64,000 bases of DNA from Acidobacteriaceae bacterium (GTDB lineage: Bacteria > Acidobacteriota > Terriglobia > Terriglobales > Acidobacteriaceae). The stretch covers positions 62,001 to 126,000 of the forward strand of contig JAOAPC010000015.1 in assembly GCA_025462735.1 (NCBI GenBank), in the 5' to 3' direction. The notes beneath the pieces were generated by a model. The model made no database searches, was not told the DNA's origin, and saw nothing but the letters and a program-made list of their open reading frames with translations. A program made the position numbers and the translations under genes. Positions within the stretch are counted from its first letter, which is position 1. The number at the start of each line of letters is the position of its first letter. Shown in pieces: positions 1 through 64,000 of this stretch.

Positions 1-787
1 CCGCCTGTTGCGCGCTGATCGTGTTCATGGTCGAGAGCACAAGGTGCCCGGTCTCAGCGGCTTCAAGTGCTAATTCCATCGTCTCTGCGTCCTTAAGTTC
101 GCCTACCGCAATCACGTTCGGTGCCTGGCGCAATGCGGCCCTCAAGGCCTGCAGAACGCTAGGGGTATCACTGTGCAGTTCGCGCTGGTGCACGGTTGAA
201 CGCTTGTGATTGTGAAGAAACTCGATTGGGTCCTCAATGGTTATAATGTGGCAAATCTGGGTTTCATTGATGTAGTCGAGCAGCGCCGCCAGAGTCGAAG
301 ACTTGCCTGAGCCCCGCGGTCCTGTGATCAGCACCAAACCGTCATGGAGTCGAGCTACGTTGCGCAGTTGGTCGGGCAGGTGAAGGCCCTCGAAATCCGG
401 CACCGCCGTCGGAATGACTCGCATCACCACGGCGCAGCTGCCTCTTTGAATGAAAATGTTTACGCGGAAGCGCGCTACGCCGGGCAGCGCGTAGGAAATG
501 TCACAGTAGCCCTGCTCGCGTAACATGCTGATCGTCGGCTTGTTGCTTCCAATCAGGTCAGCAGCGACGCGGCGAGTATCGTCGGCGGTGAGCACTGCCA
601 TTCCGGGCATCTCGACTGAGACAAACTCCCCATTGATCTGAAGCTGGAAGTTCTTGCCCGGAGAAAAAATCAAATCACTGACACGCGGATTCGCATGCAG
701 GATTGCCGCCAGCAACTCATCGGTTGTGGCTCCCGGGGAAAGCGGGTCAAGCGTGACTTGGATACGGGCCGTGCCGGTTGCGGCCAT
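1..787 (-). CDS. PilT-type pilus retraction ATPase, C-terminus cut by window edge
   Basis: The first 262 residues of a GspE/PilT-family ATPase, the cytoplasmic hexamer that powers type IV pilus retraction; the C-terminus lies past the left edge. The protein starts MAATGTARIQ at the ATG ending at 787. The P-loop GPRGSGKSS is at about residues 156-164, followed by TIEDPIEF (Asp box) and, near the edge, VGELKDAETM and ETGHLVLSTM. Canonical PilT reads GPTGSGKST and GEMRD; here they are GPRGSGKSS and GELKD, so a PilU-like or divergent paralogue is possible. No other pilus gene is visible nearby. The family call is firm; the retraction role is inferred. Confidence 0.85.
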   Translation of the reverse strand, partial: MAATGTARIQVTLDPLSPGATTDELLAAILHANPRVSDLIFSPGKNFQLQINGEFVSVEMPGMAVLTADDTRRVAADLIGSNKPTISMLREQGYCDISYALPGVARFRVNIFIQRGSCAVVMRVIPTAVPDFEGLHLPDQLRNVARLHDGLVLITGPRGSGKSSTLAALLDYINETQICHIITIEDPIEFLHNHKRSTVHQRELHSDTPSVLQALRAALRQAPNVIAVGELKDAETMELALEAAETGHLVLSTMNTISAQQA

Positions 788-903
788 TGTAAGCCTGATG
801 CCTCAAGAAACAAGTATTCAGGCTCAACTCTAGCGAACTTGCCCAAGCGCTTCTACAAAGAACAGCTCGTTCATAGACCTTCGTAACATCCTCTTTGGGA
901 CAT

Positions 904-928
904 AAAAAGGGCGGCTCCGGCCGCCCTT
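904..928 (-). terminator. Rho-independent terminator of the TPR protein gene
   Basis: A perfect 7-bp stem (909-915 with 920-926) closes a 4-base loop. On the minus strand it is followed by TTTTT (908-904). It lies about 25 bases after the stop of the minus-strand TPR gene, and also separates that gene from pilT. Confidence 0.85.
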
Positions 929-952
929 CGTACGCTGAGATGTTCCGGAGCG

Positions 953-2224
953 CTACTTTTTCTTCGTGCTCTTTTTGCCGTAGGTAGTCTCAACCGTGGC
1001 ATTCAGAGCAGCCAGCATCTGCTTGGTTTCCTCGGCATGCGGGCCGCTAGGCTGAAGCTCCAGATACTTCTGGTAAGCATCGGTCGTACCCTCTGGAGCA
1101 ATAATCTTGCCACTGGGGTCGGTGGTAGCCATTCCAACCAGGTTCTGGGCCTTCCAGAAATACGCGTCGGCACGGTTGGGATCGGCGGCAATGGCTTTGT
1201 CGAACGCTTCAATAGCCTGCTTGCGGATCTTCACGTCGTTGGTGGCATTGGAATTGGTGAGTACGGCGCCAAGATTGTAGTAGTACTGACCACCGTGCGC
1301 GGGATCGAGTTCTGCGGCATGCTGGTAGGCGCTTACGGCTTCGTCAGACTTCCCGACCCTGGCTGCGGCGGCGGCGAAATTATCGTAGTACGCCGCCATC
1401 CTTTGGTTATCCATCGCGGACTGAACTGCGGGCTTACCGCCCTGGGCAGGCGGGGCATTCCCCTGCGCACCCTGAGCGTTTCCCTGCGCAAGCTGCCCAT
1501 TCGCGGCGGCGGCACCGGACGCTCCCGTCTCCGGAGTTTTGGACTTCTTCAGATCGATCGCCTTTTGCAAGTCGTTATAAGCTTCTGTGTACCGCTTCGT
1601 CTTCTCAGCGGGATCCGTTTGGGTTTTGGCGGAATCCAGATAGGCTCCGCCCAGGCGGAACCATACCAGGTCTTCATTCGGCGCCATCTGCGCTGCCTCA
1701 TTCAGGGAGGCGATAGCGACATCATAGTTAGGAGGGGTCGCCTGCTCGGCGGCAGTTGCAGCTTTCAGCTTTTCGTTCACCGCGCCTATACTCTTGTTGT
1801 AATTCTCGACCTTGGCCTGCTGCTCCTGCATCTGTTTCACTTGCTCGGGGGTGAGGCCTTTTTGTTTGGCGGTTTCCTGCACCGCCTGTTCCTGTGACTT
1901 CTTCAAGTCGAAGTCAAGCGTCATTTCGTCGGCGCCTACTTTATAGTTCGTGGCTTTGTCCAATTCTTTGCCGTCTTTGCTTAAGGTGACGGTGTAGGTA
2001 CCCGGGTCAAGGCCCAACGAAAAATACTCACCTTTCTTGTTCGTCTTCAAATTAAAGGTACGGCCGTTGTCGTTGTTATGCCACGTCACCTGAGCGTCAG
2101 GAACGGGATTCCCCTTGTCATCTTTGCAAGTGCCCTTCACTGTTGCGGTTTGCGAAAGCGCTGGCAGCGCAAAAACCATGGACAGGATTGAGATCATCAG
2201 TACGTAGAAAACATTTCGCTTCAT
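953..2224 (-). CDS. Secreted TPR protein with N-terminal carboxypeptidase-regulatory-like domain
   Basis: 423 residues. A signal peptide ends at about residue 25 (FALPALSQ). Residues about 27-110 look like a CarboxypepD_reg/CNA-B-type beta sandwich (GxPVPDAQV, TNKKGEYFSLGL, PGTYTVTL). The rest is a charged linker, at least three TPR units (for example VWFRLGGAYLDSA, YYDNFAAAAARVGKSDEAV, YYYNLGAVL), and a basic tail. An Ala/Gly/Gln-rich stretch at about 235-275 interrupts the TPRs. I chose the ATG at 2224 because a GGAGG lies 7 bases upstream and the signal peptide begins there; the frame stays open another 38 codons upstream. It lies downstream of queC with a 58-bp gap. It is probably an envelope scaffold; the substrate is unknown. 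Confidence 0.8.
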   Translation of the reverse strand: MKRNVFYVLMISILSMVFALPALSQTATVKGTCKDDKGNPVPDAQVTWHNNDNGRTFNLKTNKKGEYFSLGLDPGTYTVTLSKDGKELDKATNYKVGADEMTLDFDLKKSQEQAVQETAKQKGLTPEQVKQMQEQQAKVENYNKSIGAVNEKLKAATAAEQATPPNYDVAIASLNEAAQMAPNEDLVWFRLGGAYLDSAKTQTDPAEKTKRYTEAYNDLQKAIDLKKSKTPETGASGAAAANGQLAQGNAQGAQGNAPPAQGGKPAVQSAMDNQRMAAYYDNFAAAAARVGKSDEAVSAYQHAAELDPAHGGQYYYNLGAVLTNSNATNDVKIRKQAIEAFDKAIAADPNRADAYFWKAQNLVGMATTDPSGKIIAPEGTTDAYQKYLELQPSGPHAEETKQMLAALNATVETTYGKKSTKKK

Positions 2225-2282
2225 CGAAGCCTCCGGGCTCGGCCGCATAAGGCCCGTCATCACGGACGAGCACGGCCAAATT

Positions 2283-2975
2283 TTAAACATTCTGAACGAC
2301 AGGCACATATGGAAGCGGATCAACGGCCCCCGCTTCATGAAACGCTCTCAGCCGCAGTACGCAACTATCACAAACTCCGCAGGCGCGGTCTTCGCGGCTG
2401 TAACAAGACCAAGTTAAATCGAACGGGGCGCCGAGTTCAAGGCCGAGGCGCACAATCTGAGACTTGCGCATGGCAATTAACGGCGTCACCACTTCGATGC
2501 CGCCTTCTTTCGTCCCGGCGCGGATTACCTGGTTAAAAGCTTCATAATAAGCGGGGCGGCAATCGGGGTAGCCGGAACTGTCCTGCTCGACGGCGCCGAT
2601 ATAGATTTTAGATGCCGCCAGCACCTCGGCCCAACTCACAGCCACAGCCAGGAAGTGGGCATTGCGAAACGGAACATAGGTGACCGGAATGTCCTGGCCA
2701 AGCGAATGGGATTCCGGGACAGCGATTCTGTCGTCGGTCAATGCCGAGCCGCCGATTAACGTCAATGCCTCATTATGAACGACGAGCCGTTCGTGAATCT
2801 CAAGCCGATCGCAAATGCGCTGAAATGAATCCCGCTCGCGCTGTTCGGTGCGCTGACCGTAACTGATGTGCAGCGCCGTCGCATCGTGATCGCGCGCCGC
2901 CAAAGCCGCACACACAGAGGAATCCATGCCACCACTGAGGAGGACAACGGCGCGGGATTTGTGGCTGTGTGTCAC
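2283..2975 (-). CDS. queC: 7-cyano-7-deazaguanine (preQ0) synthase QueC
   Basis: 230 residues, normal length for the family. QueC converts 7-carboxy-7-deazaguanine plus ammonia to preQ0 with ATP, in the cytoplasm. The PP-loop SGGMDSS is at residues 14-20. The zinc site is Cys191, Cys199, Cys202 and Cys205 (WSCYSREDRACGVCDSC). VPFRNAHFL and GAVEQDSSGYPDCR are typical QueC blocks. It is the last of the three que genes in reading order, separated from queE by a 101-bp repeat-bearing gap, so co-transcription is likely but not proved. Confidence 0.95.
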   Translation of the reverse strand: MTHSHKSRAVVLLSGGMDSSVCAALAARDHDATALHISYGQRTEQRERDSFQRICDRLEIHERLVVHNEALTLIGGSALTDDRIAVPESHSLGQDIPVTYVPFRNAHFLAVAVSWAEVLAASKIYIGAVEQDSSGYPDCRPAYYEAFNQVIRAGTKEGGIEVVTPLIAMRKSQIVRLGLELGAPFDLTWSCYSREDRACGVCDSCVLRLRAFHEAGAVDPLPYVPVVQNV

Positions 2976-3000
2976 GATACCAATAGCGGATTCGCAAGGC

Positions 3001-3075
3001 AGAATTCAGAAGTCAGCATGCAAAATACCTTGCATCGTTCTTCATTCTGAATTCTGATTTCTGCCTTCTGCATTT
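3001..3075. repeat. Intergenic inverted repeat between queE and queC
   Basis: AGAATTCAGA at 3001-3010 is repeated inverted as TCTGAATTCT at 3046-3055, followed by more TTCTG-rich sequence to 3075. The same sequence style returns at 18489-18525, so this is one of the dispersed palindromes of this genome. It has no clear T-tract terminator. Confidence 0.7.
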
Positions 3076-3076
3076 C

Positions 3077-3760
3077 CTACACTCCCTTTAGCGCTGGATC
3101 CCAGATCAGCTTGTGAATCTGCAATCCAAGCCTGGCGGGCACATTATCCTCAAGCATCCATTCCGCCAGCTCCTGAGGATCGAGCAAACAATTGGATGCG
3201 TCGCGCGCGCCGGAGGCCTCCTTGCTAAATGCAGGAGAAAAGAGCACTGCATGAACGCGGTGTGCCAGATCGTGCCGCTTCGTGAAATCGCGTGCAAACT
3301 CGTAATCGCCACGGCCGCTGATCACAAATTTGACTTCATCGTGTGGCTGCAGGATTTCGAGGTTTTCGATTCGAAACGTGTCCCCCTCGCCTGAATCCGG
3401 GCACTTCACATCCACGATTTTCACCACACCGGTGGGGACGCGCTCCAGCGGACGCTCTCCGCTGGTCTCGAGCAGTACCTTGTAACCCGAATCGAGCATC
3501 CGCTGCATCAACGGAACCAGCTCTCGTTCCTGCAGCATGGGCTCGCCGCCTGTGATCTCAACCAATCCGCCGGCGGGGCTCAGGCTCTCAACCTCATCGA
3601 AAACCTGCTCGGGAGTCATCTTCTTCCCGCCGTAAAAGCTATATTCCGTATCGCACCACGAGCACCGCAGATTGCATCCCGTCAGACGCACGAACACGCA
3701 CGGGAGCCCAGCGTACGTGGACTCACCCTGGAGCGACTTGTAAATTTCGGTGATCTGCAT
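3077..3760 (-). CDS. queE: 7-carboxy-7-deazaguanine synthase QueE (radical SAM)
   Basis: 227 residues from the chosen start. QueE is a radical-SAM enzyme that contracts 6-carboxy-tetrahydropterin to 7-carboxy-7-deazaguanine. The 4Fe-4S motif is Cys29-x3-Cys33-x2-Cys36 (CNLRCSWC). It is preceded by the family N-terminus MQITEIYKSLQGEST and followed by the SAM-binding EITGGEP. The frame extends 18 codons further to an ATG at 3814, but homologues begin at the ITEI segment, so I prefer 3760; the Shine-Dalgarno there is weak. It lies between queD and queC. Confidence 0.93.
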   Translation of the reverse strand: MQITEIYKSLQGESTYAGLPCVFVRLTGCNLRCSWCDTEYSFYGGKKMTPEQVFDEVESLSPAGGLVEITGGEPMLQERELVPLMQRMLDSGYKVLLETSGERPLERVPTGVVKIVDVKCPDSGEGDTFRIENLEILQPHDEVKFVISGRGDYEFARDFTKRHDLAHRVHAVLFSPAFSKEASGARDASNCLLDPQELAEWMLEDNVPARLGLQIHKLIWDPALKGV

Positions 3761-3852
3761 CTGTTGCTCGTGACCAGCTTCGAGCCGCTGTAAGACCCAT
3801 CGCCACCGCTTCACGCTAATGGCTAACAGCTAAAGGCATAAGAGCACACGCC

Positions 3853-4230
3853 TCATTCAGAATATTTGGCGGTCGTACTATCTGTCTCGAACACGGTCAC
3901 ATCTTTCACGTGCACTCGTCCGTTCGTGACTTTCCTCAGGCGGCCGTTGGTCTCATCGTAAAAATACTTTGCCAGATTCTCTGCCGAAGGATTGAGTTCG
4001 ATAAACGGCTCAAGTTCATTGATCATCTGATGGTCAAGGCGGTCAATCACGTGCCTCATCGATTCCCGAAGGTCCTTAAAATCCAGGAGCAGCCCGGCTT
4101 TGTCAAGTTCCTTGCCCGCCAGCGTAACTCTAATTTTATAGTTGTGGCCGTGCGGCTTCTCGCACTTGCCCTTATAGTTGCGCAGGTAATGGCCTGCGGC
4201 AAATGAATCTTCAACCGTGACTTCGAACAT
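3853..4230 (-). CDS. queD: 6-carboxy-5,6,7,8-tetrahydropterin synthase QueD
   Basis: 125 residues, typical for QueD, which turns dihydroneopterin triphosphate into 6-carboxytetrahydropterin. The zinc ligands His14, His27 and His29 (PHGHNY), catalytic Cys23 and the PSAENLA block are all present; FETDSTTAKY closes the fold. It is first in the queD-queE-queC set on the minus strand. The C-terminus differs from 6-pyruvoyl-tetrahydropterin synthases, and the neighbours settle the assignment. No queF lies in the window, so the final step to preQ1, if used, must be encoded elsewhere. Confidence 0.95.
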   Translation of the reverse strand: MFEVTVEDSFAAGHYLRNYKGKCEKPHGHNYKIRVTLAGKELDKAGLLLDFKDLRESMRHVIDRLDHQMINELEPFIELNPSAENLAKYFYDETNGRLRKVTNGRVHVKDVTVFETDSTTAKYSE

Positions 4231-4339
4231 GGACCCTCAGCAAGCGAAATAACGACAAACCTGTATTTTACCGCTTCACGCGTCGGGAGAGGGCCTTAGG
4301 CTTAGGCGACGTCAAGGCGGACCGACTCGCCTTGGGCGG

Positions 4340-5194
4340 CTAGGCGCGCGTGCTGCGATAAGCTTGCAGGCACCGGCGGGCGGTCTCGAGCTCGCCGTAG
4401 CGGCTACCCTCCTGCTCGATCAGATAGTATTCGACTCCGCCCACGCTTTCTGACGCATCAAATATGTCCTTCCATTTCGCGTCGCCTTCGCCGAACAGGA
4501 CCTTGTAGCCCTTCGCTGGATCGGAAGACCAGTCTTTCAAATGTAGGGAGTGGACTCGCGCCGGATTGGCGCGAATCCAGGCTGCCGGGTCGGAACCACC
4601 TTCAATGCAGGTGCCGACATCAAGCTGCAACATGACGCTCGGCTTTGTGTTCTTCGCGAGAACCTCCATGGGGCGAACGCCATTAACCGGTTTCCATTCC
4701 GCGTCGTGATTGTGATAACCCGGCTTTAGGCCGGAGGGTTCGAGTGTGTCAGCGGCGGAATTAAGTTTGTCAGCAACAGCCTTCCAGCCGTCCAGGTTCG
4801 CCTTCGGTTCGGAATAGGCCTGCACCATGTACTTTGTGCCGAGAATCAGGTTCAGGTCGCGGGCGCGATTGATGTTCTCTGCGCTGAAATACTTTTCATC
4901 ATTGTGAGTGGAGTAGCAACGAACGCCAAGGTCGTCGAGCAGCTTGCGCATCTGCTTGGTCCGTCCTTCGCTCCACTCGAAGTATGGAGCGTAGAATTCC
5001 ACGCACTGATATCCCATTTGGGCCACGGCGCGCACTGTGCCCTCAGGATCTTTCTTCAGCTGATCGCGGACAGAGTACAACTCAAGTCCAACGGGAACAG
5101 GCGCGGACGCAGAGGCTGCAGAAGCTTTGAGCGCCCACGGAAGCGCTGCCGAAAGAGCAAGGAATGAGCGTCGAGTGAGGGACATGGGAGACAT
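4340..5194 (-). CDS. Tat-exported sugar phosphate isomerase/epimerase-like TIM barrel
   Basis: 284 residues of the xylose-isomerase-like TIM-barrel superfamily (AP endonuclease 2 fold). The N-terminus LTRRSFLALSAALPWAL is a twin-arginine signal, so the protein should act in the periplasm. Recognisable blocks are VGLELYSVRDQL, the metal ligand region PGYHNHDAEW, LQLDVGTC and VHSLHLKDW. Members act as sugar epimerases, isomerases or keto-glycoside-processing lyases, so the substrate cannot be read from sequence. It resembles the exported barrel at 47232-48077. The start is supported by a GGAG just upstream. It is divergent from the toxin-antitoxin pair. Confidence 0.85.
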   Translation of the reverse strand: MSPMSLTRRSFLALSAALPWALKASAASASAPVPVGLELYSVRDQLKKDPEGTVRAVAQMGYQCVEFYAPYFEWSEGRTKQMRKLLDDLGVRCYSTHNDEKYFSAENINRARDLNLILGTKYMVQAYSEPKANLDGWKAVADKLNSAADTLEPSGLKPGYHNHDAEWKPVNGVRPMEVLAKNTKPSVMLQLDVGTCIEGGSDPAAWIRANPARVHSLHLKDWSSDPAKGYKVLFGEGDAKWKDIFDASESVGGVEYYLIEQEGSRYGELETARRCLQAYRSTRA

Positions 5195-5219
5195 GGTACT
5201 CCAGTAGCTCCATCGGAGT

Positions 5220-5254
5220 GGTCATATTATTGTGACTATGGTCATGATATAATA
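5220..5254 (+). promoter_or_regulatory. Probable promoter and autoregulatory operator of the first toxin-antitoxin pair
   Basis: A perfect -10 hexamer TATAAT lies at 5248-5253. GGTCATATTAT (5220-5230) and GGTCATGATAT (5240-5250) are direct repeats spaced exactly 20 bases, two helical turns. An interrupted inverted repeat also exists: TATTAT (5225-5230) with ATAATA (5249-5254), and TGAC (5233-5236) with GTCA (5241-5244). It overlaps the -10, as expected if the antitoxin complex represses its own promoter. Repressor binding is inference. Confidence 0.65.
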
Positions 5255-5274
5255 AGATTCGGTGAATTTCGGCG

Positions 5275-5505
5275 ATGAAGAAAATTCCAGCAGGACAATT
5301 TAAAGCTAAGTGTCTATCGATCATGGATCGCGTGCAAAAGACGGGTGAGGCCGTGCTAATCACTAAACACGGCAAGCCGGTTGTCCGGCTGTTACCGGCT
5401 GCAAGCGAGCCGGAAGATGTCTTTGGCTATATGGCGGGCAAAGTCAAGATAGTCGGTGACATTGTGGGACCAATTACTCCTCTAGACGACTGGGAAACGA
5501 AGTGA
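5275..5505 (+). CDS. Phd/YefM-family antitoxin (VapB role)
   Basis: 76 residues. The N-terminus MKKIPAGQFKAKCLSIMDRVQ and the block VLITKHGKPVVRLLP are the Phd/YefM fold, a dimer that binds operator DNA. The C-terminal part (PEDVFGYMAGKVKIVGDI) would wrap the toxin. The stop overlaps the GTG of the PIN toxin by 4 bases, so the two are translationally coupled. The coding start lies only about 20 bases from the -10 element, giving a very short leader. It is presumed to neutralise the PIN ribonuclease and repress the operon. Confidence 0.88.
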   Translation: MKKIPAGQFKAKCLSIMDRVQKTGEAVLITKHGKPVVRLLPAASEPEDVFGYMAGKVKIVGDIVGPITPLDDWETK

Positions 5506-5891
5506 TTCTGCTCGACACTCACGTGCTGATTTGGATGTCGAGTGATCCAGAACGACTTTCCCCTAAAGCGCGTCACCAAATTGTAGAAGCCAGACGCAAG
5601 AGCGGCCTTGCAGTGGCTAGCATTACGCTCTGGGAACTGGCGTGGCTAGCGGAGCACCAACGAGTCTTGTATTCAGGAAGTGTGGAATCGTTCGTTCGCG
5701 AAACCATTTCGCGAGTGGTCGTCAAATCTCTAAGCCCAGAGATCGTAGCCGTCGCGGCCCATCTACCGGACAATTATCCCAAGGACCCCAGCGACCGATT
5801 GATAGGCTCAACTGCAATCGTCTCGGGAATGCCACTAGTGACAGCGGATGAAAAGATTCGCAGCTCGGGAGTAGTCGAGAGCATCTGGTGA
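5502..5891 (+). CDS. PIN-domain toxin, VapC family ribonuclease
   Basis: 129 residues, GTG start within the GTGA overlap. PIN domains are Mg-dependent endoribonucleases that cleave tRNA or rRNA when freed from the antitoxin. The acidic quartet is visible as Asp5 (LLDTHVLIW), Glu45 (TLWELAW), Asp98 (PSDRLIGSTA) and Asp116 (VTADEKI). The length is normal and the site complete, so the toxin is probably active. The RNA target cannot be inferred. Confidence 0.92.
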   Translation: MILLDTHVLIWMSSDPERLSPKARHQIVEARRKSGLAVASITLWELAWLAEHQRVLYSGSVESFVRETISRVVVKSLSPEIVAVAAHLPDNYPKDPSDRLIGSTAIVSGMPLVTADEKIRSSGVVESIW

Positions 5892-6077
5892 ACCGCTATT
5901 TTAAAATATTTGCCGCGCAGACACGCAGGACTGTGGAATTTTCTTTGGATTTTCTGTTGATTGTATTGACCCTGCACCTAAATTGGAGCATTGACGCATC
6001 AGACTGAGCTGCATAGAGTGATATTAGTAATCCGCTTCGCGAACTTCACGAAAGTAAACTGCAAATGAGGAGCCGCC

Positions 6078-6296
6078 ATGCCTAGCGTCTTCGTTGTGCC
6101 AGTGTACGTAGAAGTGCCCAGTGGATTCGAACGCTCGATTATCGCTTTAGAATCGCACTTACGCCGCGCCGGGTACTTGTTCCACACCGGCGATCCTTTG
6201 TTTGAAACACTGGAAGAGACTAAGAAGTCTCTGGCGGGTGGCGAACCGATCGAAATGGCCGCCGAAAACGCGGTGGGAAGCGAAGTCTCTCCGTGA
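6078..6296 (+). CDS. Small hypothetical protein, 72 aa
   Basis: I do not recognise this family. A strong GAGGAG lies 5 bases before the ATG, so it is probably translated. The protein begins with a hydrophobic MPSVFVVPVYVEV strand and continues with an acidic, helical tail rich in Glu. There is no signal peptide, membrane helix or cysteine. It lies 88 bases upstream of the dCTP deaminase gene in the same direction and may share its transcript. Confidence 0.6.
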   Translation: MPSVFVVPVYVEVPSGFERSIIALESHLRRAGYLFHTGDPLFETLEETKKSLAGGEPIEMAAENAVGSEVSP

Positions 6297-6384
6297 AGCT
6301 TGGGTCATACAATCTGCGCGGATTGCAGCCGAACCGCGCCGCCTCGCAGTTCCGAAAGGCTGATCGCGGAAGTCAGGACTAAAA

Positions 6385-7605
6385 TTGGAACCGGTAGAAC
6401 GCCCCCTTTTTCCCGAAATATACGAACATCGCGGCGGCCACGGAATTCTTCCGTGGCAAGAGATCACACGCCTGGTTCGAGCTGGGCGAATTAGTGCGAG
6501 TACCGATATTCCAGATTCGCAGATCCAACCGGCAAGCATTGATCTGCGTGTAGGTCATGAAGCCTATCGCGTGCAAGCGAGTTTTCTGCGAGGCCGTTCG
6601 GCGACCCTGCTCACCAAAGTCAGCGAATTGCACGTCAGCACCATCGATCTCACCCAGCCCACACCGCCGTTGTTGGAACCCGGAGTGGTGTACGTAATTC
6701 CATTGCTCGAAAGCCTGAAGCTCCCCAGTGACGTTCACGGCGTAGCCAATCCCAAAAGCACAACCGGCAGGCTCGATGTATTCACCCGGCTCATCACCGA
6801 GTGCGGGGATGAATTCGACCGTGTCCCCAAAGGCTACTCAGGGCAGCTGTTTATTGAAGTTTCTTCGCGGACGTTTCCTATCCGCGTCCGCCAGGGCATG
6901 AAGCTGAACCAGCTACGCTTCGTGCGTGGCGCCTCGGAGCCGCTGCGAGATGGCACGTTGAAAGACGTTTCCAGGAAGCAATGCCTGGTGTACAACGCTG
7001 ATGGCACTCCTCGGAAAGATCATATTGGAGATGGCGTCGAGATCACGGTTGACTTAGAAGGAGAGAGCGCGTCCGACATAGTCGCCTACAAGGCGAAGCG
7101 AGTTTCTCCCAAGCCGATCGAGCTGGACAAAATCAACTACTATGACCCAGCAGATTTCTGGGAAGCCATCCGGCGGCCTGCCAATCATCGCATCATTCTT
7201 GAGCCCGAAGGCTTTTACCTTCTGATCTCAAAGGGCAAGGTCAGCGTTCCTTTGGAGTACGCCGCGGAAATGGTCGCCCACGATCCGAGCTTCGGGGAAT
7301 TCCGCGTGCATTATGCGGGATTTTTCGATCCCGGTTTCGGCTTTGGCGCCAATGGCGAGATTCAGGGGACCAAGGCGGTCCTCGAAGTCAGGGCTTATGA
7401 GGTCCCAATTCTCCTCGAAGACGACCACCTCGTCGGCAGACTTGAGTATTACCGAATGGCCAGTGTGCCGGAACGGGTATACGGATCCTCGATCGGCTCT
7501 TCCTACCAGCAGCAGGGTCTGGCTCTGAGCAAACAATTCAAGCGACAGGACGTGCAGCAGGGCCAAGCTGCGCCGCAATCTTCTCCGGCGTTAGCCTCCG
7601 CGTAA
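6385..7605 (+). CDS. dcd: 2'-deoxycytidine 5'-triphosphate deaminase, long two-domain type
   Basis: 406 residues, about twice a standard Dcd (about 190). It belongs to the long form in which two dUTPase-like beta folds are fused. The first half carries the Dcd blocks IQPASIDLRVG, NPKSTTGRLDVFTRLI and GYSGQLFIEV. The second half holds a degenerate copy (ILEPEGFYLLISKG, VPLEYAAEMVAHDPSFGEFRVHYAGFFDPGFG). The enzyme deaminates dCTP to dUTP for thymidylate synthesis. The start must be the TTG at 6385: the frame has a stop at 6361 and no other start codon between. AGGA lies 6 bases upstream. The C-terminus is a Gln/Ser/Ala-rich tail. Confidence 0.88.
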   Translation: MEPVERPLFPEIYEHRGGHGILPWQEITRLVRAGRISASTDIPDSQIQPASIDLRVGHEAYRVQASFLRGRSATLLTKVSELHVSTIDLTQPTPPLLEPGVVYVIPLLESLKLPSDVHGVANPKSTTGRLDVFTRLITECGDEFDRVPKGYSGQLFIEVSSRTFPIRVRQGMKLNQLRFVRGASEPLRDGTLKDVSRKQCLVYNADGTPRKDHIGDGVEITVDLEGESASDIVAYKAKRVSPKPIELDKINYYDPADFWEAIRRPANHRIILEPEGFYLLISKGKVSVPLEYAAEMVAHDPSFGEFRVHYAGFFDPGFGFGANGEIQGTKAVLEVRAYEVPILLEDDHLVGRLEYYRMASVPERVYGSSIGSSYQQQGLALSKQFKRQDVQQGQAAPQSSPALASA

Positions 7606-7607
7606 TC

Positions 7608-7636
7608 AAAAAAAGGAACCGCAACCAAGTGGTCCC
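7608..7636 (-). terminator. Probable terminator of the Gfo/Idh/MocA gene
   Basis: On the minus strand GGGACC (7636-7631) pairs with GGTTCC (7620-7615, one G-U) across a 10-base loop and runs into seven T (7614-7608). It lies 40 bases past the stop of the oxidoreductase gene and also separates it from the convergent dcd. Confidence 0.6.
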
Positions 7637-7676
7637 TTACTTCACACACGGATACAGATTTCCCGTCCATACGCGG

Positions 7677-9032
7677 CTAACTTCTAATCTTTCTCTCTTT
7701 CTCATCCCATACTGCCGCCGTATTCTTGAAGTATGAGTAGTTCGCCAGATGGCAGCCAAGGGCCGCATTATTGCCGAATTCCTCGTTTTCAACCACCTTC
7801 TTGCGTGAGCGGACGGCATTAAAGAAGTTGGTCTGGTGATCGACCAGGTCGCTGTAACCTTCGGGGGCCGCAAAGACTTCAGTCCCCTCCTCGATCTTAA
7901 CTTTGTACAGCGGATGTTCCTTCTCGAAGTTGGCCAGGTACTCGTTGCGAAGCTTTTCCGGCCACCCGAAAATCGAGTAGCCTTCCGGCTGGGGACGCGT
8001 GTCCTGCGGCGTGTATGTCAGAGTTTGACCGCGAAGGATCGCGGTCCCCTTGCTGCCGTAGAAGCCGATGAAATCTCCCTGGTCGTTATTCAAATTGCAG
8101 CGCAGGTAAACGCGAAAATTCGGATAGTCGTAAAACGTCTCGATGAGGTCGGGAAAATCGCGCCCGTCCTTATAGTGGAACAGCCCTCCCGTGGACTGCG
8201 CTCGTTTGGCTACCGTGTTTGTGCCGGTGATGAACTGAATTCCCGACATCAGGTGGACGAACAAATCTCCTGCGAGGCCCTCGCCGTAGTCGGTAAAGCA
8301 ACGCCAGCGGAAAAATCGCACTGGATCAAACGGCCGCTTGGGCGCGTTGCCCAGGAAAGCGTTCCAATCAATAGTCTTCTCGCTCGCATCCGGCGGAATC
8401 GGATAGACCCAGGCGCCGCTTGGCGAGTTGCGGTCCCAGTAAGCCTCAATGTGATACACGTCGCCGAGTTTTCCACTGTCGTATAGCTCCTTCGCCTGTG
8501 CATAAACAATCGATGAAACCCGCTGGCTGCCAACCTGCACCATCCGGTTTGCCTTGTGCGCGGCGTCAATCATGGCGAAGCCGTCTTCGACGGTGTGCGA
8601 CATTGGCTTCTCGCAATAGACGTCTTTTCCCGCGGCACAGGCGTCTTCAAACACATGGCGGTGCGAATGGTCGGGCACCGCGATGATGACCGCGTCAACA
8701 TCTTTACGGTCCAGAATTTCCTTATAGTTCCGCGTTGCCGGAACGTTTGGATTCTTCACCGCCTCTTGTGCGGCGATGTGGCGCGAGTCATAGAGGTCGC
8801 ACACGGCGACGCATTCGATGCCCGTTACGTGGGTTGTTGCGCTCAGCAACTCGCAACCGCGCACGCCAGTACCGATGGAGGCGAAACGGATCGTGTCACT
8901 GGGCGCCACCGGATTCGGCGAAGCCCACAGCGGTCTAGGTTGCAGCAAAGTGAATTTGGCAGCCGCTCCGGTCGCGGCTGATGCTGTTCCTACACGAATG
9001 AAGTCACGACGAGTCCATGTGTTTTTTTTCAT
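7677..9032 (-). CDS. Tat-exported Gfo/Idh/MocA-family oxidoreductase
   Basis: 451 residues. The twin-arginine signal is TRRDFIRVGTASAATGAAA, so folding with NAD(P) occurs before export. The Rossmann fold begins at about residue 48 (IRFASIGTGVRGCELL). The catalytic lysine motif is YCEKPMSH, and the C-terminal alpha/beta domain holds GGLFHYKDGRDFPDLIETFYDYPNF. Family members oxidise sugars, often at C3, or reduce keto sugars; some act as glycosidases by a redox mechanism. The gene stands alone but matches the exported sugar-enzyme operon at 46-51 kb in style. The substrate is unknown. Confidence 0.88.
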   Translation of the reverse strand: MKKNTWTRRDFIRVGTASAATGAAAKFTLLQPRPLWASPNPVAPSDTIRFASIGTGVRGCELLSATTHVTGIECVAVCDLYDSRHIAAQEAVKNPNVPATRNYKEILDRKDVDAVIIAVPDHSHRHVFEDACAAGKDVYCEKPMSHTVEDGFAMIDAAHKANRMVQVGSQRVSSIVYAQAKELYDSGKLGDVYHIEAYWDRNSPSGAWVYPIPPDASEKTIDWNAFLGNAPKRPFDPVRFFRWRCFTDYGEGLAGDLFVHLMSGIQFITGTNTVAKRAQSTGGLFHYKDGRDFPDLIETFYDYPNFRVYLRCNLNNDQGDFIGFYGSKGTAILRGQTLTYTPQDTRPQPEGYSIFGWPEKLRNEYLANFEKEHPLYKVKIEEGTEVFAAPEGYSDLVDHQTNFFNAVRSRKKVVENEEFGNNAALGCHLANYSYFKNTAAVWDEKERKIRS

Positions 9033-9216
9033 GCGATTCCTCTCCTGCGCAAGTGGTGCGTTCTTAGTAGAAAAACGTTAAACCAGAATTGCCGGGAAAT
9101 TATCGCACAGGACGGGCCTGGTTTTCGGAAGAATCAGTAACCAAAAGAAGACCAACGCGCCCCGTCGTCTAGAACCCAGACGAAATAGTGCACCCCTGTA
9201 CAATTGCTGATGAGTT

Positions 9217-9648
9217 ATGCCCTTCGATCAACTTGTTAAGATCGTTCAGATACTCTCGTACATAGCAGGCGCGGCGGCGGCTGTGTCCGCAGTTTTTGTG
9301 TACCGAAATAATTCGAGACGGGAGCGGGCGCGGTGGGTCGAGAGTTTGTACTCGCGGTTCTTCGAAAAGGGTGAACTGAAGGAGGTGAGAGACACCCTTG
9401 ACTGCGATTCTGATGATGCCAAAGTGAACGCCTTGGTCACTGAAGAGGGCTCCGGATGGACCGATTATTTGAACTTCTTCGAACTTGTGGCATATCTTCG
9501 GGAATCCAAACAGCTCGCCGCCGAAGACGTTAAGGCTCTGTTCGAGTATTACATCGGGTGCCTGAAGAGGCACCGGTCGGTAGTGCAGTATATTCGCGAC
9601 GAGAGCAAAGGATTTAAATACTTACGAAGACTCTTGCATCAGACCTAG
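9217..9648 (+). CDS. Hypothetical membrane-anchored protein, 143 aa
   Basis: Unrecognised family. One transmembrane helix sits at about residues 10-30 (ILSYIAGAAAAVSAVFVYR), followed by a cluster of arginines (NNSRRERARW), predicting a cytoplasmic helical tail of about 110 residues. It resembles in layout the protein at 38922-39356 (N-terminal helix, then a charged helical domain). It ends 16 bases before the next gene and probably forms an operon with it. Confidence 0.65.
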   Translation: MPFDQLVKIVQILSYIAGAAAAVSAVFVYRNNSRRERARWVESLYSRFFEKGELKEVRDTLDCDSDDAKVNALVTEEGSGWTDYLNFFELVAYLRESKQLAAEDVKALFEYYIGCLKRHRSVVQYIRDESKGFKYLRRLLHQT

Positions 9649-9664
9649 TACTTCTGAGCGAACG

Positions 9665-10066
9665 ATGAAGCGATATCTATTTTCGTATGGAACGTTGCTG
9701 CCGGGCCGGGCCCCGGCGGAAATAGCTCCCGTCGTCCGTCGTTTGCGTCGCGTCGGCCGGGGAAGGGTACACGGGCGACTTTATGACTTGGGAGACTATC
9801 CTGGTGCGGTGCTCAGCAAAACCGGCCCCGTTATTGCTGGCCAGGTTTTCGAGCTTCCCGACGATCCGGACGTGCTTGAAAAGCTGGATGAGTACGAAGG
9901 GTTTGATCCTGCACATCCGCAAGGAAATCTGTTTGTGCGTAAAAGGCGTCTGGTCAACATCGATAAAGGGAAAAGAGTCTGGTGCTGGATCTATGTTTAC
10001 AACCGTCATCCCGGCAATGCCCCCAGTGTCGCCGGGGGAGATTTTTCCAAACTTCGATCGCGTTAG
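9665..10066 (+). CDS. Gamma-glutamylcyclotransferase (AIG2/GGCT) family protein
   Basis: 133 residues. The substrate loop YGTLLPG is at residues 8-14 and the catalytic glutamate lies in LDEYEGF at about 75-80. VHGRLYDLGDYPGAV and VWCWIYVYN complete the fold. The family releases 5-oxoproline from gamma-glutamyl compounds. The specific substrate is uncertain; many bacterial members are uncharacterised. It is convergent with typA. Confidence 0.85.
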   Translation: MKRYLFSYGTLLPGRAPAEIAPVVRRLRRVGRGRVHGRLYDLGDYPGAVLSKTGPVIAGQVFELPDDPDVLEKLDEYEGFDPAHPQGNLFVRKRRLVNIDKGKRVWCWIYVYNRHPGNAPSVAGGDFSKLRSR

Positions 10067-10073
10067 CCCAGAC

Positions 10074-11903
10074 TCAGTCCCCTTGTTCCACCGTCACCAT
10101 CGCGCTTCGTTTCTTTCTTTGGTTCGCCTGTAGCACTTTTTTTCGCAAGCGCAGCGATTTAGGCGTGACTTCGACGAATTCATCGTCGGCGATGAACTCG
10201 ATGGCCTGCTCCAAATTGAGCTGCTTGAACGGAATCAGGCGGATGGCTTCGTCGGCAGTCGAAGAGCGCATGTTAGTGAGCTTTTTCTCCCGGACCACAT
10301 TCACGTCGAGGTCGGTATCCTTCGCGTTCTCGCCGATGATCATGCCTTCATACACATCGATGCTAGGGCCGACGAATAACTCTCCGCGCTCCTGCAGGTT
10401 CCACAGCGCGTAGGACGTGGTCACGCCTGCGCGGTCGGAGACCAGCGCGCCGGTCGGCCGGTGGGGAATTTCACCCTGCCAGTGCGTGTATCCATCGAAG
10501 AGTGAATTCATCACGATAGTGCCGCGCGTATCGGTGAGCAACTGGCTGCGCAGCCCGATCAGGCCACGGCTGGGCACCCGGAATTCCAGTCGCACCCGCC
10601 CATAACCGTGATTGTGCATGTTGGCAACTTCGCCTTTTCGTTCGCCAAGCTGCTGCATCACCACGCCCACGAAATTTTCCGGGACATCCACGGTAAGGTG
10701 TTCCACCGGCTCCATCAGCTTTCCGTCGACGCGCTTGGTGACGATCTCAGGCTTGCCGACCATTAACTCGTAGCCTTCACGGCGCATCATCTCGATCAGG
10801 ATCGAGAGCTGCAGCTCGCCCCGGCCCATCACTTTGAATGAATCCGTGGTTTCGGTTTCGTCCACACGAATGGAAACGTTAGTGAGCAGTTCTTTTTGCA
10901 GGCGCTCGCGGAGGTTACGCGATGTGACGTAAGTTCCTTCGCGTCCGGCGAACGGCGAGGTGTTCACCGTGAACTGTATGGCGATCGTCGGCTCGTCGAT
11001 GGCAATGTGCTCGAGCGGCGCAGGATTTTCGACATCGGTGATGGTCTCGCCGATGGTGATGCCTTCGACTCCGGCGACTGCGATGATGTCACCCAATTCG
11101 GTTTCGGTAATATCGGTCCGCTTCAATCCCGAGAAGGAAAATAGTTTTGTGATCTTCGTCTTCTGGATAGCGCCGCCGAGTTTGGCGATTGCGACGTCTT
11201 CACCGGTGCGCATGGTACCGTTAAAAACACGCGCTATCGCCAGGCGCCCCAGGTAATCGCTGTAATCGAGGTTGGCGACCAGAATCTGCAGAGGTCCGGC
11301 GGGATCGCCTTTGGGCGCGGGGATTCTCTGCACAATTGCGTCGAAAAGCGGCTGCAGGTCCTCGCCGCCGCCTTTAATGTCGGTTGAAGCTGTGCCTGCC
11401 TTGGCGTTGGTGTACAGCACGGGAAAATCCAACTGCTCTTCGGCGGCATCGAGGTCGATGAACAGGTCGTAAATTTCATTGAGAACTTCCTGCGGGCGCG
11501 CATCCGGACGGTCAATTTTGTTGATCACCACAATCGGCGGCAATCTGGATTCGAGCGCCTTGCTCAACACATAGCGGGTTTGCGGTAACGGGCCTTCGCT
11601 GGCATCGACCAGCAGCATGGCTCCGTCCACCATTTTCAGCGCGCGCTCAACTTCACCGCCGAAGTCGCTGTGCCCGGGCGTGTCCACAATGTTGATCTTC
11701 ACATCGTGGTAAAAAATCGCGGTGTTCTTGGCCAGAATGGTGATGCCGCGCTCGCGCTCCAGCTCATTCGAATCCATGACCCGTTCGACTAAGGTTTCGT
11801 TGGCGCGGAATGTGCCGCTCTGGCGCAGCATGGCGTCAACCAGCGTGGTTTTGCCGTGATCAACGTGCGCGATGATAGCGATGTTGCGAATACCTGAACT
11901 CAA
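10074..11903 (-). CDS. typA: Ribosome-associated GTPase TypA/BipA
   Basis: 609 residues, standard length. The G1 motif AHVDHGKTT is at about 12-20, switch II is [16 protein letters not shown] and NKID is the base-recognition motif. EF-G-like domains II, III and V follow, and the TypA-specific C-terminal domain includes [20 protein letters not shown] and [18 protein letters not shown]. The protein binds 70S ribosomes and aids assembly of the large subunit under cold or stress. There are no operon partners. Confidence 0.97.
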
Positions 11904-12051
11904 TAGACTTCCTTCCGTGTGAGCGATGCTGCTGTATCTACTTTACCTTATGGACGGTTAAAGACCGTGCTGGCAAGGCGGCCCTGACAAATGGCCTGAT
12001 TGGCCCATCTCTATTCTTTCGAGTTTCTGAGAAGTCCACCAAAGAGGCTGC

Positions 12052-12176
12052 CCCACCCTTTGCGCTTTTCAAAGGGTGGGAAGCCCGAACGCCCAGTCTG
12101 ACAAGCTTTGTCTCGGTTTTTGTTAACCGCACGGGTTCGAGGTCTCCCACCCTTCCCAAAACCAGGGAAGGGTGGG
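12052..12176. repeat. Two perfect hairpins in the typA-ompA intergenic space
   Basis: Hairpin A: 12052-12062 pairs with 12070-12080 (11 bp, loop CGCTTTT). Hairpin B: 12146-12157 pairs with 12165-12176 (12 bp, loop AAAACCA). Both begin CCCACCCTT and end AAGGGTGGG. The loop and layout of B recur at 22741-22771. The 431-bp gap 11904-12334 holds nothing else that I can identify apart from the terminator at 12253-12281. Confidence 0.8.
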
Positions 12177-12252
12177 GCAACCTCAGGGTGGCTGATCCCA
12201 AAACGTACCGAACCACAAGGCGTCGGGGCCTGCCTGCGTGAATTGCCGCAAT

Positions 12253-12281
12253 AAAAAAGCCTCCCTTGCAGGAGGCTTTTT
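12253..12281. terminator. Bidirectional Rho-independent terminator
   Basis: GCCTCC (12259-12264) pairs with GGAGGC (12271-12276), with A-rich sequence on the left and five T on the right, so it works in both directions. It lies 54 bases after the stop of the minus-strand OmpA-like gene, its likely client. Confidence 0.85.
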
Positions 12282-12334
12282 CTGTAGGAGACAACCATGC
12301 GAGTGGGGTCGCTGAAACCCGATCGCCAAGTTGC

Positions 12335-13204
12335 TTACTGTTGGGGCGCTGTGCTGGTGCCGCTGGCGGCCAGCTGCTCGAGATCATTCTTAAGCAGGCT
12401 GACTTCTACACGGCCACCGCTCATGCGCTTCGGCTTCTCGCCATTTTCGGCGGCAGGCGACGGCGCGGGAGCGTTGCCCATACCGAGAACGTAAATCCGG
12501 TAAACCGGGATTTCGTGGTTCTCGACCAAGTAACGCACCACGGCGTCGGCCATCTTGCGCGAAGTGGCAATCGCGGTCTGTCCCTTACCAGAAGAGAAGC
12601 CCTGCACTTCGATGATGTATCCGCGCTGGCTCTTCACCGGCTCGGCCATCTGATCGAGGGCCGACTTCGCGTCCTTGCTCAGGACGGTTTGCCCGGAGCG
12701 GAAGCGAATCTCGGTCTGGTTGGTGGACTTGTACTGATCAATGTTGCTGACTACGGTCTCGACCGTGCTCAGGCGGGTGTTGGCCTGGGTCGCGGTCGTC
12801 TGCGCCTGGGTGGCCTTGTTACCGGCGTCAACTGCATGCTGGTCGGCTTCATTGGCCTTGTTTGAGGCCATCTGAATGCCTTGCTGGGAGCGGGAATCGA
12901 CGTCCTTGATCATCTTCGAGTTCGCGGAGGTGAGCTCATCGAGCTCGTTCACGCGATCACGAATCGGCTGAGTCTGGCGCTGTATATATTTTTTGCGGGC
13001 AAAGGGATTGATCTTGCCCCAGAAGCCCTGGCGGCTTTCATACTGCAAAGGCGCTTTGCCGGTTGCTGTGCCGCCGGAACTGGTGGGTTGAGACGCCGCT
13101 TGCGACGACTGGTCGGTCGGGGTCGAACTCGCCGGCTGCTGGGCAAGCGCCGGGAGAGAGAGTAGGAATGCTACGAACAACGCTACCACTGTGCGATTTC
13201 TCAT
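12335..13204 (-). CDS. OmpA-family outer-membrane/periplasmic protein
   Basis: 289 residues. A signal peptide (MRNRTVVALFVAFLLSLPALAQ) leads to a Ser/Thr/Gln-rich linker and a basic segment (PFARKKYIQRQ). A coiled-coil heptad region spans about 85-150. The OmpA-like peptidoglycan-binding fold follows (TEIRFRSGQTVLSKDAKSALDQM, IEVQGFSSGKG, VYRIYVLGMGN). An ATG lies three codons upstream at 13213, but AGGAGG abuts it with no spacing; the same AGGAGG is 9 bases from 13204, so I chose 13204. The usual peptidoglycan-contacting Asp/Arg pair is only partly kept. Confidence 0.82.
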   Translation of the reverse strand: MRNRTVVALFVAFLLSLPALAQQPASSTPTDQSSQAASQPTSSGGTATGKAPLQYESRQGFWGKINPFARKKYIQRQTQPIRDRVNELDELTSANSKMIKDVDSRSQQGIQMASNKANEADQHAVDAGNKATQAQTTATQANTRLSTVETVVSNIDQYKSTNQTEIRFRSGQTVLSKDAKSALDQMAEPVKSQRGYIIEVQGFSSGKGQTAIATSRKMADAVVRYLVENHEIPVYRIYVLGMGNAPAPSPAAENGEKPKRMSGGRVEVSLLKNDLEQLAASGTSTAPQQ

Positions 13205-13763
13205 TTTTAACATCCTCCTGATTCACTTACTCTGGGGGAGCTGCTGGCCCGGCCATCCGGCTTCGCTCAGGTCAACTCCTCACCGCACGCCATTCGCGGG
13301 CGTGATCGCGATATTGGTGCGTCTTGCAAAACGAAAGCACAGATGGTGGCTCGGCTTGCCCTGAGTAGCGTTGAAGGGAGATTCCCTTCGATTTCGCTCC
13401 AAACGGCTTGTCCGACGCCCTTTTTCATATGCCGGCCAGCGCTGACGCGACGCTGGACCGAAAAACTCGGCGTCAATCCTAAGATGCTGACACCTACTCT
13501 GACGTATATCAACTTCCGTGCCAAAGTGAAGAAAGGCTAAGTTATTGATTTCCAGACCCATTTTAGTCCTTCTGGAAGGCCCCGGAGAGGCTTTCGACGG
13601 TAATTTTGCCGGAGATGTATAAAAAGGTGCTAGGGGAGTGGAACGAAAGTCACCAGGCCGCGATGAGTTTCGTACGCAACATAGGCAAGTCGGCGCAAGT
13701 CCTGGCGGGAGAACGCCCGAAGCGCTGGACCAAATCGGACGTTCCGCATATCCTGTGTCTCCC
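13205..13763. other. Intergenic stretch with no convincing gene
   Basis: 559 bases between the OmpA-like gene and the helicase gene. Open frames here lack Shine-Dalgarno sequences and recognisable protein features. Short imperfect inverted repeats occur (for example GAAGGGA near 13374 with TCCCTTC near 13382). I see no tRNA, promoter or terminator that I could defend. Confidence 0.5.
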
Positions 13764-15821
13764 ATGCCCGCGTATTACCAATCGGGGTTGGGGGCGTTTG
13801 TTACTGAAAATCCCTCCAACATTCTCTGGAAGCTTGCTCAGGCAAATGCTGCCGCGAGATTCCCGCTGACCTCTCAAGCCATCGAAGCGTGGCACGCGCA
13901 GCTCCCTTTCCTGACCACGGGGATTTCCGAATTGCTTCGCGTCCGCCCACAAGCAAAAGAATGGCGAATTCTGCTCGAATATCCTATCCCGATCGTTGGT
14001 AAGCGAATCGACGCCGTTTTGCTCGCGCACAACATCGTCATCGTTATTGAGACAAAAACGGGGCTTAGTCCGACGTCGGCCGCGCGACAGGTAGACGACT
14101 ATGCGTTGAATCTTGCGTGCTTTCATGAGTACAGCCAGCACAGAACTGTCGTGCCGTTAGTTGTGGCGGATTCGCGCGTCGCTTCCAACCGCACCCGAAC
14201 CGAATTCGATAGCTTCATAGAGAAATGCCAATTTGCATCAACGAGCGACCTTGGGCAGGTTTTGGAAGCCCTCTGCGCAGAGTACGTCGACCCAGATGCA
14301 CCGTCGATACAGGCTAGCCAGTGGGATCGCGGAAGGTTCAAGCCAATACCGCCCATCATCGACGCCGCTGTCGCGCTTTATTCTGGGATGGATGTCTTCG
14401 AAATTGGTCATGCGTGCGCAGCTCGCGACGATCTCGACAAGACAACTAATGTTTTGGTGCAAGCTGTCCTTGACGCACGCGCGTCCGGGCAGAAGATAAT
14501 TTGCTTTACGACTGGTGTGCCCGGAGCCGGAAAGACGTTGGTGGGTCTTAACACGGTTCACAGACCGGAAATCAAGGATCTCAGTCTATTTCTTTCTGGT
14601 AACGGCCCCCTCGTGAAAGTGATTCAAGAGGCGCTCGTGCGGGACGTGGTTGAGAGAAGCAGGCGCGACCAGCGGCGCATGACTCGCCGACAGGCAGAAC
14701 TCGAAGTTCAGGCGTTTGTACATAACGTCCATCGCTTTGCTGAACAGTATTACGGCCAGGGACACCAAGAACCGACACAGAAGGTGATTGTCTTCGACGA
14801 AGCGCAAAGAGCTTGGGATGCAGAACAGAACAGGCGGGCGGGTCGTGCTCACGTCTCTGAGCCTGAAATGATGCTGGAGGTTATGGATCGACACGCGGAT
14901 TGGGCAGTGATTGTTGCCCTGATAGGCGGTGGCCAAGAAATTCATCGCGGGGAGGCTGGCCTGGCAGAGTGGGGGCGTGCGCTTGCGCGTTTTCCTCAAT
15001 GGAAAATCCGTGCGTCTTCGTACGTATTGCGGACAAATGGCGCCGAAGGGTTTCGCCTTTTTGAAACCATGGATCCTCACCCTGACAGAACCGTTAAAGT
15101 TGAGTCGCTACACCTGAACGTCTGTACACGATCCATCCGGGCCCAGCGTATTTCCGATTGGGTCGACGCTGTGTTGCGCGGCAACAACAGCGAAGCTGCC
15201 GCAATTGGAAGCAGCATCGATGCCAAGCCGTCTATCACACGAAGTCTGCGCGAGGCGAGAGCTTGGCTGCACGCAAATCGTCGCGGTCGAACCCGGGCCG
15301 GTTTGGTGGCCAGCGCCTCTGCCGCCCGGCTTCGCGTCGATGGGTTGGAACCGACGTTCGATTTTCATCAGAGATTTGACTGGGAACATTGGTTTCTCGA
15401 CATTCACGATTGTTCAGATCCCGAATGCGATCACAAATATTGTAATGACGTTCGAGCTAGCTCGAAGCTAGAAGTGGCCGCAACACAATTCGAAATTCAA
15501 GGCCTTGAACTAGATTGGGTTGGCCTATGTTGGGGTGAAGACCTCGCGTGGGATGGATCAGAATGGGTGTGCCGCCGCTTTAACGACAGACGCTGGAAAC
15601 CGCTCGTGGAGGGTGATCCTCGTCGCGCATATCTAATCAACGCATACAGAGTTCTGATGACGAGGGCACGTCAAGGGATGGTGATCTACATTCCGCACCC
15701 GGATAAAGGAGACCAATCACGTCTCCACCAAGAACTTGATGCCACCGCGGAATTTCTGATCAGTTGCGGTGCGTCAGAGCTGCGGAAAACGGCTTTCGCC
15801 GACGTCACGGCTGCTCGCTAG
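13764..15821 (+). CDS. PD-(D/E)XK nuclease-like / DUF2075 (Schlafen group 3-like) helicase fusion
   Basis: 685 residues. The N-terminal part (about 1-160) shows a nuclease-like core: Glu73, Asp83 in GKRIDAVLL, and Glu96-x-Lys98 in VIVIETKTG. From about 240 comes an SF1-type helicase of the DUF2075 family: Walker A GVPGAGKT (251-258), Walker B/DEAQ VIVFDEAQ (341-348), LIGGGQEIHRGE, and motif VI-like YRVLMTRARQG near the end. CNDVR and DCSDPECDHKYC form a Cys/His-rich patch that may bind zinc. I start at the ATG 13764 (MPAYYQSGLG), the usual family N-terminus; the frame is open 42 codons upstream. The role is probably nucleic-acid processing or phage defence; this is inference. Confidence 0.8.
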   Translation: MPAYYQSGLGAFVTENPSNILWKLAQANAAARFPLTSQAIEAWHAQLPFLTTGISELLRVRPQAKEWRILLEYPIPIVGKRIDAVLLAHNIVIVIETKTGLSPTSAARQVDDYALNLACFHEYSQHRTVVPLVVADSRVASNRTRTEFDSFIEKCQFASTSDLGQVLEALCAEYVDPDAPSIQASQWDRGRFKPIPPIIDAAVALYSGMDVFEIGHACAARDDLDKTTNVLVQAVLDARASGQKIICFTTGVPGAGKTLVGLNTVHRPEIKDLSLFLSGNGPLVKVIQEALVRDVVERSRRDQRRMTRRQAELEVQAFVHNVHRFAEQYYGQGHQEPTQKVIVFDEAQRAWDAEQNRRAGRAHVSEPEMMLEVMDRHADWAVIVALIGGGQEIHRGEAGLAEWGRALARFPQWKIRASSYVLRTNGAEGFRLFETMDPHPDRTVKVESLHLNVCTRSIRAQRISDWVDAVLRGNNSEAAAIGSSIDAKPSITRSLREARAWLHANRRGRTRAGLVASASAARLRVDGLEPTFDFHQRFDWEHWFLDIHDCSDPECDHKYCNDVRASSKLEVAATQFEIQGLELDWVGLCWGEDLAWDGSEWVCRRFNDRRWKPLVEGDPRRAYLINAYRVLMTRARQGMVIYIPHPDKGDQSRLHQELDATAEFLISCGASELRKTAFADVTAAR

Positions 15822-15975
15822 TTGGAGCTGCTCGCCCTTCGAGCGCGGACATGTCGTCTAGGTCAGTGATCTGATCAAAGCTCGCCCCTAGATTTAGCAT
15901 TCTGACAGCGTGTTCAACCGCTTCTTCCGGGGTATCCCCGGCGGCTTGAATAGTCAACTTATATTCCTTTGACAT
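15805..15975 (-). CDS. Small acidic protein, 56 aa, convergent with the helicase gene
   Basis: The protein begins MSKEYKLTIQAAGDTPEEAV and ends PTSEQP. It overlaps the 3' end of the helicase gene by 17 bases on the opposite strand. A GGGA lies 7 bases upstream of its ATG. The shape (short beta strand, then an amphipathic helix EEAVEHAVRML, then an acidic tail) resembles small HicB-like or double-stranded-beta-helix regulators, but I cannot name a family. Codon use looks coding. An antitoxin or inhibitor role for the adjacent nuclease-helicase is speculation. Confidence 0.55.
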   Translation of the reverse strand: MSKEYKLTIQAAGDTPEEAVEHAVRMLNLGASFDQITDLDDMSALEGRAAPTSEQP

Positions 15976-16257
15976 TGTTGTTCCCTTTTCTGAACTGGCG
16001 AGCAGGTGCTCGGGTCAAGCCCTGACGGTGACATCGGCAAGTTTTCTCTACTCTTTAGGTGCTTGCGACAATATCCGATGAATTTAGATCGATTAAGGCT
16101 GGGCTGAGCGCCTCGCGAAACACGGTACGCCCACAGAACTCCCTATTACCCCCGTTCACCGTGCGCATCCTCGCTCAGGGTAAAATAGGCAGAAGCACCC
16201 ACCGTGAGCGGTTCAGCATCCAATCGCTATGGCCTTGGGAGTTCACACAGGTATTTC

Positions 16258-18465
16258 ATGAAAAGTCTCTACGCCCCCCTTCTTCTGCTAAGCGCTTGCC
16301 TCGCTTTTGGCCAGCAACCGGCGTCATCTCCTGAAACTCGGAACCCTGGAAATCAGAATCCGGAGAATCAGAGTCCGGAAAATCAGAGTCCGCAAAACCG
16401 GAATTCGGCAAGTCCGAAATCGGCGACCCCGAAATCGCAAAGTTCCAAGCCGGACAATTCCAAATCCGCCGCAACCGCGCCCGACAAAGCCAAGGCCGAC
16501 GACTCCGCTCCGCGCAACCTCAATAAAGCTGCCGCCTATTACCACTTCACCATGGCCCACATGTATGAAGAAGAAATGGCGGTGTACGGACGCAGCGAGT
16601 TGATGACCAAGGCCATTCAGGAATACCGCCTGGCGATCGAAGCCGATCCGACCTCGCAGTATTTGACCTCTGGCCTGGCGGAACTTTATGCGCGCACTGG
16701 CCGAATCCGCGACGCGGTTGCTGAGGCGCAGGAGATTCTGCAGCGCGATCCCAACAATTTGGAAGCTCACCGCCTGCTCGGCCACATTTATTTGCGTTCT
16801 CTGGGTGACATGCAGGGCGGCAGCGGCTCCGACAACGTGCTCAAGCTGGCGATCCAGCAATACGAAGAGATTGTGAAGCTAGATCCTTCGAGCGCGGACG
16901 ATCACATCATGCTTGGCCGGCTTTACCACGCCGACAATCAGACCAAAAAGGCTGAAGACGAAGAAAAGACCGCGGTCAAGCTGGCGCCCGATTCCGAAGA
17001 AGCCGTGACCTCGCTGGCCATGCTCTACAACGAAGAGGGCGATTCCGCGAAGGCGGCGGACACTTTGAGTTCGGTCCCCGAGGGCCGGCGTTCGGCGAAG
17101 CTTTACGCGGCGCTCGGTGACACCTACGACCAGCAGAAGAATTACAAGAAGGCGATTGAGGCTTACCAGCATGCCATTGCGCTGGACCGCGATAATCTTG
17201 ACGCGATTCGTGGCCTGGCTGGGAGCCTGGAAAAAGACGGCCAGACCGACAAGGCGCTCGAGCAGTTCAAGATCATCGCCGATGCTAATCCCGAAGATGC
17301 GCGGACCTATATCAGCATGGGCGAGATTTACCGGCGCCGGGGCAATCTCGATCTCGCGCTGCAGAACCTGAAAAAAGCGCAATCGATGGTGCAGGATTCG
17401 GAGCAGGTCTCTTACGATCTGGCGACGATTTACCAGATTCAAGGCCGCTACGATGACGCGATTGAGACGCTACAAGATTTACTGAAGAAGACCGAGAAGG
17501 CGGACGGAAAGTATTCGCAGGAAGAAAAGGATAACCGGGGCATCTTCCTGGAGCGGCTGGGCTCAGCTTACGTTGATAACAACAACGAGGCGGCGGCGAT
17601 CGAGACTTTCCAAAAGTTGTTGACTTTGGGAGATGACAACGCCGAGCGCGGTTACGGCGCCATCATCGACACCTACCGCGAGAACAAGGAATGGCAGAAG
17701 GCCACCGATGTAGCTCGCGAAGCGACCCAGAAACTCCCGAACAAACGCCACTTGAAATTGGTCTATGCCGGCCAGATTGCCGACATGGGCCAGCCCGACG
17801 AGGGCCTGCGCCAAGTGAAGGCGTTGCTGAACGGCACCCCAGAAGATCGCGAGGTGTACGTTGCGCTCGCCAACATGTACAGCCGGCTTAAGCGCTGGTC
17901 CGATGCCGAAGCCGCGCTCGACAAAGCTGAGCAGCTTGCCACCAAGCCGGAAGAAAAACAAAACATCGAATTCCTGCGCGCCGCAAATTCGGAGCGCCAG
18001 AAGAAATATGACGAGGCGGAAGCGACTTTCCGCAAGATCCTGACTGAGAGTCCCGATAACGCTGCGGTGCTGAACTATCTCGGCTATATGCTGGCCGACC
18101 ACAATATGAAGCTCGATGACGCCATGGCCATGATCAAGAAGGCGGTCGATCTTGAACCGGCGAACGGCGCGTACCTCGACTCACTCGGCTGGGCATATTT
18201 CAAACTTGGCAAATACGATCTGGCGGAGAACAACCTGACCAAAGCTTCGCAGCACATGGGCGCCGATCCTACTGTGCAGGAGCACCTGGGAGATCTCTAC
18301 CAGAAGACCGGACGACTTAAGCTTGCTGCCACCCACTGGGAGCGCGCGCTGGAAGAATGGAACAAGACCGTTGCCCCGGAAGTCGATCAGGAAGAGCAGG
18401 CCAAAGTACAGAAGAAGCTGGAAACGGCCAAGGTCCGGCTAGCGAAGGAACAGGAAAGCAAGTAA
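16258..18465 (+). CDS. Large TPR protein, probable exported or lipoprotein
   Basis: 735 residues. MKSLYAPLLLLSACLAFGQQ contains a possible lipobox (LSAC, Cys14); cleavage at AFG-QQ by signal peptidase I is the alternative. Residues about 25-85 are a low-complexity Asn/Pro/Ser/Lys linker with a repeated NPENQSPENQ unit. After that come some 14-16 TPR units to about residue 700 (for example AYYHFTMAHMYEEEM, AAYVDSLGWAYFKLGKYDLAE-like segments). The start at 16258 is preferred over an upstream start at 16204 because it opens the signal peptide and has AGG 7 bases ahead. Large TPR lipoproteins of this kind support envelope assembly or secretion; the partner is unknown. Confidence 0.85.
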   Translation: MKSLYAPLLLLSACLAFGQQPASSPETRNPGNQNPENQSPENQSPQNRNSASPKSATPKSQSSKPDNSKSAATAPDKAKADDSAPRNLNKAAAYYHFTMAHMYEEEMAVYGRSELMTKAIQEYRLAIEADPTSQYLTSGLAELYARTGRIRDAVAEAQEILQRDPNNLEAHRLLGHIYLRSLGDMQGGSGSDNVLKLAIQQYEEIVKLDPSSADDHIMLGRLYHADNQTKKAEDEEKTAVKLAPDSEEAVTSLAMLYNEEGDSAKAADTLSSVPEGRRSAKLYAALGDTYDQQKNYKKAIEAYQHAIALDRDNLDAIRGLAGSLEKDGQTDKALEQFKIIADANPEDARTYISMGEIYRRRGNLDLALQNLKKAQSMVQDSEQVSYDLATIYQIQGRYDDAIETLQDLLKKTEKADGKYSQEEKDNRGIFLERLGSAYVDNNNEAAAIETFQKLLTLGDDNAERGYGAIIDTYRENKEWQKATDVAREATQKLPNKRHLKLVYAGQIADMGQPDEGLRQVKALLNGTPEDREVYVALANMYSRLKRWSDAEAALDKAEQLATKPEEKQNIEFLRAANSERQKKYDEAEATFRKILTESPDNAAVLNYLGYMLADHNMKLDDAMAMIKKAVDLEPANGAYLDSLGWAYFKLGKYDLAENNLTKASQHMGADPTVQEHLGDLYQKTGRLKLAATHWERALEEWNKTVAPEVDQEEQAKVQKKLETAKVRLAKEQESK

Positions 18466-18488
18466 GGAGAAGTCAGAAGGAAGAATTC

Positions 18489-18525
18489 AGAATGCAGAAT
18501 TAACGGGTTCGTAATTCTGCATTCT
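18489..18525. repeat. Intergenic inverted repeat, 14-bp arms
   Basis: AGAATGCAGAATTA (18489-18502) and its perfect inverse (18512-18525) flank a 9-base loop, within a wider TTCTG/AGAAT-rich stretch to about 18580. It resembles 3001-3075 and lies between two convergent genes. The T content is not arranged as a classic terminator. Confidence 0.75.
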
Positions 18526-18580
18526 TGCTTCTGCCTTCTGAATTATTTCTTACTTCTGCATTATTAATTCTTCATTTTTT

Positions 18581-18973
18581 CTACGCGGAATAACCTATCG
18601 TGGCCGGCGTACTGTCGAACTCCACAACTGACACATCATCCGGAACACGCAGCCCAGCTTGACGAATTGCGCTCATGGCGAGCATGAAATTCTCGGCGTC
18701 CATGATCACCAACGCGCCTCGCGTGCTTCCGGAGTCAAACGAATCGCCGTTTGGAACGGTTTGTCCAATGCGCAGCGCTCGCGCCAGCGGATTTGGTTGG
18801 TAGTTCAAGTCGCGGGCGGCGGCTACGATGCGGTCTTTTGTGGCTTGCGGAATACGCAGGGCCCCAGGCGTGTCGTTTAAGACTGCTGAAATTGTTCCTG
18901 GGGTGAGCCCGAGATGATCGGCGACAGTTCTGAGGGTTGCTTTTACCGACTTACTGCTCTTCTTATTGTCCAT
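18581..18973 (-). CDS. LacI-type regulator stub with internal deletion
   Basis: 130 residues, against about 335 for a full LacI/GalR repressor. The helix-turn-helix and hinge are intact (ATLRTVADHLGLTPGTISAVLND, then IPQATKDRIVAAARDLNYQPNPLARAL). The sequence then jumps to what is normally the distal effector domain (RGALVIMDAENFMLAMSAIRQAGLRVPDDVSVVEFD). About 200 residues of the sugar-binding domain are missing with the frame kept. It starts at ATG with GAGGAGA 9 bases upstream. It could be a constitutive DNA binder or a decaying gene. Targets are unknown. Confidence 0.75.
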   Translation of the reverse strand: MDNKKSSKSVKATLRTVADHLGLTPGTISAVLNDTPGALRIPQATKDRIVAAARDLNYQPNPLARALRIGQTVPNGDSFDSGSTRGALVIMDAENFMLAMSAIRQAGLRVPDDVSVVEFDSTPATIGYSA

Positions 18974-19253
18974 GCGAGTGTCTCCTCTTGCGAATTGTTC
19001 AAAGTGTTATTCAGTGATTCGCTTCAGGACAACGAGGTCGGGACCACAAGCGACAGGGGCGAAAAAATCGATTCGTTAACGGCGCTGCAACCCGGCAGCA
19101 ACTGACCTACTTACTCTTGCAAAAACGTTGTGGGCTGTCCAATTGAAAAAATCTATGCCGGCCATTGCGCGCGAATGTATTCATAGGAGTCTGCTGGTGA
19201 CACTTTGGTGCCAAGAAATAAGCGAGCCGAACCTGTCATAATCAGCCAGTCGC

Positions 19254-20957
19254 ATGTCTCTCGATTTTTCTCTTCCTATTGATGATCGCTGGCTGCCGAA
19301 ATCCGTTCTCTGCCTTCGCGATTACAACTTAAACAAATTCACACGCGATGTAATTGCCGGAATCACCGTGGGACTGGTGGCGCTGCCACTTGCCATGGCG
19401 TTTGCGATCGCGTCGGGACTGACTCCGCAGGCGGGAATCTATTGTGCGGTGGTCACCGGATTTCTAATTTCGGCGCTGGGAGGTTCGACTACCCAGATCG
19501 GCGGCCCGACCGGGGCATTTGTAGTGGTTGTTGCAGGCATCGTCGCAGCTCACGGCGTGGATGGCCTGTTCATGTGCACCATGATGGCGGGCGTGCTGCT
19601 GGTCGTGCTGGGAGCAACCGGCATGGGATCGGCGGTGAAATTTATCCCGCGACCGGTGGTGATTGGGTTCACCAACGGAATTGCAGTGCTGATTGCCAGT
19701 ACGCAGATTAAAGATTTCTTCGGACTCCAGGTAGAAAAAGTACCCGGAGAATTTTGGCTGCGCATCAAGGTGCTGGCGGCGGCATTTCCCTCCTGGTCAT
19801 GGCGAGCAACGTTGCTGGCGGCGTGCACGGTCGCCGTGATGCTGGTCTGCCGTGCGATTTCAACCCGCATTCCCGGTCCAATCGTCGCCATGCTGGGCGC
19901 GACACTGGCAGCGTATTTCCTGAAACTCCATGTCGAAACAATTGGAACGCGCTTCGGCGGAATTCCCAGTGGCTTGCCGCATTTCGTAATTCCTCGCTGG
20001 CACGCATCGTTGGTTCAGGGCTTGCTCGGGCCCGCGTTCACAGTCGCGATGCTGGGTGCGATTGAGTCTTTGATGTCGGCTGTTGTTTCAGACCGCATGA
20101 GTAATGACCGACACAATCCCAATGTCGAATTGATCGGCCAGGGCGTGGCCAATATTGTCTCGCCTATGTTCGGAGGACTGCCGGCGACAGGCGCGATCGC
20201 ACGCACTGCAACAAACATTCGTGCTGGAGCACAATCGCCGGTTGCGGGAATGATTCACGCATTGACGCTTCTCTGCATCCTGATGTTTGCCGCGCCGTTG
20301 GCCAGCTACATTCCTATGGCCGCGCTGGCGGGAATTTTAATGATCGTGGCTTACAACATGGGCGAATGGCGCGAAATTCCGCAGTTGCTCAAGCTGACGA
20401 AAACCGACATCAGCGTTTGGCTGGTCACCTTTGGGCTTACGGTATTTGCCGATCTTACGGTGGCAGTCGAAGCGGGAATGATTTTGGCTGCGCTGCTGTT
20501 CATCACGCGCGTATCGAACACGACCACGGTGTCTCAGGTGACTGACGAATACGTCGAAGATGGGCGCATGCATATTCTGCAGGACAAAGACATTCCGTAT
20601 TACGCCACCATCTTCCGCATTCACGGGCCATTTCTATTTGGCGCTACCGATAAGGTTTCGGCAATCACCGAGAAGATTCACGAATTGCCGCCGGTCGTAA
20701 TTATTCGCCTGCGCAATATGACTGCGATTGACGCCACCGGACTGTATGCGCTGGAGGAAATCGCGAGGCAGCTTCATGGTTCCGGGCGGACGCTGATCCT
20801 GTGCGGAGCGCGAGAACAGCCGGCACAATTAATCCATCAGGCCGAGTTCGAAGACGTGGTTGGGCGGGAAAATATCTGCGCCAATGTGAATGAAGCGCTC
20901 CGCCGGGCAGAAGCCGTGTTTGAGAGAATCAACACGAAGGCGGCAATCGCGAAATAG
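19254..20957 (+). CDS. SulP-family anion permease with STAS domain
   Basis: 567 residues, normal for SulP. About 10-12 membrane segments span residues 30-430 (for example AGITVGLVALPLAMAFAIASGLTPQAGIYCAVVTG, and the SulP signature GGSTTQIGGPTGAF). A cytoplasmic STAS domain follows at about 450-555 (IRLRNMTAIDATGLYALEEIA). It moves sulfate, bicarbonate or another anion across the inner membrane; the substrate cannot be assigned, and no carbonic anhydrase or sulfate-assimilation gene is adjacent. It is a single gene on its own transcript. Confidence 0.92.
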   Translation: MSLDFSLPIDDRWLPKSVLCLRDYNLNKFTRDVIAGITVGLVALPLAMAFAIASGLTPQAGIYCAVVTGFLISALGGSTTQIGGPTGAFVVVVAGIVAAHGVDGLFMCTMMAGVLLVVLGATGMGSAVKFIPRPVVIGFTNGIAVLIASTQIKDFFGLQVEKVPGEFWLRIKVLAAAFPSWSWRATLLAACTVAVMLVCRAISTRIPGPIVAMLGATLAAYFLKLHVETIGTRFGGIPSGLPHFVIPRWHASLVQGLLGPAFTVAMLGAIESLMSAVVSDRMSNDRHNPNVELIGQGVANIVSPMFGGLPATGAIARTATNIRAGAQSPVAGMIHALTLLCILMFAAPLASYIPMAALAGILMIVAYNMGEWREIPQLLKLTKTDISVWLVTFGLTVFADLTVAVEAGMILAALLFITRVSNTTTVSQVTDEYVEDGRMHILQDKDIPYYATIFRIHGPFLFGATDKVSAITEKIHELPPVVIIRLRNMTAIDATGLYALEEIARQLHGSGRTLILCGAREQPAQLIHQAEFEDVVGRENICANVNEALRRAEAVFERINTKAAIAK

Positions 20958-21070
20958 GGTCCGGCGCTGGTGACCAAAGTAGTAACACCTCCTGTTCTTT
21001 TCTTCTCAAGAGTTTAACGGCATTATTGGTGATAAGGACATCCTTGACCTCCCTCAGATTGAGGACAACC

Positions 21071-22711
21071 GTGAAAAATCTTTGTGTTTTTGCAGTGCTG
21101 GTCGCTGGCGTGCCGATGCTCGCCGCGCAGAGCAAGCCGGGTGGTACCACTTCAGCTGCGACGGCGGCCCCGGTGGTCAATGCTGTGTCGCACACCACGA
21201 AGGCCATGCATTACCGGCCGGGCGCCAACACTAAGCTCCTTTTCCAGGCTACCGACTTGATGTCCGGCGCTAGCGGAGAGGCGAAGATCGAGGCCAAGAA
21301 GACCACGATCGTTATCGACGCCAAACTCCAGAACGTAGAAGAGGCCACAAAGTTCGGGTTGGAATATCTCACCTACGTGTTGTGGGCGGTTTCGCCAGAA
21401 GGCCGCGCCGACAATCTTGGCGAGCTCGTGGTCAAGAAGGGCAATGCGGAGCTGAAGAGTTCGACCGACTTGCAGACCTTTGGCTTGATCGTGACCGCCG
21501 AGCCCTATTTCGCTGTAAGCCAGCCCGGCAACATGGTGGTGATGGAGGGCGCGGTGCCGCAGGGCGAGGAGATCGGGGCGAAGTTTGAGCTGGTTGGCAA
21601 AGGCACTTATTCCTCGACCAACGAACATATTCAGAACGCAATTTTCGGAATTGACCGCAATACCCCGATGGAACTGTTTGAAGCACGCAATGCGGTCCGC
21701 ATCGCGCACATTGCCGCCGGCGACAAATATGCAACTTCGATTCTGACGAAGGCCGATCAGCAGCTAGCGCAGGCTGAGCAAACCTTCCGGAGCAAGCAGG
21801 GCAAGACAGCGATTGATTCCGCCGCGCGCGAGACCGCGCAGACCGCCGAAGAAGCGCGCATTATGGCAGTGAAGCAGAAGGCGGAAGACGAAGCCAACGC
21901 CAGAATCGCCGCCGAGAAGAGGGCAGCGGAAGAGCGTGAAGCCAGAGCACGTGCCGATGCGCAAGCCGAGGCGCAGCGCCGCGCTCAAGCCGAGCAAGCC
22001 CAGAAGCAGGCAGAAGCCGCCACAGCCGAAGCCCAGCGCATGAAGGCGGAAGCCGAAGCAGCCGCCGCGGAAGCAGCACGGCAGAAAGCAGAAGCCGAGC
22101 AGGCCAAGGCCGAGGCCCTGGCGCAACAACAGGCGCTAGCGGAGCAGACGGCGAAAGCCCAGCAGCAGGCGGCGCAATCCGACCAACTGCGGCAAGAGGC
22201 CGATAAATTGCGCGAGCAGGCGGAGCAATCGCGCCAGCAGGCAGAGAAAGAAAAACAGGAGCTGCGTGCGAGATTGTTGCAGCAGCTCAACTCGATTTTG
22301 TCCACGCGCGATTCGGCTCGCGGCTTGATCGCAAATATGTCCGACGTGCTGTTCAAGAGCGGCAGCTTCGAGCTGTTGCCCGGAGCGCGCGAGCGTCTGG
22401 CGAAGGTTTCCGGAATTGTGCTGGCTTATCCCACGCTGCATCTCCAGGTGGAAGGCCACACCGATGCGGTGGGCACGGATGAATACAACCAGAACCTTTC
22501 TGAGCACCGTGCTGAAGCGGTCCGCGATTACCTGGTCCAGCAAGGTATCGCAGCCAATTCAATCGGAGCGCGCGGATTGGGTAAGACCCAGCCGATCGCG
22601 TCCAACGAAACGCCCGAAGGCCGTCAGCAGAACCGGCGGGTGGAGTTGGTCCTCTCCGGTGACGCGATCGGGAATAGCACCAGCGCGTCTGCCGGCGGAG
22701 CGCAGCAGTAG
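21071..22711 (+). CDS. OmpA-family protein with long Ala/Glu/Gln coiled coil
   Basis: 546 residues from a GTG with GAGG 6 bases upstream. The signal peptide is VKNLCVFAVLVAGVPMLAAQ. Residues about 40-220 are a globular domain of unknown fold with repeated beta segments. Residues about 225-400 form a long, nearly uninterrupted coiled coil rich in Ala, Glu, Gln and Lys. The C-terminal OmpA domain (DVLFKSGSFELLPGARERLAKV, VEGHTDAVGTDEYNQNLSEHRAEAV, RRVELVLSG) keeps the peptidoglycan-binding Asp and Arg. The layout would let it span from the envelope to peptidoglycan. A small secreted protein follows, after a hairpin. Confidence 0.87.
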   Translation: MKNLCVFAVLVAGVPMLAAQSKPGGTTSAATAAPVVNAVSHTTKAMHYRPGANTKLLFQATDLMSGASGEAKIEAKKTTIVIDAKLQNVEEATKFGLEYLTYVLWAVSPEGRADNLGELVVKKGNAELKSSTDLQTFGLIVTAEPYFAVSQPGNMVVMEGAVPQGEEIGAKFELVGKGTYSSTNEHIQNAIFGIDRNTPMELFEARNAVRIAHIAAGDKYATSILTKADQQLAQAEQTFRSKQGKTAIDSAARETAQTAEEARIMAVKQKAEDEANARIAAEKRAAEEREARARADAQAEAQRRAQAEQAQKQAEAATAEAQRMKAEAEAAAAEAARQKAEAEQAKAEALAQQQALAEQTAKAQQQAAQSDQLRQEADKLREQAEQSRQQAEKEKQELRARLLQQLNSILSTRDSARGLIANMSDVLFKSGSFELLPGARERLAKVSGIVLAYPTLHLQVEGHTDAVGTDEYNQNLSEHRAEAVRDYLVQQGIAANSIGARGLGKTQPIASNETPEGRQQNRRVELVLSGDAIGNSTSASAGGAQQ

Positions 22712-22740
22712 GCCTGTCTTCTTTGTTCCCACTTCTGGTT

Positions 22741-22771
22741 CCCACTTCTCGCAAAACCAGCGAGAAGTGGG
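22741..22771. repeat. Perfect 12-bp hairpin with AAAACCA loop
   Basis: 22741-22752 pairs perfectly with 22760-22771 around AAAACCA. The loop is identical to that of the hairpin at 12146-12176, and CCCAC/GTGGGGCA edges are shared. It separates the OmpA gene from the small secreted protein. Confidence 0.8.
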
Positions 22772-22803
22772 GCACCCCCAGCAGTAAGGAAAGAAGAATT
22801 AGA

Positions 22804-23163
22804 GTGAAAACGATTATCTTGATTGCCGTCATACTCGGTTCGGCTCAAGTAGGTTCGACGCAGGCTATGCCGACCATCGAACAGTGCCGGACTACGGCAA
22901 ATCACTTGATCGCTCTGTCATCAGCTGAGTTGGCAAAATTCCAAAACCAAATGACCGCGGGCGACGAACTCGTGTATTCGACACAGCTGGCGAAATGCCT
23001 GGAACAGTACCCCACTGTACTGTCTCAGCCGCAGAGCGACAAACTGGAACGGATTGTGTATCACTTCGATGCTGATGTCATCCGGCGCATGCTCGACTTC
23101 ATGCAGCGGCACAGGCTAGCAGACAAGTTCAATGATGAGGAAGAGGCACGGAAGTCGAAATGA
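22804..23163 (+). CDS. Small secreted hypothetical protein, 119 aa
   Basis: Unrecognised family. The GTG start opens a clear signal peptide (VKTIILIAVILGSAQVGSTQA). The mature part has two cysteines (IEQCRTTA and LAKCLEQY), which may pair, and is helical and charged, ending in Lys-rich DEEEARKSK. The upstream ATG at 22723 lies inside the hairpin repeat and is rejected. It probably follows the OmpA gene on one transcript. Confidence 0.65.
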   Translation: MKTIILIAVILGSAQVGSTQAMPTIEQCRTTANHLIALSSAELAKFQNQMTAGDELVYSTQLAKCLEQYPTVLSQPQSDKLERIVYHFDADVIRRMLDFMQRHRLADKFNDEEEARKSK

Positions 23164-23269
23164 TTGTTGGCGGGTGGCACACCTTTCCATTCGTACAACA
23201 ATCTGAGGGGGCACCCTCGGATCCTTACAACCATAAAGAAAGTAAGACAGGAACTTTGTTGGCGCATGC

Positions 23270-23300
23270 CCTACTTCTCCCTGCTTTTGGGAGAAGTGGG
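23270..23300. repeat. Hairpin of the CCCAC-type repeat family
   Basis: CCTACTTCTCCC (23270-23281) pairs with GGGAGAAGTGGG (23289-23300), one G-T, loop TGCTTTT. It is related to 12052-12080, whose loop is CGCTTTT. Confidence 0.7.
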
Positions 23301-23400
23301 AAAGACCACCTACGACTCCGAACTCGAGCGCTTTAATCACCAGCGACTTCGTCGATCCGTCTCTCGCCAAACCGGGTAGAAATGCGTCCTTATGGTGCTA

Positions 23401-23692
23401 GTCCCGCAGGGACGCCAGATAATTAGCCCAGGACGTAAGTCCTGGGTAGCAGATGAAGGTGATTGGACCGCGAGGCGTTCCGCCGAGCGGCAGTCACGAA
23501 CCGATCGTGCCGATTTTTTCCACTTGGCTAATTGCACGGTGTCCCCCGCAAAATGTGTTTTCGTTATCCCAAAGAAATCTCGCGGGAAACGTCGACCTGC
23601 CGCTCGGCCCTCCAGGCCGCGCGTTTTGGCGTCTTTGCACGGCTACCCAGGACTTACGTCCTGGACTAATTATCTGACGTCCCCTTCGGGAC
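23401..23692. repeat. 292-bp imperfect palindrome with 50-bp terminal arms
   Basis: The left arm (23401-23450) and right arm (23642-23692) are inverted copies matching at about nine of ten bases; each arm is itself partly palindromic around CCAGGACGTAAGTCCTGG. Inside, GCCGAGCGGCAG (23482-23493) faces CTGCCGCTCGGC (23597-23608). No protein-coding frame looks real. This fills most of the 580-bp gap 23164-23742 between the secreted protein and ddaH. Confidence 0.8.
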
Positions 23693-23742
23693 TATATTCT
23701 GTGCAATTCACATATCCCTCTCCGCCGCTACACTGATACGGA

Positions 23743-24516
23743 ATGCTCACTGCGCTCACACGAGCGGTTTCCTCCCGCATCAACGAATGCGAGCTTACGT
23801 TCATTGAGCGGCAAACTATCAATGTCGAACGCGCGGTTCGGCAGCATCGGAATTATCAGCAGCTCTTGAGAAGTCTGGGCCTTAATGTCGTTGAACTTCC
23901 GGCCGATGACCATTGCCCCGACTGTTGTTTCCTCGAAGACACGGCCTTGGTACTGGATGAACTCGCCATAGCCACCCGCCCTGGTAGCGAGGCCAGGCGC
24001 GCGGAAGTGGCCGGTGTTCTGCCAACCATCGCGAAGTATCGGGAACTCGTGCACGTCGAAGCTCCCGCGACTCTCGAGGCTGGCGATGTGCTGCGCATCG
24101 GACGCGACCTTTTCATCGGAATCACCAGCCGAACCAATCGCGAAGGAATTGACTTCGTGCGAGAGCGGGCTGCTCCGCATGGGTACCAAGTGCATGCCGT
24201 CGAAGTACCTGGCGCATTGCATCTGAAGAGTGTCTGCACCGCAGTCAATGAGCGCACAATTCTCGCCGACTCATCGCGCGTTGATCTTGAGTCATTTGCG
24301 GGATACGAGCTGATCGAAGTTCCAGCCGAGGAATGGATGGCCGCAAACGTCCTGCTGGCTAACGGCACCGTATGCATGCACAGCGGATTTCACAAGACCC
24401 TCGCGCTGTTACAGGAACGCCAGATCCAAGTGCGGACCGTGGATATTTCGGAGTTCCTCAAGGCCGAAGCCGGCCTGACCTGCATGAGTATTATTTTCGA
24501 TTCCGCCAAGAACTAG
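23743..24516 (+). CDS. ddaH: Dimethylargininase / amidinohydrolase (DDAH family)
   Basis: 257 residues of the guanidino-modifying-enzyme fold. The catalytic Cys247 (GLTCMS), His160 (ALHLKSV) and the acidic FLEDTA block at about 63-68 are all present. DDAH cleaves methylated arginines to citrulline and methylamine; close relatives act on other guanidino compounds, so the exact substrate is a family-level guess. It overlaps the convergent APC permease gene by 4 bases, which hints at a functional link with an amino-acid importer. Confidence 0.85.
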   Translation: MLTALTRAVSSRINECELTFIERQTINVERAVRQHRNYQQLLRSLGLNVVELPADDHCPDCCFLEDTALVLDELAIATRPGSEARRAEVAGVLPTIAKYRELVHVEAPATLEAGDVLRIGRDLFIGITSRTNREGIDFVRERAAPHGYQVHAVEVPGALHLKSVCTAVNERTILADSSRVDLESFAGYELIEVPAEEWMAANVLLANGTVCMHSGFHKTLALLQERQIQVRTVDISEFLKAEAGLTCMSIIFDSAKN

Positions 24517-25946
24517 ACTCTTACGACCGCCTTCGCTCCCCGCCCCCAGCGATAGATTGCAATCCCCAAAAGATTTGCGCCGATAATTCCTCCTGCAGTT
24601 TTCGCCGAATATTCCCAGCTGCTCTGCACGTCGACAATAGGGAAGATGGAAAGCACAATGTAAAGCAGGGTCATCAGGAAGCCGGAAACCGCTCCCACGC
24701 GGAGCAGCAAACCTGACCTAATGCCGAGTTCTCTTCTCGCAAAGAGTGGAATCGCAAACAGCGCGAGATACGCGGTCGCATAGAACGCGAATGCCCCCAC
24801 CAGCAACAACTCGAAAGCTTCCTGCTGACCCACGCCGATCAGGACGGCCACAGCTGCAGCCATCGCGACTCCAGCAGCGAAAAAGATGGAATTCACCGGC
24901 GTCTTGTATTCGGGATGCAGACGCGTGAACCAGGCCGGCAGCAGGTGGTCCCAACCGGCAACCATGGGCAGGCGGGCGCAGCCATTGAAATTTATGTTGA
25001 AAGTAGAAACGTAGTTGGTAAGTAATAGGATCACCGAGAGCGGCAGGATGATTCTTACAATGGCAGTGCCAAACGGCTGGAAGGCCTGGCTAAGCGCCTG
25101 CGGAATGGCCGCACTAATATCCACCGCGTCAGGCGGAACAAAAGCAAGGATTGCCGCAGTCCCAAAAATGTACATTAGCGCAATTACCGGCCCACTGATC
25201 AGGATCGACCGCGCCAGGTTGCGCTCAGGATTGCGGCACTCTCCGGCGAAAATCGCGACGTACTCGAATCCGCAGAGCGCCCCGAAGGTCATCTTGCTGA
25301 ACACGCTCAGAGTAAAAAGCGTAAGCGGGGGCGAGACCAAACGTAGCGGCCGAAACGGAGCTATATTTCCAGACGAGTGAATGAATGGCATGAGCACAAG
25401 CGCACCCAGCACCACCAAGGTGAAAATGCTGCCGGTGTTCGTCACCCATTTGCCGACGTGAAAACCGACACACGCCAACAGAGCCATCGCAGCAGCCAAC
25501 ACAAACGACGCGCCGAGCACCAGCCATTTATTCTCCGCGATCCACGCCGCTTTCGGGCCCAGCGCATAGGCAAGAAAGCTCATGGTGATCAGCCCGGCCA
25601 GGGCCATGTAGATCACCCCATAAAGCCAGAGGTTCCACGCGACCAGAAACCCGATGCGGTCGCCAAAAGCCAGCCGCGCCCACTCGTAAAGCCCACCTTC
25701 GAGAGGCATCAGGCGGTTCAACCGCGCAACCACCAGAGCTTCGGGAATAAAAAATAACAGGATCGCTAGCAGCCACAGAAATACGTGCGACGGGCCGGCT
25801 TTGGCTGCGGTGCCGAAAAATTCAGGAATGGTCAGGTAGAGGATCTGCGCCAGCGCCAGATCAGCGAGGCCGAGTTCACGGCGCAGTCCACTCGGACCTT
25901 GCAGTAGTGCGCTGCCTGAGGCACTTTGGCTTTTGGCTTCTGACAA
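24513..25946 (-). CDS. APC-superfamily amino acid permease
   Basis: 477 residues with about 12 membrane segments. The N-terminal LRRELGLADLALAQILYLTIPEFFG and RLNRLMPLEGGLYEWARLAFGDRIGFLVAWNLWLYG match APC-type amino acid or polyamine transporters; the latter holds the conserved GG-YEW substrate region. It is convergent with ddaH, overlapping by 4 bases. The substrate is unknown. Confidence 0.88.
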   Translation of the reverse strand: MSEAKSQSASGSALLQGPSGLRRELGLADLALAQILYLTIPEFFGTAAKAGPSHVFLWLLAILLFFIPEALVVARLNRLMPLEGGLYEWARLAFGDRIGFLVAWNLWLYGVIYMALAGLITMSFLAYALGPKAAWIAENKWLVLGASFVLAAAMALLACVGFHVGKWVTNTGSIFTLVVLGALVLMPFIHSSGNIAPFRPLRLVSPPLTLFTLSVFSKMTFGALCGFEYVAIFAGECRNPERNLARSILISGPVIALMYIFGTAAILAFVPPDAVDISAAIPQALSQAFQPFGTAIVRIILPLSVILLLTNYVSTFNINFNGCARLPMVAGWDHLLPAWFTRLHPEYKTPVNSIFFAAGVAMAAAVAVLIGVGQQEAFELLLVGAFAFYATAYLALFAIPLFARRELGIRSGLLLRVGAVSGFLMTLLYIVLSIFPIVDVQSSWEYSAKTAGGIIGANLLGIAIYRWGRGAKAVVRV

Positions 25947-26020
25947 ACGGGAAGAAGCTAGAGTAATACTCGATAACGGTTTCGTCTATGTCTTCAGTTC
26001 TGAAGATATGGCGGTGGAGG

Positions 26021-27313
26021 TTATTCAGCACCCGCGACTACGCCGGTCGCGAGAAGGGCTTCGGTTGCCTTGGTCGCCTGCTGCAGCAGATTCAAGTCGC
26101 TTTCGATTTGCTGCTCCGAGGCATGGGCGGGTTTTTTGGCTTTTAATTCCTGCTCCAAGCGGGCGAAAAGCAAACCCTCAACCAGTTGAGGCGGTGCGAT
26201 GAGACGAAACGCATTGTCCCGGCAAATTCCAATTTGGGTGGTCGTACCTTCCTCATGCGCCTGAAGGAACGGCCGTCCAGTGGCGTCCAATTGTGGCTCG
26301 GTCCTCGATTCGAACTTTTGCCAGTTTGGCAGCGGCTCGGCTTCGATATTCTCGTGCTTCATGGCCGAGAGCGATTTTTCGTACCAGGCCCGCTGGGACG
26401 CGGTGAGCGGGGCCTGCAGTCCATGTACGGGGTCGAAAATCAGCGCGCCCTTGGCTGGATCGAAGCGCCATCCGGTCCAGTACGCGGCCTCGATTCCGGC
26501 CACCAGTAACGGGTGAAAAATTAGAACCGGAGTTACGTATTTTTTGGCCACGACCAGAGATTCGAGCACTCCGTGAACCGGCTTGCTGCGCTTGAGCCCC
26601 GGCACCTGCGGAATGATAAAGGTGGTGAGTTGCATCGCCGGGTGGTGTTTGGCCGAATGCGCGAGCGACTTCGCCGCCTGCTTGGGCGTCATCGTCCCAA
26701 TGTCAGCAATAACGCTGCGATGCACGGCGTGCGGATAGTAGAAATTGATGATCTGCTTGACGAAGTCGGCGCAATTGCGATTCAGCAGCGCGTAAGATTC
26801 GCGGTTCGTTTCCGAGTTCAGGCGGCTGATTAGTTCGTCGTCCTGCTCGGGGCTGGTCTCGATGCGAAAGCCGTACGTGGTGCGATCGTACGCGGAACCT
26901 GCCGCCTGATACCGATCGTCGCCGGTAAGGTCCATTTTCTTCAAATACTCATTGCGCAGAAATGAGACCAGCTTCGAATTAGCGTAAAGCGGAATGTCTC
27001 CTGGATTTTCTACTGCGTACAAATAAGGGATGAGCGGAACAGCAATCCAATCGCGGCCCTCAATGTGGTGATAACGGCTCAGGACCACCCCTTGCTCCCC
27101 AGGATTGCAGCGACGGAGAAAGGTCGGGGTTTCGGCGCAAACTCGGGACAAATACACCGCGGTGTGGCCGGTTCCAGCGAAGGTCCCGTCGTAGCTGTAA
27201 GGCTCTTCGAGCAGCAGCGTGGCCTGGGCTTGGGCGAAGTGAGGCGCAAAGGCCAAGACAAGAACAGAGACCAAGAAAACAAACGACTTAGCTACTTTTA
27301 TACGCTGCGACAT
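26021..27313 (-). CDS. Secreted protein with NlpC/papain-like permuted fold
   Basis: 430 residues, signal peptide ending APHFAQAQA. Two blocks suggest a circularly permuted papain-like (NlpC/P60 or LRAT-like) fold: an early histidine in FAGTGHTAVYLS and a later cysteine in YALLNRNCADFVKQIINFYYPHA. Other Cys pairs (VCAET, RRCNPGE) are near the first. The C-terminal 180 residues are mostly helical with no recognised motif. Such enzymes cleave or transfer acyl groups on lipids or peptidoglycan peptides. The order His before Cys supports permutation; catalysis is inferred. Confidence 0.65.
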   Translation of the reverse strand: MSQRIKVAKSFVFLVSVLVLAFAPHFAQAQATLLLEEPYSYDGTFAGTGHTAVYLSRVCAETPTFLRRCNPGEQGVVLSRYHHIEGRDWIAVPLIPYLYAVENPGDIPLYANSKLVSFLRNEYLKKMDLTGDDRYQAAGSAYDRTTYGFRIETSPEQDDELISRLNSETNRESYALLNRNCADFVKQIINFYYPHAVHRSVIADIGTMTPKQAAKSLAHSAKHHPAMQLTTFIIPQVPGLKRSKPVHGVLESLVVAKKYVTPVLIFHPLLVAGIEAAYWTGWRFDPAKGALIFDPVHGLQAPLTASQRAWYEKSLSAMKHENIEAEPLPNWQKFESRTEPQLDATGRPFLQAHEEGTTTQIGICRDNAFRLIAPPQLVEGLLFARLEQELKAKKPAHASEQQIESDLNLLQQATKATEALLATGVVAGAE

Positions 27314-27472
27314 ACCTTCCCTATCTTATCGAACCCAGCTCTGGAAAACTTGTTCCGGAAGCTTCTTGATAATCTGGCCTTTAGTAATGCCTATAGGGTC
27401 TAAGCCTCGGAGCGCATTGGAGTTGCAGGTGATCGGTGGGAACTAATCTCCGATTAATCGAAGGGGCACGCC

Positions 27473-28162
27473 CTATTTGAACTGGCCGGCGAATTCCGCG
27501 AACAAACGCCTGAGCTCTTCCATTTCCGTCTTCAGTGATGCGACGGTCGCCTCCAAGCCGGCAATTCGTTGGTCTTTGTCGTCATTCGTGTCGTCATTGG
27601 GGGCCCTACGAAGGTCAGATGAGGAGTGGGTAGAGGCTGTTGCAGTCTCGGGAGTGTATTCGCCCGAGAACAAGTGTGTATATCGTGACTCCTTAGTTCC
27701 TGGCTGGCGGGAGAGGACCCGCACCAGGGGAGGCTGGCGTTCCATCAGGCGCTGCAATGCCGATTGCACATCGTCCAATGTTTCGAAGCGATACATGCGC
27801 TCGGCGCGGCCGCGTAGTTCACCAGGAGTCTGCGGGCCACGAAGCAGGAGAACGCATACCAACGCGATTTCGCGGCGATCAAAATTAAAAACTTCCTGCA
27901 GCCGATGTTCGTACTTTGTGACGCGACTATCCGCGCCACCGGCCGGACCCGCCAGACGCTTTTCCTGGAGAGAGCTAAGCGCCTCACGGACCGAATTTTC
28001 ATCGAGCGTCATTACCGGATCGCGGTTGTTCTTCTGATTGCAGGCGTTGACCAACGCGTTGAGAGAAAGCGGGTAGTAGTCGGGCGTGGTGATGTCTTTC
28101 TCGATGAGTGAGCCGAGGACGCGGACTTCGAGGTCAGTCAGTTGGAGTTGAGGAGTATTCAT
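27473..28162 (-). CDS. yceH: YceH family (DUF480) protein
   Basis: 229 residues. It carries the DUF480 tandem winged-helix signature: LTDLEVRVLGSLIEKDITTPDYYPLSLNAL, CNQKNNRDPVM, and the second domain LLLRGPQTPGELRGRAERMYRFETLDDV. The family is widely conserved, with a proposed but unsettled regulatory role. The C-terminal coiled coil (LEATVASLKTEMEELRRLF) is typical. Neighbours give no further clue. Confidence 0.9.
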   Translation of the reverse strand: MNTPQLQLTDLEVRVLGSLIEKDITTPDYYPLSLNALVNACNQKNNRDPVMTLDENSVREALSSLQEKRLAGPAGGADSRVTKYEHRLQEVFNFDRREIALVCVLLLRGPQTPGELRGRAERMYRFETLDDVQSALQRLMERQPPLVRVLSRQPGTKESRYTHLFSGEYTPETATASTHSSSDLRRAPNDDTNDDKDQRIAGLEATVASLKTEMEELRRLFAEFAGQFK

Positions 28163-28260
28163 CAGAGCTCAGCTCAGAGTTTAGCAGTGCAAAAGTTTAG
28201 CGGTATGAATGTGCTCTGGTTGTATCGAGCGGGCGTATACTTTTCCGCATTAGCGTTGTC

Positions 28261-28335
28261 CTCTGTGGAACTCTGTGTCCTCTGCGGTTGGGTTTTTGAA
28301 AAAGCATTAACCACAGAGGACACAGAGTTACACAG
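28261..28335. repeat. CTCTGTG-type dispersed inverted repeat
   Basis: 28261-28289 and 28308-28335 are inverted copies of a CTCTGTG...CTCTGTGTCCTCTGNGGTT unit (about nine of ten bases agree). Related units lie at 31084-31285, 47147-47194, 48086-48156 and 55518-55608. It separates the divergent yceH and aldo/keto reductase genes. Confidence 0.75.
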
Positions 28336-28398
28336 GGGCGCACGCAGGACCTAACCTTCGTTCGGTGCGGTGAGTCTATACGGCATGAAGGAGACGGC

Positions 28399-29265
28399 AT
28401 GAAGCGCAGAGATTTCATCACTACCGCAGCGTGTGGAGTCGGTGCCGCATGGCTGGGTTCAAAGATGACCCGCCACGCCCTTGCCATTCCCGCGCTCACG
28501 CAAAAATTCAGCGCCTCCGATACGGTTGTGCTGGGCAACACAGGAATCCGCACCAGCCGTTTGGCGATGGGCACGGGAACTGTTGGTGTGGGCCACCACT
28601 CCCACCAGACCGCGCTCGGGGTTAAAGGACTTTCTGACCTGCTGCTGAATGGTCACGACCATGGGTCGCGGTTCTTCGACGCCGCCGACTCTTATGGAAG
28701 CCATCCTCATGTAGCTGAGGCTCTCAAGCACGTCCAGCGCGATCAAGTAACGGTGCTGACGAAATCGTGGGCGCGCGATCCCGCGAGTATGCGCGCCGAT
28801 CTCGATCGCTTTCGCAAGGAGTTGGGTACGGACTACATCGACATTTGCCTGATGCATTGTCTGACTGAAGCTGATTGGACAGACCGCTACAAAGGCGTGA
28901 TGGACGTGCTGTCCGAGGCGAAGCAGAAAGGCATCATCCGCGCGCATGGCTGCTCATGCCATTCGATCGAAGCGTTGCGGGCGGCTGCCGCTTCGCCGTG
29001 GGTTGAAGTGGACTTCGCGCGAATTAATCCAATCGGTTCGCACATGGACGCTGATGCTGCGACTGTGGTTTCGGTGCTGAAACAAATGAAAGCGTCTGGC
29101 AAGGCTGTGGTCGGAATGAAGATTCTGGGCCAGGGCGATATGCGCGACCGCCAGGATGATGCCTTGCGCTATGCCTTGTCACTCGGGATTCTCGACGCCT
29201 TCACTATAGGCGCTGAGTCCCGTGCCGAGCAGGAAGACCTGATCCGCAGGATTGCAGCCGCGTAA
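28399..29265 (+). CDS. Exported aldo/keto reductase
   Basis: 288 residues. A twin-arginine-like signal (MKRRDFITTAACGVGAAWLG) precedes the AKR barrel. The AKR tetrad is seen: Asp in FFDAADSYGSH, Tyr50-type residue in SYG, Lys in VLTKSWARD, and His in LMHCLTEADW. The family uses NADPH for carbonyl reduction. An exported AKR is uncommon, since NADPH must be bound before Tat export. AAGGAG lies 5 bases upstream of the ATG. The gene stands alone. Confidence 0.82.
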   Translation: MKRRDFITTAACGVGAAWLGSKMTRHALAIPALTQKFSASDTVVLGNTGIRTSRLAMGTGTVGVGHHSHQTALGVKGLSDLLLNGHDHGSRFFDAADSYGSHPHVAEALKHVQRDQVTVLTKSWARDPASMRADLDRFRKELGTDYIDICLMHCLTEADWTDRYKGVMDVLSEAKQKGIIRAHGCSCHSIEALRAAAASPWVEVDFARINPIGSHMDADAATVVSVLKQMKASGKAVVGMKILGQGDMRDRQDDALRYALSLGILDAFTIGAESRAEQEDLIRRIAAA

Positions 29266-29306
29266 CAACTGATCTCAGGCGGCATGCCCAACATGCCCAA
29301 CACATG

Positions 29307-29332
29307 AGAAGGCGGACGAGGCGTCCGCTTCT
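29307..29332. repeat. GC-rich hairpin after the aldo/keto reductase gene
   Basis: 29307-29318 pairs with 29322-29332 (one bulged G, 3-base loop). It lacks a T-tract, so I call it a repeat; it lies between two convergent genes and may still stop transcription. Confidence 0.55.
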
Positions 29333-29347
29333 ACGTAACCGTGAGCG

Positions 29348-30226
29348 CTAGTTCGCTGAGCAGTTGGCCAAGCACCTGAGCGTCTGCATCTCGATCTCGG
29401 CCTTCTTGTGCGACGGGATGTTGCTCGCCGGCAGAATTACCAGTGACTGCGGGCCATCTGCCACGTTGAAGGTGCAATCGAAGGTGAGCGCTTGTACGCC
29501 GCGTTGCTTGCACGAAGTCTGCTCGAGCGCAGAGTTCGCCGAAGAAGGATTATCGTAAATCTGGTCGGCCAGCTTGGACGGCAGGACTGCCACCGTCATC
29601 GGGATCGGAGCTTTGAAGCGGACATTAACACGCTGAGAATCCATGCTCGGCGTGAGCACGCTGTACATTTTGGGCACTGAGGTGAGTTCGTATTTTTCCT
29701 TCACCAGACGTACCCACTGGAACTCCGGCTGAATGCAATTGGCTACACAATCCCAGCGATAGTAGGTGATGCGCAGGTCATTGGGTGACATCAATTGCCT
29801 CGCCATGCCAATCCGGCCAATCGCGCTGATGCCTGTAACTACTGCACGATTTGGGGTGCGATCGTCGCGCACCAACAGCACCATTGGCGTGTCGGGCCCC
29901 AGATGGCACTCGTAAGTCGTGCTAACCACGTGCTCGCGGATGCAGGACAAGTTCAGGTTCGCGATTGCCGCCGGATGCTGCTGGGCATCAGTCCACGATT
30001 GTGCGGTTGCCATAGCAATCGTAATTGGTTGGGTAGCCTGTATATCGACGTGGATGTTCCCACCATCATCACCAGGGTGATAGACGCGCCCGGCGTGGAA
30101 ATCAGCGGGATCGAGCTGTGCATCCTCGTCACTGGCTCGCACCCAGTCAAAGGTTCGCGGCGCAGCAAACGCTCCCACGGATAGTGATGCACAAATCAGA
30201 ATTGTCGCGAGTACTGCATTTCGCAT
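29348..30226 (-). CDS. Secreted hypothetical protein, 292 aa
   Basis: Unrecognised. The signal peptide ends at VGAFAAP. The mature protein is beta-rich with six or more cysteines (LSCIREH, TYECHLG, YRWDCVANCIQPE, TSCKQRG, FDCTFN, RCLANCSAN), consistent with disulfides. Two repeated domains seem present (both contain a D/N-x-P-M-x-L/V-V segment: GPDTPMVLLVRDD and DGPQSLVILPASN). No catalytic motif is seen. It is probably a periplasmic or surface protein. Confidence 0.7.
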   Translation of the reverse strand: MRNAVLATILICASLSVGAFAAPRTFDWVRASDEDAQLDPADFHAGRVYHPGDDGGNIHVDIQATQPITIAMATAQSWTDAQQHPAAIANLNLSCIREHVVSTTYECHLGPDTPMVLLVRDDRTPNRAVVTGISAIGRIGMARQLMSPNDLRITYYRWDCVANCIQPEFQWVRLVKEKYELTSVPKMYSVLTPSMDSQRVNVRFKAPIPMTVAVLPSKLADQIYDNPSSANSALEQTSCKQRGVQALTFDCTFNVADGPQSLVILPASNIPSHKKAEIEMQTLRCLANCSAN

Positions 30227-30343
30227 AGTTTTTATCCTTTTCGGCCTATCACATTAGACGATTAGGTTGCCTGGGGAACAAGGTTACCGGCGATTACGCA
30301 GGATGCTGTACTACCGGAAAAGCGGCCCGGATAGAATCCGTAT

Positions 30344-30955
30344 GTGGTCTCTGCCGAACCTTATCGCGGTCGGATTGCGCCTTCGCCGACCGGATATCTT
30401 CATCTTGGGCACGCTCGAACCTTTCTGATTGCCGCCGAACGCCCGCGCCAATTCAGCGGTTCACTTATATTTCGCAACGAAGATCTTGACCAGGAGCGCT
30501 GCCGGCCGGAATTCGTCTCGGCCATGTTCGAGGACATGCGATGGCTGGACATTTCATGGGACGAGGGACCGGATTGCGGCGGAGCCTTTGCGCCTTATTC
30601 TCAAAGTGACCGGCGGGAACATTATCTGGACGCGTGGAAACAACTGCGAGATGCGGGACTGATTTATCCGTGCACGTGTTCGAGAAAAGATTTAGCTCTG
30701 TCGGCCAGCGCGCCTAACAACAAACCCAAGGTCCCTCGACTCCGCGTGATTTTCCGCTTCGCTCAAAATCACGCTAGGCTCGGGATGACAGTGTCGTGGT
30801 CATCCAAAGAAGCAGGGGATGACAGAGTTGGGCAGCAAAGTGGTAAACGGTTTCTCATTGCGAATTACCACGAACGTGTCATCTCGAGCGGAGCGGCGCG
30901 TCCGCTGGGCGGACGGGGCGCGGAGTCGAGAGACCTTGTGGTGAAGATGCGCTAG
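30344..30955 (+). pseudogene. gluQ: Truncated glutamyl-Q tRNA(Asp) synthetase (gluQRS) remnant
   Basis: Starts at a GTG. Residues 1 to about 121 match GluQRS, which charges queuosine-modified tRNA(Asp): YRGRIAPSPTGYLHLGHA (HIGH motif), IFRNEDLDQERCRPEF, WDEGPD and YPCTCSRKD (zinc site). After about 30707 the reading frame continues through repeat DNA of the TGTCAT/CGAG type, so the C-terminal two-thirds, including the KRHD-type motif region, is gone. Full-length GluQRS is about 290-300 residues. The substrate, Q-tRNA, fits the queDEC genes here, but this copy is broken. Confidence 0.85.
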
Positions 30956-30992
30956 CGCTTCGCTCAAATCACGCCCGCTCGGGATGACAGTA
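30725..30992. repeat. Cluster of TGTCAT/CGAG-type intergenic repeats inside the broken gluQRS
   Basis: An inverted pair GCGTGATTTT/AAAATCACGC lies at about 30745-30773. Units reading CGGGATGACA (about 30781-30790 and again about 30980-30989) and an opposite-orientation unit TGTCATCTCGAGC...GTCGAGAGACC (about 30880-30935) make up most of this stretch. A related unit lies at 51463-51610. Confidence 0.7.
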
Positions 30993-31043
30993 TCGTGGTG
31001 ATCCGATCACTGCGACTTGGTGCTCGATGAAGGCGGCATGCGT

Positions 31044-31249
31044 CTGAGTGACTGGACAGCAGATCAGGTCAGAGCGCGAGTTTGTCCTCTGTGATTTTTG
31101 CCTCTGTGTAACTCTGTGCCCTCTGTGGTTATGGTCTTAAAACAAGCTGAGTGATTGGACAGCAGAACAGGTCAGAGCACGAGCTTCCCCTCTTTGATTT
31201 TTGTTTCCTCTGTGTAACTCTGTGCCCATCTGTGGTTAAGGTCTTAAAC
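31044..31249. repeat. 103-bp tandem duplication, two units
   Basis: Unit 1 (31044-31146) and unit 2 (31147-31249) are alike base for base in most places: both start CTGAGTGA-TGGACAGCAGA and both end in the CTCTGTG-type sequence plus GTCTTAAA. Both encode in frame LSDWTA-x-QVRARA/V before a stop. The region 30710-31348 has no other gene. Confidence 0.75.
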
Positions 31250-31348
31250 TCTTTTAACCACAGAGCACACAGAGCCACACAGAGGTGGCAAACTCACCGG
31301 CAGTTTAGCTCATCGAACCTAAGCCCGACTTGGGCGCGAGGGTGGATA

Positions 31349-31906
31349 ATGGCTACGAATCCTAAGATGCCCGATCTTCCCCATATTCCTCCGCGCAGGC
31401 CGGAGAACGAGCATGCCAAAGTGCACATGATTCGCCAGAGCAAGTTTCCGTGGTCAATTGTGATCCTGATCGCGGGTGCGGCGCTCCTGCTTGCGATCTT
31501 TGCCTTATTGCCCAGGGCACCGCATGTGACCGCGCTCCCGACTGGCGCACAGGTTCCGCAGCAGCCCACGGCGGACCAGATCCAGCTTACGAATTTGAAG
31601 CTTGCGCCGGCGCCCGCCGGAGGCGCAGCCTACATGACGGCAATCCTTCACAATATGGGGGACACGGCAATTAACGGGGTACAGGTGCAGGCGCAATTCC
31701 TGGGCAGAAATGGGCCAGTGCTCGAAACCGTGAATGTACCGGTGCAGGGCCTGGTGAATAGAACAACTTCTCAGGACCTGGCTCAAGCACCGATTAAACC
31801 GAACGAGTCCCGCCCGGTGCGTATTTATTTCCAGCACACCCCTGCCGGGTGGAACCACCAATTGCCCGAGCTCACCGTGACCAACGTGGTGGGCACAACA
31901 CCGTAG
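31349..31906 (+). CDS. Single-pass membrane protein, 185 aa
   Basis: The ATG at 31349 opens a basic, Pro-rich cytoplasmic leader, then a transmembrane helix (FPWSIVILIAGAALLLAIFALL). The outer part resembles a beta-sandwich: LTNLKLAPAPAGGAAYMTAILHNMGDTAINGVQVQAQFL. This matches the DUF2393-type immunoglobulin-like layout, but I hold that name loosely. The frame is open upstream to 31151, through repeat DNA; I reject that start because AGGGTGG precedes 31349. It converges with clpB. Confidence 0.65.
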   Translation: MATNPKMPDLPHIPPRRPENEHAKVHMIRQSKFPWSIVILIAGAALLLAIFALLPRAPHVTALPTGAQVPQQPTADQIQLTNLKLAPAPAGGAAYMTAILHNMGDTAINGVQVQAQFLGRNGPVLETVNVPVQGLVNRTTSQDLAQAPIKPNESRPVRIYFQHTPAGWNHQLPELTVTNVVGTTP

Positions 31907-31913
31907 TGCGCCC

Positions 31914-34550
31914 CTAGCGGGTCGGCTGCACCGTCTCCCCAACCCGCCGGCTCACCTCAAACTTCAATTTGCCGCTGCGCTTGTCGGCATCGACGACGAC
32001 GTGATCTCCGTGCAAAATTTCGCCGTCGAGAATCTTCAACGCAAGCGGGTCCTGAATCAGCTTCTGGATCGCGCGTTTAAGCGGTCGGGCGCCAAAGTTT
32101 GGATCATAACCTTCGGTGAATAGCAGATCTTTCGCCGTATCGGTGAGCTCAATTGAAATCTTCCGTTCGGCAAGCAGACGGCGCACGTCTTCCAGACGCA
32201 GCTCGATGATCTTCACCAGCTGCTCCCTGCCCAGCGGTGTGAAGACGATAATGTCGTCCACGCGATTTAGGAACTCGGGCTTGAAATGCCCATGCAGCGC
32301 GGTCATCACCAGCTCAGTGGCCCGTGCAAAATCATCGGCAGTGCGCATGTTTTCCGCCTGCAGATAAGTCGAGCCTATATTTGAAGTCATGATGATGATG
32401 GTGTTTTTGAAATCCACGACGCGGCCCTGGCCATCGGTCAGGCGGCCGTCGTCCATGATTTGCAGCAGGATGTTGAATACGTCCTGGTGCGCCTTCTCGA
32501 TCTCATCGAACAGAATGACCGCATAAGGACGCCGCCGCACCTGCTCCGTGAGCTGCCCGCCTTCTTCGTAACCGACGTATCCCGGAGGCGCGCCGATCAA
32601 CCGCGAAACTGCGTGCCGCTCCATGTACTCCGACATGTCGATGCGCACCAGCGCGTGCTCGTCATCGAACAGGAATTCGGCGAGAGCTCGCGCCAGCTCG
32701 GTTTTGCCAACGCCGGTAGGTCCGAGGAAAATAAACGACCCAATCGGACGTTTTGGATCGCTCAATCCTGCTCGTGAACGGCGAATCGCATTTGATACGC
32801 GCTCAAGCGCAATATCTTGTCCAACCACGCGCTGGCGCAGCCGATCTTCCATTGTGACCAGTTTCTTGACCTCGCCTTCGAGCATCTTCGAGACCGGAAT
32901 GCCAGTCCACTTGGAGACGATCTTCGCGATGTCTTCTTCATCCACTTCTTCTTTCAGCATGCGCTTCCCGCTCGAGCTTTCCATTTGCCGGGTGACCTTC
33001 GTTAGTTCCTCTTCGGCCTGGCGAATCAAGCTGTAACGGATCTCGGCGACCCGTTGCAGGTCTCCCTTTCTCTCCGCTGCCTGCTCTTCAGTCCGGAGCT
33101 GCTCGATTTTTTCCTTCAATTGTCGCGAGCGCGCTATCAGGTCTTTTTCCTGCTTCCATCTCGCCTTGAGCGCATTCGACTGCTCGCGAATTCCGGCGAG
33201 CTCTTTGTCGATTGCAGCCAGGCGCTCTTTGGAATTCGGGTCGTCCTCTTTTTTCAACGCCTGCTTTTCGATCTCAAGCTGCGTTGCACGCCGCTCCAGT
33301 TGGTCAATCTCGGTCGGCATGGAATCGATCTGAATGCGTAGTGATGCCGCAGCTTCATCGATCAGGTCGATTGCCTTGTCCGGAAGGAAACGGTCGGTGA
33401 TGTAACGATGCGACAGAGTCGCGGCCGCCACGATCGCCGAATCCTTGATCCGTACGCCGTGGTGGACTTCGTACTTTTCCTTCAGCCCGCGCAGAATGGC
33501 AATTGTGTCTTCGACGGTTGGCTCGCCGACATAAACAACCTGGAATCGCCGCTCAAGCGCCGCATCTTTCTCTATGTGCTTGCGATATTCCGCCAGTGTG
33601 GTTGCGCCGATCGCGCGTAATTCTCCGCGCGCAAGAGCGGGTTTGAGCATATTCGAAGCGTCAATTGCGCCTTCCGCAGCTCCAGCTCCTACCAGCGTGT
33701 GCAGTTCATCGATGAAAAGGACGATCTGTCCCTGGGAGTCTTCGATCTCTTTCAGTACGGCCTTGAGCCGGTCTTCAAATTCGCCGCGATATTTCGCTCC
33801 GGCCAGCATCGATCCGAGATCGAGCGCAACCACGCGCTTGTTTTTCAGGATTTCTGGAACATCGCCGGAAATGATTCTTTGCGCCAAACCTTCAACGATG
33901 GCAGTCTTACCCACGCCCGGTTCGCCAATCAGCACCGGATTATTTTTCGTCCGCCGCGAAAGCACCTGCATGACACGACGGATCTCCTCATCACGCCCGA
34001 TTACAGGATCGAGTTTGCCTCGCCGGGCAAGTTCGGTCAGATCTTTGGCATACCGCTCCAACGCCTGGTATTTGCCTTCAGGATTTTGATCAGTAATGCG
34101 CTGCGAGCCACGGATCGAAGTCAGGGCTTTCAGGATTGCGTCGTGCTTAGCGCCGTGACGGGCAAGAATCTCCTGCGCCGGATCGCGCTTGAGCTGTGTG
34201 GCCGCGAGCAGCAAGTGCTCGGTGGAAACATACTCGTCCTTAAATGTGTCGGCTTCCTTGAAAGCCCGGTCCAGCAACTGGTTCGCAGCCTGCGATAAAG
34301 TCGGTTGCGCCGCAGCGCCTGAAATTTTCGGCAGCTTTTCTATTTCCTGGTACACATCACGCAATACAGCCTGCGGGCCGCCGCCGATTTTTTCGAGCAC
34401 CGGCGGGACGATTCCTTCTTTGTCCTCAAGCAAGGCCGCCAACAGATGCACTGGTAGTACCTCAGGGTTACCGTGCTCGGAAGCCAGTTCACTCGCCCGC
34501 TGCACTGCTTCCTGCGCTTTGACCGTGAATTTGTCCCAACGAATTGCCAT
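31914..34550 (-). CDS. clpB: Hsp100 disaggregase ClpB
   Basis: 878 residues, normal length. Order: N-domain (1-150), AAA1 with Walker A GEPGVGKT and Walker [15 protein letters not shown], middle coiled-coil domain, AAA2 with GPTGVGKT and [16 protein letters not shown], then sensor 2 [10 protein letters not shown]. ClpB, with DnaK, rescues aggregated protein. It starts ATG with AGGAG 7 bases upstream. An hsp20-type gene lies just upstream on the same strand, a common stress pairing. Confidence 0.97.
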
Positions 34551-34594
34551 GGTGTGCTCCTAAATATTCAGTACCAGCAGGTAGCCTTTGGCGA

Positions 34595-34659
34595 TTGGCA
34601 TTTAGTCACGCGGGTCGGTTCAGTTTCCCGAATCTGCAACACCGAGTGCTAAATGCCAA
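34595..34659. repeat. Imperfect inverted repeat upstream of clpB
   Basis: TTGGCATTTAG (34595-34605) is inverted at 34649-34659. The 43-base spacer rules out a CIRCE operator (spacer of 9), although the right arm contains GAGTGCTAA. It may be a dispersed repeat. Confidence 0.55.
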
Positions 34660-34675
34660 GTGCCAGCTGCTAATT

Positions 34676-34719
34676 GCAAAAATAAAAGGGAGACGCCATT
34701 TCCCAGGCTCGCCTCCCTT
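34676..34719 (-). terminator. Probable terminator of the hsp20 gene
   Basis: GGGAGGCG (34717-34710 on the minus strand) pairs with CGTCTCCC (34695-34688, one G-U) across a 14-base loop and runs into TTTTATT. It lies 15 bases past the hsp20 stop. Confidence 0.6.
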
Positions 34720-34732
34720 CCTTTAGATACTT

Positions 34733-35243
34733 TCAGTCGAGCAAGGTTACGCTGCGCGTCCGGTGCTCTTCACTTCCTTGCCTTCGAGCGAATTTCTCGC
34801 TGCCGACGTTGACTTTAATCTGCTTCGGCTTGGCTTCAGCCTTCTTGGCAAGCTGGACCTTCAATATCCCCTTGTCATAGTGCGCCTGAACGTGCTCGGC
34901 ATCAACCGTATTCGGCAAGGTGAAGGAGCGGGTGAAGCTGCCATACTGCCGCTCAACCCGGCGGAAGTTCTCTTCTTTTTCTTCCTTCTCGAACTTGCGC
35001 TCGCCATGAACGGTCAGCGTGTTGTTCTCGATCCGGACATCGATGTCCTTCTCGTCGATCCCTGGTACCTCAATCTTCAGCGTGATGTTGTGTCGTCCTC
35101 GTAGACGTCTAACGGCGGGGCGAACGTTGAGGTGGTGAGGGCCTCTCTTCGCGACCGCCATAGGTATCGCGGAAAAGCCGGTTCATGCGGTCCTGAAGGG
35201 TGCTGAATTCGCGGAATGGTTCCCAGCGGCTAAGTACAGTCAT
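34733..35243 (-). pseudogene. Small heat-shock protein gene with two apparent frameshifts
   Basis: The frame beginning at the ATG 35243 (AGGAGG 7 bases upstream, promoter at 35328-35356) encodes the standard Hsp20 start MTVLSRWEPFREFSTLQDRM. About 30 codons later it shifts frame (near 35140). A second frame then reads LTTSTFAPPLDVYED, and a third (from about 35100) continues through HNITLKIEVPGIDEKDIDV, the alpha-crystallin core (VERQYGSFTRSFTLP), to the stop at 34733. Each shift is a net -1, so the product is not restored. Either the gene is dead or two bases are missing from the assembly. An internal ATG at 35161 could still give the core alone. Confidence 0.8.
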
Positions 35244-35327
35244 GACAATCCTCCTCAAATCTGAATTCTTAAATTTTGTGCCTTATAAGGCTTGTTTGCG
35301 CTGCGGCAGATGACTTAGCACACTACA

Positions 35328-35356
35328 AGCATAAAATCTTAGTTAGTTATTGTCAA
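35328..35356 (-). promoter_or_regulatory. Sigma-70 promoter of the hsp20 gene
   Basis: On the minus strand TTGACA (35356-35351) and TATGCT (35333-35328) are spaced by 17 bases. The start codon lies 85 bases downstream. No CIRCE or HAIR operator is visible next to it, so heat control, if any, works by another route. Confidence 0.65.
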
Positions 35357-35379
35357 GTCTACTAAATGCTTATTGTGCT

Positions 35380-36624
35380 TTAACTTACAATCGCTAGTAA
35401 GCACTTCAGGTACGCGGTCTCAGGTATTCCTAGCACCGTCGGGTGGTCCTTGGATTGGCCCCGGTTCTCCAGAATTCGAACAATCCTATGCAAGTCCTGT
35501 GCAGCCGATGCGACTACTTCCAGCAGGTCTGAGGCGCTAACGTGGTACGAACAGGAGCAGGTAACCAGGATTCCTCCGGGCCGCAGCATCTTCAGCGCCC
35601 GCAGGTTCAGCTCTTTGTAGCCGCGGAGCGCAGTCGCCAAATCGCGCTTGCTTTTGGCAAACGCCGGCGGGTCGAGCACGATGCAGTCGTACTTCTTACC
35701 CTGGTCTGAGTAGTCGCGCAGCAGGTCGAAGGCGTTGGCCTCGATCCATTCGATTTCCCTGCCGTTCAGCTGAGCATTCTTCTCTGCTATTTCCAGCGCT
35801 GGAAGCGAGCTGTCCACGCCTGTGACCTTTTCGCAAGTACGCGCCAGATGCAGCCCAAAGCCGCCCTGGTAACAGAAGACATCAAGCGCTTCCCCACGCG
35901 CATATTTCTCTGCCGCCGCGTAGTTTTCCCGCTGGTCGAGAAACGCTCCGGTTTTCTGTCCGCCGAGCGCTTCATAGAGGAACCGGACGCCGTTCATCTG
36001 AAATTCCGTGCTCGTTTTCTGGCCGAATATCAAGCCACTCTCCTTGTAAGGAAGCTGTTCCAGCTGGCGTACACGGACATCTACTTTTTCCACGATTGCG
36101 GCAGGCTGTAGCTTTTCCTTCAGTTCGGAAACAACGCCGCTACGAATGTGGTCCAGATCCATGGCCTGGGTGAGGACTTGCATGGAGAGAATGTCGTTGT
36201 AGCGATCGACAATCAGCCCGGGAAGAAGATCGCCTTCACTGAACACAACGCGATACGCGTTAGTGTTCTCAACAAAGCGCTCGCGGTAAGCGATCGCATC
36301 CCGAATCCGTTCTCGCAGAAGCTGATCGACATCGCCGACCGGGTGGAGGGAAATCATTCGCAGCGCAATCTGAGAGGCGGTGCTGTAGAAAGCCGTTCCT
36401 AGTGTTCGCGGAGGCCGCGCAGGTCGAACATTCGTGCCCGGCAACGGCCGTGTGGGTCGGACATTCTTGTCCGACAATTCTTGAACCGTAACCAGCGCTC
36501 CGGGCTGGACATCCTTCGCCTCGACAATGTCCGAGCGGTAAACCCAGACATGCCCGGCTCGAATCCGGTCCGCGCCACGGCGGGAGATGATCACCACCGG
36601 CCGAGCATCTGGTTTTGCGGCCAT
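35380..36624 (-). CDS. RlmI-like 23S rRNA (cytosine) methyltransferase with palindromic insert
   Basis: 414 residues. PUA domain at the N-terminus (VIISRRGADRIRAGHVWVYRSDIVEAKDVQPGALVTV), then the class-I SAM fold: FCYQGGFGLHLA, the DPPAFAKSK catalytic-region motif and TCSCSYH. The family methylates C1962 of 23S rRNA; the bacterial target here is inferred. Residues 51-73 (SDKNVRP...PPR) are not in usual homologues: they are coded by two tandem palindromes at about 36406-36475. The homologous reading TVQ...LGTAFYSTAS then continues. Frame is kept. Confidence 0.88.
   Translation of the reverse strand: MAAKPDARPVVIISRRGADRIRAGHVWVYRSDIVEAKDVQPGALVTVQELSDKNVRPTRPLPGTNVRPARPPRTLGTAFYSTASQIALRMISLHPVGDVDQLLRERIRDAIAYRERFVENTNAYRVVFSEGDLLPGLIVDRYNDILSMQVLTQAMDLDHIRSGVVSELKEKLQPAAIVEKVDVRVRQLEQLPYKESGLIFGQKTSTEFQMNGVRFLYEALGGQKTGAFLDQRENYAAAEKYARGEALDVFCYQGGFGLHLARTCEKVTGVDSSLPALEIAEKNAQLNGREIEWIEANAFDLLRDYSDQGKKYDCIVLDPPAFAKSKRDLATALRGYKELNLRALKMLRPGGILVTCSCSYHVSASDLLEVVASAAQDLHRIVRILENRGQSKDHPTVLGIPETAYLKCLLAIVS
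36422..36475 (-). repeat. Two tandem palindromes inserted in frame within the rlmI-like gene
   Basis: GTCGGACA (36456-36463) pairs with TGTCCGAC (36468-36475) around a 4-base loop that reads AGAA on the coding strand. A degenerate second unit lies at about 36422-36442. On the coding strand the first unit is followed by CCCACACGGC. The same loop and tail occur at 40751-40780 in dus. Confidence 0.8.
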
Positions 36625-36774
36625 GAATGAATCTTAATCTGGTTTTTAGGAGAGGTTTCTGAGGTTCGCTCCGCGCACACGCAAGGTGATCTGGGTTTTA
36701 GTCATGCCATCCTTTGCAGAAATCGACAGCGGTGTGACAGGAGACCGGGGAATACGCTAACGTACCGCATTCAC

Positions 36775-37875
36775 CTACGCGGAAACAGGTTCTTTGTGAG
36801 GATGGCTGGCGGCTTCGGCTCGGGCCAGATCTAAATCTCTTTGCAACGCATCGAGCACCGCACTGGGCAACTCCTCGCCCCATTCATCCTGCTCGGCATC
36901 GCTCCAGCTACCATTCAGGCGAATGGAGTCGTTGAGGTCTTCGGGAAATGCCTGACGGTAGGCGCCTTCGCGAAGTAGAGTATCTCCGAGCTTCCGTCCG
37001 CTAGCGGCATCGTAAATGCGCCGGGCAGCCGTGCCGCTGGTATTTACAAAGCTGAGAAAGACTTCTCCGCTATCCAAGTATTCGTTGCGATAGTACCAAG
37101 CCTGGCTGGCATCGATCTTGGGATGCGTCCGGCGCTTGGTGGTGCGTTCAACTTTCTGCTCTGCCGGAGCTTCCTTGGAGGGGTCATAAAACAGAATTCG
37201 CTGGCAGGAATCGCAGTACAGCAGCTTGCCGCCGCGGACTTCGTTATACATCTGGGGCCGCAGCATCACCGAGCAGCCTGAACACTTTTGATCGCGGACT
37301 TCAGCAATACCCGAGCCGCGAAATTTCGAGACCCGGTCATAATGCCGCAACAAGTCCGGATCGACCGCCGACCGCGATGCGTCACGCTTCGCAGTCCACT
37401 CCGCCAGCTCCTTTTCATCTTGCGCCGTGCGCTCGCGCGCATTTGCCTTTTCCTTCTCGATCTCTGCCGCCTCTGCTTTCAGCTCGGCCTCGGCGGCTTT
37501 GACTTGCTTATCGCGCGCATCGGCGTTGACCATCAATTCCAGAATCTTATCTTCGTTCGTGCCAATTTCCTGCTCGGCAAACTGGATCTCGTGCATCAGG
37601 GCTTTGTACTGGTCGTTGGTCTTTACCTCGAGCGACTGATCCCGATACTTGGAGATCTTTTGACGCAGGTCAGTGATTGCAGTCTCATATTTCCGGCGCG
37701 CAGCCTCGTCGGCTTTGACAGTTCCCCGAGCTTTCTCCAGCCCAGCTTTGGTTCCGGCGAGTTTTTCTTCGATCACGGTGACCCGCCGAGGAAGTTCGGC
37801 GATTTCGGCCAGCAGCCGTTGGATTTCGCGGTCGGTGCGCTGCAGCGAGATTAAATGCTCAATTTCAGGCGACAT
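36775..37875 (-). CDS. Coiled-coil zinc-ribbon protein with extra C-terminal domain
   Basis: 366 residues. An N-terminal antiparallel coiled coil of about 200 residues (LISLQRTDREIQRLLAEIAELPRRV onward) precedes a C4 zinc ribbon of the zf-RING_7 type: QKCSGCSVML then LLYCDSCQRILFY. Most family members end here (about 240 aa); this one adds about 120 residues, including LGDTLLREGAYRQAFPEDLNDSIRL. The family is thought to act in nucleic-acid or protein-complex assembly; function is unproved. It is the first minus-strand gene of a block; no close partner. Confidence 0.82.
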   Translation of the reverse strand: MSPEIEHLISLQRTDREIQRLLAEIAELPRRVTVIEEKLAGTKAGLEKARGTVKADEAARRKYETAITDLRQKISKYRDQSLEVKTNDQYKALMHEIQFAEQEIGTNEDKILELMVNADARDKQVKAAEAELKAEAAEIEKEKANARERTAQDEKELAEWTAKRDASRSAVDPDLLRHYDRVSKFRGSGIAEVRDQKCSGCSVMLRPQMYNEVRGGKLLYCDSCQRILFYDPSKEAPAEQKVERTTKRRTHPKIDASQAWYYRNEYLDSGEVFLSFVNTSGTAARRIYDAASGRKLGDTLLREGAYRQAFPEDLNDSIRLNGSWSDAEQDEWGEELPSAVLDALQRDLDLARAEAASHPHKEPVSA

Positions 37876-38022
37876 CGGTGGGTATATGCCGTAATTCTAA
37901 CACGTGGATTGGCGCGCCTTCCGGCTGTTAATCTAAGCTTTTAGAAGCATGGTCGGCGGCCATTTGTCTTTCGCATAACGATCTTGCCAACGACCAACGA
38001 CCGACGACCAAGGACGGCTTTC

Positions 38023-38874
38023 TTGAGCAAACAAGTTTCTATTGGCAATTTCGAGCTTACCGCCCTCTCGGACGGCGTTTACCATCTCGACGGCGGCGCT
38101 TTTTTCGGCATTGTCCCCAAGGTTCTCTGGTCCAAGCGAGTGCCTTCGGACGATAAGAACCGTGTGCCCACGGGCCTCAACTCCGTTCTCGTGCGCACCG
38201 GGGATAAGAACATTCTGATCGAGACCGGAGTGGGGAATAAACTTCCTGAAAAGATGGTCCAGATCTATGGCCAGCCCGCAAAGTTGCTGGACGCCCTGAG
38301 CGCCACCGGGGTCTCACCCGATGACATCGATATCGTGATCAATACCCATCTCCACTTCGATCATTGCGGATGGAACACAGTCCTCCGGGGTGGAAAGATC
38401 GTGCCAACATTTCCGAAAGCTAAATACTATGTGCAGGAAGGTGAGTGGAAGCATGCACACCAGGGCCAGCGCGATACCGTTAGTTATCTCCACGAGAATT
38501 ACGATCCCCTGGTCGAAAGCGGCCAAATGCAATTGCTGCGGGGAACTCAGGAGATCGTTCCAGGGATCTCCGTCGAAGTGTTTCCCGGGCACACCCGCGA
38601 TATGCAGGCGGTAATCATTCGAAGCGGAGACAAGACCGCCTGCTACATCTCCGACCTGATCCCCACCAGCGCGCACGTTGAGGTCAACTGGGTGATGGGA
38701 TTCGATCTGTACCCGCTTGAAACCATTGAAAGCCGCAAGCGCTACTACTCGCGGGCGATTCCGCGGAATTGGCTGACCATGTTTACGCACGATCCCAAAG
38801 TGCCATGGAGCTATCTGGAGAAAGATAAGCGCGGGAAAATCGTGGCCAAAGAATCGACTGCGTTGGCTGGATAG
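38023..38874 (+). CDS. MBL-fold metallo-hydrolase
   Basis: 283 residues from a TTG with AAGGA 8 bases upstream. The metal-binding motif HLHFDH is at 109-114; further ligands are HTRDMQAV and SDLIPTSAH. The fold matches N-acyl homoserine lactonase or related hydrolases (ALSDGVYHLDGG, LIETGVGN); the substrate is unknown. An upstream TTG at 37984 opens the same frame, but its residues look like repeated Arg/Thr/Asp filler, so I prefer 38023. Confidence 0.85.
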   Translation: MSKQVSIGNFELTALSDGVYHLDGGAFFGIVPKVLWSKRVPSDDKNRVPTGLNSVLVRTGDKNILIETGVGNKLPEKMVQIYGQPAKLLDALSATGVSPDDIDIVINTHLHFDHCGWNTVLRGGKIVPTFPKAKYYVQEGEWKHAHQGQRDTVSYLHENYDPLVESGQMQLLRGTQEIVPGISVEVFPGHTRDMQAVIIRSGDKTACYISDLIPTSAHVEVNWVMGFDLYPLETIESRKRYYSRAIPRNWLTMFTHDPKVPWSYLEKDKRGKIVAKESTALAG

Positions 38875-38921
38875 CGTCGCCGCGCAATGGGCTATGGGTA
38901 CAATCTTGCCGGAGGCAAACA

Positions 38922-39356
38922 ATGGATTGGACTCTCGCGGCGAAGATCGTTGCAGTCGCATGGGCAGCTATCGGGCCTCTCGTAGGAGTGTTGATTGGCG
39001 CATTCTTAACAAGCCGAATTCAGCGACGACAGTGGTTGTCTGACCGCAAGCGCGAAGAGTACCACGAACTTTTATCGACAATAACCGCTGCCTATCAGGA
39101 AATGATGTTACTCAAGAACACAGACAATTTGTCAATGGAAGATTACAACCGGCTGAATTTTACCGTACACAATGCAGTTCAGAATTGCATTTTTGCAAGC
39201 GATAGCGTGATCATGAAAGTTGATGTGTTTGGTGAATGGGTGAAATCTGTTCGTAATGTGAAAGGAGACGACTTCAACAAGATTGAATTCGGCAAGAAAA
39301 TGGGTTCTCTCTTGGAAGACATTAGGCAACTAGCGTTAAAGGATATTAGAAGCTAA
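38922..39356 (+). CDS. Hypothetical single-pass membrane protein, 144 aa
   Basis: The N-terminal membrane helix (VAVAWAAIGPLVGVLIGAFLTS) is followed by a basic cluster (RIQRRQWLSDRKREEY) and a helical cytoplasmic domain. GGAGG lies 6 bases before the ATG. It resembles the protein at 9217-9648 in layout only. AT content in the gene is higher than its neighbours, which may hint at recent transfer. Confidence 0.65.
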   Translation: MDWTLAAKIVAVAWAAIGPLVGVLIGAFLTSRIQRRQWLSDRKREEYHELLSTITAAYQEMMLLKNTDNLSMEDYNRLNFTVHNAVQNCIFASDSVIMKVDVFGEWVKSVRNVKGDDFNKIEFGKKMGSLLEDIRQLALKDIRS

Positions 39357-39469
39357 TAATTCGGAATTCTCGTAGATGTTGCCGATGACTTCGGGGCTGT
39401 TGCTCGGAGAGTGTCTCAGCTGCTGCGCTACAATGTCTCCTCGCAATTTCAGCGTGAACAGGAGATGCT

Positions 39470-40414
39470 ATGAAGCGCGCAATTCTCTGGACGATGTTTC
39501 TCGTAGTCCTTGCACTTGACCCCAGCGCGTTCCCTCAGCAGGCTTCCGCGAAACGCCCCAAGATAACCGGCATCGATCACGTCGATTTCTACACGACTTC
39601 CGCCGAAGCGAATGAACATTTGTACACGATCGCGCTGGGAATGCCGAGCGCGCCACCTCTCGAACCAGGGCAGACGCAGAGGTTCATGGTCGGATCGCAG
39701 TGGGTAGGTTACAGTCCGACGCCGGACGCGCAGGCAACTAACCGCATGGATCACCTCGCGTTCCGGACAGAAGATTGCGAAGCGCTACGTCTGTATCTTG
39801 TGGCGAAGGGTATCAAGGTGCCTGATTCAGTGAGCAAGCTGAAGGAAGATAGTAAGAGTTTCATGGTCATTGACCCTGAAGGCCACAAGATTCAATTCGT
39901 GGAACGGTCGAAACCTTTGGTCGGCGGCGGCATCATCATGGGATCGACTGGCCCCATCATCGCCGATCCCGTTTCCCATCGCATAATTCACGTCGGATTC
40001 ATCGTTCACGATCGCGATGCCGAAGACCATTTCTACCGTGACCTTCTCGGCTTTCACATCTACTGGCATGGTGGAATGCAGCCCGATCGGACGGACTGGG
40101 TTGCGATGCAGGTACCTGACGGCACCGATTGGCTGGAGTACATGCTGAACATCAAGCCCAACGCCGATCTGCACACGACTGGTGTGATGAACCACGTCTC
40201 CATCGGCGTGCTCGACATGAAGCAGGCTCAAGCAAAACTGGAGTCACATGGCTGGAAGGCGCACGGCGACGAGCATGCGCAAATGGGGAAAGACGGGAAG
40301 TGGCAGCTGAATGTCTACGATCCTGACTTCACGCGGATTGAATTAATGGAATTCAAGCCGGTCCAAAAACCCTGCTGCTCTGATTTTCAGAGACCACATC
40401 CGCAGGAGCAGTAA
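39470..40414 (+). CDS. Secreted two-module VOC (glyoxalase-like) protein
   Basis: 314 residues. The signal peptide ends at FPQQASA. Two vicinal-oxygen-chelate modules follow: residues about 34-145 (IDHVDFYTT, MDHLAFRTED, VIDPEGHKIQFVE) and about 165-295 (IIHVGFIVHD, WLEYMLNI, NHVSIGVLDM, VYDPDFTRIELMEF). His/Glu metal ligands are kept in the second. The family includes glyoxalases, extradiol dioxygenases and isomerases. A secreted VOC protein is unusual. It is near, but not in, the sugar operon. Confidence 0.8.
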   Translation: MKRAILWTMFLVVLALDPSAFPQQASAKRPKITGIDHVDFYTTSAEANEHLYTIALGMPSAPPLEPGQTQRFMVGSQWVGYSPTPDAQATNRMDHLAFRTEDCEALRLYLVAKGIKVPDSVSKLKEDSKSFMVIDPEGHKIQFVERSKPLVGGGIIMGSTGPIIADPVSHRIIHVGFIVHDRDAEDHFYRDLLGFHIYWHGGMQPDRTDWVAMQVPDGTDWLEYMLNIKPNADLHTTGVMNHVSIGVLDMKQAQAKLESHGWKAHGDEHAQMGKDGKWQLNVYDPDFTRIELMEFKPVQKPCCSDFQRPHPQEQ

Positions 40415-40440
40415 CGCAACTTATTCGGCGTGATTGGTGA

Positions 40441-41643
40441 CTAGGAGTTCACTGCGCTGAGTGCTTCGCGGGCGGGGGCGCCCGCGCCACACAGTCGAGC
40501 TTCAAAGAATTCTTCTACCCGCGTCAGAATCTCCGGCGCATTCTTGGAATCGTAGATGGCCTTCCGCAATGCGGCCCCGCCCGGTACCCCATGCGTAAAC
40601 CACGACGCAAATTGCTTCATCTTCCCGGTTGCATCGGGCAGTTCTTCTTCAATCAGCATCCGGAAATAAGTGCGAATCATGTCGTAGCGATCAGCTTCGG
40701 AAGGCTCATCGTACGGCTTATTGATGGAAGTCGTCGAGCGTGGCTCGACCGGACGGGCAAGAATGCCCGTCCCCACACGGTCAGCGCTCAGCGCAGCGCA
40801 GTATTGCTCAATCTGCCGGAATATCCACGGGTTCGCAGGCGCGGTCCGCCCGATCATCACCGCATCGCATCCGGTCGCAGTGACCATGGCGCACGCATCT
40901 TCGGGAGTACGAATATCGCCATTCCCAATCACGGGAATTTTTACGGCATCTTTCACCGCAGCAATCCACTCCCAGCGCGCGGTGCCGCTGTAACCCTGTT
41001 CACGCGTACGGGCATGCAGCGCGACGGCGCATAGCCCGCAGTCCTCGGCGATCTTCGCCAGCTCGACGCAGACAATCTCATCGTCACTCCAGCCGGCACG
41101 GAACTTCACCGTAAACGGAATCTTTACCGCAGCGCGCACGGCTTCGAAAATTCCGCGAATGCGCGGCAGGTCTCGCAACAGTCCTGATCCGCCATTGCAC
41201 TTTACGACCTTTTTTGCCGGACATCCCAGGTTCAGATCCACTAGGTCAAAGCCGAGGTCCTCGACGATGCGCGCCGCATCCGCCATAACCTGCGGATCGC
41301 TGCCGAAAAGCTGAGCCGAGATCGGGTGCTCGTCCTCATAGAAATGCAGGTAGCGCTTGGCCTTCTTGTCCTTGGCGCGTAGGACTCCATCCGCCGAAGT
41401 GAACTCGGTCATAATCAACCCGCAGCCACCTAGATTGCGAATAAAACGGCGGAAAACCGTATCGGTCACGCCCGCCATAGGCGCCAATACGGTTGCGGGT
41501 GAGATCCTCACTGAGCCTATGCGTAAGGAGGAAGGTACAACTATAGGCGCGGGTCCGACACCCCGTTCGTCAAGGGCCGCATTGCCCGGCAAACTTAGGT
41601 CTGAGGCCGCGGGCGCCGAGTTGTCCCAAAACTTGCGCACCAC
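40441..41643 (-). CDS. dus: tRNA-dihydrouridine synthase (Dus) with palindromic insert
   Basis: 400 residues from a GTG. Dus reduces uridines in tRNA D-loops with FMN and NADPH. Core blocks: LAPMAGVTDTVFRRF, the catalytic Cys in NLGCPAKKVVKCNGG, VKFRAGWSD, VALHARTREQGYSG, IGNGDIRTPEDA and GCDAVMIGR. After QIEQYCAA, about 25 residues (RVGTGILARPVEPR) are coded by a palindrome at 40751-40780 and its flanks; homologues lack them. The extreme C-terminus (LCGAGAPAREALSA) also sits on a GC-rich palindrome. The N-terminal 45 residues are extra and of low complexity. Confidence 0.9.
   Translation of the reverse strand: MVRKFWDNSAPAASDLSLPGNAALDERGVGPAPIVVPSSLRIGSVRISPATVLAPMAGVTDTVFRRFIRNLGGCGLIMTEFTSADGVLRAKDKKAKRYLHFYEDEHPISAQLFGSDPQVMADAARIVEDLGFDLVDLNLGCPAKKVVKCNGGSGLLRDLPRIRGIFEAVRAAVKIPFTVKFRAGWSDDEIVCVELAKIAEDCGLCAVALHARTREQGYSGTARWEWIAAVKDAVKIPVIGNGDIRTPEDACAMVTATGCDAVMIGRTAPANPWIFRQIEQYCAALSADRVGTGILARPVEPRSTTSINKPYDEPSEADRYDMIRTYFRMLIEEELPDATGKMKQFASWFTHGVPGGAALRKAIYDSKNAPEILTRVEEFFEARLCGAGAPAREALSAVNS
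40751..40780 (+). repeat. Palindrome inserted in frame within dus
   Basis: GGACGGGCA (40751-40759) pairs perfectly with TGCCCGTCC (40764-40772) around loop AGAA, followed by CCCACACGG. This matches the element in the rlmI-like gene, placed in the opposite orientation relative to the host coding strand. Confidence 0.8.
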
Positions 41644-41682
41644 AGCATTGTAAATGCCGCATTCCCCGCTGGCACCTAATGA

Positions 41683-42012
41683 TCATTGTGGACCGTCGCG
41701 GTCCTTCAGCTGAGCGTCCAACTCTGCCAGGGCCGCCTCCAACATCGCGCGATGTTGTGGGTTCGAAGAGACTTCAAGCTGCTGCAAGATGTGCTGCCGG
41801 GAAAGTTGCAGGCCATCTCGCCGTTGTTGTTCGGTAATCTGTTTGGGCGTGAGCTGCTTACGCAGCGGCTGTGCGGAAGCTGAAGAGCTGAGCGACTCCT
41901 GCTGCTGCTCAACCGACTTGCTTTCCCATCCCCGGGCCATGAGGAAATTGTAAGCGTCTGGCGCAATAGTTGCGCTCACCTTTGCTTTCGGTCTCCCAGA
42001 AGCAGGCCGCAA
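41683..42012 (-). CDS. Hypothetical protein, 109 aa
   Basis: Unrecognised. It begins at a TTG; no ATG is in frame before residue 26. An Ala/Pro-rich N-terminus leads to a helical, Gln-rich region (TEQQRRDGLQLSRQHILQQL) and a final helix (HRAMLEAALAELDAQL). It may be a small regulatory or chaperone-like protein. It is divergent from the histidine kinase gene, 50 bases apart. Translation is uncertain. Confidence 0.45.
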   Translation of the reverse strand: MRPASGRPKAKVSATIAPDAYNFLMARGWESKSVEQQQESLSSSASAQPLRKQLTPKQITEQQRRDGLQLSRQHILQQLEVSSNPQHRAMLEAALAELDAQLKDRDGPQ

Positions 42013-42061
42013 CGCCTTACGTCCATTGTGACGCCCCGCCCCTGCGTTATATGCTTGCGCC

Positions 42062-43411
42062 GTGCGGAAAGCGGCTGGACCTTCTCCAACAACTCCACTC
42101 TATATCGGCATGGTGATCACCTTGGCCGCGGTGGTCGCCTACTCGGCGTATGTCACGCGGCAAATCGCCGGGCTGCGCCAATTGCAGAACAATTTGATCG
42201 ACCGCAACCGCAAAGATTCGCTGCAGCTATTGCGCATTCAGAATGAATTGAATTCAATCGGCATCTCGATGCGCGACATGTTGGATACCGCTCCTCTCGA
42301 TCAAGCTCAGCCGTATCCGTTGACTGCCTGGGAGCCGCAATTCCAGCGCATGCGGGTCGATCTGGAAGACGCCTTCCGGCGCGAGCAGCAAGTGTCACCG
42401 GAGGGGCGGACGGCAGACCAGCAACAGTATCTGCAGAGTTCACTTGCGCAGTTCTGGGACGCGGTTGGTCGCACTTTCGCCTTGGCTCGAAGTGGCAAGG
42501 AAAAGGAGGCCCGCGAGCAGATTCGGCTCTCCTTGCAGGCGCGGCTCGCGGCGCTCAACACCTCTGTCGCTCGTTTGCTGGTGCAGAACAATGAGAGCGA
42601 GGAGCGGGCCGCGGCCCAGGTCACAGAAATTTATGATCGCGTCGCACGCCAAGCATATGTTTTTCTTACGGCAACGCTGATTGCAATCATTTTGACCAGT
42701 CTGTACTTGATCCGTTCCAACCGGCTCATCTTTAACCAGCTTGCGATGCTTTCCGAGCAGCGCAGCGACCTGGCGCAGAAATTGATCTCGTCGCAGGAAT
42801 CGACACTTCGCCACATCTCGCGCGAACTCCACGACGACTTCGGTCAAATTCTGACCGCGATGGGAATCATGTTGGGACGTGCGCGCAATCAATTGCCGGA
42901 AGAATCGCAGCTGCGTGCCGATCTGCTCGAAGTCCGCGAGACGGCGCAAACTACTCTCGATAAAGTTCGCAGCCTGTCGCAAGCTTTACATCCGGTAATG
43001 CTCGAGGAAGCTGGCCTGGAACAGACCATCGAATGGTATTTGCCGGTGGTGGAAAGACAGACCGGAATTGGCATATGCTACGAGAAATCAGGAACACCGT
43101 TTCCGGTCAATGGCAACGCCGCGGTCCACGTCTATCGCGTGTTGCAGGAAGCGTTAAACAATGTGGCCCGCCATTCTGGAGCAAAGAAAGCCTGGGTGCG
43201 ATTGCGCTTCACTTCAGATATGTTGCAGCTCGAAGTCGAAGACCGCGGCTCGGGATTCCCTGCAACCCGCCCCGGTCAGGGAATTGGCCTGGTAGCAATG
43301 CGCGAGCGTGCTGAATTGCTGGGAGGACATATCGCGATCGGACGCCCGCTCGAAGGTGGCACTCTCGTGAGCATGCGCATCCCGAGAGAGCATTTGGAGT
43401 CGAATGCCTGA
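42062..43411 (+). CDS. Sensor histidine kinase, NarX/DesK type (HisKA_3)
   Basis: 449 residues from a GTG. An N-terminal membrane helix (IGMVITLAAVVAYSAYV), a periplasmic helical sensor of about 150 residues, a second helix (VFLTATLIAIILTSLYLI), then HisKA_3 with His257 in RHISRELHDDFGQ, and an HATPase_c with EALNNVARHS, DRGSGF and GIGLVAMRERAELLGG. It autophosphorylates and passes phosphate to the partner regulator, whose gene overlaps this one by 8 bases. The signal is unknown. Confidence 0.92.
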   Translation: MRKAAGPSPTTPLYIGMVITLAAVVAYSAYVTRQIAGLRQLQNNLIDRNRKDSLQLLRIQNELNSIGISMRDMLDTAPLDQAQPYPLTAWEPQFQRMRVDLEDAFRREQQVSPEGRTADQQQYLQSSLAQFWDAVGRTFALARSGKEKEAREQIRLSLQARLAALNTSVARLLVQNNESEERAAAQVTEIYDRVARQAYVFLTATLIAIILTSLYLIRSNRLIFNQLAMLSEQRSDLAQKLISSQESTLRHISRELHDDFGQILTAMGIMLGRARNQLPEESQLRADLLEVRETAQTTLDKVRSLSQALHPVMLEEAGLEQTIEWYLPVVERQTGIGICYEKSGTPFPVNGNAAVHVYRVLQEALNNVARHSGAKKAWVRLRFTSDMLQLEVEDRGSGFPATRPGQGIGLVAMRERAELLGGHIAIGRPLEGGTLVSMRIPREHLESNA

Positions 43412-44036
43412 TCACCAAATTTCGGTGCTGCTGGTGGACGACCACAGCCTTGTCCGGCGCGGCTTCCGTCGCATGCTGGACGACGAGGCGGACATTCGCG
43501 TGGTCGGCGAAGCCAGCGACGGCGAAGAAGCGGTCAAGCTCGCGCGATCACTCAAGCCTCAAGTCATAGTCATGGATTGCGCTCTACCAGGAATTAATGG
43601 TTTGCAAGCCACGCGCAAAATTCTGCAAGTGTTGCCGGAGACGCTGATCCTGATGCTAAGCATGCACACTGAGGAAACCTGGGTACGGCAGGCCCTCGAC
43701 GCCGGCGCGCGCGGTTATGTCCTAAAGAATGCCATGGATCTGGAGCTGAGTTCGGCAATTCGGCGAATCGTAAAAGGGGAAACCGTTCTCGACGCGCAGC
43801 TTTCGAAGCAGCAGACCCTCAAGGGCGAACGCAATGGGGGCCTCACGCCGCGCGAAGTAGAAATCCTGCAACTCATCTGCGACGGAAAATCAAACAAAGA
43901 AATCGCAAACCAGCTCGAGCTGAGCGCAAATACGGTTGCCGTGCATCGCGCCAACATCATGGATACGCTCGGAATCCACAAGACCGCCGAACTGGTCGTG
44001 TACGCCATCCGCAACGGGCTGGTAAACGTTCCGTGA
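43404..44036 (+). CDS. NarL/FixJ-type response regulator
   Basis: 210 residues. The receiver holds the acidic pair Asp12-Asp13, phospho-acceptor Asp58 (VIVMDCALPG) and Lys108-type (YVLKNA). A LuxR/GerE helix-turn-helix follows: LTPREVEILQLICDGKSNKEIANQLELSANTVAVHRANIMDTLGI. It overlaps the kinase gene upstream (8 bases) and the UnbV gene downstream (4 bases). It presumably controls genes that respond to the kinase's signal. Confidence 0.94.
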   Translation: MPDHQISVLLVDDHSLVRRGFRRMLDDEADIRVVGEASDGEEAVKLARSLKPQVIVMDCALPGINGLQATRKILQVLPETLILMLSMHTEETWVRQALDAGARGYVLKNAMDLELSSAIRRIVKGETVLDAQLSKQQTLKGERNGGLTPREVEILQLICDGKSNKEIANQLELSANTVAVHRANIMDTLGIHKTAELVVYAIRNGLVNVP

Positions 44037-45748
44037 ACCGGCGTTCGTTCTTAAAAGCAACAGTTGGATTAACAGCAACCGGGTGCCCCTCCCTTCTCGC
44101 GCCTTTTGCGAGAGCGTGGGCGCTTGGGTCGAATCCCTCCCAGTCTTTAGGTTTTCATTTCACCGACGTGACAACTTCCGCGGGACTTCACTTCAAGCAC
44201 AACAATGGCGCGTACGGTGGCAAGCTGTTGCCGGAAACCCTCGGCTCCGGTTGCGCTTTCCTCGATTACGACGCCGATGGCTGGGAGGACATTCTTCTCG
44301 TCAACAGCATGGACTGGCCCGGTCACGCGCGGCAACGCTCCACCCTCAAACTTTATCGCAATAACCGCAACGGCACTTTCACGGACGTGACCCGTGCCGC
44401 CGGGCTCGAAATCGAAATGTATGGCATGGGAGTGGCGGTAGGGGACTTCAACAACGACGGCTTCCCTGACATTCTGATCGCCTGCGTCGGACAAAATCGC
44501 CTGTTCAAGAATACCGGCAAAGGACACTTTATCGACGTAACGAATTCCAGCGGTCTGGGAAAGCGCCAGGCATTCAGCGCATCAGCGCTGTGGTTCGATT
44601 ACGACCGCGACGGCCTGCTCGATTTATTTGTTTGCAATTACGTGAAGTGGTCTGCCGAGCACGACGTTTTTTGCAGTCTCGATGGCAAGCACAAGTCTTA
44701 TTGCACGCCGGAAGCGTACGTTGGCCAGACCTGCTGGCTGTTTCATAATCGCGGCAACGGCACGTTTGAGGATGTGACTGCGTCGAGCGGGATCTTCGAC
44801 AGCAGCTCGAAATCGCTGGGCATCGCGATGCTCGATTATGACCAGGACGGCTGGCCCGACTTGCTCGTCGCCAACGACACACAGCCCAACAAGCTCTACC
44901 GCAATCAGCGCAATGGCACATTCAAAGACGTTGGCGTGGAAGCGGGAATCGCTTTCAGCGCGGAAGGGAAAGCCCGCGCCGGCATGGGCGTGGATGTCGG
45001 CGACTTTGACAACTCCGGGCGCGATGGAGTTGCCATCACGAATTTCGACAACGAGATGATCGGGCTTTACCGCGCCGACGGCCACGGCAATCTCAGCGAC
45101 GTCGCTGTGCAAACCGGAGTTGGCCTTCCCTCCAAGACAACCTTAGGCTTCGGGTGCGCTTTTGCTGATTGCGATCTCGACGGCTCGCTAGACCTGATCG
45201 CGGTCAACGGACACATCGATGACACAGTGCGAAATGTACGAAACGTTGGTTATGCTCAACCTCCGCAGCTTTTCCTGAATAATGGAAAAGGAGCTTTTCA
45301 CGAGGCCGGGGCCGAAGCCGGTGGCGGATTTAGCGAGCCAAAAGTTGGCCGCGGACTCGCAATCGGGGATTTCGATCGCGACGGTGATCTCGATGTGTTG
45401 ATGACTACCAATAATGGGCCCGCGTATTTATTTCGCAACGATCAGACTTCCGGAAACCGTAGCATTCGGTTCCGCCTGGTTGGAACCAAGTCCAATCGCG
45501 ATGCGATCGGCGCGCGGGTGAAGATTTCCGCAAACGGTATTATGCAAGCCCGCATGGTCCGAAGCGGCTCAAGCTATTTGTCGCAATCGGAATTGCCGAT
45601 CACTTTCGGACTTGGCAAGCAGGACAAGATTGAACGAGTTGTTATCGATTGGCCGAGCGGGCGGAGCGAAGAATTTAAGCAACTTTCCAGCGGGAAATCC
45701 TACGAAATTACTGAGGCTCAAGGGATTAAACCGGGTCCAGAGTTCTAG
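44033..45748 (+). CDS. Tat-exported CRTAC1-type protein (FG-GAP repeats and ASPIC/UnbV domain)
   Basis: 571 residues, GTG start inside the 4-base GTGA overlap with the response regulator. A twin-arginine signal (NRRSFLKATVGLTATG) leads to at least five FG-GAP/VCBS repeats (for example CAFLDYDADGWEDILLVNS, VAVGDFNNDGFPDILIA, LAIGDFDRDGDLDVLMT), whose D-x-D-x-D-G loops bind calcium, then an ASPIC/UnbV domain (RFRLVGTKSNRDAIGARVKIS, VIDWPSGRSEEF). The protein is periplasmic or surface bound. Role in the two-component operon is unknown. Confidence 0.92.
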   Translation: MNRRSFLKATVGLTATGCPSLLAPFARAWALGSNPSQSLGFHFTDVTTSAGLHFKHNNGAYGGKLLPETLGSGCAFLDYDADGWEDILLVNSMDWPGHARQRSTLKLYRNNRNGTFTDVTRAAGLEIEMYGMGVAVGDFNNDGFPDILIACVGQNRLFKNTGKGHFIDVTNSSGLGKRQAFSASALWFDYDRDGLLDLFVCNYVKWSAEHDVFCSLDGKHKSYCTPEAYVGQTCWLFHNRGNGTFEDVTASSGIFDSSSKSLGIAMLDYDQDGWPDLLVANDTQPNKLYRNQRNGTFKDVGVEAGIAFSAEGKARAGMGVDVGDFDNSGRDGVAITNFDNEMIGLYRADGHGNLSDVAVQTGVGLPSKTTLGFGCAFADCDLDGSLDLIAVNGHIDDTVRNVRNVGYAQPPQLFLNNGKGAFHEAGAEAGGGFSEPKVGRGLAIGDFDRDGDLDVLMTTNNGPAYLFRNDQTSGNRSIRFRLVGTKSNRDAIGARVKISANGIMQARMVRSGSSYLSQSELPITFGLGKQDKIERVVIDWPSGRSEEFKQLSSGKSYEITEAQGIKPGPEF

Positions 45749-45858
45749 TATTTTTACGTTATTGCGCCTTTTCTATAGCTGGACGAATATGTCTCCAACG
45801 TCCTCATAAATAAATGGCCACCTCCGGCCTGACAACTTGAGGAGTTCAACCCACGAAG

Positions 45859-45890
45859 CTGAAGCCGCCGAAAGGCGGCTTCAGTTTTTT
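45859..45890 (+). terminator. Strong Rho-independent terminator of the kinase-regulator-UnbV operon
   Basis: CTGAAGCCGCC (45859-45869) pairs perfectly with GGCGGCTTCAG (45874-45884) around a GAAA loop and runs into TTTTTT. It lies about 110 bases past the last stop. Confidence 0.93.
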
Positions 45891-45978
45891 GCACGCCTTG
45901 TTCGTCCCACGTGATTTTCTGTGCGTATAATGTTCGTTCTTGATTTCTATTTCTTGATCTCCACGTCGAGGAATTTAA

Positions 45979-47109
45979 ATGTCGAACTTTTCCGGTCCGC
46001 TTTCTCCCACTCGCAGAAACTTTCTGGCTACAACCGGCGGCGTAATTGCTGGAGCAGTCGCGGCCCCGCGTGGCGTCTCTGCATCCGTAGCGCAATCGGA
46101 CGATTCGCAAACCTCCACGCCGCGAAACCGCCGCAAGATCCTGATCGGCGTTTTCGATCCTGCATTTCCTGACCTCACGCTCGATCAACTGGTAGAGAAA
46201 TACCAGCAGATGGGAGTGGAGGCGGCCGAGATCGGTACCGGCGGCTATCCCAACAACAAGCATTGCCCTCTCGATGACTTGCTGGCAGATCCCGCCAAGC
46301 TTCGCGCCTGGAAAAAGAAATTCGACGACCACAACATTCAGGTCGCCACGCTGAGCTGCCACGGGAATCCCGTGCATCCCGATAAGACCATCGCCGAGCG
46401 GGACGACCAGACCTTCCGCAAAACGGTGTTGCTGGCCGAAAAGCTCGACGTGAAAGTGATCGTCGGATTTTCCGGCTGCCCCGGAGCGAATCCTACGGAC
46501 AAGAACCCGAATTGGATCACCTACCGTTGGCCCCCCGAATATGCCGCCGCACAGGATTGGCAGTGGAAGGAAAGAGTGGTTCCATACTGGAAAGATGCTG
46601 CCAAGTATGCCCGCAGTCACGGGATTCGCCGGATTGCGCTCGAAATGCACCCCAACTTCATGGTGTACAACCCGCTCACCTTGCTCAAACTGCGCGATGC
46701 GGTTGGAGAAGAAATCGGCGCTAACAATGACTTGAGCCATCTTTTCTGGCAAGGATGCAACCCGGTCGAAGTCATTCATATGCTGGGCAAGCAGGGCGCA
46801 ATTTTTCACGCGCACATGAAAGACACGGTGCTCTTCCCCGACAAGGTTGCAAGGTATGGCGTGCTGAACTTCATCTTCGAAAAGCAGGACCTGAAGACGG
46901 CGTCGGATGCGTTCCGCGCCGTCGGCTACGGGCACAGCGCCAGCACTTGGAAGGACATCATGCGCGCCTACATGGAAGTTGGATACGACGGCATTTTCAG
47001 CGTCGAGAACGAAGATCCGATTTTGTCAGGCGAAGTTGGCGTCGAGCGCGCACTGTATGTTTTGAAGAACGTGCGGGAAGAGTTGCTGACCGAACCGCAG
47101 TTGGCGTAA
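45979..47109 (+). CDS. Tat-exported TIM-barrel sugar isomerase/epimerase-like protein
   Basis: 376 residues. The twin-arginine signal is PTRRNFLATTGGVIAGAVA. The xylose-isomerase-like barrel follows: MGVEAAEIGTGGYPNNKHC, LSCHGNPVHPDK, ALEMHPNFMVYN, NDLSHLFWQG, HAHMKDTVL and GYDGIFSVENEDP. The metal ligands Glu/His/Asp/Glu are visible in these blocks. It is first in a five-gene operon with a GMC dehydrogenase. Substrate may be a keto sugar or polyol; not established. Confidence 0.87.
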   Translation: MSNFSGPLSPTRRNFLATTGGVIAGAVAAPRGVSASVAQSDDSQTSTPRNRRKILIGVFDPAFPDLTLDQLVEKYQQMGVEAAEIGTGGYPNNKHCPLDDLLADPAKLRAWKKKFDDHNIQVATLSCHGNPVHPDKTIAERDDQTFRKTVLLAEKLDVKVIVGFSGCPGANPTDKNPNWITYRWPPEYAAAQDWQWKERVVPYWKDAAKYARSHGIRRIALEMHPNFMVYNPLTLLKLRDAVGEEIGANNDLSHLFWQGCNPVEVIHMLGKQGAIFHAHMKDTVLFPDKVARYGVLNFIFEKQDLKTASDAFRAVGYGHSASTWKDIMRAYMEVGYDGIFSVENEDPILSGEVGVERALYVLKNVREELLTEPQLA

Positions 47110-47146
47110 ATGGTTGGCTGTACCTTCTCTGCGAATTCCGGTTTTT

Positions 47147-47194
47147 CTCTGCGATCTCTGCGGTTAAAAGCTTTTGACCGCAGAGATCGCGGAG
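47147..47194. repeat. Gapless 48-bp palindrome inside the sugar operon
   Basis: CTCTGCGATC... (47147-47170) and its inverse (47171-47194) agree at 22 of 24 bases with no spacer. It belongs to the CTCTGTG-type family. It lies 38 bases after the first isomerase stop and before the second isomerase start. Confidence 0.8.
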
Positions 47195-47231
47195 CGACAA
47201 TAGAGTTCGCCGAGAAAAGCTAGGGAGGCAT

Positions 47232-48077
47232 ATGGATCGCAGAACTTTCATCGCTAGCACTACCGCAGCGGCTGTAATGAGCCGTTTGTCCTGGGCCGCA
47301 GCCGAGCATCGGATTGAAAAAATCGGCCTCGAACTTTACACCGTACGCGACGCTCTAGCTAAAGACTTCGAAGGCACGATCGCTCGCGTAGCCAAAGTCG
47401 GCTACAAGGAGGTTGAACTTGCGCAATTCTTCGCGCACCTTCCTGAGTTCAACCCATCGGCTAAGCGTGCGCGAGAAATTCTGGATGCGAATGGCCTGGC
47501 CGCTCCCGCTTCGCACGTGCCTTATTCAGCGCTGTCACCGGAGAACCTGCCCAAAGTGATCGAAGCCAGCAAAGTTCTCGGACACAGTTATATCGTCAAT
47601 CCTTCGATCGACCGTGACGTACTTAAGCAGCCTGATGGATGGAAGCGAGCGGCGGAAGCCTTTAACCGCGCCGGGGAAGAGTGCCGGAAATCTGACCTTC
47701 ATCTGGGCTACCACAATCACGTGGAGGAATTTAAGCCACTGCCCGACGGCAAATTGCCCTACGACGTTCTGCTCGCTGAAACCGACCCCAAGCTGGTCAA
47801 GATGGAGATAGATTTGGGTTGGGTCCATGAGGCTGGTGTCGATCCGATAGCTTATTTCAAAAAATATCCTGGCCGTTTCCCGCTGGTGCACGTAAAGGAT
47901 TTCGACAAGGAACGCAATATGGTCGATGTTGGCAAGGGAGAAATCGATTGGAAAGCCATCTTCAAGAAAGCCGACGTCGCGGGAATCAAACACTACTTCG
48001 TCGAATTCGATAATCCTAAGGACCCATTTGAAGCCATACAAGCCAGCTATGAATATTTAGAGAAGTTGCGCTTCTAG
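47232..48077 (+). CDS. Exported TIM-barrel sugar isomerase/epimerase-like protein
   Basis: 281 residues. MDRRTFIASTTAAAVMSRLSWAAA is a short twin-arginine-like signal. Barrel blocks: IGLELYTVRDALAKDFEGT, VGYKEVELAQF, LGYHNHVEEF, MEIDLGWVHEAG and PLVHVKDFDKE. Closest in this window to the protein at 4340-5194 (both share LELY-VRD and GYHNH). GGGAGG lies before the ATG. Second in the operon; the proposed role is processing of an oxidised sugar made by the GMC enzyme. Confidence 0.87.
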   Translation: MDRRTFIASTTAAAVMSRLSWAAAEHRIEKIGLELYTVRDALAKDFEGTIARVAKVGYKEVELAQFFAHLPEFNPSAKRAREILDANGLAAPASHVPYSALSPENLPKVIEASKVLGHSYIVNPSIDRDVLKQPDGWKRAAEAFNRAGEECRKSDLHLGYHNHVEEFKPLPDGKLPYDVLLAETDPKLVKMEIDLGWVHEAGVDPIAYFKKYPGRFPLVHVKDFDKERNMVDVGKGEIDWKAIFKKADVAGIKHYFVEFDNPKDPFEAIQASYEYLEKLRF

Positions 48078-48085
48078 CTCTACTC

Positions 48086-48156
48086 TGCGCACCTCTGTGA
48101 TCTCTGTGCACTCTGTGCTAAAGGTTTTGGTTTTTTCTGACCACAGGGAATGCGAG
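48086..48156. repeat. Single arm of the CTCTGTG-type repeat
   Basis: Three CTCTGTG blocks followed by AAAGGTTTTGGTTTTTTCTGACCACAGG lie between the second isomerase gene and the GMC gene. Confidence 0.55.
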
Positions 48157-48168
48157 GAATACGAGACA

Positions 48169-49872
48169 ATGGCCCAGGTAATTCGCTCCCCCAAGGTTTA
48201 CGACGTTTGCATCATCGGTTCCGGTGCAGCCGGTGGCACCGCGGCGAAAATCCTTACTGAAGGCGGACTCAATGTCGTCATGCTCGAAGCTGGGCCGCCG
48301 CTCAATCCGGCAACAGATTTCAAAGAGCACGTCTGGCCTTATCAGCTTCCTCACCGCGGCGCCGGAGTGGGTGGAAGGGCCAGCGCTGATTTTGGCGAAT
48401 TTCTGGCCCCTAACGGCTCGTGGGACATTGAAGGCGAGCCTTACACCGTAGCTCCCGGATCGCGTTTCCGCTGGTTTCGCTCGCGCATCGTCGGCGGCCG
48501 CACCAATCATTGGGGACGCATCGCTCTTCGCTTTGCTCCGGTGGATTTCAAAGCCCGCTCTTACGATGGCATGGGGGACGACTGGCCCATCAGCTACGAG
48601 GACCTCGCGCCTTACTACGACAAGGTCGAGTCCTACATCGGCGTCTTTGGAACGAAGGAGAACGTTTCCAGCGCGCCTGACGGCATTTTCATGACGCCGC
48701 CGAAACCGCGCTGCACTGAAACTATCGTCAAGAAATCCTGCGACAAGCTGAATATCATCTGCATTCCCTCGCGGCTCGCAGTCATTACTGAGGCGCACAA
48801 TGGACGGGCGGCCTGTCATTACTGCGCGCAATGTGGACGCGGCTGCGTCAACGCATCGAATTTCAGCTCAAGCCAGGTAATGATTCCGCCTGCGGTGAAG
48901 ACCGGACGATTCACTCTAATCACCGGCGCTATGGCCCGCGAGATCATTGTCGGAAAAGACGGGAAGGCCGAAGCGGTCTCCTACATCGACAAGGCCACTC
49001 GCACTGAGAAGAAGATCAGCGCCAAAGCATTTGTTGTCGGGGCCAGCGCTTGCGAGTCTGCGCGCTTGTTGCTGAACTCCAAGTCTTCGATGTTTCCCGA
49101 CGGGATCGCAAACTCCTCTGGCGTGGTTGGTCGTTATCTCACCGACAGCGTCGGCAGCTCCGGCTACGGATATTTCCCGCAACTCGCGAAGATGCCGGCC
49201 CACAACCATGATGGCGTTGGCGGAATGCACATGTACATGCCGTGGTGGAAGTTTGACCGCAAGAATGCGTTCCTTCGCGGGTACCACATCGAATTCGGCG
49301 GCGGGCGCGGAATGCCGGGCGTGGGCGACTTCGACGGCGTTTGCGAGGACTACGAAGGCTACGGCGCGGGTCTCAAACAAAAATGCCGAGACCTGTACGG
49401 AACGTTTATCGGCTTCGCCGGACGCGGCGAGATGATTCCGAACGAGCAGAGTTACTGTGAGATCGATCCCGTCACGGTCGATCGGTGGGGCATTCCGGTG
49501 TTGCGTTTCCATTGGCAATGGAGCGATAACGAAATCAAAATGGCGCGCGACATGCAGGAAACATTCCGCGATATCGTGGAGACCGCTGGCGGAACTTACT
49601 ACTGGCAAGTTCGTCCTGACGGCGACCACCCGTACGGTATCGAGGACGGCGGCGTGATCATTCACGAGCTGGGCGTGGTGCGCATGGGTAGCAGCCCAAA
49701 AACCTCGGTTCTGAACGGCTATTGCCAGGCGCATGACGTGAAGAATCTTTTCGTGACCGATGCCTCCTGCTTCGTAAGCAATGCCGATAAAAATCCGACA
49801 TTGACGATCATGGCGCTGTCATGGCGGGCTTCGGAGTACTTGCTGGATCAGGCGAAAAAGGGAAGCTTGTAA
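48169..49872 (+). CDS. GMC-family FAD oxidoreductase
   Basis: 567 residues from the ATG 48169 (an upstream ATG at 48097 in repeat DNA is rejected). The FAD-binding motif is IIGSGAAGGTAAKIL; GGRTNHWGRIALRF is the second GMC signature; the active-site His/Asn region is near VTDASCFVSNADKNPTLTIMAL. Cys-rich HYCAQCGRGC is typical of the gluconate/sorbitol type subgroup. There is no signal peptide. It is expected to be exported with the Tat-bearing small subunit coded at 50825. It would oxidise a sugar or glycoside hydroxyl to a ketone. Confidence 0.9.
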   Translation: MAQVIRSPKVYDVCIIGSGAAGGTAAKILTEGGLNVVMLEAGPPLNPATDFKEHVWPYQLPHRGAGVGGRASADFGEFLAPNGSWDIEGEPYTVAPGSRFRWFRSRIVGGRTNHWGRIALRFAPVDFKARSYDGMGDDWPISYEDLAPYYDKVESYIGVFGTKENVSSAPDGIFMTPPKPRCTETIVKKSCDKLNIICIPSRLAVITEAHNGRAACHYCAQCGRGCVNASNFSSSQVMIPPAVKTGRFTLITGAMAREIIVGKDGKAEAVSYIDKATRTEKKISAKAFVVGASACESARLLLNSKSSMFPDGIANSSGVVGRYLTDSVGSSGYGYFPQLAKMPAHNHDGVGGMHMYMPWWKFDRKNAFLRGYHIEFGGGRGMPGVGDFDGVCEDYEGYGAGLKQKCRDLYGTFIGFAGRGEMIPNEQSYCEIDPVTVDRWGIPVLRFHWQWSDNEIKMARDMQETFRDIVETAGGTYYWQVRPDGDHPYGIEDGGVIIHELGVVRMGSSPKTSVLNGYCQAHDVKNLFVTDASCFVSNADKNPTLTIMALSWRASEYLLDQAKKGSL

Positions 49873-49901
49873 TCAGGGCCTTTGGCCGCCGAGTGCCGAA
49901 T

Positions 49902-50825
49902 ATGGCGAGATTAACGCACGCGCGTGTTAACTATCTTTCTGCGGCACTCACTTTGCTGCTCTCGGCATCTGCTTTCGCGCAAAACAAACCCTTGACCGCT
50001 CGCCAGGTGATCGAACGCATTCAGGCTGAGGTCGGCGTTCCGTGGAAGAGCGACACTGTGGATACTTTCAAGGCCGGAAATCCTGACAGGCCAGTTACGG
50101 GGATCGCGGTCACCATGATGGCGACGCTCGATGTTTTACAGCGAGCCGCCGCGTCGGGAAACAATCTCATCATCACGCACGAGCCCACCTTCTACAATCA
50201 TCTGGATAAGCCCGACGATCTCGCGCAAGGTGAGAACGACCTAGTCCTTGCCGAAAAGCGAGCCTTCATTGAAAAGCATGCCCTGATCATCTGGCGATTC
50301 CACGATCACTGGCACCTCCGCAAGCCTGACGGCATTCAAGCAGGCATGGTACATGCGCTTGACTGGGAGAAATTTCAAGATCCGGCGAATGAGCATCTCT
50401 TTACCATGCCGCGGACGACTCTCGCAGAACTCGCTGGCTCAATTAACGCGCGTCTGCGAATCCGGGTTATGCGAGTAGTTGGCGATTCGGAGATGAAGGT
50501 CACTCGAGTGGCAATGAGTCCGGGCGCTGCCGGGTTTGGCCGCGAGACAAAAGCTTTAGAGATGAACGACGTCGAACTGCTGGTAGTGGGCGAGACCCGC
50601 GAATGGGAGACGGTGGAGTACGTGGCCGATGCGGTTACCGAGGGTAAGCACAAAGCCCTGATCATCCTCGGGCACATTCCTTCCGAGCAGGCAGGGATGG
50701 AAGAGTGCACGCGGTGGCTGAAGGGCTTTATTTCTGAGGTCCCGGTCAATTTTGTTCCCTCGCTCGAACCTTTTTGGGTTCCGGAAGCGACTGCGGCGAC
50801 TAGCAAAGAGTTGAGGACAAAATAA
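49902..50825 (+). CDS. NIF3-like dinuclear-metal protein with signal peptide
   Basis: 307 residues. A signal peptide (NYLSAALTLLLSASAFAQ) precedes the NIF3 fold: VTGIAVTMMATLDVLQRAAASGNNLIITHEPTFYNH (metal site) and GETREWETVEYVADAV, LIILGHIPSEQAGMEECTRWL (second ligand group). NIF3 proteins are usually cytoplasmic GTP-cyclohydrolase-like or uncharacterised. The exported form in this operon is unusual. Starts 29 bases after the GMC stop and overlaps the next gene at TAATG. Confidence 0.82.
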   Translation: MARLTHARVNYLSAALTLLLSASAFAQNKPLTARQVIERIQAEVGVPWKSDTVDTFKAGNPDRPVTGIAVTMMATLDVLQRAAASGNNLIITHEPTFYNHLDKPDDLAQGENDLVLAEKRAFIEKHALIIWRFHDHWHLRKPDGIQAGMVHALDWEKFQDPANEHLFTMPRTTLAELAGSINARLRIRVMRVVGDSEMKVTRVAMSPGAAGFGRETKALEMNDVELLVVGETREWETVEYVADAVTEGKHKALIILGHIPSEQAGMEECTRWLKGFISEVPVNFVPSLEPFWVPEATAATSKELRTK

Positions 50826-51409
50826 TGTCAATTTCCCGGCGTGACGTTTTGAAGTCGCTGGCAATGGGCGCGGCGGCAACTTCCGTGCTGCGCATCATCC
50901 CCGCGCAAGCTGCCGAATATGCCCATCAGATGGTCGCGGCGGAGAAAGCTGTGACGAAAGCTTATACACCCAAATTCTTTCCTGCGCACGAATACAAAAC
51001 ATTGCAGGCGCTCTGCCAGACCATCATTCCCGCCGATGCGGATTCTGGTGGCGCAATGGAAGCGGGCGCACCGGAGTTTATCGATCTGCTGACCAGCGAA
51101 AACACCGCGTACCAGCGAGAGTTGGGCGGCGGCATTCTGTGGCTGGACGGTAAGTGCTCTGATCGTTACGGCAAAGTTTATCTCGAGTGCTCGCCCCAGC
51201 AGCAAAAAGAAATCCTCGATCAGATCGCGTACCGCAACAACGCGGTCACAAATCCGAGCATAAGCCAAGGGGTTGAGTTCTTCTCATTCCTCCGCAACAT
51301 GACTGCCGACGGATTTTTCACCAGCGAAATCGGTATTAAATATCTCGGGTATATCGGAAGCGCTTATCTAAAGGAATTTCCCGGGTGCCCGCCTGTGCCG
51401 GGAATTTAA
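50825..51409 (+). CDS. Gluconate 2-dehydrogenase subunit 3-family protein, Tat signal
   Basis: 194 residues. The twin-arginine signal is SRRDVLKSLAMGAAATS. The family domain (HEYKTLQALCQTIIPADADSGGAMEAGAPEFIDLL) pairs with GMC flavoproteins, giving a small chaperone-like subunit whose signal carries the complex out. Start overlaps the NIF3-like stop by one base. The last gene in the operon. Confidence 0.92.
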   Translation: MSISRRDVLKSLAMGAAATSVLRIIPAQAAEYAHQMVAAEKAVTKAYTPKFFPAHEYKTLQALCQTIIPADADSGGAMEAGAPEFIDLLTSENTAYQRELGGGILWLDGKCSDRYGKVYLECSPQQQKEILDQIAYRNNAVTNPSISQGVEFFSFLRNMTADGFFTSEIGIKYLGYIGSAYLKEFPGCPPVPGI

Positions 51410-51462
51410 ATTTCAGCACCACATAAATCTGAAGCTACGGGGATGAGGTTACACCCTCATTT

Positions 51463-51610
51463 TGTCATTCCGAGCAAGGCTCCGTCATCCGGCTACGGAG
51501 GACGGAACGCAGTCGAGGAACCTGCTGTTCGCTTCAGACTAAGAAGCAGGTTTGTCGACTTCACCAGTTCATCCGCAAGCGGATAATCTTGCTGCGTTCG
51601 AAATGACAGA
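51463..51610. repeat. TGTCAT/CGAG-type intergenic repeat pair
   Basis: TTGTCATTCCGAGC (from 51463) is matched near the other end by CGTTCGAAATGACAG (to about 51610), inverted. Between are CCGTCATCCGGCTACGGAGG and AGTCGAGGAACCTGCT. Related units occur in the broken gluQRS. Nothing else is recognisable in 51410-51648. Confidence 0.65.
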
Positions 51611-51648
51611 TAAAGTAAAGTTCAATAGTCATCCAGGAGGCATTTCTT

Positions 51649-52020
51649 ATGGCCGTTGGCTACCCCGCTTCAGGAACGATGGTCGCGCACGCTATGGTGA
51701 CCACACAATTCGAATTGGATGGATTTCGCGTAGTGCGCAGTTTCGGCGTGGTACGTGGCATCGTGGTCCGCTCGCGTTCGATTGTTGGCACTATCGGTGC
51801 CACCCTGCAGACTATTCTCGGCGGCAACATCACGCTGCTCACGAATCTTTGCGAAAAGACCCGGGCCGACGCATTTGATCTGATGCTGCAACACGCGGCG
51901 CAGCTCGGCGGGAACGCAGTTGTGGGTGCGCGTTACGACGCAACTGAGATCATGCAAGGAGTCACCGAAGTGCTCGCATACGGAACTGCGGTTTTCGTCG
52001 AACCCATCAAGCAGTCATGA
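51649..52020 (+). CDS. YbjQ/UPF0145-family protein
   Basis: 123 residues. [20 protein letters not shown] and [29 protein letters not shown] are the family signature, a small pentameric beta-rich fold sometimes called heavy-metal-binding. AGGAGG lies 8 bases upstream. The stop overlaps the next start by 4 bases (ATGA). Confidence 0.9.
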
Positions 52021-52601
52021 TTCAGGCGCAATTGCTTCACGCCCTCGGCTGGATCTGGGCTGTCTTCGGAGTGTATTGGATCGCAGCGGCCCGTCGCGGA
52101 AAAGCGGAGCAGACCCGTGAGTTGTCTTGGTATCGTCTCCTTCGGATTCTCCTGCTGGCAATCACATTTGCGCTGCTATTTTCGCCTTGGGCCCGGGTTG
52201 GGCCTTTGGGACGGCGATTCTTCCCACCACTTCCGATAATCGCTTACATCGGATTCGCACTCGCGCTTGCGGGGATGGGGATTGCTGTGTGGGCTCGGAT
52301 TCATCTTGGCCAGTACTGGAGCGATAAGGTTGTCCTCAAGGTCGACCATCATCTGATCAGCAGTGGGCCCTACGCGCGAATGCGCCATCCCATCTATTCC
52401 GGCGTGCTGCTTGGAGTAGGGGGCACTGCGTTGGTTGTGGGTGAATGGCGCGGCGTCCTGGCATTTTTCTTACTGCTTACGAATTACGCTGTCAAAGCCA
52501 AAAGGGAAGAAAAGATATTGGCAGGGGCTTTCGCACAAAATTTCGCAGATCACAAAAAACGGGCTGGGTTTCTGTTGCCACGGCTCTACCCGAAGAAATA
52601 A
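52017..52601 (+). CDS. Isoprenylcysteine carboxyl methyltransferase-like membrane protein
   Basis: 194 residues, about five membrane helices. The family core is [37 protein letters not shown] and [17 protein letters not shown]. Bacterial relatives include lipid or quinol-type methyltransferases; the substrate is not known. It is coupled to ybjQ by the 4-base overlap and converges on the patatin gene. Confidence 0.85.
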
Positions 52602-53555
52602 TTACTTGGGCGAAATGGGTTCCAGAGACGCGCCCATGGCTGTTGCCGGCACCGCGTGCTTTACTTTTTCAACTTCCAGCCACTTGCGGATCGCCGGAAT
52701 TGCGGCGCGGGTGGCTTCTTCACCAATCTGGACCAAAGAGGCGCTGCGCTCAAAGTCATCGTAGCGAAAGCCGGTGACGTCCGGCTCAATCACCAGATCG
52801 GCGCAAGTGCGGGCCTGGGCGCAGTTCACGTCCTGCGCTATGGAGAAGCATTGTCCGATGACATCAAAAATGTGACGCGGACCACCATCGCTGGTCTTCC
52901 AATGGCTCCTCAGGCTTACCGCAAGAACTTTATCGGCGCCCATGTCGCGCGCCGGTTTGGTCGGCAGAGAATGGGCGAGCATGCCATCGACCAGAAGCCG
53001 CCCGTTAACTTTGACCGGCAGAAAAACTCCCGGATAAGCGCAGCTGGCGCGCACCGCATCAACCAGCGGACCGGAGCGGAATACCACGCCTTCGCCGGAT
53101 CCAAAATCAGTGGCGGTGACTGCCAGCGGAATCTGCAATTCCTCAAACGTGTGGACCTTGAGGATTTTCTTCAAAAACGTGATCATGCGGAGGTTGGTGG
53201 CAAATCCGTAGCGCGAGAGCGTCCAGCGGGCCAGATCGCGAAAGCGTACGCGGGCGGCGATTTCTTCCAGTTCAGCCGGCGATACACCGCTGCAGTAGGC
53301 TGCCCCAATCAGCGCACCCACGCTGGTTCCAGCGATAAAATTTATCGGGATTCCCTCTTCCTCAAGGACCTTTAAAACGCCGACGTGGACGATGCCACGG
53401 GCGAAGCCTCCGCCGAGGGCGAGGCCAATGGATGGAATTGGCGAAGCCGCGGTTGCCGCCGGCATCCCCGAGATGGTGCGTCCAAAAGCCCGCACCGAAC
53501 GTACGATTTTGTCTAAGCCCCTTATGGCCATAAAACCAGGCCTCCGGTCGCACAT
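52602..53555 (-). CDS. Patatin-like phospholipase (RssA-type)
   Basis: 317 residues. The oxyanion hole is LALGGGFARG, the nucleophile is Ser78 in GTSVG, and the Asp of the dyad is in LLVDGML. This is the cytoplasmic NTE/RssA subgroup. It hydrolyses acyl esters of phospholipids. It ends exactly next to the ICMT-like gene (both stops at 52601/52602). Confidence 0.92.
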   Translation of the reverse strand: MCDRRPGFMAIRGLDKIVRSVRAFGRTISGMPAATAASPIPSIGLALGGGFARGIVHVGVLKVLEEEGIPINFIAGTSVGALIGAAYCSGVSPAELEEIAARVRFRDLARWTLSRYGFATNLRMITFLKKILKVHTFEELQIPLAVTATDFGSGEGVVFRSGPLVDAVRASCAYPGVFLPVKVNGRLLVDGMLAHSLPTKPARDMGADKVLAVSLRSHWKTSDGGPRHIFDVIGQCFSIAQDVNCAQARTCADLVIEPDVTGFRYDDFERSASLVQIGEEATRAAIPAIRKWLEVEKVKHAVPATAMGASLEPISPK

Positions 53556-53678
53556 AACCTACAGCAACTTAGATGCCGCTCTTAAAGGGTAAGTTCCCGC
53601 ATGAACGGCGGGAAGTTACCGTAGTCCCTTCTATCTACAACCCGTGACGAACCTGTTTGTTCCTGATAATTTGGGTTG

Positions 53679-54173
53679 ATGTTACGAGAGGTCTCGGCCG
53701 GAGGGGTCCTGGTGAGGCACACGCCGGAGGGCTGGGAATTGGCGGTAATTGAACCGCAGCGCGAGGCGTCGATTGTGGGTGAAAGTGACAAAAAACGTCA
53801 CAAACAGGTACTGGCGCTTCCTAAAGGGCTGATTGACCCCGGCGAAAAGCCTGACCAGACGGCGGTTCGAGAGGTCTGCGAGGAAACCGGGCTGACCGGC
53901 CGCATTTTGGCCAAACTCACAGATATCAAATATACGTACGTTCGCGCCTGGGGAGACAAACAGCGGGTATTCAAAATTGTCAGCTTTTACCTGCTGCAAT
54001 ATGAGTCCGGGACAATTGACGACGTCTCCCACGATATGAGGATTGAAGTGAAACAAGCACAGTGGATTCCGTTAGAAGGGGCCGAGCGCAGGCTTGCCTA
54101 TCGCGGCGAACGCGACGTGATTCGGCTGGCACGGCAGCATTTGAAATCGCAGATAGAGGAGGTACAACCCTAA
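53679..54173 (+). CDS. Nudix hydrolase
   Basis: 164 residues. The Nudix box is complete (GLIDPGEKPDQTAVREVCEETGL). The ATG at 53679 follows a TTG at 53676; either could start. It hydrolyses a nucleoside diphosphate linked to another group; substrate unknown. The stop overlaps the ATG of the next gene (TAATG). Confidence 0.92.
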   Translation: MLREVSAGGVLVRHTPEGWELAVIEPQREASIVGESDKKRHKQVLALPKGLIDPGEKPDQTAVREVCEETGLTGRILAKLTDIKYTYVRAWGDKQRVFKIVSFYLLQYESGTIDDVSHDMRIEVKQAQWIPLEGAERRLAYRGERDVIRLARQHLKSQIEEVQP

Positions 54174-54868
54174 TGGCGCGTACTGTTCACGTGGAGAAGC
54201 ATTTCACCTCCGGTAATTTCGTTCGCGATATGGTGATTGGAATGTCGGACGGGCTGACCGTCCCCTTCGCCCTCGCGGCGGGCCTTTCGGGCGCAGTCGC
54301 CAACACGCGCTTGATTGTGATTGGCGGCCTCGCCGAAATCGCCGCCGGATCGATCGCTATGGGCCTCGGCGGCTACCTCGCGGCGAAAGGCGATGCCGAA
54401 CACTACGATCAGGAACGAGCACGCGAATACCGCGAGGTAGAAGAAATTCCCGAGCAGGAGAAGGCTGAGGTCAGCTACGTTTTTCAGGAATACGGACTCA
54501 CTGCGGAACAAAGCAAGCCGATTGTAGAGGCGCTAAGCCGACAAACCGATTCGTGGGTGGATTTCATGATGCGCTTCGAACTCGGCCTGGAGCCGCCGGA
54601 TCCGAAGCGGGCCGTCACCAGCGCCGCTACCATCGCCGGAGCGTATATCGCGGGCGGGATGATTCCGCTATCCCCGTACATTGTGTTGGGCGATGCTTTT
54701 CGCGGGCTCATAGTTTCCGCAATTGTCACCCTCGCAGCCCTCGGCATTTTCGGATTTATCAAAGGCAAGTTCACCGGAGCGCGGGCTCTGCGCAGCGCGT
54801 TTCAAACGGTAGTCATCGGCGGACTCGCCGCCTCGGCGGCATTCCTGCTGGCAAAGTTGATCGCGTAA
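54173..54868 (+). CDS. VIT1/CCC1-family iron/manganese transporter-like protein
   Basis: 231 residues. HFTSGNFVRDMVIGMSDGLTVPFALAAGLSGAV is the family start; an acidic cytoplasmic loop (YDQERAREYREVEEIPEQEKAEV) is the metal-loading domain; four more membrane helices follow. GAGGAGG lies about 10 bases upstream, and the frame's open upstream part inside the Nudix gene is rejected. Moves Fe(II) or Mn(II), probably outward. Confidence 0.9.
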   Translation: MARTVHVEKHFTSGNFVRDMVIGMSDGLTVPFALAAGLSGAVANTRLIVIGGLAEIAAGSIAMGLGGYLAAKGDAEHYDQERAREYREVEEIPEQEKAEVSYVFQEYGLTAEQSKPIVEALSRQTDSWVDFMMRFELGLEPPDPKRAVTSAATIAGAYIAGGMIPLSPYIVLGDAFRGLIVSAIVTLAALGIFGFIKGKFTGARALRSAFQTVVIGGLAASAAFLLAKLIA

Positions 54869-54929
54869 GAGCGGCCACGGGTCTGCGCGGAAATGGCGGA
54901 TTTCATGTGTTCAAGAATTAATCTTGATT

Positions 54930-54985
54930 TTGGAGGTACGGGCGCTGGTCTCGTTTTTTGGAGGTACGGGCGTCCCGCCCGTACC
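54930..54985. repeat. Direct repeat plus perfect 10-bp hairpin
   Basis: TTGGAGGTACGGGCG occurs at 54930-54944 and again at 54958-54972; the second copy continues into a perfect palindrome (54963-54972 with 54976-54985, loop TCC). Sits after the transporter gene. No T-tract. Confidence 0.7.
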
Positions 54986-55077
54986 ATTCAAGACTCGGAC
55001 TTTTTGTGATCCGCTGCCGCCGTTAGGAACCTTGGTGATCTCTTTTCTCAAACCATGCTTAAGCTGAGAATTGATCC

Positions 55078-55484
55078 ATGAGACGGGTCCTTATTCCCTT
55101 TTTGCTCTTTCTTTCAATTTGCCCCATATCGTTTGCGCACACGCATAAGAATGCTTCGCGCGCGATTGATCCTTTGTACGGTTCGGCGCTCGCTGCGGCG
55201 AACCGTTTCTGCACGCATGGCAAGCGGAGGACCACGAAACGGGGATCATGATGCTAAGCGACTCAGCGCGTCAACATGTTTCACCCAATCGCATACAGAG
55301 CTTCTTCTCGCCCGGACCGGATGCTGCCTACGAAATTGCGCGCGGCAAGCGGGTCAACTCTGCAGCTTATGCGTTCCCAGTCGTTTTGTTTGACGGCTCC
55401 AGCACTCCCACGCACCGGCACGTCTGCACGGTGATCGTGACTCGCAGTGGCAAAAATGAATGGGCTGTCGATCGACTTCCGTAA
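55078..55484 (+). pseudogene. Small secreted protein gene with one apparent frameshift
   Basis: The ATG at 55078 gives a signal peptide (MRRVLIPFLLFLSICPISFA-H). At about 55203-55206 the frame slips by one base. In the other frame the protein continues FLHAWQAEDHETGIMML, then DSARQHVSPNRIQSFF and ends VDRLP at 55484; the sum is about 135 residues. The mature part is unrecognised. Either a recent mutation or a missing base in the assembly. Confidence 0.65.
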
Positions 55485-55517
55485 AAATGATTGCCGCATG
55501 GCCTTGTGATTGTCTTT

Positions 55518-55608
55518 CTCTGTGTCTCTTCCTCCGTGAAACTCTGTGTCCTCTGTGGTTAAGACTTTTCGGAAATCTTTAATCACGAGAGCACCGAGGT
55601 TCACAGAG
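55518..55608. repeat. CTCTGTG-type dispersed inverted repeat
   Basis: The left arm has ACTCTGTGTCCTCTGTGGTTAA (55540 region); a degenerate right arm ends CACAGAG near 55608. Same family as at 28261-28335. Confidence 0.6.
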
Positions 55609-55750
55609 AAATACCACAGACGGGCAGGCTTCTCATTTCTTTTCAACGCCAAATTGGGCAATCCCAGTCGGCGCGGTACTGGACTTTATTCAAAACATAG
55701 CCGAAGCATTGCCATTGTGGTCTACTGAAGAACTGCTATTTCGACCACCC

Positions 55751-58159
55751 ATGAAACGAATCCATAAAGTCGCAATTCTAGGGGCCGGCACCATGGGCGC
55801 GCGCATTGCCGCGCATTTGGCCAACGCCGGCATTCCAAGTCTTCTTCTCGATATTGTCCCGGCGGGAGCGGACGCGTCTTCGTCTTCGCGCAATAAGATC
55901 GCCGTCGCTGGCCTCGAAGCTGCACGAAAAGCCAAGCCGGCGGCGTTCTTTGAGCCTTCGCTCGCTTCGTTGGTCACGCCCGGCAATTTCGAAGATGACC
56001 TGAAGCGCGTCGCGGAAGTTGATTGGATCATTGAGGTAGTTGTCGAGGACCTGGAGATCAAACGCACGCTGCTCAGAAAAGTGGAACAGTTCCGCAAGCC
56101 TGGAACCATCATCACCACCAACACGAGCGGCCTACCCGTGGCGAAGATTGCGGAAGGATTCTCCGCCGATTTTCGGCGGTCTTGGTTTGGCACGCATTTC
56201 TTTAATCCCCCGCGCTATATGCGGCTTCTGGAAATTATTCCCACCGCGGACAGTGACCCTGCGCTCGTCGATGCGGTTGCGAACCTCGCGGATGTTCATC
56301 TCGGCAAAGGCGTAGTGCTCGCGAAAGACACTCCCAATTTCATTGCCAACCGCATCGGCACATTTTCTGTGCTCAACGTAATGCGGTTGATGCAGGAACT
56401 CGATCTCACAATCGAGGAAGTCGACGCATTGACCGGTCCAGCAGTCGGTTGGCCCCGATCGGCAACATTTCGCACCCTCGACTTAGTCGGTTTGGACATT
56501 CTGGGGCACGTGGTCCGCAACATGACCGAGAACGCCCGCGACGAGCGTAAAGAGCTCACACTTCCCAATTTCTTCCGGCAAATGCTAGAACGCAAGATGC
56601 TCGGGGACAAGACAGGTGGCGGCTTTTATAAGAAAGCGAAGGGATCAGAGGACGACGAGCGTCTTGGGCTGGATTGGAAGACCCTGGAATATCGCCCGCG
56701 GCAAAAGGCAAGGTTTGCCTCACTCGACACCGCAAAGAATATCGACGATCCCGCAGCGCGCATTCGAGCGTTGATCGGCGGATCGGGAAAAGGTAAAGAC
56801 GAACAGTTCCTTTGGTCTGCGCTCTCCGATCTATGGATTTATTCGGCCAACCGTATCCCCGAAATTTCAGAAAGCATCGTCGAAATTGATCGCGCCATGC
56901 GTCTGGGCTTTAACTGGGAACTCGGCCCGTTTGAGCTGTGGGACGCAGCCGGCGTTGAAGCCACCGTCGCACGCATGAAGAAAGAAGGACGGCCGGTTGC
57001 CGACAACGTAGAGAAGCTGCTGGCCTCAGGGAAAAAATCCTGGTACGAAGATGATCCGCTCGCCGCGTCAGGGCGTGCTTTTTTCGATCTCACGAGTGCC
57101 ACTTACAAGCCCGTCACCGTACCAGCAGGGGTATGGTCAGTGGCTGCGGCGAAAAAGTCAAAGGGCGTGGTCAAGAAAAATTCCGGTGCGTCGCTCGTCG
57201 ACCTCGGAGACGGTGTGGGCTGCATCGAGTTCCACTCCAAGATGAACACACTTGGTTCCGACATTGTGCAGTTTGTCTCGCAGACACTGAAACCCGGTGG
57301 GGCTGGCGACAAGTTCGAAGCATTCGTGATCGCGAACGACGCCGCCAACTTTTCCGTGGGCGCCAATCTCATGCTGCTGCTCATGAGCGCGCAGGAAGAA
57401 GAATGGGACGAAGTTGATCTCGCAATTCGCGCCTTTCAGGGGATGACTCAGGCGATTAAGTTTTCGCCAAAGCCGGTGGTGATCGCGCCGTTCGGGATGA
57501 CTTTGGGCGGCGGAGTTGAGATGTCGTTGCACGCAGCCGCCCGCCAGCCGCACGCAGAACTCTATATGGGATTAGTAGAAGTAGGTGTCGGCCTTTTGCC
57601 AGGCGGGGGTGGATGCAAGGAGATGCTGCTGCGCGCCGTCGACAGCGCCAGCACGATTCGTCCCGGCGGACGCGGTGAATCGGTCGAGTTGATGGAAGCT
57701 ATGAAGCGTGCGTTCGAGGCGATCGCCATGGCCAAGGTCTCAACATCGGCGCAAGAGGCACGCAGTCTCGGCCTTTTATCCAGCTCGGATCGGATTACGA
57801 TGAACCGCGACCGGGTGGTTACAGATGCAAAGGAACGCGCCCTCGAACTTTCGCGTTCAGGTTATGAGCCGCCGCAATCCCGAACGGACATTCCGGCGCC
57901 GGGAGAAAACATCCTGGCCGCTCTGAAGATGGGTATCCACTTGATGCGACAGGGCGAATACATCACCGAATACGAAGTCAAGATCGGGACGAAAGTCGCC
58001 GAAGTCCTCTGCGGCGGAAACGTAACTCCAGGCACTCCGGTCAGCGAGCAATACATTCTGGATCTCGAGCGCGAGGCATTCAAATCACTGTGCGGAGAGA
58101 AGAAAACGCAGGAGAGAATTCAGTACACGCTAAAGACGGGAAAGACGCTGAGGAATTAG
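55751..58159 (+). CDS. 3-hydroxyacyl-CoA dehydrogenase / enoyl-CoA hydratase (FadN type)
   Basis: 802 residues. The ATG 55751 opens HKVAILGAGTMGARIAAHLANAG, the NAD-binding 3-HCDH-N domain (GAGTMG at 11-16); GTHFFNPPRYMRLLE and TPNFIANRIG follow, then two 3-HCDH-C segments, then a C-terminal crotonase domain (VIAPFGMTLGGGVEMSLHAAARQPHAELYMGLVEVGVGLLPGGGG). It catalyses the second and third steps of beta-oxidation. The usual partner thiolase (fadA) is not adjacent. Confidence 0.93.
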   Translation: MKRIHKVAILGAGTMGARIAAHLANAGIPSLLLDIVPAGADASSSSRNKIAVAGLEAARKAKPAAFFEPSLASLVTPGNFEDDLKRVAEVDWIIEVVVEDLEIKRTLLRKVEQFRKPGTIITTNTSGLPVAKIAEGFSADFRRSWFGTHFFNPPRYMRLLEIIPTADSDPALVDAVANLADVHLGKGVVLAKDTPNFIANRIGTFSVLNVMRLMQELDLTIEEVDALTGPAVGWPRSATFRTLDLVGLDILGHVVRNMTENARDERKELTLPNFFRQMLERKMLGDKTGGGFYKKAKGSEDDERLGLDWKTLEYRPRQKARFASLDTAKNIDDPAARIRALIGGSGKGKDEQFLWSALSDLWIYSANRIPEISESIVEIDRAMRLGFNWELGPFELWDAAGVEATVARMKKEGRPVADNVEKLLASGKKSWYEDDPLAASGRAFFDLTSATYKPVTVPAGVWSVAAAKKSKGVVKKNSGASLVDLGDGVGCIEFHSKMNTLGSDIVQFVSQTLKPGGAGDKFEAFVIANDAANFSVGANLMLLLMSAQEEEWDEVDLAIRAFQGMTQAIKFSPKPVVIAPFGMTLGGGVEMSLHAAARQPHAELYMGLVEVGVGLLPGGGGCKEMLLRAVDSASTIRPGGRGESVELMEAMKRAFEAIAMAKVSTSAQEARSLGLLSSSDRITMNRDRVVTDAKERALELSRSGYEPPQSRTDIPAPGENILAALKMGIHLMRQGEYITEYEVKIGTKVAEVLCGGNVTPGTPVSEQYILDLEREAFKSLCGEKKTQERIQYTLKTGKTLRN

Positions 58160-58179
58160 GCAGACAAATCAATGTCGTA

Positions 58180-58794
58180 CTAGATGCGAGTCTTCGCTGT
58201 ACATCGCTTTAACGCCAAGTGCGTCGGCCAGTACACCACTAGCGGAACCAAGATCAAATAAGCTGCTAAATACATCCAGTGCGGAACCAGGTGCTGTTCG
58301 TGTCCGAGTCCCCTGGCCCAGTTCACGTTGTATTCCCGCCGCCAGAAAAAATTAATCGGGACGAGCACCCATGCGGTAAGCGTCTGTAACTTCCACGCGC
58401 GCTCATCATAGCCAAGGCGACGCACCGACCACAGCAACAGCGGCGGAACTACCAGGTGATACAGCCCCAGCAGCCGCACGAACAAAGGCACTTTGGGATC
58501 GAACATGTATTCAGTTCCACCGACGATGTGGTGCCCGAACAACACCGCGCCAATCAGATCGAGCGCGTAGAGAGTTTGGAAGATGAGCAGGCCAACTGCC
58601 TGCCAGGAGAGAATTAACCGGCTCTCGCGCCACAGTCCAACCGCTATCAGGAAATTCCCCAGATCGCAGAAGTAAAGGAAGTTTTGCGCTCCGTACTGCC
58701 GCCAGTAAACCGGCGCCCACACCACCAGCCACGCTGTCCACGCGACTTTCATCCACAGAGGAATGCTCGAGTTGGCGGTTCGGGCTTCGCTCAT
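58180..58794 (-). CDS. Hypothetical integral membrane protein, 204 aa
   Basis: About six membrane helices (WLVVWAPVYW, FCDLGNFLIAVGLW, AVGLLIFQTLYALDLIGAVLFG, YHLVVPPLLLW, AWVLVPINFFW, YLAAYLILVPLVVYW). The pattern, with GLGHEQHLVPHWMY near the end, is that of membrane-associated hypothetical proteins seen in related bacteria. The several His residues may bind metal or heme; function unknown. It converges with fadN. Confidence 0.75.
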   Translation of the reverse strand: MSEARTANSSIPLWMKVAWTAWLVVWAPVYWRQYGAQNFLYFCDLGNFLIAVGLWRESRLILSWQAVGLLIFQTLYALDLIGAVLFGHHIVGGTEYMFDPKVPLFVRLLGLYHLVVPPLLLWSVRRLGYDERAWKLQTLTAWVLVPINFFWRREYNVNWARGLGHEQHLVPHWMYLAAYLILVPLVVYWPTHLALKRCTAKTRI

Positions 58795-58849
58795 TACTAA
58801 ATTACGTCAGTAACTTGCTGGTGCACACCAGTGTACCTACCATCGCGAT

Positions 58850-60547
58850 ATGAGCTATCGCGCCTTACTTTTTTGCCTCGACGAGACCGCGGCGCGCCTG
58901 GTGACACAAGTCCTAAGTGAGCTCGATTTTAAGGTTGAACTCTCCCTCGAGCCGTTCGCCACGGTAAAAAAGCTGACTGACGAGCCTTTCGAAGCGCTGG
59001 TAGTGGATTGCGCAGACGAGCAGAATGCCTCGCTAATATTCAAAGGCGCGCGCAATTCCAGCCTGAATCACAGCTCATTGTGCGTGGCCGTAGTCGAAGG
59101 GCAAATGGGGGTGGCGAAAGCATTTCGAATCGGCGCCAATCTAGTATTGGCTAAACCAATCAACATTGAACAATCCAAAGCTACTCTGCGCGTAGCGAGG
59201 GGCCTGTTGCGAAAGAACGACTCCAAGCCGCACGCAGCGTCCGAGCCTGATGGAGCCATTAACCCGACGTCAGCGTCAATTCCGAGTTCACTGATGGCGG
59301 GGCCGCTTCCAGCTCCAGCCGGCAACATTCCGCCGCCGGTCCCTAGTCCGCCGCAACCGGAGCCAGTACGGGCCGCAGCTGTACCGTCATCTCTATTCGA
59401 AGCAGAGCAGGATAAGCCTTCCTCTGCCGAATCCGACCAAGTAGCACCCGCGGCGTCGATGCCGAGCTTTCTCATTAGTAAGCCCGCAGCAATCGAACAG
59501 AATTCGACCCCAGCGTTCAAAAGCGCCGACCGATTCGCTGGAGGCACTTCGAGTTCAACTGGGGCTGCGGCCGCGATGGCGCCGGAACGGGCGACAGCCG
59601 TGCGACCAAGCGAACCCGAGACAAAAGTCGCCCCGCGAATCAAAAGCGTTCCGCCCATGGCCTCACAAGACACGATCGTTCCGCAGACGCGCTTCCCGGA
59701 ACCCGCGGCCGCTCGTGTTCCAACGTTTTCGTCCTATGCGCAACATTCTCCGGCCGCAAGCAGTCGGGGAAATAGAATTTTTTGGGTGTTCCTGTGTGTG
59801 CTGGTTTTGGGTCCCGCAGGTTATTTTGGCTGGCAGAAGCTGCAGCCATTGCGGTACTTGCACCGCCCGTCCCCCGCCACCAGTACAGAGGAGACTTCTC
59901 AAGGACCGCAGCCCGTCGTAGCGGACACGAATTCGATCCCGGTCAATTCAACTCCTGCCGAACCGCAGAACAGTGTTTCTTCTGTCGCTGGCGCGCCGAG
60001 CAGCGATTCGTCCACACCGAATTCTTCAAATACGGCTGCGGAAGGGTTTCCCACCAAGGAAACCATCGAAGTTGATCCGTCGATCACCGTAGTTCCGAAG
60101 CCGCAGCCTTTTCAAGTAAACAAGAACTCCGTAGCTTCCTCGTCTCTCCGTGCGGAGCCCACGCCCCCGACGCTTGTCTTGCCGGAATCCAGTGCTTCCG
60201 ATTCGGCGCTGGCCGGGATCGTCTCAACCAATGTGGTTGTGCCGAGAGCCGTGCCGGGAACGCTGCAAGTCTCTCAAGGTGTCTCCCAGGGACTGTTAGT
60301 AAAGAAAATCGCTCCAGTCTATCCACCCAGCGCGTTGCAATTGCGAAAACAGGGCACAGTGGAACTGCTGGCGACTGTCAGTAAAGAGGGCGCGATTACC
60401 AAGGTAAAGATCGTCAGCGGCGATTCAATGCTGGCCCGGGCTGCGGTCGATGCCGTTCGCCAATGGAAGTACCGGCCATTCCTGTTGAACGCGGAGCCGG
60501 TTCAAATCGAAACCCAGATCACGATCAATTTCAGATTGCCGAAATAG
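58850..60547 (+). CDS. Receiver-like domain fused to TonB-type C-terminal domain
   Basis: 565 residues. Residues 1-115 resemble a response-regulator receiver: acidic pair Asp11-Glu12 (LFCLDETAAR), putative phospho-site Asp53 (ALVVDCAD), and Lys102 (LVLAKPI). Then a Pro/Ser/Ala-rich linker of about 190 residues, one membrane helix at about 308-328 (FWVFLCVLVLGPAGYFGW), another linker, and a TonB C-terminal domain (KKIAPVYPPSALQLRKQGTVELLATVSKEGAI, AVRQWKYRPF). The order means a cytoplasmic sensor joined to a periplasmic TonB arm. No ExbB/ExbD gene is nearby. Confidence 0.85.
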   Translation: MSYRALLFCLDETAARLVTQVLSELDFKVELSLEPFATVKKLTDEPFEALVVDCADEQNASLIFKGARNSSLNHSSLCVAVVEGQMGVAKAFRIGANLVLAKPINIEQSKATLRVARGLLRKNDSKPHAASEPDGAINPTSASIPSSLMAGPLPAPAGNIPPPVPSPPQPEPVRAAAVPSSLFEAEQDKPSSAESDQVAPAASMPSFLISKPAAIEQNSTPAFKSADRFAGGTSSSTGAAAAMAPERATAVRPSEPETKVAPRIKSVPPMASQDTIVPQTRFPEPAAARVPTFSSYAQHSPAASSRGNRIFWVFLCVLVLGPAGYFGWQKLQPLRYLHRPSPATSTEETSQGPQPVVADTNSIPVNSTPAEPQNSVSSVAGAPSSDSSTPNSSNTAAEGFPTKETIEVDPSITVVPKPQPFQVNKNSVASSSLRAEPTPPTLVLPESSASDSALAGIVSTNVVVPRAVPGTLQVSQGVSQGLLVKKIAPVYPPSALQLRKQGTVELLATVSKEGAITKVKIVSGDSMLARAAVDAVRQWKYRPFLLNAEPVQIETQITINFRLPK

Positions 60548-60705
60548 ACCAGGCAACATTCACATCCGGCTCCTGCTCACGAGGCCGCGTTCTTCGTCCA
60601 AGTTATAATTTAGAGATACTCACCTCGGGAACTTCCTTCCTGTGTGGATATACGCAGTTTCGGAGTGAGTTTTAGACCGCCAACTAGGTTGGCAGCCGTT
60701 CTCCC

Positions 60706-62697
60706 ATGGATTTCAGACTAGTTAGCGATTACAAGCCTAAAGGCGACCAGGGTAGCGCTATCGAAGCGCTCGTTCGTGGTGTGTTCGATCGCGAGCAGCA
60801 CCAGGTTCTGCTGGGCGTGACCGGATCAGGCAAAACGTACACCATGGCCAAGGTCATTGAGCAGGCGAACCGGCCCGCTCTGGTGATGGCACATAACAAG
60901 ACCCTCGCCGCGCAGCTTTACCACGAGTTCAAGAATTTCTTCCCGCATAATGCGGTGGAATATTTTGTGTCGTACTACGACTACTACCAGCCGGAAGCAT
61001 ATGTTCCTGCGGCCGATCTTTACATTGAAAAAGAAGCCACCATCAACGACGAACTCGACAAGTTGCGGCTTTCGGCTACCCGTTCGTTGTTTGAGCGCCG
61101 CGACGTTTTGATCGTTGCCTCGGTGAGCTGCATTTACGGCTTGGGATCGCCCGAGGCGTATTACGGAATGCTGTTATTCCTCGAAAAGGGCCAGAAGATC
61201 AAGCGCGAAGACATTACGAAGAAGCTGGTGGAGATTCTTTACGAGCGCACCGATGGCGATTTCCGGCGTGGCACATTTCGTGTGCGCGGCGACGTAATCG
61301 AGATTTTTCCGACTTACGATGACATGGCGTACCGCATCGAGCTCTGGGGAGATGAGATCGAGTCGCTTTCGCAGATCGATCCGCTATTCGGAACGGTCAA
61401 GCAGAAATATGTGCGGCTGCCGATTTATCCGAAAACACATTATGTGATGAAGCCGGAGACCCGCTCACGGGCGGTCGATTCCATTAAGGAAGAACTGGCG
61501 TGGTGGGAGAAAGAGCTGGAGCAGCAGGGACGAATAGTAGAAGCCCAGCGCGTTCACCAGCGCACCATGTACGACCTCGAAATGATCAAGTCCGTTGGCT
61601 ACTGCCACGGCATCGAGAATTACTCGCGGCATTTTACCGGGCGCTTGCCGGGCGAGCCTCCGCCGACGCTGCTGGATTATTTTGCGCGGGATTACTTGTT
61701 GTTCATCGACGAGTCTCACCAGACGGTTCCGCAGCTGCATGGCATGTACCACGGCGACCGCTCGCGCAAATCCACGCTGGTCGAATACGGTTTCCGCATG
61801 CCGTCGGCCATGGACAACCGTCCATTGACCTTCGAGGAATTTGAGCACCGAAGCAATCAAGTGATCTATGTCTCCGCCACTCCTGGTCCCTATGAGCTGA
61901 CCAAATCCGCGGGCGTAGTGGTCGAGCAGATCATCCGGCCGACCGGGCTGGTCGATCCTCCGGTTGAGATCCGTCCGGTGAAGGGCCAGATTGACGATCT
62001 GCTGCACGAGATTCGTCTGCGCGTAGAGCGAGGGGAACGCGTCCTGGTTACAACTCTGACCAAACGCATGGCCGAAGACTTGGCCGAATACTACAGCGAA
62101 GTCGGAGTGAAGTGCCGTTACATGCATTCCGAGATCGAGACCCTTGAACGGGTCAAGATCCTGCGAGACTTGCGCCGCGGCGAGTTTGATGTGCTGATCG
62201 GAATTAATTTGCTGCGTGAAGGGCTCGATCTGCCGGAAGTCTCGCTTGTCGCAATACTGGATGCTGATAAAGAAGGCTTTCTGCGTTCGAGCGGTTCGCT
62301 GATTCAAACCATCGGGCGTTGCGCTCGAAATCTGAATGGCCGCGCGGTTTTGTATGCGGATCGAATGACCGACTCGATGCAGAAGGCCATGAACGAAACC
62401 GATCGTCGCCGCGCGATTCAGGAAGCCTACAACGTGGAGAACGGAATTACGCCCGAATCGATCGTGCGCCCGCTCGATATGTCTTTGGCAGGCATCCTCG
62501 AGGCGGATTACGTGGAACTGGCCAGCGCCGAAGCCGATGGTCTCCCTGACTTCAAAAATCAGGAGGAGCTGGACGAGTTCATCGCGAAGCTCGAAACCGA
62601 AATGCGCGAAACCGCGAAACGATTCGAGTTCGAGAAGGCGGCTAAATTGCGCGATAGGATAAAAGAGCTTAGGACGAAAGAGTTTTTATTCGCTTAG
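60706..62697 (+). CDS. uvrB: Excinuclease ABC subunit B (UvrB)
   Basis: 663 residues, full length. Walker A GVTGSGKT at about 38-45, the damage-engaging beta-hairpin region ([12 protein letters not shown]), [14 protein letters not shown], motif [21 protein letters not shown] and the C-terminal UVR domain ([16 protein letters not shown]). It verifies DNA lesions and loads UvrC. The start ATG has only a weak Shine-Dalgarno. A hairpin GCCAACTAGGTTGGC sits at 60677-60691, just upstream. Confidence 0.98.
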
Positions 62698-62754
62698 TCG
62701 TTGTCAGTGACCCATCACGTGAACTCAAAGCCAGCGAGTCCAGGGAACATAGAG

Positions 62755-63093
62755 ATGGTCAAGATGATCGTCCAGGGTGATTTGGCGAATTGTGACGATG
62801 AGCAGCTAGCGGTCTTCAGGGAACATAAAGTCGAGCCGTACTTTGCTCCAATTGTTCGATATGGGAAGACCGAAGCCGTAGTGATCGTCGCACGGAGAGG
62901 AAGAGAAGTGATTTATTGGGAGGACGTTGAGGAGGGCTTCAATGTGTCGCCGGTCGCGCCAAACGATCGAATCCTTGAGCACAGCTGCAATCAGGACAAT
63001 TTGGGTCTTGCGCTTAATGCCTGGATTAAAGGGCGAACCCGTCCACCGAGGCTTGGCCCGGCTACTCAATCGAATACCAATTCGCCGCACTGA
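62755..63093 (+). CDS. Hypothetical protein, 112 aa
   Basis: Unrecognised. The ATG 62755 has AGGGA 8 bases upstream; the frame can also begin at TTG 62701, 4 bases after uvrB. Core IVRYGKTEAVVIVARRGREVIYWEDVEEGFNVSPV is a beta-rich stretch, ending LGLALNAWIKG. The acidic N-terminal half includes DLANCDDEQLAVF. It probably shares the uvrB transcript. Confidence 0.55.
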   Translation: MVKMIVQGDLANCDDEQLAVFREHKVEPYFAPIVRYGKTEAVVIVARRGREVIYWEDVEEGFNVSPVAPNDRILEHSCNQDNLGLALNAWIKGRTRPPRLGPATQSNTNSPH

Positions 63094-63137
63094 TCGTATT
63101 CCGCCTGTCAACGTTTTGTATCGCACTTGCATGCAGC

Positions 63138-63160
63138 AGCACCTTTAAAGGTGCTATACT
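63138..63160 (+). promoter_or_regulatory. Palindromic operator abutting the -10 of the second toxin-antitoxin pair
   Basis: AGCACCTTTAAAGGTGCT (63138-63155) is a perfect 18-bp palindrome. Its last T begins the -10 hexamer TATACT (63155-63160), and the antitoxin GTG follows 6 bases later at 63167. Autorepression and a leaderless transcript are implied. Confidence 0.7.
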
Positions 63161-63166
63161 TTAGCT

Positions 63167-63457
63167 GTGCTCAACATACCAGCAGATATTCAGCCTCTGA
63201 CTACTTTCCGCCGCCGTTCCAGCGAGTTTCTCAAACAGATCAAGAAAAGCAAGCGCCCAGTCGTTCTGACTGTGAATGGAAAGGCCGCGGCCGTCATTCA
63301 GGACGCGGAGGCATACCAGCGCCTTCTGGACATCGCCGCGCAAGCGGATGCACAAGAGGGAATTCGCCAAGGCCTGGAAGACGCTCGGAAGGGGCGCACC
63401 CGGCCAGTCGAAGAGTTTTTCCAAGAGTTCGAAGCCAAGCATGGCTTATCGCGTTGA
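63167..63457 (+). CDS. Phd/YefM-family antitoxin
   Basis: 96 residues from a GTG. The Phd/YefM fold is seen in PLTTFRRRSSEFLKQIKKSKRPVVLTVNGKAAAVIQDAEAYQRLLD. The C-terminal part (ARKGRTRPVEEFFQEFEAKHG) is the toxin-binding tail. No Shine-Dalgarno precedes it, consistent with a leaderless message. The stop overlaps the toxin start by 17 bases. Confidence 0.9.
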   Translation: MLNIPADIQPLTTFRRRSSEFLKQIKKSKRPVVLTVNGKAAAVIQDAEAYQRLLDIAAQADAQEGIRQGLEDARKGRTRPVEEFFQEFEAKHGLSR

Positions 63458-63755
63458 GATTACCGCTCGAGCTGAGCGGGATTTGGATGTCCTCTATGGG
63501 CAGATGCGCGCGGCGGATTCGGAGCGGGCCCGACAATGGTATTTCGGGTTAAGCACGGCTATCTATGGCCTCCGCGAAATGCCGGGCCGATGCTCCAGAA
63601 CACCCGAAAACAAGACGCTCAGACATCTTTTGTACGGGCGCAAGCCACGCGTATATCGCGTGATTTTCCGGATCAGAAAAAAGACGCGATTTGTGGAAAT
63701 TCTCCATATCCGCTACGGCGCAAGACGGAAATTCAGAGCGTCAGACTTGGAGTGA
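63441..63755 (+). CDS. RelE/ParE-family toxin
   Basis: 104 residues. The start is the ATG 63441, inside the antitoxin's last codons; the frame's longer upstream opening is antitoxin DNA. The fold is YRVEITARAERDLDVLYGQM, LREMPGRCSRTPENKTLRHLLYGRKPRVYRVIFRI, VEILHIRYGARRKF. ParE-type members poison gyrase, RelE-type cleave mRNA; the basic residues and final HIRYG fit either, so the target is open. Confidence 0.88.
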   Translation: MAYRVEITARAERDLDVLYGQMRAADSERARQWYFGLSTAIYGLREMPGRCSRTPENKTLRHLLYGRKPRVYRVIFRIRKKTRFVEILHIRYGARRKFRASDLE

Positions 63756-63776
63756 GATCGTCGCCAATCCGCGAAA

Positions 63777-64000
63777 TCAATTCATTCCCTGACTCGCGCT
63801 CAGACTTGGTCGCGGACCAATATTATACCGCTTCAACTTACGGTAGAGCGTAGCGCGGCTGATGCCGAGCATCTTCCCGGCGACTACTTTATCCCCATTC
63901 ACCTGCTCGAAGACACGCAGGATCGTGGCCCGCTCAATGTCCTCAAGATCGTTTGATAAGAGCATGCCCTCGATCGGCATTGCCGAGGTTTCGACGGTTG
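63777..64000 (-). CDS. Fis-domain regulator C-terminus, N-terminus beyond window
   Basis: The C-terminal 74 residues of a protein that extends past the right edge. LEDIERATILRVFEQVNGDKVVAGKMLGISRATLYRKLKRYNI is a Fis-type helix-turn-helix, as found at the end of NtrC-type sigma-54 activators. The open frame continues upstream to the window edge (TVETSAMPIEG). The full protein is probably a sigma-54-dependent response regulator. Confidence 0.8.
   Translation of the reverse strand, partial: TVETSAMPIEGMLLSNDLEDIERATILRVFEQVNGDKVVAGKMLGISRATLYRKLKRYNIGPRPSLSASQGMN

Follow-up and report, generated by a model that had tools for sequence, protein, structure and literature searches.

Whether a bacterial gene that joins a nuclease to a helicase protects its host against foreign nucleic acid, or serves the cell or a mobile element in some other way, is the question raised by a 685-residue protein encoded in a stretch of 64,000 nucleotides from an Acidobacteriaceae bacterium, referred to here as the window. 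An earlier note on this DNA had proposed a PD-(D/E)XK nuclease fused to an SF1-type helicase and had considered it a candidate defence gene on an accessory cassette. We have followed up this proposal by domain and structure prediction, by comparison with homologous loci and by a survey of their surroundings.

The gene and its family

The gene lies where the earlier note had put it (Table 1), as an intact open reading frame. Its start codon is in line with several homologues whose alignment begins at their own first residue, those at loci L047, L048, L050 and L039 among them. Its neighbours are TypA/BipA, an OmpA-family protein and, across the gene from these two, a TPR protein. The PADLOC model PDC-S41 (PDLC05014) matches the protein over its full length, aligned to profile positions 3-654 of 657, and the same model is matched by 28/28 sequences of our family alignment, i.e., the window protein and 27 full-length proteins from other genomes of its phylum; the contig-edge fragments L013, L034 and L037 were removed before counting, and the broken copies L001, L002, L049, L063 and L068 were kept out. 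With this full-length match the status of candidate defence gene is already catalogued, PADLOC giving PDC-S41 as a profile without description. NCBIfam had no match to the protein at E up to 1, a sequence search of solved structures with the protein alone found none, and the same search with the family alignment yielded only partial matches in the P-loop region, Schlafens included, at E 0.011 or worse.

We know of no defence phenotype for PDC-S41, and the full text of open-licence papers, supplements excluded, held none that uses the name 'PDC-S41'; nor did our literature search find a paper joining 'DUF2075' with 'defence' or with 'Schlafen'. The excerpts of PMC13092281 and PMC12255303 contain nothing on the family. 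PDCs are described, in the excerpt of a paper that cites a 2024 preprint (PMC12988326), as single-gene putative defence candidates from 'guilt-by-embedding', mostly unvalidated, and some of them are called unpublished candidates in part of another (PMC11811056).

Table 1. Features of the locus, in coordinates of the window
Feature	Position	Strand	Evidence
PDC-S41 family nuclease-helicase gene	13764..15821	+	ORF of 685 aa, ATG at 13764, stop ending 15821; PADLOC PDC-S41, E 1.9e-205, residues 2-674
N-terminal PD-(D/E)XK nuclease domain (predicted), residues 1-175, boundary approximate	13764..14288	+	AlphaFold2 model of residues 1-192; Can2 Z 10.4
Nuclease-core codons E72, R81, D83, E96, K98, Q109, Y113	13977..14102	+	Invariant in 28/28 full-length homologues
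SLFN-g3 (DUF2075) SF1 helicase domain (predicted), residues 246-644	14499..15695	+	PF09848; Foldseek; VIA
Cys/His patch C550-x4-C555-x-H557-x2-C560, confined to a sub-lineage; may be a zinc knuckle	15411..15443	+	Spacing identical in window protein, L001 and L002
Small convergent gene, 56 aa, no sign of partnership	15805..15975	-	Homologue in G433; codon-position differences
Presumed insert, lacking DNA similarity to the stretches of the same genus compared with it; borders approximate	13655..16175	.	Flank similarity ends 13654, resumes 16176

A nuclease with an invariant active site

The acidic pair and ExK of the PD-(D/E)XK superfamily are present in the N-terminal half as E72, D83, E96 and K98, joined by Q109-x3-Y113, and the invariant N-terminal positions of the alignment further include W43, P76 and R81. 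This conservation, like the helicase match described below, goes far past what chance would give. The earlier note had read Asp83 and Glu96-Thr-Lys98 exactly; its 'Glu73' was off by one, the acidic residue being Glu72 and residue 73 a tyrosine. PD-(D/E)XK enzymes show this same succession of E, D, ExK and, on the following helix, Q-x3-Y, the last of these being frequent in RecB/Cas4-type members. The active site is complete also in relatives on IMG/VR contigs whose nuclease parts are 17-29% identical.

Modelling residues 1-192 with AlphaFold2 from 11 sequences (the window protein and those of related loci) gave a mean pLDDT of 91.1 and a pTM of 0.89, and both this model and its VIA matches exhibit the core fold of the superfamily. 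In Foldseek the best solved matches were Cdn1, Can2 and VC1899 (E 5.5e-4 to 8.2e-3), with low TM-scores, the best being 0.46 by query length, and the eight best were all CARF-linked CRISPR ancillary nucleases. The ten best VIA rows were likewise chains of Can2, Cdn1 and VC1899 at Z 8.7-10.4 (Can2 first, with an rmsd of 4.7 over 149 residues; VC1899 at Z 9.2), followed by a Pyrococcus repair endonuclease (8.0), EndoMS (7.6), another Can2 (7.1) and, lower, restriction enzymes; some top matches in a viral structure library are named PD-(D/E)XK nucleases. We conclude that residues 1-175 form a predicted PD-(D/E)XK nuclease domain with a complete, invariant active site. This bears out the nuclease core that had been claimed, and the structure prediction suggested as its check has returned a nuclease fold. 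Pfam gave a sub-threshold hint of the NERD nuclease domain (PF08378) at residues 62-99, an assignment that we rejected at 17.3 bits against a gathering cut-off of 22.1 (residues 1-192).

A Schlafen-type helicase with a lineage-specific insertion

Pfam's one strong domain in the protein is SLFN-g3_helicase, at 4e-68 and 230.7 bits against a gathering cut-off of 24, a family formerly called DUF2075. Its motifs are Walker A GVPGAGKT (251-258), DEAQ (345-348), GGGQE (388-392), QGLELD (579-584) and YRVLMTRAR (motif VI, 628-636); invariant in 28/28 are the ATPase-motif residues G251, K257, T258, D345, E346, Q348 and R456 together with Q579, G580, E582, D584, R634 and R636. The model of the full-length protein is moderate (pLDDT 70.6, pTM 0.65, residues 520-581 below 50). 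Human SLFN11 leads the whole-chain Foldseek matches at E 2e-8 and a TM-score of 0.29, whole-model TM-scores being low at about 0.3, and SLFN11 and SLFN14 make up the three best. VIA on the same model aligns DSH9, UvrD, Dda, HelD, SLFN11 and Pif1 at Z 10.8 to 12.5, with UvrD (12.4) and Dda (12.2) above SLFN11 (11.0). Residues 246-644 are, by prediction, a complete Schlafen-group-3 SF1 ATPase/helicase, as the earlier note had held for the part behind the nuclease.

The same note had drawn attention to a Cys/His patch, and this too is present, limited however to the window protein and to L001 and L002, the closest relatives that were found. Since position 560 is a gap in 27/27 other aligned members, the patch is ruled out as a hallmark of the family; its appearance is that of a segment inserted recently between helicase motifs, which may plausibly form a zinc knuckle, and it falls in the low-confidence part of the model.

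A patchy, selected and sometimes broken gene

The gene is found in 0/7 other genomes of the genus (65-99% complete), in 9/40 other relatives (10/41 counting its own genome) and in 1 of 14 named control genomes. In the phylum sample, 25/396 genomes match at 1e-30, its own counted, which is a lower bound because a single protein served as query. This patchy distribution sets aside universal conservation as a core gene and agrees with the accessory status previously assigned to it.

At 33 loci, namely the window, L001, L002 and 30 fetched loci, the gene lies inside a contig; it is intact at 28 of them and broken or truncated at five, by frame breaks at L001, L063 and L068, an internal stop at L049 and the loss of the N-terminal half at L002. 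Faulty assembly may account for some of the breaks where the genome is a draft; L063 belongs to a one-contig genome. Compared with L002, the differences at first, second and third codon positions are 0.22/0.14/0.63, and compared with the C-terminal part of L001 they are 0.28/0.21/0.63, values that show, at the level of codons, purifying selection on the gene, both copies compared being broken ones.

Homologues occur on mobile DNA as well: on 5/72,556 plasmid records (three with homologues covering 80% or more of the query), on 1/50,697 phage records and, in IMG/VR, at no fewer than nine loci (>=9) plus four further contigs. The third-position GC of the gene (0.56) is the third lowest among the 47 ORFs taken as window genes. 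In the tree the window gene groups with L001 and L002 (support 100/100) and other copies from the same bacterial family are placed elsewhere; because branches are long, deeper placement is unsure, and we therefore claim no number of transfers.

A presumed insert and a small convergent gene

The left flank resembles that of genome G001, with 85% DNA similarity from 12335 to 13654, where the similarity stops; on the right, before the TPR gene, similarity resumes at 16176 (G002, G003, G006) or 16193 (G004). The 2.5 kb in between hold the family gene and a small ORF. This stretch has no long repeats, the short ones seen being probably due to chance, and no recombinase ORF was seen in it; the window has no tRNA. 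No compared relative has both flanks joined: the left one is represented in G001, the right one in G002, G003, G004 and G006, and G002 and G004 differ in the layout of the flanking genes. We therefore infer, rather than observe, an insertion, with borders that are approximate because non-coding DNA diverges fast. The gene itself was probably acquired horizontally.

The TPR and OmpA genes of G002 and G004 are co-oriented, OmpA being the downstream one; in the window (12335-18465) OmpA is found upstream and reversed, and the family gene separates it from TPR. From this difference in order it follows that a local rearrangement accompanies the family gene. Farther on, at 18584-18973 (-), a 130-residue LacI-type protein, with a DNA-binding head and a short piece of sugar-binding domain, is probably an internally deleted remnant.

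The small convergent gene overlaps the 3' tail of the family gene by 17 bases and, judging from codon-level comparison with its homologue, is a real coding gene. That homologue, in G433 of another genus, is 66% identical over 35 aa and is the one other found among 300 family-level genomes; across 33 codons the two differ at 6 first, 7 second and 20 third positions. A plausible ribosome-binding site precedes the small gene. Elsewhere in the genus it is unmatched (7 genomes searched), and the remaining 32 loci of the family yield no significant match either (L001 having only about 140 bases downstream); the family gene, for its part, was not found in G433 in a search without positive control. 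We therefore rejected a role as partner or antitoxin, and of the earlier description the gene on the tail survives, whereas its membership of an accessory cassette finds no support.

No clear defence island

A survey of homologue neighbourhoods for defence islands was made at 20 of the 30 fetched loci, with the six nearest ORFs of each (120 in all), control stretches from those 20 genomes serving as comparison (117 ORFs, 3 of 120 having been dropped). ORFs overlapping the family gene by more than 100 bases were excluded, which removed a tandem nuclease-helicase at L064; L002 and L058 lie outside the set. At 1e-10, PADLOC matched 76 families near the gene and 60 in the control, counting families rather than ORFs, and PD-T4-6 kinase-type models abound among the best 25 of each. 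DpdE/ZorD models (SNF2 helicases) were matched by two near ORFs at that threshold and are absent from the best 25 of the 60 control families. Beyond kinase-type models, matches at 1e-70 comprised DpdE/ZorD, MzaE and mad6 in the near set and Cas10c and an RtcR-CARF regulator in the control, one ORF per model in either case. Helicase, SNF2 and kinase domains lead the Pfam tally of the near set, among the best 25 of 94 families. In this small sample there is no clear excess of defence genes over the control, and it lends a defence-island setting no clear support.

The remaining 56 ORFs of the window match 8 PADLOC families at 1e-10, one ORF each: PDC-M37B (two models), DolB, QueC, mad2, ZorB (two models) and a phospholipase effector. 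The ZorB matches are likely caused by the OmpA-type protein, and we take none of the eight as evidence of a second defence system.

Individual loci are nonetheless worth recording. The closest relative found (L002:10022-11997), the truncated copy, has a PDC-S11 (DUF4268) gene (E 3.6e-117) as its convergent neighbour, one case that speaks for defence. At L064:6854-8785 (G156), directly upstream of the family gene, is a second protein with E, RLD, ELK and Q-x3-Y followed by an SLFN-g3 helicase (4.3e-90), and a protein 61% identical to it lies about 9 kb from the family gene at L058:73-1839 (G267); these are possibly paired nuclease-helicases.

Function

Taking these results together, we consider it reasonably probable that the gene is a single-gene, probably horizontally acquired PDC-S41 nuclease-helicase acting against foreign nucleic acid, with defence as its likeliest role. 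We hold this because of the full-length PDC-S41 match, the nuclease fold, the invariant active site, the complete helicase and the non-core distribution; because of the low GC3, the stretch without counterpart in the genus, the purifying selection and the homologues on plasmids, a phage record and IMG/VR contigs; and because of the broken loci, the weak Nhi and AbiO matches of family members and the PDC-S11 gene beside L002. Counted against it are the neighbourhoods without clear enrichment, the lack of a convincing second defence system in the window, the missing Nhi match of the window protein, the low Foldseek TM-scores and the missing joined empty site. The earlier proposal of a candidate defence gene accordingly keeps its nuclease-helicase fusion, to which the PDC-S41 candidate listing is added, and draws no clear support from an island setting. 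If the gene is indeed defensive, the ATPase would load on foreign nucleic acid or move along it, the likeliest substrates being intermediates of DNA replication or recombination from an infecting phage or plasmid. It would feed or gate this substrate to the fused nuclease, which would nick or degrade the target, in a mode resembling that reported for Nhi.

The alignment of the helicase half with UvrD, Pif1 and RecD2-type enzymes, and of the nuclease half with the Pyrococcus repair endonuclease and EndoMS, would also suit an accessory enzyme of DNA repair or recombination, whose helicase opens damaged or stalled DNA for the nuclease to trim and from which the host chromosome benefits; neighbours without clear defence-gene enrichment count for it as well. 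We nevertheless think it unlikely that repair is the role of a gene so patchy and so often broken (5/33), with homologues on plasmids and phage-type contigs and with CRISPR ancillary nucleases as the eight best Foldseek matches of its nuclease domain. PD-(D/E)XK enzymes have DNA as their substrate in most cases, and this, like the placing of the DNA helicases UvrD and Dda over SLFN11 by VIA, makes it improbable that the protein is an abortive-infection effector on RNA, with the Schlafen-type ATPase as sensor of an infection cue and a nuclease that cuts RNA, or RNA and DNA, until growth stops; such an effector would nonetheless fit the SLFN11 and SLFN14 structures at the head of the whole-chain Foldseek matches, and for Can2, whose nuclease fold is the nearest, cleavage of DNA as well as RNA is reported in the part of the paper considered (PMC7969007).

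There is, finally, a slim chance that the gene was left in the chromosome by a mobile element which it served, be it in competition with other elements, in anti-defence or in replication. The foreign-looking stretch with no other genes of known function and the homologues on plasmids and IMG/VR contigs point that way; the absence of long repeats at the stretch, of tRNA in the window and of any recombinase ORF seen speaks against it, as does purifying selection relative to related chromosomal copies. Returning to defence, a more specific version of it, which we regard as doubtful though worth stating, is that PDC-S41 constitutes a one-protein immune system apart from Nhi, in which a Can2/NucS-like nicking nuclease would be gated by a Schlafen-type ATPase recognizing phage replication or repair intermediates, the zinc knuckle inserted in the window sub-lineage adding or retuning a sensor.

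What is new here is the nuclease assignment, the absence from the 7 other genomes of the genus, the purifying selection, the broken copies at 5/33 loci and the recognition of the Cys/His patch as a sub-lineage insertion. PDC-S41, whose anatomy is clearer here than in the catalogue, thereby gains an active-site map (E72, D83, E96, K98, Q109 and Y113 in the nuclease, K257 in the motor), a nuclease fold predicted with confidence, and evidence of an accessory gene kept under selection, and the three together make a decisive mutant test simple. Were the gene defensive, it would add another compact nuclease-helicase of Nhi-like kind and a bacterial user of a Schlafen-type helicase; were the one-protein immune system real, bacterial single-gene immunity would be tied to the helicase half of the animal antiviral Schlafens.

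Comparison with known systems

Within PDC-S41, the window protein and two relatives differ from the rest in carrying the extra Cys/His insertion. Nhi and AbiO, which confer nuclease-helicase immunity through a single protein, share with it the plan of nuclease plus helicase in one chain, and their models are weakly matched by members of the 28-row alignment at E up to 0.01 (Nhi by 17/28, best 4.6e-6; AbiO by 18/28, best 3.9e-7); the window protein, in contrast, fits the PDC-S41 model far better, its match to AbiO being confined to residues 70-112 at E 0.016. Membership of Nhi is ruled out by the lack of a match to that model at E up to 1, so that the protein is at most Nhi-like in its working and should not be filed as Nhi. 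In a phylum survey in which no positive control rang, the Nhi model was matched in 21/149 genomes at 1e-5, all 23 listed matches being partial and within profile positions 168-415 of 470.

Can2, Cdn1 and VC1899, CARF-linked nucleases mostly of type III CRISPR, offer the nearest solved folds of the nuclease domain, Can2 being described in the excerpt cited above as a PD-ExK nuclease whose nuclease domain resembles EndoMS (PMC7969007). There, however, the partner of the nuclease is a cyclic-nucleotide sensor (CARF), whereas in the window protein it is a helicase: the nuclease domain begins at residue 1, neither Pfam nor PADLOC finds a CARF domain at E up to 1, and with no CARF ahead of the nuclease and a helicase behind it, membership of the Can2/Card1 family is ruled out. 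The animal Schlafens SLFN11 and SLFN14 share the other half of the protein, as indicated by the Pfam SLFN-g3 domain and by SLFN11 as the top Foldseek match, albeit at a low TM-score; they differ in the nuclease half, which in the window protein is of the PD-(D/E)XK type, whereas the Schlafen nuclease core has a different fold.
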